Source: Fusobacteriota bacterium (GTDB taxonomy: Bacteria > Fusobacteriota > Fusobacteriia > JAPLKR01). From it: a DNA stretch of 20,659 nucleotides. A program made the position numbers and the translations under genes. Below the pieces are notes generated by a model, which did no database searches, had not been told where the DNA came from, and was given only the letters and a program-made list of their open reading frames with translations. The stretch lies in the NCBI GenBank assembly GCA_026387965.1, contig JAPLKR010000041.1, forward strand, positions 1 to 20,659. Reading direction: 5' to 3'. Shown here in pieces: positions 1 through 20,659 of the stretch (positions within the stretch are counted from its first letter, which is position 1; the number at the start of each line of letters is the position of its first letter).

Positions 1-221
1 GCTTGCCAAAAAATTGTATAATTATCTTTTAATTGATAATTTGTAAAAACAGAATTTAAGCTCGTTAAATATCCCGAACCGCCACTACCGTACCCATTAC
101 TTTCAACTAAGCGATACCCAATATGAAATTCTCCTATTTGATTACTACTCATTGCAAAGATAGCGGTAGACTGGAATATAATTACTACCCCTATCCATAA
201 AATTCTTATTCTCTTTTTCAT
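1..221 (-). CDS. Outer-membrane or secreted protein, N-terminal part only
   Basis: This gene runs off the left edge of the window, so only its first 73 codons are visible. The ATG at 221 is preceded by an AGAAGG ribosome binding site about 5 nt upstream. The product starts with a classical signal peptide: a basic start (MKKRIRI), a hydrophobic core and a likely cleavage after ...AIFA near residue 23. The mature start is polar and glycine-rich (GYGSGGSGY) with alternating hydrophobic residues, which fits the first strands of an outer-membrane beta-barrel. An extended -10 promoter lies directly upstream, right behind the terminator of the neighbouring barrel gene. I do not recognise the family, and the barrel assignment is inferred from composition and from the neighbouring gene. 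Confidence 0.7.
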   Translation of the reverse strand, partial: MKKRIRILWIGVVIIFQSTAIFAMSSNQIGEFHIGYRLVESNGYGSGGSGYLTSLNSVFTNYQLKDNYTIFWQ

Positions 222-246
222 ATTACCTTCTTGTTATTTTTTCATT

Positions 247-255
247 AGTATAACA
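247..255 (-). promoter_or_regulatory. Extended -10 promoter for the partial gene at 1-221
   Basis: On the minus strand TGT is followed by TATACT, an extended -10 element 25 nt before the start codon. There is no good -35 box; the position 17 bp upstream is occupied by the T-tract of the preceding terminator. Confidence 0.45.
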
Positions 256-270
256 TATTTTACTTAAAAC

Positions 271-299
271 AAAAAGAGTTCTCACGTGAGAACTCTTTT
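271..299 (-). terminator. Intrinsic terminator of the gene at 318-1373
   Basis: A perfect 28-base palindrome (272-299, centre CACGTG) starts about 18 nt after the stop codon and is followed on the minus strand by a T-rich tract (TTTTTGTTTT). Strong stem plus U-tract makes it a textbook rho-independent terminator. Confidence 0.85.
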
Positions 300-317
300 G
301 CAAGTAACTGATAACTC

Positions 318-1373
318 TTAGAAATTATAAGAAAGGCCTGTTCCAACTTGGAATGAACTGTTAAGAGTTGAACCATTCAGATCTTGTATTGCTCCACTGT
401 CATGTACATATGAACCATTAATTACTTTAACTCCATTGTATTCTGCACTAGCGAGCAAATTTAGACTATCAGTAATTGGCAACGTATAATTTACTGATGG
501 AATAAATACGAATGTTGACATGAAATTATATCCAGTATTCTGAATTTCGCACTTTCTAGTATTGAACCAAGTTAAGCCTGTTTGAAGTCCCAGAGAAAGG
601 CCTGGAAGTTGTGACACATTGTATGTAATTCCCGGCATAATTTGTGCATAATCCAATGACCCTATGTACGCTTGATAGGTATTGCTATTAGCATATCGAA
701 TTATCGATGCTGCTAGATAATTCTGATTCACCTCTTGCATTGCGCCTGTCACGCCTACCGCTAAGTCAGGTGTTAACGCATATGAATACGCTACTGTTCC
801 TTTGTTCGCTACACCATTACCTGGAATAGATTGATTAATATCTGCGTTCCATAGTGTACTATAGTTAAAGCTTCCCAATACGGTACTTTGTCCAAACGTA
901 TATTGTGCATACGGATTAAAACTATATCCTACAGATTTTGAAGCATCTGATACCCCCGCTCCTACAGCTGAACCTGGAGCAAAAGTATAATTTCCATATC
1001 CTACTTGAACGCCCACTAATGTGTTCGCATCAAGACTGTACTGAACGCCCACTGTTGGAGCGAATGAATTCTGACTTATTCCTATATGATTAAATGCGCT
1101 TACTTCTGAACTTATATATGGCAACATATCCCAAGTTCTGCTAGCTGCAATGTTACCATACACTACTGCTCCGTTTCCAAATCCATAGCTCGTGTCGGCA
1201 TTGGCTCCAAGACCCCACACTGGTCCAGCTTGATATTGTGCTAATCCACTAACTCCTGCCGTTATATTTCCTGCTACACCATTTTGGTTGTACTGAGTGA
1301 CCGTCCATGGACTTGATGCAAATGCTGTTGCAACTAGGGTAACTGCTGCTACTGATAGTATTATTTTTTTCAT
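318..1373 (-). CDS. Outer-membrane beta-barrel protein
   Basis: The product is about 351 residues and begins with a clear signal peptide (MKKIILSVAAVTLVATAFA, then SSPW), so it is exported. The mature part is rich in Gly, Ser, Asn, Tyr and alternating hydrophobics with no long hydrophobic helix, and it ends in ...GTGLSYNF. A C-terminal Phe preceded by alternating aromatic and hydrophobic residues is the signal used for barrel insertion into the outer membrane. The start at 1373 is chosen because AAAGGAGG lies 7 nt upstream and the signal peptide begins there; the open frame extends 19 codons further without a ribosome binding site. A near-consensus promoter precedes it and a strong terminator follows, so it is a single-gene, probably highly expressed unit. 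The family and cargo, if it is a porin, are not recognisable from sequence alone. Confidence 0.8.
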   Translation of the reverse strand: MKKIILSVAAVTLVATAFASSPWTVTQYNQNGVAGNITAGVSGLAQYQAGPVWGLGANADTSYGFGNGAVVYGNIAASRTWDMLPYISSEVSAFNHIGISQNSFAPTVGVQYSLDANTLVGVQVGYGNYTFAPGSAVGAGVSDASKSVGYSFNPYAQYTFGQSTVLGSFNYSTLWNADINQSIPGNGVANKGTVAYSYALTPDLAVGVTGAMQEVNQNYLAASIIRYANSNTYQAYIGSLDYAQIMPGITYNVSQLPGLSLGLQTGLTWFNTRKCEIQNTGYNFMSTFVFIPSVNYTLPITDSLNLLASAEYNGVKVINGSYVHDSGAIQDLNGSTLNSSFQVGTGLSYNF

Positions 1374-1412
1374 TAAATTGCCTCCTTTAACTTTTTGAAT
1401 TCTTACAATTCG

Positions 1413-1441
1413 ATAATACAACTTGCGCACGCATCTGTCAA
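1413..1441 (-). promoter_or_regulatory. Sigma-70-type promoter for the barrel gene
   Basis: On the minus strand TTGACA (1441-1436) and TATTAT (1418-1413) are separated by exactly 17 bp. It starts about 40 nt before the coding start and lies just beyond the secA terminator, so the barrel gene has its own promoter. Confidence 0.85.
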
Positions 1442-1458
1442 ATTAAATGATGTTAATA

Positions 1459-1490
1459 AAAAAGAACTCCTCTAATTGAGGAGTTCTTTT
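1459..1490 (-). terminator. Intrinsic terminator of ligA-secA
   Basis: An inverted repeat AAAGAACTCCTC / GAGGAGTTCTTT with a 5-nt loop begins 4 nt after the secA stop and is followed by a T-run on the minus strand. Confidence 0.85.
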
Positions 1491-1493
1491 CTA

Positions 1494-4106
1494 TTAATCT
1501 TTTCCGTGGCAATTTTTATACTTTTCACCACTACCACACGGGCATGGATCATTTCTGCCAACCTTTTTCTTTCTTACGGGTTGTTGTTTCACAACTTCAG
1601 CTGTCGTCTCTCCGCCATGACTAAAATACATTGGGGTTTGTTGACGTTCTGTTGGAAGTTCTTCACGCTTCTCAATTTTTAACTTCACCATAAATCCTGG
1701 CACTTCTTCTTCGATAGTATGAATAAGCCCCTCAAACATCTCAGATGAGAGTATCTTATACTGTACAATCGGCTTAACTTGTGCATATCCACGAAGTCCA
1801 ATTCCTTCTTTAAGGGCATCAAGCGTTTTTAAGTTCTCTCTCCAACGTGCATCTAAAATTTCTAACATGATATAGCGCTCAATTTTAGAGAATTGCTCTG
1901 GGTCGACCATGCCTTTTTTCTCGTTAAAAACAGCTAAAAGTCTTTCATATATTTGATTTGATGTCTCTTCCGCTGTAATCTTTTCTATATCAATTGAAGC
2001 GATATCCAACATATAAAGCTCATGTATTCTTTCATGAAGTGAATGAATTTCCCACTGCTCTACTTCACCTTGAAGTCTAAAGTTCACTTCACGTTCAACA
2101 GTTCTCTTCATCATTTTGAGAATAATATCTGTTAACTCTGAACGCTCAAGAACTTCATCACGCTCTTTATAAATAACTTCACGTTGTTTATTCATAACAT
2201 CATCGTACTCGATTAAATGTTTACGAATAGAAAAATTTCTATCTTCGACTTTTTTCTGAGCATTTTCAATGGCACCACTGATAAATGGATGTGAAATAGA
2301 CTCTCCATCTTTAAGGCCCATTTTTTCAAGTAATCCTTTCATCTTGTCGGAACCAAATATTCTCATCAACTCATCTTCAAGTGCAATAAAAAATACGGAT
2401 TCGCCAGGGTTACCTTGACGACCAGAACGCCCTCTCAGCTGATTATCTATACGTCTACTCTCATGTCTTTCTGTACCGAGTATAAAAAGTCCACCAAGTG
2501 CAAATACCTCTTGCTCTTCATTTTTACACTGCTGCTTATATTTTTCTAATACTTGTGGGTACGTTTCATCCTCTTCAGAAATCTCACGTTTTGCTAAAAA
2601 TTCAGGATTTCCACCTAAAAGAATATCCGTTCCACGCCCTGCCATATTCGTAGCAACCGTTACAGTCCCTTTTGCCCCTGCTTGAGCGACAATATCCGCT
2701 TCCATTTCATGGAATTTAGCATTAAGAACATTATGAGGAATCTTTCTTTTCTTAAGTAAAGTCGAAATAACTTCCGAGTGGTTGATACTAGCTGTTCCAA
2801 CTAAAATAGGCTGACCTGTTAGATGAATTTGAACAATTCTTTCAATAATCGCTTCGTATTTTTCTTTCTCTGTTTTGTAAATTAAATCCGCATGGTCTTT
2901 TCTTACTATGGGCTTATTCGTTGGAATGATGACAATTGGAAGCTCATAAATAGCCATAAATTCGCTGGCTTCCGTTTCTGCCGTTCCCGTCATACCTGAA
3001 AGTTTTTGATACATTCTAAAATAATTTTGCAGTGTAATCGTTGCCAGTGTTTGATTTTCTCCTGCAACTTCTATACCTTCTTTTGCTTCAATTGCTTGAT
3101 GTAGACCTTCAGAATAACGACGTCCAGACATTGCACGCCCTGTAAACTCATCCACAATAATAACTTCTCCATCGCGAATTAAATACTCTTTATCTAAATG
3201 AAAAAGCTCTTTTGCTTTCAACGCTTGACTCAAATAATGTGTCAACTCAATATTGGTTGCAGAATAAAGATTATCAATCCCTAAGATACTTTCGACTTTT
3301 TTAATTCCATCATCCGTCGCAACCACTGTATTGGCTTTCTCGTCCACTTCATAATCTACTGATTTTTGAAGGCTATTTACAATTTTATTGAACTCATCAT
3401 AATGTTTAGTTGTCTCTTGAGCGGGGCCAGAAATGATAAGCGGTGTGCGCGCTTCATCTACTAATATCGAATCCACCTCATCCACAATAGCATAGTTTAA
3501 TGCTCTTTGAACTTTATCCTCTTTATGCGTCACCATGTTATCTCTTAAAAAATCAAACCCATACTCATTATTTGTTCCATAAACGATATCTGCTTTATAG
3601 GCCGCTCTTTTTTGCTCATTTGACATATTTGCCACAACAACATCCGTAGAGAGACCTAAAAAATTATAAATTTTCCCCATTTGATATTCATCACGGGTCG
3701 CAAGGTAATCATTGACCGTAACGAGATGAACACCTTTCCCGGTCAATGCGTTGAGATATATTGGTAGAGTCGCAACAAGTGTCTTACCCTCTCCTGTTCT
3801 CATCTCTGCAATTTTTCCTTCATGAAGAACCACACCACCAACAAGCTGTACATCATAATGACGCATACCTAGTATACGAATACTCGTCTCTCGTACAACC
3901 GCAAAAGCCTCTGGCAAAATATCTTCAAGCGTTTTGCCCTCAGCAAGTTGTGCCTTAAATTCTATTGTTTTTGCTTGCAGAGCCTCGTCAGATAAACTTT
4001 GAATATCATGTTCTAAACTATTAATTAATTCAACAATTTTAAGAATACGCTTTATTTCACGTTCATTCTGTGTTCCAAATACCTTTTTAAGAACGCCGCC
4101 GATCAT
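1494..4106 (-). CDS. secA: Preprotein translocase ATPase SecA
   Basis: SecA is the ATPase motor that pushes unfolded preproteins through the SecYEG channel in the inner membrane. The 870-residue product has the family layout. The first nucleotide-binding domain carries Walker A GEGKT (105-109) and the DEVD box (209-212), followed by the preprotein-binding region and the second ATPase domain with motif [11 protein letters not shown] and the arginine-rich LRGRSGRQG. After the scaffold and wing region comes a C-terminal SEC-C zinc motif ([13 protein letters not shown]), which binds zinc and SecB or ribosomes in relatives. Length is close to the Gram-positive and E. coli forms (about 840-900). 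The ATG at 4106 follows GAGGAAATAAAT, and this ribosome binding site lies inside the last codons of ligA, whose stop is 2 nt before the secA start, so the two are probably translationally coupled. It exports the barrel proteins and the GH18 protein encoded nearby. Confidence 0.98.
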
Positions 4107-4108
4107 AT

Positions 4109-6109
4109 TTATTTCCTCATTTCGGTTAATTTTAATTTAAACTCGCTTTCAGTCATTATCATTATACCATAATTTTGTGCTTTTTCCAACTTACTGCCAG
4201 GCTCATTTCCCACTAACAAAATGTCTGTGTTTTTACTAATAGAAGCCACATTTTGTGCCCCTAAACTTTTAATAATTTCTTTCAAGTCGTCACGCTTAAA
4301 TTCTTCAAAACTACCCGTTATTAAGATTTTCTTTCCATAAAAAAATGAATCTCCAACTTCAGTATAGGTTTTTTCAGTAAATTGAAACCCCTTAGAAAGT
4401 AGTTCTTCAAGTTCTATTTGGCAGTGTTCATCTCTAAAATAATCAAAAATACTCTGAGCAGTCTGAACTCCTATTCCATTAACCGCTAAAAGCTCTTCAA
4501 CGGATTTTGAACGTATCGCTTCCACCGTATGAAAGGAATCTTCTAAAATATCAGCTGTCACACTCCCTACAAATGAAATTCCTAAAGAATAAATAAATTT
4601 AGATACTGAAATTTTCTTGCTCTTTTCTATATTTTCAAGAAGCGAATTTACCCTTTTTTTCCCAAAACCATCCAACTCCATAAGCTGAGATTTTTTACTT
4701 TCTAAGTCATAAAGTTCTGAAAGCGTAGTTACAATCTTATGCGTCAATAAGACTTCTACAATTTTTTCCCCAAGCCCTTCGATATTAAGCGCAGATCTTG
4801 AAGCGAAATAAGTGATCTGTTGCTTTACTTTTTCAAAACACTGTCGATTCATACATATAAGCGCCATGCCTTTTTCAACTAACTTAGAGTTACAACTAGG
4901 GCAGTGAACAGGGCGAACAATTTTCAATTCATCGCCACTCCTTGATCCAACAATACTGCTCACCACTTGAGGGATAATTTCTGCTGCTTTTTCCACAACC
5001 ACCCTATCTCCAATTCGAATATCTTTTCTCTTGATTTCTGAGAAGTTATGAAGACTGGCTCTTTTTACTCTACTGCCCGAAAGCAAGACCTCTTCAAGTT
5101 CGGCTACCGGGGTAATCACACCTGTTCGTCCCACCTGAAAAGTAACAGCTAAAAGGCGTGTAGTCTCTTTTTGTGCTGGGAATTTATACGCTATGGCCCA
5201 TCTAGGACTTTTAGCAGTCGTTCCAAGTTGTTCATAAAGCCCACATTCATTTAGCTTAATTACCAATCCATCTGTCTCAAAGTTAAGTTTTTTACTCAAT
5301 TTTTCGTATTTATTGATCGTATTTTCAAGCTCTTGAAGTGTCGTACACTTCGCGAAATATCCCGTCGTCTTTAATCCTAGTTTTTCTATATATGCAATTG
5401 ACTCTAGATGCGTAGAAATATAATAATTTTCAGGTGACTGCAAAAAGTAAAAATATCCATCAAGCTGTCTCTCTTTTACTACCTTAGAATCATGTTGTCT
5501 CAGTGTCCCACTTGCTGCATTTCTTGGATTAGCAAACTCAACTTCTCCCATTTTGGCACGATTTTCATTAATGCGTTTAAACTCAGATATGGGGAGAACA
5601 ATTTCTCCTCGAATTTCACCCGTAAAGTTTTGACTTAGTTTTTGCGGAATACTTGCAATCTCACGAATATTATCTGTGACATCTTCACCTATTTCGCCAT
5701 CACCACGGGTAAGAGCTTGGACTAATTTTCCTTCTTCATAGTGCAGCGCAATGCTAAGCCCATCGAGTTTTAATTCCAAAATATATGCTAAGTTGAATTT
5801 TTTTATTGATTTTGACACTCTTTGATTAAACTGCACAACTTCTGAAATTGAATAGGTATTTGAAAGACTTTTCATAGGATACTTATGAGCAACTTTTTTA
5901 AATTTATTTGAAGCGATTCCTCCGACGGTGTGTGTCGGTGAATCCATTTGTTTAAACTCAGGAAATTCTTCTTCTAATTTTTCAAGTTCTTTTAATTTGG
6001 TGTCAAATTCTATATCAGAAATAACCGAAATATTTTCACTGTAATATTTGCTACTATATTCTAACAACTCCGCTTTAAGTTTTTCTATTTTTTCTTGAAT
6101 GTTCTTCAT
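4109..6109 (-). CDS. ligA: NAD-dependent DNA ligase LigA
   Basis: LigA seals nicks in duplex DNA during replication and repair using NAD+ as the source of the adenylate. The 666-residue product is full length for the family. Domains in order: the Ia region for NMN binding (about 1-65), the nucleotidyltransferase domain with active-site lysine in KLDG (Lys114), an OB fold (about 315-395), a four-cysteine zinc finger (Cys403, 406, 419, 424), helix-hairpin-helix repeats (about 440-570) and a C-terminal BRCT domain (about 590-666). The open frame reaches further upstream, but ATG 6109 is chosen because GGGAGGG lies 4 nt before it and the protein then starts like other LigA proteins. It is the first gene of a ligA-secA pair. 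The only DNA between it and rplT holds a terminator and no visible promoter. Confidence 0.97.
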
Positions 6110-6130
6110 CGACCCTCCCAATTCAAAAAG

Positions 6131-6158
6131 CAAAAAAGGCAGGCAATTTGCCTACCTT
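6131..6158 (-). terminator. Intrinsic terminator after rplT, just before ligA
   Basis: Minus-strand stem AAGGTAGGC / GCCTGCCTT (one G-U pair, 5-nt loop) is followed by TTTTTT. It begins 7 nt after the rplT stop and ends about 13 nt before the ligA ribosome binding site. Confidence 0.8.
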
Positions 6159-6164
6159 CATTCA

Positions 6165-6515
6165 TTAAATACTTTTTTTGGCAACTTCAACAAGTTTTGA
6201 AAATTCAGCTTGATTTGAGTATGCAAGTTCTGCTAATACTTTTCTATCAAGTTCAATTCCAGCTTTTTTAAGTCCAAACATAAATTTAGAATAAGAAAGT
6301 CCGCTCATTCTTGCTCCAGCATTAATACGCATAATCCAAAGCTCACGCATTTTTCTTTGACGCTGTTTTCTATCTCTTGTTGAAAAAGTCATTGCTTTTA
6401 CAACTGCTTGTTTTGCTGATTTGTAAGTGATGCTCATTGCACCTCTATACCCTTTAGCTTGATCAATTATTTTCTTATGTTTACGGTGTCTTGCCAATCC
6501 GTTTGTTACTCTCAT
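6165..6515 (-). CDS. rplT: 50S ribosomal protein L20
   Basis: L20 is an early-binding protein of the large ribosomal subunit, needed for 50S assembly, and in many bacteria it also represses its own operon. The 116-residue product shows the family pattern throughout: a very basic N-terminus (VTNGLARHRKHKKI), the AKGYRG box, RDRKQRQRKMRELWI and the C-terminal globular part LSYSKFMFGLKKAGIELDRK. Length is standard (about 117-119). The start at 6515 follows AGGAGG. It is the last gene of infC-rpmI-rplT and is followed by a terminator. Confidence 0.97.
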   Translation of the reverse strand: MRVTNGLARHRKHKKIIDQAKGYRGAMSITYKSAKQAVVKAMTFSTRDRKQRQRKMRELWIMRINAGARMSGLSYSKFMFGLKKAGIELDRKVLAELAYSNQAEFSKLVEVAKKSI

Positions 6516-6555
6516 CTATCTATCCTCCTAATTAAATATGTGTCAGTTATTAAAC

Positions 6556-6762
6556 CTAACGTCCTACTTTATTTGCTAATAATTTGCTAATCATTTTGAT
6601 TTTACCTGGATCAATTGTATGGTCAAGATTAAGTCTGTTTTTTCTAGCTCTTGATTTTTTAGTTAAAATGTGACTTTTTCCTGTAGGTTTTACAACATAT
6701 TTACCTGTTCCAGTAATCTTGATTCTTTTTTTTGCTCCTGAATGCGTTTTCATTTTAGGCAT
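6556..6762 (-). CDS. rpmI: 50S ribosomal protein L35
   Basis: L35 is a small basic protein of the large ribosomal subunit. The 68-residue product begins with the typical [21 protein letters not shown] and has the [13 protein letters not shown] segment seen across the family; family members are usually about 64-66 residues, so this one is only slightly long. AGGAGG sits 8 nt before the ATG. It lies between infC and rplT as in most bacteria, with short gaps (about 30-40 nt). Confidence 0.97.
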
Positions 6763-6793
6763 TGTATTTTCCTCCTATGTAATATTAAAACTC

Positions 6794-7309
6794 TTATTTA
6801 ACCGCTTTTGGTGAAATTATAAGGTGTTTTATAGATTCTCTATAGTTCTTCTCTACTATAGCTTTATCATCAAAATACTCAACAACTTGATCAAGTATTC
6901 TAAGACCAATATCTTCGTGTGAACGTTCACGACCATAAAGAATTAGACTCACTTTTACTTTGTTCGTCTCTTTCTCTAAAAACTTTTCAATGTTTTTGAT
7001 TTTAGTATCCAAATCATGCTTATCTATTCTAGATTTGAATTTCACTTCTTTAATTACCGTAATCTTTTGATTTTTCTTAGATTCTTTATCACGCTTCTCT
7101 TTATCAAAGCGGTATTTCCCATAATCTAAAATCTTACATACCACAGGTTTAGCATTGAATGCAATTTCAACTAAATCCATCTGCGCTTCTTCAGCTAATC
7201 TCTTCGCTTCTATAATAGAAACAACTCCGATTTGTTCGCCATCCTTACCAACTAAACGAACTTCGTTTTCCGTAATTTGTTCATTAATTCTTGTATTATC
7301 TTTAGCCAA
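6794..7309 (-). CDS. infC: Translation initiation factor IF-3
   Basis: IF-3 binds the 30S subunit, prevents premature joining of 50S and proofreads the initiator tRNA and start codon. The product of about 171 residues has the N-terminal domain (NTRINEQITENEVRLVGKDG) joined by a basic linker (DKEKRDKESKKNQK) to the C-terminal domain (VKEVKFKSRIDKHDLDTKI). The open frame continues upstream through an unrelated leader; the start is placed at the TTG codon at 7309 because GGGAGG lies just before it and the conserved N-terminus begins there. Non-ATG starts are common for infC (AUU in E. coli), since IF-3 discriminates against them and can control itself. It heads infC-rpmI-rplT and has a terminator hairpin immediately upstream. 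Confidence 0.95.
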   Translation of the reverse strand: MAKDNTRINEQITENEVRLVGKDGEQIGVVSIIEAKRLAEEAQMDLVEIAFNAKPVVCKILDYGKYRFDKEKRDKESKKNQKITVIKEVKFKSRIDKHDLDTKIKNIEKFLEKETNKVKVSLILYGRERSHEDIGLRILDQVVEYFDDKAIVEKNYRESIKHLIISPKAVK

Positions 7310-7459
7310 ATTTCCTCCCGAAAATAAAAAAATGTAGAGAAACAGTTCTCTACATAAATAAAACAATACACAATGCAATTTGCATTCATATATCTTATTT
7401 AGTAACCCTATACACACACGTGTTAAGGTGAGAATTCTGTTTAATTCTTCTTTATAAAA
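7310..7459 (-). promoter_or_regulatory. Leader region of infC-rpmI-rplT, possible L20-type attenuator
   Basis: The 150 nt between tRNA-Arg and infC contain a near-palindrome AATGCAAATTGCATT (about 7374-7388) and then a terminator hairpin placed directly before the infC ribosome binding site. A possible weak promoter (TTAACA, 16 bp, TACTAA) lies in the upstream part. In Bacillus and relatives the same operon is controlled by L20 binding to its leader and triggering termination. I infer the same kind of control from position and architecture; I could not match the L20-binding structure itself. Confidence 0.4.
7324..7355 (-). terminator. Terminator hairpin between tRNA-Arg and infC
   Basis: Perfect 10-bp stem ATGTAGAGAA / TTCTCTACAT with a 4-nt loop, followed by TTTTTTATTTT on the minus strand. 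It ends about 6 nt before the infC ribosome binding site. It may end the tRNA operon transcript, act as an attenuator for infC, or both. Confidence 0.8.
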
Positions 7460-7536
7460 TGGCGTACCCGGAGGGAGTCGAACCCCCAACCTCTTGATCC
7501 GTAGTCAAGTGCTCTATCCAATTGAGCTACGGGTAC
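7460..7536 (-). tRNA. tRNA-Arg(ACG)
   Basis: A full cloverleaf of 77 nt with encoded CCA: acceptor GTACCCG / CGGGTAC, D arm GCTC/GAGC, anticodon stem CTTGA/TCAAG with loop CTACGGA (anticodon ACG), T loop TTCGACT. A34 in this tRNA is the standard bacterial target of the deaminase TadA, which turns it to inosine so that CGU, CGC and CGA can be read. The gene's first 23 nt are also the last codons of tadA. Confidence 0.97.
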
Positions 7537-7993
7537 ATCGATTTTCTTGACGTCTTTTTTTGAAAAAATTTTGTAAAAGTTCTTTACACATTTTTTCTTC
7601 AACGCCGAACTCAACATCAACATGATGATTAAGTTTTTTTTCTTGTACAATATTTAAAATTGTACCACACGCTCCAGTTTTATCGTTTTTTGCACCGATG
7701 ACAACCTTTGCAATTCGAGCTAGTACTAATGCTCCCGAACACATGCTACACGGTTCAAGCGTTACATAAAGCACTGTGTCGTAAAGCCATTTACTCTTCA
7801 TTTTTTTTTGAGCCTTTTTCATAGTCAAAATTTCAGCATGAGCAAGTGAATCGCTCCACGTCTCAACTAAATTATGTGCTTTTGAAATTACTCTACCATA
7901 TTGGACTAAAACGGCACCGACGGGGATTTCTCCCTTTTCAAATGCTTTTTTAGCCTCTTTTAATGCAAGTTGCATGAATTTTATATCACTCAA
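7514..7993 (-). CDS. tadA: tRNA adenosine(34) deaminase TadA
   Basis: TadA is a zinc-dependent deaminase that converts adenosine 34 of tRNA-Arg(ACG) to inosine. The 159-residue product has the zinc-ligand motifs HAE (52-54, Glu as proton shuttle) and PCSMC (81-85), preceded by GEIPVGAVLV, typical of the family and of usual length. The start is the TTG at 7993 because GAGGTG lies 4-5 nt upstream; the next ATG (7975) lacks a ribosome binding site and would trim the N-terminus. The gene sits between tRNA-Ser(GCU) and tRNA-Arg(ACG) with no internal promoter visible, so it is probably co-transcribed with the tRNAs. Oddly, its last seven sense codons and its TAG stop lie inside the tRNA-Arg gene, so the enzyme's tail is encoded by its own substrate's gene. 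Confidence 0.95.
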   Translation of the reverse strand: MSDIKFMQLALKEAKKAFEKGEIPVGAVLVQYGRVISKAHNLVETWSDSLAHAEILTMKKAQKKMKSKWLYDTVLYVTLEPCSMCSGALVLARIAKVVIGAKNDKTGACGTILNIVQEKKLNHHVDVEFGVEEKMCKELLQNFFKKRRQENRCTRSSIG

Positions 7994-8012
7994 GCTTCAC
8001 CTCACTTAAAAG

Positions 8013-8105
8013 TGGCGGAGAGAGAGGGATTTGAACCCTCGATCCGGTTTAACCCAGATGTTCCCTTAGCAGGGGAGTGCCTTCGGCCAGCTCAGCCATC
8101 TCTCC
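8013..8105 (-). tRNA. tRNA-Ser(GCU)
   Basis: A 93-nt class II tRNA with encoded CCA. Acceptor GGAGAGA pairs with TCTCTCC, the anticodon loop CTGCTAA gives anticodon GCT, and there is the long variable arm typical of serine tRNAs. It reads AGC and AGU. Confidence 0.96.
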
Positions 8106-8112
8106 AAAAAAA

Positions 8113-8198
8113 TGGCGGAAGAACTCGGACTCGAACCGAGAAGTCCTTACGGACGGCAGTTTTCAAGACTGCTGCACTACCAATTGTGCGATTCTTCC
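8113..8198 (-). tRNA. tRNA-Ser(UGA)
   Basis: An 86-nt class II tRNA with encoded CCA: acceptor GGAAGAA / TTCTTCC, anticodon stem GCAGT/ACTGC with loop CTTGAAA (anticodon TGA), and a short variable-arm stem GTCC/GGAC. It is the first gene of the tRNA-Ser, tRNA-Ser, tadA, tRNA-Arg unit. Confidence 0.96.
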
Positions 8199-8210
8199 AC
8201 GACAATAATA

Positions 8211-8239
8211 ATTGTAACATATTTTTCGTTTTACGTCAA
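8211..8239 (-). promoter_or_regulatory. Promoter of the tRNA-Ser/tadA/tRNA-Arg unit
   Basis: TTGACG (8239-8234) and TACAAT (8216-8211) on the minus strand are separated by 17 bp, about 12 nt before the 5' end of tRNA-Ser(UGA). Confidence 0.8.
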
Positions 8240-8293
8240 CTTTTTTTTCTTGTATGCTCAACATGATCAATGGTGTTACTCGCTAGAATACCT

Positions 8294-8629
8294 TTAAAGT
8301 TTTAACTTAATTTTCTTGCCTTTACTATCCGTAAACACACCTAATGCTATCATGATCAAATCAATGAGCGTCCAAATGCCTAATCCACCTAAAGTGATTA
8401 GCATGAGTATCCCCGTCCCTGTTTTCCCTACATAAAATCGATGAATTCCAATTCCCCCTAAAAAAACAACTAAAACAAACGTTATCAGCCAATTATATTC
8501 CGAAATATCTTTCTCTTCTACTTCTGATTCCTCTTTTATATAGAGGGGGTGCCCGCATTTAGGACAAGTAATTGCCCTCATTGAGACCTTTTTGCCGCAT
8601 ATTGGACATTGTATCATATTTTCGTACAT
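8294..8629 (-). CDS. Zinc-ribbon and TM2-domain membrane protein
   Basis: A small membrane protein (about 111 residues) of unknown function. The N-terminus is a zinc ribbon with two CxxC pairs (CPICGKK...CPKCGHP), then an acidic linker (EESEVEEKD), then a TM2 domain: two hydrophobic helices around the signature GGIGIHRFYVGKTGTGI, followed by a basic tail. Such zinc-ribbon/TM2 proteins are widespread and poorly understood. Two consecutive ATGs (8632 and 8629) are possible; the second has the better spacing to AGGAG. That ribosome binding site overlaps the TAG stop of the upstream outer-membrane protein gene, so the two are probably translated in a coupled way from the promoter at 9318-9326. 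No clear terminator follows the stop. Confidence 0.85.
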   Translation of the reverse strand: MYENMIQCPICGKKVSMRAITCPKCGHPLYIKEESEVEEKDISEYNWLITFVLVVFLGGIGIHRFYVGKTGTGILMLITLGGLGIWTLIDLIMIALGVFTDSKGKKIKLKL

Positions 8630-8637
8630 CATATCTC

Positions 8638-9288
8638 CTATTCAAAATAATATCGTACTCCACCACCAAGAGCATTTGAACCTGTACCATATCCGCCATT
8701 ATTGTAAGTTCCATATGCTCCTGAACGATGATGTATATCCACAAAATACTGTATATAAGGGGTTTGGGGATTAGCAACGGTTACTTCAAGCACCAATAGA
8801 TTTAAAAGCTGTCTTGTATTGTTAGATCCGTAATTGGCCTTAAGATTCTCAACGTCTGGAACTGATGACATATACGAGATCCCTTCTCCGACCGACATGG
8901 TTGTTGCAAGAAAATCATTCCAAGGAAATCCAATCCATCTAAAATTCAAATATACACTGCCTTCATAGGCTGGTCCTGTACCTTGCGACCAATAAGTTCC
9001 CATAATGGTTGGCTCTAGTTTTGCCCCTGTAAAAGCAAAAATTTTTGAAAGTTCGTTATCGCTATCTAATCTATAAGACAAAGCAATACTCGTTTGCGTT
9101 GAATTTAAAGCTTGAAGGTCTTGAAGTGTCATCGTTTGACCCAAATCATTCATATAGACTTGATTAAAACTTGCCGCTAACGCCCATTTGTACTCTGTTT
9201 CACTTCCATACATCGAGTACTGAAAATCACTTGCAAAAGAACATGCACTTCCTAGTATAACCAGGCTTCCTAACACATAGCTTTTTAT
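8638..9288 (-). CDS. Outer-membrane beta-barrel protein, PagL/acyloxyacyl-hydrolase-like
   Basis: The product (about 216 residues) has a signal peptide ending ...GSACSFA and a mature part of alternating aromatic and polar residues, fitting a small outer-membrane barrel. The C-terminal part carries HHRSG followed by a Gly/Asn/Ser-rich turn and GGGVRYYFE, resembling PagL-type lipid A deacylases and related barrel proteins, whose catalytic site includes HxS. I cannot identify the expected acidic partner with confidence, so enzymatic activity is only a possibility. The only in-frame canonical start (GTG 9276) lies 18 nt from AGGAGG and leaves a signal peptide without basic residues. An in-frame ATA at 9288 has ideal spacing (6 nt) and gives MKSYVLGSL..., so I place the start there. 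It is followed by the coupled TM2 gene. Confidence 0.6.
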   Translation of the reverse strand: MKSYVLGSLVILGSACSFASDFQYSMYGSETEYKWALAASFNQVYMNDLGQTMTLQDLQALNSTQTSIALSYRLDSDNELSKIFAFTGAKLEPTIMGTYWSQGTGPAYEGSVYLNFRWIGFPWNDFLATTMSVGEGISYMSSVPDVENLKANYGSNNTRQLLNLLVLEVTVANPQTPYIQYFVDIHHRSGAYGTYNNGGYGTGSNALGGGVRYYFE

Positions 9289-9317
9289 TTTCTCCCTCCT
9301 TAACTTATATATATACT

Positions 9318-9326
9318 ATTATAGCA
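9318..9326 (-). promoter_or_regulatory. Extended -10 promoter of the PagL-like/TM2 pair
   Basis: TGC followed by a perfect TATAAT on the minus strand (TATAAT at 9323-9318). No good -35 is present because that position is taken up by the rpsP terminator. The predicted leader is short, about 20-25 nt to the proposed start. Confidence 0.65.
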
Positions 9327-9354
9327 AAAAAAAGTAGGCCTTTCGACCCGCTTT
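9326..9354 (-). terminator. Intrinsic terminator of ylxM-ffh-rpsP
   Basis: Minus-strand stem AAAGCGGGTC / GGCCTACTTT with one C-A mismatch and a GAAA tetraloop, followed by eight Ts. It directly abuts the extended -10 element of the next unit. Confidence 0.8.
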
Positions 9355-9367
9355 CCAAAATTTTTAT

Positions 9368-9631
9368 TTATTTTTTTCCTGCTTCGAATTTTGCCCAAAC
9401 TCCATGAGTCACTAAAAGTGATTTTACAGTTCTTGTTGGTTGAGCTCCATTTTTTAAGAAAGTAAGAATTTCTTCCTCTTTCAATACAACTTCTGCAGTT
9501 TCTTTAAGTGGATTGTAACTTCCTAAGTAAGCAATTGCTTTTCCATCTCTTTTAGTCAAAGCTTCCATTGCAACTATTCTGTAAAAAGGTAATTTCGTTC
9601 TTCCCATTCTTGTTAATCTTAATTTTACCAT
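9368..9631 (-). CDS. rpsP: 30S ribosomal protein S16
   Basis: S16 is an assembly protein of the small ribosomal subunit. The 87-residue product begins with the family signature VKLRLTRMGRTKLPFYRIV and contains YLGSYNP and NGAQPTRTVKSLL, all characteristic of S16; length is standard. AGGAGG lies 7 nt before the ATG. It follows ffh with about 50 nt between, in the order ylxM-ffh-rpsP common in Firmicutes and some other low-G+C groups, and a terminator follows it. Confidence 0.97.
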   Translation of the reverse strand: MVKLRLTRMGRTKLPFYRIVAMEALTKRDGKAIAYLGSYNPLKETAEVVLKEEEILTFLKNGAQPTRTVKSLLVTHGVWAKFEAGKK

Positions 9632-9681
9632 TTAAGGCCTCCTAAAATTTTTGTTTTTATTTTCATTTTATAATTAATTTA

Positions 9682-11031
9682 TTAAAATGGCATTTTCATA
9701 TTTTTTAAAGCACCCATGTTTGGCATCTTAGACATCTTTCCGCCTTTCATACCATTAAACATTTTCATCATATCTTTCATTTGATCAAACTGCTTTAAAA
9801 GTTTATTGATATCACTCACTTGTGCGCCACTTCCTTTAGCGATACGCTTTTTACGGTTGGCATTAAGTATATCTGGTGACCTACGTTCTTTTAACGTCAT
9901 TGATTGAATAATTGCTTCTAACTTTTTCATCTCTTTTTCAGCAGGTGCTAAGTCATCTATTTTAGGCATTCCTGGGATCATTTTTAAAAGTCCACCCAAT
10001 GGCCCCATTTTTTTCATTTGTTGAAGTGATGACAAAAAATCTTCTAGCGAGAATTGAGATTTTCTCATTCTTTCTTCCATACGAGCCATCTCGTCTTGGT
10101 CTATTGACTCTTGAGCTTTTTCAACAAGCGATAACACATCACCCATACCTAAAATTCTTGAAGCCATTCTATCTGGATGGAATTGCTCTACATCTGCAAT
10201 TTTTTCACCTACAGAGGCAAATTTTATTGGCTTTCCAACTACTGATTTTATCGATAAGGCTGCTCCACCACGGGTATCACCGTCAAGTTTTGTAAGTACG
10301 ACTCCATCAATGGCTAAAACATCATTAAACTCTTTAGCTACATTTACTGCATCTTGCCCTGTCATTGCATCTACCACAAGCAGAATCTCCTGAGGTTTTG
10401 CTACTTTTTTCAGTTCAACAAGTTCATTCATCAATTCAGCATCAATATGTAAACGTCCTGCAGTATCAACAATAATAGTTGTTGCTCTTTCTTCCTCTGC
10501 GGCGATTTTGGCCTCTTTAAAGATTTTTACTACATCTTTACATCCATCAATAGTAAATACTGTCGTATTAATGCTTTTTCCAAGTACTCTCAGCTGCTCT
10601 TGTGCCGCTGGGCGGTATACGTCCGCTGCCACGAGAAAAGTTTTTTCACCTTTTTTTCGAAGATAGTTTGAAAGTTTTGCTGCAAAGGTCGTTTTTCCCG
10701 CCCCCTGAAGACCTGCAAGTAAGATTACTGTGGGTGGATTAGAAGATTTTGTAAGTCCCGAACTACCACCACCTAAAATCTCAACAAGTTCATCATGAAC
10801 TACTTTGATAAATTGCTGTCCTGGGTTGATGCCTTTTAAAACATCTTCTCCCATACATTTTTCCATAACATTTTTTACAAAGTTTTTCACTACTGTATAG
10901 TTTACATCCGCTTCTAAAAGGGAAAGTCTTACCTCACGAAGTGCATCTTTAATATTAGTTTCAGAAAGTTTTCCATGTCCACGTACTTTTTTAAAAATAT
11001 CTTGGAACTTATCACTTAAATTATTTAACAC
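9682..11031 (-). CDS. ffh: Signal recognition particle GTPase Ffh
   Basis: Ffh (SRP54) binds signal sequences as they leave the ribosome and, with the 4.5S/6S RNA and FtsY, delivers membrane proteins to the translocon. The 449-residue product has an N-terminal helical domain, a GTPase domain with G1 GLQGAGKTT (107-115), DTAGR (189-193) and TKLD (247-250), and a methionine-rich M domain (about 320-449) that ends in a Met/Lys/Gly-rich tail. Length is typical. Its GTG start at 11031 is preceded by AAGGGGGTG, which overlaps the TAA stop of ylxM, so the two are coupled. YlxM is known in streptococci to modulate SRP GTPase activity, which fits the pairing. Confidence 0.97.
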   Translation of the reverse strand: MLNNLSDKFQDIFKKVRGHGKLSETNIKDALREVRLSLLEADVNYTVVKNFVKNVMEKCMGEDVLKGINPGQQFIKVVHDELVEILGGGSSGLTKSSNPPTVILLAGLQGAGKTTFAAKLSNYLRKKGEKTFLVAADVYRPAAQEQLRVLGKSINTTVFTIDGCKDVVKIFKEAKIAAEEERATTIIVDTAGRLHIDAELMNELVELKKVAKPQEILLVVDAMTGQDAVNVAKEFNDVLAIDGVVLTKLDGDTRGGAALSIKSVVGKPIKFASVGEKIADVEQFHPDRMASRILGMGDVLSLVEKAQESIDQDEMARMEERMRKSQFSLEDFLSSLQQMKKMGPLGGLLKMIPGMPKIDDLAPAEKEMKKLEAIIQSMTLKERRSPDILNANRKKRIAKGSGAQVSDINKLLKQFDQMKDMMKMFNGMKGGKMSKMPNMGALKNMKMPF

Positions 11032-11040
11032 AACACCCCC

Positions 11041-11343
11041 TTATATCAATTCTAAAAGTTTCTCTCTCTCAATAACTGAGATTTCTAAATTTTCAATCGC
11101 TCTCTTAAGTTGTTCATCTCGTTTAACAAATTTCAACTTAGACTCAATCTCATATAATTGAAGAACGGCCTTTTTAATTTGATCATAAACCGCTTGTCTT
11201 GAAACCTTATACTCTTTTGCAATTTCTGAAAGGCTATAATCTTCTTCAAGGTATACCTCTAAATAAACTTGTTGTTTTTCAGAGAGCAAATTTTTATAAT
11301 ACCCAAGCATAACAGTCACTTCCACAATGTTTTTAATTTCCAT
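11041..11343 (-). CDS. ylxM: YlxM family helix-turn-helix protein, SRP-associated
   Basis: The 100-residue product matches the YlxM/UPF0122 family: a helical N-terminus (LGYYKNLLSEKQQVYLEVYL), then the helix-turn-helix segment DYSLSEIAKEYKVSRQAVYD, followed by a charged coiled tail. Family members sit directly upstream of ffh and have been reported to associate with the signal recognition particle; despite the DNA-binding fold, no DNA target is firmly established. The ATG at 11343 follows GTGGTGAT, and a near-consensus promoter lies just upstream. The ylxM stop overlaps the ffh ribosome binding site. Confidence 0.9.
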   Translation of the reverse strand: MEIKNIVEVTVMLGYYKNLLSEKQQVYLEVYLEEDYSLSEIAKEYKVSRQAVYDQIKKAVLQLYEIESKLKFVKRDEQLKRAIENLEISVIEREKLLELI

Positions 11344-11360
11344 TTATATCACCACTTACT

Positions 11361-11389
11361 ATTTTATCACTTCCCCTTGTTTTTGTCAA
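11361..11389 (-). promoter_or_regulatory. Promoter of ylxM-ffh-rpsP
   Basis: TTGACA (11389-11384), 17-bp spacer, TAAAAT (11366-11361) on the minus strand. The expected start site lies only about 10 nt before the ylxM ATG, giving a very short leader that holds just the ribosome binding site. Confidence 0.85.
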
Positions 11390-11591
11390 GTTATTTGGCT
11401 TTACAAAAACAACTATCTCTGTTATTCGTTTTTGCCACTAACGTAATAATTCGGTGCTATTTTGTTTTTCAAACGTAAGTTTTGTATAAAATTTATCATA
11501 CACTCGCTTTTCACTTTAAACCTGTAAAATCTTCAAGATCCATGTTAATATAATTGTTTTCTCTATTTTAGCTATGTTATTCAAACTCATT

Positions 11592-12420
11592 TTAAAAACT
11601 ATAAGGCACAATCAGTTGCGACGAGAGAACGTCCTTTGGTTTTTCAACCATTGGATTATTGTATACTTGAGGAGGTAGTTGAAAAACTTGAAATATCAGG
11701 AACAAGTTAACCCACTGATTCGCAACATAATCGCATGTTATTCCTTCATATGGAGCACCTGAATCTGATGCTGTATAACTATAAAGTCCAGAATTAACGC
11801 TTTCATTTTGTGAAATTCCAAAATAATAGGTGTTAAGTTTTTGATTATCATATTGCACTCCAATCTCGGGTTTAATCGTAAAAGTATGATTTTCATTTCC
11901 AGAAATTAGAGGAATATCATATTTTATACGACCCATAAATCCTGAGGAGTTTCCTGTGATATCATTTTGAGCACTCACTGCAAAAAAAACATATGGTGTT
12001 AAAAGTTTCTCTTCCTCCTCTAGCATTACAGGCATATAGCGATTATTCAGCTGCTGCATCGCTGATGTATATCCCCAAACTTTAAATTATAAAACATCGG
12101 AAATAGCCGTCCTGCAATACTTGTTTCTGTGTGTGGTGTCCTAATTAACTCAAGTCTGCCGTAGTTGTCATAAAAATAGAATTTAGGACTGCGGTATATT
12201 ACGCCGGAAGTATCCAAAGAAACCGTTTTGATATTACAATAGGGATTTGGTGTAAGAAAAGCTTGCGCCCCTATATTGCATAGATTTTCCGGGGCAATCA
12301 TATTATTAAACATCATTTGAAGCGTGGTTAACATAGCTCTCCCATTTAAAAAAAGAGAAATCAAAACACACATAAGTCCCATTATATTATATTATATTAT
12401 ATTATATATTTCTTTTTCAT
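11592..12420 (-). pseudogene. Broken MipA/OmpV-type outer-membrane protein, tandem copy of 12435-13259
   Basis: This is a clear paralog of the gene just upstream, but it is split into two frames. The first part (about 12047-12382) matches the paralog around FLTPNPYCN versus FVSPNPYCN, and the second (11592-12059) from MQQLNNR to the C-terminal ...YSF. Two lesions are visible. The natural start is ATG 12420 (AAAGGG before it, MKKKYI after it), but five TATAA repeats introduce a stop at codon 8. Between 12061 and 12078 there are two extra bases, best explained by ATAT in place of AT. Removing four pentamers and one AT restores a single frame with a good signal peptide. The rest of the frame is intact, so inactivation looks recent or reversible. 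It follows its paralog by 14 nt. Confidence 0.8.
12381..12410 (-). repeat. Pentanucleotide tandem repeat (TATAA), five copies
   Basis: Five perfect TATAA units on the minus strand, flanked by AATA and TGGGAC, inside the signal-peptide region of the broken MipA-type gene. The array also contains overlapping TATAAT sequences that resemble -10 boxes. Confidence 0.9.
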
Positions 12421-12434
12421 AATATTCCCTTTTT

Positions 12435-13259
12435 TTAAATGCTGTACGTCATAATCAACTCCGAAGATAAAATGGTTTTCGCTTTAACCACCATCGGACT
12501 ATCAAATACGGCATTTGGAAGTTGATTTGCTTGAAATTCTAAATAAAAATTTAATCTTTGATTTGCAACATATACAAAATTTAACGCCTCATACGGTCCC
12601 CAAGAATCAGTCGGAGCATACTGAGAAAGCCCGGAATCCATACTTTCTGTCTGAGAAATTCCAAAGTAATAGTTATTTAGTGTTGAGCTATCATATTGAA
12701 GCCCTACTTCTGGTTCAATCATAAAAGTATTGCTTTTACTCCCAAAAAATACGGGTGCACCGTACTGAAGTGTCGCCATAAATCCCTTTGAAGTTCCTGT
12801 TATATCGTTTTCGCCACTCGCCTCAAATATTCCATAGGACGTGATCCAGTTCTCCTGAAGTCCAAGCAGTATAGACATCGAACGATTATTAAGCTGTTGC
12901 ATCGCCCACGAATTTCCATATTTAGAATTATAAGAAACAGGGGAAATTTGTCCAACAATCTCAGTGGAAAGACTCTTATTTCCAAATAGTTCATAACTTC
13001 CATAAGTATCATAAAAATCAAACTTCTGGCTCGTATAAGTTACTGCTGGAAGTACCCATGATACTGAGCGGGTATTGCAATAGGGATTTGGTGACACAAA
13101 TGCTTGAACACCTAATCCCCATGGATTCTTTGGAGCCATCACATTATTTATGAGCTCTTGCTCCGATAGTTGTTTAGGAATATATTGATGAACATTGACA
13201 GAAAAAGCAAAGCATGGCACCGAAATTATTAGTATTATTGTAGCATATATCTTATTCAT
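12435..13259 (-). CDS. MipA/OmpV family outer-membrane protein
   Basis: The 274-residue product has a signal peptide (MNKIYATIILIISVPCFA) and a barrel-like body. The C-terminal third shows the pattern known from the MipA/OmpV family (MltA-interacting/scaffold or osmoregulated outer-membrane proteins): YYFGISQTES..SGLSQY, a GPYEALN strand, RLNFYLEF and then FDSPMVVKAKTILSSELIMTYS. Assignment rests on this motif order and is tentative as to function. The start at 13259 is chosen for AAAGGAG 5 nt upstream and the signal peptide; six upstream codons in the same frame have no support. The last residue is Ile rather than the usual Phe. Upstream lies tRNA-Gly with a terminator 5 nt before this ribosome binding site and no visible promoter of its own; the broken copy follows 14 nt downstream. 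Confidence 0.75.
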   Translation of the reverse strand: MNKIYATIILIISVPCFAFSVNVHQYIPKQLSEQELINNVMAPKNPWGLGVQAFVSPNPYCNTRSVSWVLPAVTYTSQKFDFYDTYGSYELFGNKSLSTEIVGQISPVSYNSKYGNSWAMQQLNNRSMSILLGLQENWITSYGIFEASGENDITGTSKGFMATLQYGAPVFFGSKSNTFMIEPEVGLQYDSSTLNNYYFGISQTESMDSGLSQYAPTDSWGPYEALNFVYVANQRLNFYLEFQANQLPNAVFDSPMVVKAKTILSSELIMTYSI

Positions 13260-13274
13260 CGCAGCTCCTTTAAG

Positions 13275-13303
13275 CAAAAAAATAGAGCTTCAGCTCTATT
13301 TTT
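13275..13303 (-). terminator. Terminator between tRNA-Gly and the MipA-type gene
   Basis: An 8-bp perfect stem AATAGAGC / GCTCTATT with a 4-nt loop, flanked by A- and T-runs so that it could work in either direction. On the minus strand its T-run ends about 5 nt before AAGGAG of the MipA-type gene. Confidence 0.75.
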
Positions 13304-13314
13304 TATTATTTTTT

Positions 13315-13390
13315 TGGAGCGTGGAACGGGTCTCGAACCCGCGACCTCAACCTTGGCAAGGTTGCGCTCTACCAACTGAGCTATCCGCGC
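13315..13390 (-). tRNA. tRNA-Gly(GCC)
   Basis: A 76-nt cloverleaf with encoded CCA. Anticodon stem CAACC/GGTTG with loop TTGCCAA gives anticodon GCC, reading GGC and GGU. The acceptor stem GCGCGGA / TCCACGC contains one C-A mismatch at position 4-69; otherwise all arms pair. Confidence 0.95.
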
Positions 13391-13443
13391 ATTTACTTCA
13401 ATTTATAATGTTACGAAAACTCACTCTCGCCTATTGCTATAGA

Positions 13444-13472
13444 ATTATACCAAAAAACATTTAGCATGTCAA
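13444..13472 (-). promoter_or_regulatory. Consensus promoter of tRNA-Gly
   Basis: TTGACA (13472-13467), 17 bp, TATAAT (13449-13444) on the minus strand: a perfect match to the sigma-70 consensus in both boxes and spacing. It is the only convincing promoter upstream of the MipA-type genes as well. Confidence 0.92.
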
Positions 13473-13921
13473 CACTTGAAAATTAACCGCAAAAAATATA
13501 TAAAGATTCATCGTTATAGCTATCAGTTCGTAATCTATATTCGATATTTGTTTACTTACAAATAACTTAATGACATTGAGATATATCCCTCTCATTTAGT
13601 TAGCTAGTTCCTATGCGCTACTCTCAACCCATCCGTGCGTGATTCCAACTCTTTCAGCTTTATCATAACCTACTTAATGGCAGTTTTGCCCAAAGACTTT
13701 AACACGAAGCGTTACTGCAAATGGATAATGTAAAGAGGCGATTTTATTGAAAATAAACTTTTAGGAAAGCCAGAAGATATGTGCCGCCAAGCAAATACGT
13801 AACCTATGGCAAAAAAAATATTGGTTATAGGGTGTCACCAATATTCGATGATCGGCCAAATGATTGACGCAAAATTAAAATATGTTAATTTACCTGGTGG
13901 TGCGAGTTGCAAAGTTATCTC
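13473..13921. other. Intergenic stretch with no convincing gene
   Basis: About 450 nt between the divergent tRNA-Gly and GH18 promoters. I see no open frame with a ribosome binding site. A 41-codon frame (13806-13931, plus strand, MAKKILVIGCHQY...) lacks a Shine-Dalgarno and overlaps a perfect 9-bp hairpin (AATATTGGT / ACCAATATT, 13817-13845). Base composition is a little less AT-rich than in neighbouring intergenic DNA, which could mean decayed coding sequence or a structured leader for the GH18 gene. Confidence 0.5.
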
Positions 13922-13950
13922 TTGCAATTAATTTATATTTATATTACAAT
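13922..13950 (+). promoter_or_regulatory. Promoter of the GH18 gene
   Basis: TTGCAA (13922-13927), 17-bp spacer, TACAAT (13945-13950), placing the start site about 40 nt before the ATG at 13999. Confidence 0.7.
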
Positions 13951-13998
13951 AAACTGTAGGCAGGTATGTAAAATTCAATTAAAGGAGCATTAATTTTT

Positions 13999-15153
13999 AT
14001 GAAGAAAAAAATTGTTATTGCTGGAATAATTTTAGCACTATCATCCCTAACGTTTGCAGGTACAGGTGTATCAAAAGAAAGTCAAACAAATGTTGTTGGA
14101 ATGAAATCTCGATATTTCAATACTTTCTATGAAATGTGGGCAAACGATTATAGTACTTTTAATCAAATACTTCTTCAGCCTGTATTAGGCGCAACTCCAA
14201 GTATAAATACTGTTTCACTTGGGTTTATGGAATGGCAAATGTCGCCAACAACAAACCAATTTGCTATATATTCGGGGTTAAATCAAAAAGGGCAGCTTAT
14301 CAGTGAATGGTTATCTCCGCAAAACCCTGCGGTTGGTGGAAGTATTGATCCAGAATATTATGCTTGGACTTATGCTAAATTTCAAAATCCTGGTGTAAAT
14401 ATGTTGCTTTCATTTGGAGGATATACTTATGGAGGTATCTGGGACCAACTAGCTAATGCAAATCAATCTCAAATAGAATCATTAGCACAGCTTTTAGTCA
14501 CTACTTGTACGACAAATTATCCTGTATATAATTCATGGACATGGTTCAATCAAACAGCAGCTACTCAAGTAGGAACGGTAACATTAAATGGAATTGATTT
14601 CGATTTCGAACCTACAACTGGTGGCACAACTGGCGTTACAGAGGTAATTACTCAAGCTCAAATAAACGCATTATCTTCTCTTATTGCAGACATTCATGCA
14701 CTCAACGAAAATCTTATGATTACCATCGATGGAAGATCATGTTCTGCTGATGGTCCAGGACTTACTTCAAGCATGGGGCCTAATGGAACAGCGCCCGCAA
14801 CTGCAGGAGAATTAGTTCCATTACTTCAAAGTCCTGTTATGGCTGATGTTGCTTATGTAAATGTGATGGGATATGATTCGGGAAGTACCTATTATGATCA
14901 AACGGGATATCAACAATCATTAGCAAACTATGCTCATTATATTGGGGCATCAAAAACTGTCGCTGGGCTTTCCGCATGTTCACAATATCTAGGTATTACA
15001 GATTCTATCTCTACGCTTGAAACTAAAGCAAACTATATTTCTTCATATGGATATGCTGGCGCAAGTTTTTGGACTCTTGGACCAGATCTAATAGCGGTAG
15101 CTCAAAGCACACCTATGTCAACCTACACAACTGATATTGCTAATAATTTATAA
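13999..15153 (+). CDS. Secreted glycoside hydrolase family 18 (chitinase-like) protein
   Basis: GH18 enzymes cleave beta-1,4 linkages in chitin or related N-acetylglucosamine polymers. The 384-residue product has a signal peptide (MKKKIVIAGIILALSSLTFA) and is otherwise a single catalytic domain. The family landmarks are in order: SFGG (138-141) for the SxGG strand, NGIDFDFE (197-204) for the DGxDxDxE active-site motif with Glu204 as the acid, MGYD (290-293) and the late-barrel Trp in GASFWTLG (358). The first Asp of the motif is Asn197, while the second, third and Glu are kept, so activity is plausible but may be altered; a lectin-like role is the alternative. No carbohydrate-binding module is seen. 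AAAGGAG sits 11 nt before the ATG. It has its own promoter and terminator and is the only clear plus-strand gene here, which may hint at separate acquisition. Confidence 0.88.
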   Translation: MKKKIVIAGIILALSSLTFAGTGVSKESQTNVVGMKSRYFNTFYEMWANDYSTFNQILLQPVLGATPSINTVSLGFMEWQMSPTTNQFAIYSGLNQKGQLISEWLSPQNPAVGGSIDPEYYAWTYAKFQNPGVNMLLSFGGYTYGGIWDQLANANQSQIESLAQLLVTTCTTNYPVYNSWTWFNQTAATQVGTVTLNGIDFDFEPTTGGTTGVTEVITQAQINALSSLIADIHALNENLMITIDGRSCSADGPGLTSSMGPNGTAPATAGELVPLLQSPVMADVAYVNVMGYDSGSTYYDQTGYQQSLANYAHYIGASKTVAGLSACSQYLGITDSISTLETKANYISSYGYAGASFWTLGPDLIAVAQSTPMSTYTTDIANNL

Positions 15154-15200
15154 TAAAATATGTTATAATAGATATATAAATATCGAAGTTGAAATAAATG

Positions 15201-15239
15201 AAACGGGAAGAGTTGCGAACTCATTCCCGTTTTTTTTAT
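15201..15239 (+). terminator. Intrinsic terminator of the GH18 gene
   Basis: Outer stem AAACGGGA / TCCCGTTT enclosing an inner stem GAGTT/AACTC with a GCG loop, followed by a run of Ts on the plus strand. Confidence 0.85.
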
Positions 15240-15285
15240 TGTCCTGTCGTTTAGCAATTTTTAAAGCACCAAAATTTGCAGATTA

Positions 15286-15689
15286 ACCAAGAATGAAGAG
15301 AGAACTGCTCGGAAAGTATACGAAAGTAAAAAAAAACCTAGTCGGTCTCTTTAGTGTTTTAAAAAATATTTGAATGTTCATAAAGTTAAATGCAAAAACG
15401 AACTTGTAAACATGTATTATAGATGTACAAACTGCCAAAATAAATTCCAACAAAAGTAAGCTGACGAAGCGACTATATGCAATATACTCAATTATGACTT
15501 TGAATTTATGAATGAAGCGAAAAGAGAAAAGACCGCAGATTATAAAAAAGAAATACTGAAAAACAAATACTTCTCTAAAAACTTTATTACCAAAGAATAT
15601 TTTTAAAACTTTATGAATTTATTTAACAATGAAGTAATGATGATTGAGCAATGTAGCAAATCAAAAACAAAACTGGATACTTTGCAATA
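15286..15689 (+). pseudogene. Possible decayed gene with zinc-ribbon-like segment
   Basis: A single plus-strand frame shows lysine-rich, protein-like sequence broken by a TAG near 15351 and two TAA codons near 15459 and 15603. A segment of the form VKCKNE...YYRCTNCQNKF resembles the zinc ribbon at the start of several transposase families, but no transposase catalytic motif or terminal inverted repeats could be found. No ribosome binding site is visible. The call rests on the low stop density for such AT-rich DNA and is tentative. Confidence 0.3.
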
Positions 15690-15762
15690 TGTCACCCTTA
15701 GCGAAGCCGAGAGATCTATCCCTGTAAAATTCGAGATGTCTCCTGATCGGTCGACATGACAA
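15690..15762. repeat. Imperfect palindromic intergenic repeat element
   Basis: The segment starts with TGTCA and ends with TGACA; internal arms pair GAGAGATCT with AGATGTCTC. It is richer in G+C than its surroundings. The right arm read on the minus strand (TGTCATGTCGACCGAT...GGAGACATCTC) resembles, from memory, a widely dispersed bacterial intergenic repeat of the type TGTCATTTCGACCGA...GAAATCTC. A small extra palindrome TGACAACATTGTCA follows it. Confidence 0.5.
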
Positions 15763-15964
15763 CATTGTCAGGGTTTGTTTTGAACCCACTCTAGTCAAAT
15801 ACACTTAAATGCACGAGGCATGAATAGATTTAAAGAAAATTTTTATTCATTGATAACTTCTAGACGATGAAATAAAAAAATATTCAAGATATTGATTCAA
15901 TCCATAATTTTGGATGAAAACAATAACTTGAACATATTATTTAATATTTACTGTACCTTAAGTA

Positions 15965-16048
15965 TGGTGCGAAAGGGGGGAGTCGAACCCCCACGCCGAA
16001 GGCGCTAGATCCTAAGTCTAGTGCGTCTGCCAATTCCGCCACCCTCGC
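15965..16048 (-). tRNA. tRNA-Leu(UAG)
   Basis: An 84-nt class II tRNA with encoded CCA. Anticodon stem CTAGA/TCTAG, loop CTTAGGA (anticodon TAG), long variable arm GCGCCTTCGGCGT. It is the last gene of the seven-tRNA array. Confidence 0.96.
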
Positions 16049-16066
16049 AACAGGATGAAAATTAAA

Positions 16067-16142
16067 TGGTGGGTCATGCGGGGATCGAACCTGCGACAAC
16101 ACGATTAAAAGTCGTGTGCTCTACCAACTGAGCTAATGACCC
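16067..16142 (-). tRNA. tRNA-Lys(UUU)
   Basis: A 76-nt cloverleaf with encoded CCA: acceptor GGGTCAT / ATGACCC, anticodon stem CACGA/TCGTG with loop CTTTTAA (anticodon TTT). Confidence 0.97.
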
Positions 16143-16171
16143 ATTACTACACATTTTTTTAAGTGCTTTTG

Positions 16172-16248
16172 TGGCGCACCTGGAAGGATTTGAACCCACA
16201 ACCTACGGATCCGAAGTCCGACGCTCTATCCAATTGAGCTACAGATGC
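16172..16248 (-). tRNA. tRNA-Arg(UCG)
   Basis: A 77-nt cloverleaf with encoded CCA and loop CTTCGGA (anticodon TCG). Two stems are imperfect: the anticodon stem TCGGA/TCCGT begins with a U-U opposition and the T stem GTGGG/CCTTC has a U-U next to a G-U. It is probably functional but weaker than its neighbours in the array. Confidence 0.88.
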
Positions 16249-16263
16249 ATCCTAAAAAATTTC

Positions 16264-16340
16264 TGGGGTGATCGACGGGACTTGAACCCGCGACAACAAG
16301 AATCACAATCTTGCGCTCTACCATCTGAACTACGACCACC
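16264..16340 (-). tRNA. tRNA-His(GUG)
   Basis: A 77-nt cloverleaf with encoded CCA, anticodon stem CAAGA/TCTTG and loop TTGTGAT (anticodon GTG). An extra 5' G faces C73, the G-1 identity element that histidyl-tRNA synthetase requires, and here it is encoded in the gene. Confidence 0.96.
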
Positions 16341-16352
16341 ATTAGAGATTAA

Positions 16353-16429
<77 letters not shown>

Positions 16430-16435
16430 TCAATA

Positions 16436-16511
16436 TGGAGCGGGAGACGAGGGTCGAACTCGCGACATTCAGCTTGGAAGGCTGACGCTCTACCAACTGA
16501 GCTACTCCCGC
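16436..16511 (-). tRNA. tRNA-Gly(UCC)
   Basis: A 76-nt cloverleaf with encoded CCA: acceptor GCGGGAG / CTCCCGC, anticodon stem TCAGC/GCTGA, loop CTTCCAA (anticodon TCC). Confidence 0.97.
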
Positions 16512-16529
16512 ATTACATTGACAAAAAAA

Positions 16530-16606
16530 TGGTCGGAGTGAAGAGATTCGAACTCCCGACCCACTGCTCCCAAGGCAGTTGCGCTACCGGACTGCGCTAC
16601 ACTCCG
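16530..16606 (-). tRNA. tRNA-Pro(UGG)
   Basis: A 77-nt cloverleaf with encoded CCA: acceptor CGGAGTG / CACTCCG, anticodon stem ACTGC/GCAGT, loop CTTGGGA (anticodon TGG). First gene of the array Pro-Gly-Arg-His-Arg-Lys-Leu. Confidence 0.97.
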
Positions 16607-16656
16607 AACACTGTCTGTTATCTTAGCATCGCTGCTTTTCCTAACGGACAAGATTT

Positions 16657-16685
16657 ATTTTACCATGTATCAAGCCATTTGTCAA
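16657..16685 (-). promoter_or_regulatory. Promoter of the seven-tRNA array
   Basis: TTGACA (16685-16680), 17 bp, TAAAAT (16662-16657) on the minus strand with TGG before the -10. It lies about 50 nt before tRNA-Pro and is the only good promoter for the whole array. Confidence 0.88.
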
Positions 16686-16797
16686 CAGCATTTCATATAT
16701 ATTTTTGTTTTTGTTTTTAAACCTCTATTAAATAAACCACTCGAGTCATAAAATGCCAGAATTCTTATACCCTCTCACATTTATGTTAACGACTTTA

Positions 16798-17904
16798 TCA
16801 TCTCTTTTTTCTTAAAAATGCCGGCACATCAATGACTCCAACATCTAATCCATCATCATCAGAATCACTATCAAAACTTGATCTTACTCTAAAATCTGAA
16901 CCTTCTTCAAGAAAAAGCGCTTCTCTTTGCTCTGGTTTGTGAAGGGGGTCAACTTTTTTATTTTCAAAATCCGTTGCAATAACCGTTACCCGAAGGAAAT
17001 TTTCCATATGCTCGTCAATCACAATTCCATACATAACATCTAAATCTTCATTTCCTGAAGTTTTGATAATGTTTTCGGCAATTTCACTTGCCTCTTCTAG
17101 TGTGAAATCAGGCCCCGCTGTAATATTTACAAGTACTTTATATGCACCTGAAATTGGTTTTTCTAAAAGTGGATTATTCAATGCTTTCTCAGTAGCAATA
17201 GTAACTCTATCAACCCCTTCAGCCTCTCCAAACCCTAGCATTGCAATACCAGAATCTTTCATCACTGCATTAATGTCAGCAAAGTCTAAGCTCACATATC
17301 CGCTGCGCGTTATTACTTCCGACATACCTTGAACAGCAATTCTTAACACGTCATTAGCGGCTTTGAATGCATTTTGAAGTGTAATTTTACGCTCTGGAAG
17401 CTCTCGTAATTTATCATTTGGAATAATTACAATAGCATCTACATACTCTCTTAACTTCTCTATCCCGATATCTGCGTTTCTTTTTCTTTTTGGACCTTCA
17501 AATCCAAAAGGCTTAGTAACAATCGCAATGGTTAAAATACCCATTTCTCTTGCCACTTCCGCAATTACAGGCGATGCACCTGTTCCAGTTCCGCCGCCCA
17601 TCCCAGCAGTAATAAACAGCATATCCGTATTTTCAAGAACTGCAACAATTTTCGCCTTATCTTCTTCAGCAGCTAGTTTTCCAATTTCCGGATTTGCTCC
17701 CGCTCCAAGTCCTTTAGTTAGTTTATCTCCAAGCTGAACTTTTATTGAAGCTTTAGATTTTTTTAAATCTTGAGCATCTGTGTTTGCAACAGCAAACTCA
17801 ACTCCAACAATTCCACTATCCACCATATCATTAATTGTGTTGCCTCCGGCACCACCTACACCTATTACCTTAATTTTAGCTCTTAGTTCATCAAATTCTG
17901 CCAT
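16798..17904 (-). CDS. ftsZ: Cell division protein FtsZ
   Basis: FtsZ is the tubulin-like GTPase that polymerises into the division ring at midcell. The 368-residue product has the N-terminal GTP-binding motif GVGGAGGN (15-22), the tubulin signature GGGTGTG (103-109), the T7-loop acidic residues in LDFADINAVM (Asp207, Asp210), which complete the catalytic site of the neighbouring subunit, then a short acidic linker (DSDSDDDGLD) and the conserved C-terminal peptide GVIDVPAFLRKKR, which binds FtsA and other partners. Length is normal though the linker is short. The ATG at 17904 follows GGGGGAAG and lies 12 nt after the ftsA stop. No clear terminator is seen between the stop and the tRNA promoter downstream. 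Confidence 0.98.
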   Translation of the reverse strand: MAEFDELRAKIKVIGVGGAGGNTINDMVDSGIVGVEFAVANTDAQDLKKSKASIKVQLGDKLTKGLGAGANPEIGKLAAEEDKAKIVAVLENTDMLFITAGMGGGTGTGASPVIAEVAREMGILTIAIVTKPFGFEGPKRKRNADIGIEKLREYVDAIVIIPNDKLRELPERKITLQNAFKAANDVLRIAVQGMSEVITRSGYVSLDFADINAVMKDSGIAMLGFGEAEGVDRVTIATEKALNNPLLEKPISGAYKVLVNITAGPDFTLEEASEIAENIIKTSGNEDLDVMYGIVIDEHMENFLRVTVIATDFENKKVDPLHKPEQREALFLEEGSDFRVRSSFDSDSDDDGLDVGVIDVPAFLRKKR

Positions 17905-17916
17905 CTCTTCCCCCTT

Positions 17917-19281
17917 CTAAAATACCTCTTCTAATGTTTTTTTCGCCTTGTTTTTCAATTTTGTAAAAAGTCCTTCACCTTTTTGTTTTTTTATTTTTAC
18001 TCTCTTCACTTTTGGCGGTTTAACTACTCTACGCTCAGCAACAATTTCTTCGACTTCTTGTTTCTCAATTTCTTTGTTTTTTGGCACAACTTGTTCTTCA
18101 TTTTGTTCCTCTAAAAAATGTAAAGCATATTCGGCACTCATTCCAACAAGAGCCGTCGACTCCTGGCTATTTAGCGTTTTCCACTCCATCTTAGTCGTTG
18201 CATTGATGCGCTTTACTTTAGGAGAATTAAAATACCGTTCAGCCCATTCAGTCACCTTATCAAACTCACTACTTCCCCCGGTAAATATGTAAGAAGCAAT
18301 CTTTTCATGAGCAAACCCAGCGCTTCTAAGGGCTTTTATGGTTAATTCAAAGATATCTTCCATTCTGCTTTCGATAATCGCTTCTAGATGTTTTTTTTCT
18401 ACCACAAAAAAGTGTTCTGCTTCCCCCTTGTTTTGAATCGGAAAATTTACCAATATTTTAGTTCCATCAACTTTCAAATAACGATTGTAATGAATTTTAA
18501 GATTTTCTGCTTGTTCAAATGTGAGCTTTAGAAGCTCTTTAATATCTTTTGTCACATGATATCCACCAATTGAAATGGTTTTTACAAAAATCAGTTTATT
18601 AAATCGATATAAGCTAATTTCGGTACATACCTCACCGATATCAACCACAATAACCCCATTTTGTATTTCTCTCTCTTTAAGCAGTATTTTTGACGTGCTC
18701 ATGGTGTTAATCGAACAAGTTGGTTTGCACTGAGACCAAGTTCTCATAACATTGAACACCGCTTGAATTTTTTCATCCATTTGGGTATAAAAAAGCGAAA
18801 ACCTAAAACTAAAAGTTCGATTAAATTTATAATTCATATACTCTGAAATATTCATTCCATCCACTTTAATATTCCAAAAACTACTTCCAATAATATTTTT
18901 TTGTACATAATACTCGTCATTATAATAGTTCTCTTGCACATTTTTCAAGTACTCTTGAGTAATATGACTCTCTTTAGTTGACATTCTCTCATCTTCGATA
19001 ATATCAGTCTCAGTCTTAACGGCTTTAACATTAAAAAAAAGTTTAGAAATCTCTTTCCCTTCAAGCACCTTGCTTGAATTTGAAAGTTTTGTTATAAACT
19101 CCTCTAAATTACGTTCTAAATTTTCATACTTCTTATCTTTAAGTTGTGATTCTCCATCTAGAAGTTTTGTGAAATACTCAATATAATCTAATTCTTGTGC
19201 TGCTTTATCCACAGACACAAGGAGACCTTTTAACTTGTAACTTCCCACATCAATAAATCCAACAATCTCTTTTTCGCCCAT
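17917..19281 (-). CDS. ftsA: Cell division protein FtsA (divergent)
   Basis: FtsA is an actin-like ATPase that anchors FtsZ to the inner membrane and recruits later division proteins. The 454-residue product has the actin-fold motifs: an N-terminal phosphate loop in GFIDVGSYKLKG, a second phosphate loop IVVDIGEVCTEISLY (about 211-225) and the adenosine motif IFTGGSSEFDKV. A lysine-rich linker leads to a C-terminal amphipathic helix (GLFTKLKNKAKKTLEEVF), the membrane-targeting sequence of FtsA. Outside these motifs it is unusually divergent, so the assignment leans also on its place between ftsQ and ftsZ. The ATG at 19281 follows the ftsQ TAA with no gap, and AAGGA lies within the last ftsQ codons, which points to tight translational coupling. 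Confidence 0.92.
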   Translation of the reverse strand: MGEKEIVGFIDVGSYKLKGLLVSVDKAAQELDYIEYFTKLLDGESQLKDKKYENLERNLEEFITKLSNSSKVLEGKEISKLFFNVKAVKTETDIIEDERMSTKESHITQEYLKNVQENYYNDEYYVQKNIIGSSFWNIKVDGMNISEYMNYKFNRTFSFRFSLFYTQMDEKIQAVFNVMRTWSQCKPTCSINTMSTSKILLKEREIQNGVIVVDIGEVCTEISLYRFNKLIFVKTISIGGYHVTKDIKELLKLTFEQAENLKIHYNRYLKVDGTKILVNFPIQNKGEAEHFFVVEKKHLEAIIESRMEDIFELTIKALRSAGFAHEKIASYIFTGGSSEFDKVTEWAERYFNSPKVKRINATTKMEWKTLNSQESTALVGMSAEYALHFLEEQNEEQVVPKNKEIEKQEVEEIVAERRVVKPPKVKRVKIKKQKGEGLFTKLKNKAKKTLEEVF

Positions 19282-19974
19282 TTAATTTTCCTTCACAGCA
19301 TAATTTTTAAATCGTATATCGATGTAACTTACTTTGGTGTTTTGTGACGTTAGTTTTTCATAAAGTTTTAGCGCGATATCGTATTTTTCGGCCTTGACTT
19401 TTGCATCTGTTTTTATAATAAGGCCATTTGTGAAAATGATATCCACTTCTCCAGGTAAAGAATCAACCTCTTGAATTTGGATTTGATAACTAGAGGGGAT
19501 ATTGTTAATGATCCCGATGGTTTTTTTTAACTCACTTATATTTCCTACTTTGTACTTTAGAAGCTGCAAATTGGGAAAGCTCGACTGAGCGCCAATAATA
19601 TCTCCATTTTGATCAAACGCATACCAATTTTTTGAATTTGTAAAAAGCGCATACCCGATAGGTATCTGTGTTATAAAATTAATTGTAACAGTATTTGGAA
19701 ATTCTTTTTTAATCGCCACACGATTAATTCTAACATCTTTTTCAAGCATGTTTTGTAAATGGCTCGTCGGGATAAACCAGATATTTTGACCAATCAACGC
19801 CTGTTGAAGCTCTCCTTCTACATCGCTTATGAGTTGGGTATCTGAAGATTGAACACTAAAATTAACTGTTTTTACAATAAAATAACTACTTGAAACAAAG
19901 TGAAGCCCCCATAAAAAGGCGATATAAAGAACTATTATTGGAAAAAACAATTTAATAAACGTTCTTATTCTCAT
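19282..19974 (-). CDS. ftsQ: Cell division protein FtsQ/DivIB
   Basis: FtsQ (DivIB) is a bitopic inner-membrane protein that links early and late division proteins through FtsB and FtsL. The product of about 230 residues has a short basic N-terminus, one membrane helix (IKLFFPIIVLYIAFLWGL), then a POTRA-like domain with the family feature IRINRVAIKKEFPNTVTINF-type segment (here DVRINRVAIKKEFPNTV) and a beta domain. Two starts are possible: ATG 19983 is only 1 nt from GAGG, whereas ATG 19974 has a 10-nt gap and gives MRIRTFIKLFF, so I prefer the second. It directly precedes ftsA, and a promoter lies between it and murC. Confidence 0.9.
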   Translation of the reverse strand: MRIRTFIKLFFPIIVLYIAFLWGLHFVSSSYFIVKTVNFSVQSSDTQLISDVEGELQQALIGQNIWFIPTSHLQNMLEKDVRINRVAIKKEFPNTVTINFITQIPIGYALFTNSKNWYAFDQNGDIIGAQSSFPNLQLLKYKVGNISELKKTIGIINNIPSSYQIQIQEVDSLPGEVDIIFTNGLIIKTDAKVKAEKYDIALKLYEKLTSQNTKVSYIDIRFKNYAVKEN

Positions 19975-20003
19975 ACTTTTCATACCTCGCTTATCTAAAT
20001 AAC

Positions 20004-20032
20004 ATCATATGACAGACTCCGTATAATGTCAA
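20004..20032 (-). promoter_or_regulatory. Promoter of ftsQ-ftsA-ftsZ
   Basis: TTGACA (20032-20027), 17 bp, TATGAT (20009-20004) on the minus strand. The -35 box follows the murC TAG stop without any gap, so division genes can be expressed independently of murC. Confidence 0.75.
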
Positions 20033-20659
20033 CTAATTTCTATTAATATTACGGTACTTATTTGCAAATTTTTCGGCTAAATAAGTGATGTTCCCCGCAC
20101 CCATGAAAATAATTAAATCCCCTTTTTCAGGTGTGAAACCCATAATATTCTCGTTTTCTATCACTTCAATATTGTTCTTATCGCTGGTTTGTCTAGCTAA
20201 ATCAAGCTCAGTTATTTTGTAAACATTTTCTTCTCCTGCACCATATATTGGCAGTATAAATCCTTTTGAAATCTCAGAAAAAATATTGTAATACGCATCA
20301 AATAAAAAATTTGTTCGACTGTATCTATGTGGCTGATATACCACTATCAGCCGCTTTGACTCAAGTGTTTTCGCCGCTTGAATGGTGGCAGAAATTTCTG
20401 TTGGGTGATGTGCGTAATCATCAATTATCGTAAAATCTTCTTTATATAATATATCAAAACGCCGTTTTGCCCCAGAGAATTTTTTAATTTGTTTTTTTAT
20501 TATCTCTTCGCTGATCCCATGTTGATAAGCTATATATATCGCCGCAGTTGCATTTAGAATATTATGACGCCCCGGCAGTATTAGTTCAATATCTTTAAAA
20601 ATCTCTTTCCCATCAATTATGATATCAAAAAGAGTACACTTTGATTCAGGTCTAATATT
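20033..20659 (-). CDS. murC: UDP-N-acetylmuramate--L-alanine ligase MurC, C-terminal part
   Basis: MurC joins L-alanine to UDP-N-acetylmuramic acid, the first peptide step of peptidoglycan precursor synthesis in the cytoplasm. The gene runs off the right edge; the last 208 residues are visible. They contain LPGRHNILNATAAIYIA, the segment after the central ATP-binding domain, then IIDDYAHHPTEISATI and the C-terminal-domain signature VVYQPHRYSRT, all diagnostic of MurC. The frame starts exactly at the window edge and ends in TAG at 20033. It precedes ftsQ directly; murB, often found between them, is not here. Confidence 0.96.
   Translation of the reverse strand, partial: NIRPESKCTLFDIIIDGKEIFKDIELILPGRHNILNATAAIYIAYQHGISEEIIKKQIKKFSGAKRRFDILYKEDFTIIDDYAHHPTEISATIQAAKTLESKRLIVVYQPHRYSRTNFLFDAYYNIFSEISKGFILPIYGAGEENVYKITELDLARQTSDKNNIEVIENENIMGFTPEKGDLIIFMGAGNITYLAEKFANKYRNINRN

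Follow-up and report, generated by a model that had tools for sequence, protein, structure and literature searches.

The window, the whole 20,659-nt stretch analyzed here, belongs to a draft fusobacterial assembly of 1.79 Mb in 141 contigs. On its reverse strand it carries two tRNA-Ser genes, the gene tadA for tRNA adenosine(34) deaminase, a tRNA-Arg(ACG) gene and the translation genes infC, rpmI and rplT, in this order and closely packed (Table 1). Elsewhere in the window, adjoining ORFs at 11592-13277 resemble paralogous secreted or outer-membrane proteins, and a glycosyl hydrolase family 18 protein (PF00704, E 2.9e-11) is encoded on the forward strand at 13999-15153.

Table 1 Features of the tRNA-tadA-infC region, in order of transcription.
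Feature	Position	Strand	Details
Best promoter-like site of the unit	8211..8239	-	TTGACG-17-TACAAT, extended TG; consensus scan 10/12
tRNA-Ser(TGA)	8113..8198	-	ARAGORN, Rfam
tRNA-Ser(GCT)	8013..8105	-	ARAGORN, Rfam; 3' end 19 nt before the tadA start codon
tadA, tRNA adenosine(34) deaminase	7514..7993	-	159 aa; TTG start, TAG stop at 7516-7514; NF008113
tadA/tRNA-Arg(ACG) overlap	7514..7536	-	23 nt; ARAGORN/Rfam tRNA 5' end and ORF end
tRNA-Arg(ACG)	7460..7536	-	ARAGORN; Rfam RF00005, 67.6 bits; CCA encoded at 7462-7460
L20-leader-like attenuator of infC-rpmI-rplT	7320..7458	-	RF00558, 35.6 bits, E 8.2e-6, full length 1-127
Terminator/attenuator hairpin before infC	7332..7355	-	Sole terminator-like site in 6700-8700
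infC (IF-3)	6794..7312	-	TIGR00168, 182.9 bits
rpmI	6556-6762	-	ORF downstream of infC, named from sequence alone
rplT	6165-6515	-	ORF downstream of infC, named from sequence alone

With its 3' end, tadA overlaps the 5' end of tRNA-Arg(ACG) on the same strand by exactly 23 nt, reaching through the D-loop of the tRNA. ARAGORN and Rfam place the tRNA 5' end at the same nucleotide (7536), and the gene has a regular tRNA fold with its ACG anticodon and encoded CCA. The shared bases comprise the last two bases of a TGT (Cys) codon, the codons ACC CGT AGC TCA ATT GGA, and the TAG stop, which occupies nucleotides 21-23 of the tRNA within the D-loop. The original prediction had placed seven sense codons and the TAG in these 23 nt; the length and the stop stand, while the sense codons amount to six whole ones and two-thirds of a seventh. 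The further claim that the tRNA sequence dictates the tail of the protein is borne out by the exact overlap. Stops occur in two of the three frames of tRNA-Arg(ACG), in one at nucleotide 8 and in the other at nucleotides 21 and 30; for any upstream gene deprived of its own stop, the chance of ending inside the tRNA is thus about 2/3. Across the genome's 35 tRNAs we found no other convincing overlap between a CDS and a tRNA 5' end, the other gaps measuring at least 3 nt. A 68-aa ORF crossing two clustered tRNAs of the genome was judged spurious and was not counted as an overlap.

By its sequence features the protein is a TadA. It scores 160.4 bits against NF008113, above the cut-off of 150, and aligns to solved TadA structures (7cph, 1wwr, 2b3j). 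The HAE and PCxxC zinc/catalytic motifs (H52 A53 E54 and P81 C82 S83 M84 C85) are intact and invariant in 26 aligned sequences, several of which were found through an EPCSMCSG pattern, so that conservation of this stretch is partly selected. The closest homologue found, at 55% identity, comes from a metagenome-assembled genome labelled Clostridium; a search for viral relatives found none. The residues encoded in the overlap, CTRSSIG, lie past the complete TadA domain and its FFxxxR end, the point at which most homologues stop; they form a tail that is not conserved and is probably dispensable for TadA. With the substrate tRNA present, deamination of A34 in tRNA-Arg(ACG) is predicted. The overlapped gene is the only one with an ACG anticodon among the genome's 35 tRNA genes, which supports the earlier suggestion, likewise drawn from sequence, that tadA overlaps the gene for its own substrate. 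The genome's Arg anticodons are ACG, TCG, TCT and CCT, and the CDSs of the window use the Arg codons CGT 51, CGC 11, CGA 17, CGG 2, AGA 89 and AGG 7 times.

The arrangement of signals suggests that the two tRNA-Ser genes, tadA and tRNA-Arg are likely co-transcribed. The best promoter-like site lies just upstream of tRNA-Ser(TGA), and in one relative a sigma70-like sequence, read by eye, stands at the same place. The spacer between tRNA-Ser(GCT) and tadA, CTTTTAAGTGAGGTGAAGC, contains a GAGGTG motif resembling a ribosome-binding site. As expected of a mixed tRNA-mRNA operon, the consensus scan returned no promoter-like site directly before tRNA-Arg and no terminator-like site between tadA and tRNA-Arg. 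All other promoter-scan matches of the region are at chance level, including a weak site inside tadA (7828, 9/12) that could serve tRNA-Arg and counts against the reading as a single unit. Co-transcription from the upstream promoter had originally been put forward for checking; the promoter-like site, the lack of one before the tRNA and a terminator-like site after it all agree with this, and the transcript itself is our reading of these signals. The L20-leader-like element begins about 1 nt past the tRNA-Arg CCA, directly before infC. Its score lies below the RF00558 gathering score (35.6 vs 58.7 bits), which the leader of one relative exceeds.

We compared the locus with 97 other Fusobacteriota genomes, all of the same class. 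The window genome is the sole member of its genus and family in this set, so the comparison is one between families of the class. FtsZ from the window's contig is 59-63% identical to that of the best class members and at most 50% identical to that of genomes outside the class; in a tree it groups with the class (support 100/99) on a branch whose exact position is unsettled. This placement, together with a tRNA cassette common to relatives, ruled out a contaminant contig.

TadA above the NF008113 cut-off occurs in one of the 98 Fusobacteriota genomes, that of the window. The cut-off is strict, as no more than 5 of the 14 control genomes attain it, and absence from the other 97 is therefore argued from the scores as well: none of their matches exceeds 94.5 bits, all being partial or of RibD length, whereas Bacillota matches that resemble TadA and fall just short of the cut-off lie at about 125 to 149 bits. 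The best sub-cut-off match in the phylum (94.5 bits), considered as a possible TadA, covers residues 6-110 only and resembles a guanine/guanosine-type deaminase, and was rejected. Most of the TadA-less relatives whose tRNA loci were read possess tRNA-Arg(ACG).

Many relatives retain the cassette tRNA-Ser(TGA)-tRNA-Ser(GCT)-tRNA-Arg(ACG), in several cases directly before infC. In most of them a hairpin and T-run separate tRNA-Ser(GCT) from tRNA-Arg, with a T-run only in some members of one family; by-eye inspection for a tadA remnant between tRNA-Ser and tRNA-Arg showed hairpins and T-runs only. At ten loci a hairpin and T-run precede tRNA-Arg(ACG), mostly with little room for a promoter, as if transcription reached tRNA-Arg there by passing through a terminator. 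In each of the seven relatives inspected, a promoter scoring 11-12/12 stands after tRNA-Arg and before the L20 leader. The window genome lacks both the terminator-like hairpin before tRNA-Arg and the promoter after it. Instead, tadA fills the gap between the Ser and Arg tRNAs, from 19 nt after tRNA-Ser(GCT) to 23 nt into tRNA-Arg. Since no promoter precedes the infC leader (7313-7459), unlike in the seven relatives, infC may depend on the promoter of the tRNA operon.

Neighbourhoods of the same kind occur outside the phylum. We assembled 177 distinct tadA loci from samples of Omnitrophota, Bacillota, Poribacteria and Planctomycetota and from 60 loci of a homologue search. Omnitrophota, Poribacteria and Planctomycetota were picked because their first matches showed tRNAs, and the best 30 loci per phylum were read, so the following fractions are not unbiased rates. 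A tRNA lies within 300 nt of tadA in 108 of the 177 loci. tRNA-Arg(ACG) is immediately upstream in 71, and a tRNA is downstream in 98, among which tRNA-Arg(ACG) appears once, 43 nt away in a planctomycete; the family of this planctomycete, represented by two genomes, yielded no further case. In 8 of these 98 loci tadA has its stop within the downstream tRNA, which is tRNA-Ser in all eight and never the substrate of TadA. A rough comparison of tadA with other CDSs adjoining tRNAs showed no difference in overlap rate (10/75 vs 2/36, Fisher p = 0.33; ten tadA overlaps rather than eight because its ORF rule differs). At one locus, a 318-aa ORF other than tadA ends 10 nt inside tRNA-Arg(ACG).

Taken together, we consider it probable that the locus is a compacted unit of tRNA-Ser, tRNA-Ser, tadA, tRNA-Arg and infC-rpmI-rplT, in which tadA is a passenger and tRNA-Arg serves as processing punctuation. 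On this reading tadA would have travelled in an ancient tRNA-Ser/tRNA-Arg cluster that became compacted and joined to the infC operon in the window's fusobacterial lineage. A single promoter upstream of tRNA-Ser(TGA) probably drives the two tRNA-Ser genes, tadA, tRNA-Arg(ACG) and the L20-regulated infC-rpmI-rplT. Loss of tadA's own stop would have let the frame read on into the abutting tRNA as far as its first in-frame stop, the TAG in the D-loop. The window's order, tadA then tRNA-Arg, counts against this explanation, as tRNA-Arg then tadA is usual elsewhere.

Ribosomes would translate tadA on unprocessed transcripts. Processing of polycistronic precursors by RNase P is established (PMC10731613), and a cut at 7536/7537 would leave a stop-less tadA piece that yields no more properly terminated protein; the loss of the stop, which the original prediction had foreseen, thus follows from known RNase P activity and would be a by-product rather than a demonstrated regulation. 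How much TadA is made would then depend on how long tRNA processing lags behind transcription, with no need for dedicated control, and cutting out tRNA-Arg would generate the tadA mRNA's 3' end as well as the 5' end of the infC leader. A low or variable supply of TadA may be tolerable, since B. subtilis can dispense with the enzyme (PMC10454642) and many Mollicutes lack it (PMC3711424).

How tadA came to its place is a separate matter, and we hold acquisition by transfer to be a tentative possibility: the gene would have been inserted between tRNA-Ser(GCT) and tRNA-Arg and its 3' end trimmed at the junction. As this concerns origin, it is compatible with compaction of the unit. Its presence above the cut-off in a single genome of the phylum and a best homologue in a MAG labelled Clostridium speak for transfer. 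However, the same Ser and Arg tRNA neighbours accompany tadA in Poribacteria, Omnitrophota, Bacillota and Planctomycetota, a shared neighbourhood that fits loss elsewhere in the phylum and favours retention here over gain, nor did any trace of a mobile element catch the eye at the locus.

It appears unlikely that the overlap is a regulatory device in which each transcript gives either a mature tRNA-Arg or a complete tadA mRNA and the level of TadA or tRNA feeds back on processing. Such a device would suit the exact overlap with the genome's sole substrate tRNA gene, the recurrence of tadA beside tRNA-Arg(ACG) across phyla and the plausible co-transcription. An overlap serving this purpose should be specific to the substrate tRNA across relatives, yet the eight other cases all involve tRNA-Ser, and no sequence element for feedback was seen at the locus. 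TadA is, moreover, non-essential in B. subtilis (PMC10454642), and other Fusobacteriota seemingly do without it. The link between enzyme and substrate levels that had been proposed thus loses ground to the tRNA-Ser overlaps elsewhere, a tail beyond the conserved domain and the lack of any excess of overlaps; most loci of the other phyla have tadA stopping before the tRNA, the pattern that the same proposal had named as the mark of a local accident. A substrate-coupled switch is possible but unsupported; as the tRNAs overlapped elsewhere are not TadA substrates, close packing together with loss of the original stop accounts for the overlap, and no special switch is needed. A reading of tRNA-Arg(ACG) as a regulated processing hinge is likewise unlikely; on it, cutting out the tRNA would at once remove the tadA stop and free the 5' end of the L20 leader, tying tRNA-Arg maturation to the output of TadA and of IF3, L20 and L35. 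That the true stop of tadA is missing through an error of assembly or sequencing is very improbable: the draft assembly is fragmented and a single contig carries the locus, but the tRNA is intact, the frame is open and eight like overlaps exist in other phyla.

Bacteria have mixed tRNA-mRNA operons such as E. coli thrU-tyrU-glyT-thrT-tufB. The window's unit resembles them in that protein and tRNA genes seemingly share one RNase P-cut transcript; unlike in the E. coli operon, the tRNA contains the stop of the protein gene, which would therefore be lost upon cleavage. In mitochondrial transcripts, tRNAs act as punctuation: genes abut or overlap them, and their excision defines mRNA ends. The same would hold for the window, where a gene overlaps a tRNA whose excision would define mRNA ends, with the difference that the case is bacterial and the stop of tadA would be lost, not completed by polyadenylation. 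The closest parallels are the tadA loci of Poribacteria, Omnitrophota, Bacillota and Planctomycetota, which have the same tRNA neighbours and sometimes a stop inside the next tRNA; there, unlike in the window, tadA usually follows tRNA-Arg(ACG) and the overlaps run into tRNA-Ser. The open-licence PubMed Central articles searched make no mention of tadA loss in Fusobacteria, of CDS/tRNA overlap or of tadA beside its substrate tRNA.

The overlap offers a clean natural case in which processing of a tRNA must compete for the same bases with translation of a protein gene, and tadA adjoins the gene for its own substrate tRNA in several phyla. The window's relatives resemble the Mollicutes without TadA (PMC3711424), in that tRNA-Arg(ACG) is kept and tRNA-Arg(TCG) is found in some members, whereas the window genome retains tadA. 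In nearly all of the sampled Fusobacteriota, tRNA-Arg(ACG) seems to persist with no recognizable TadA; A34 of this tRNA is presumably unmodified in them, and they should therefore decode CGN codons with an unmodified A34.
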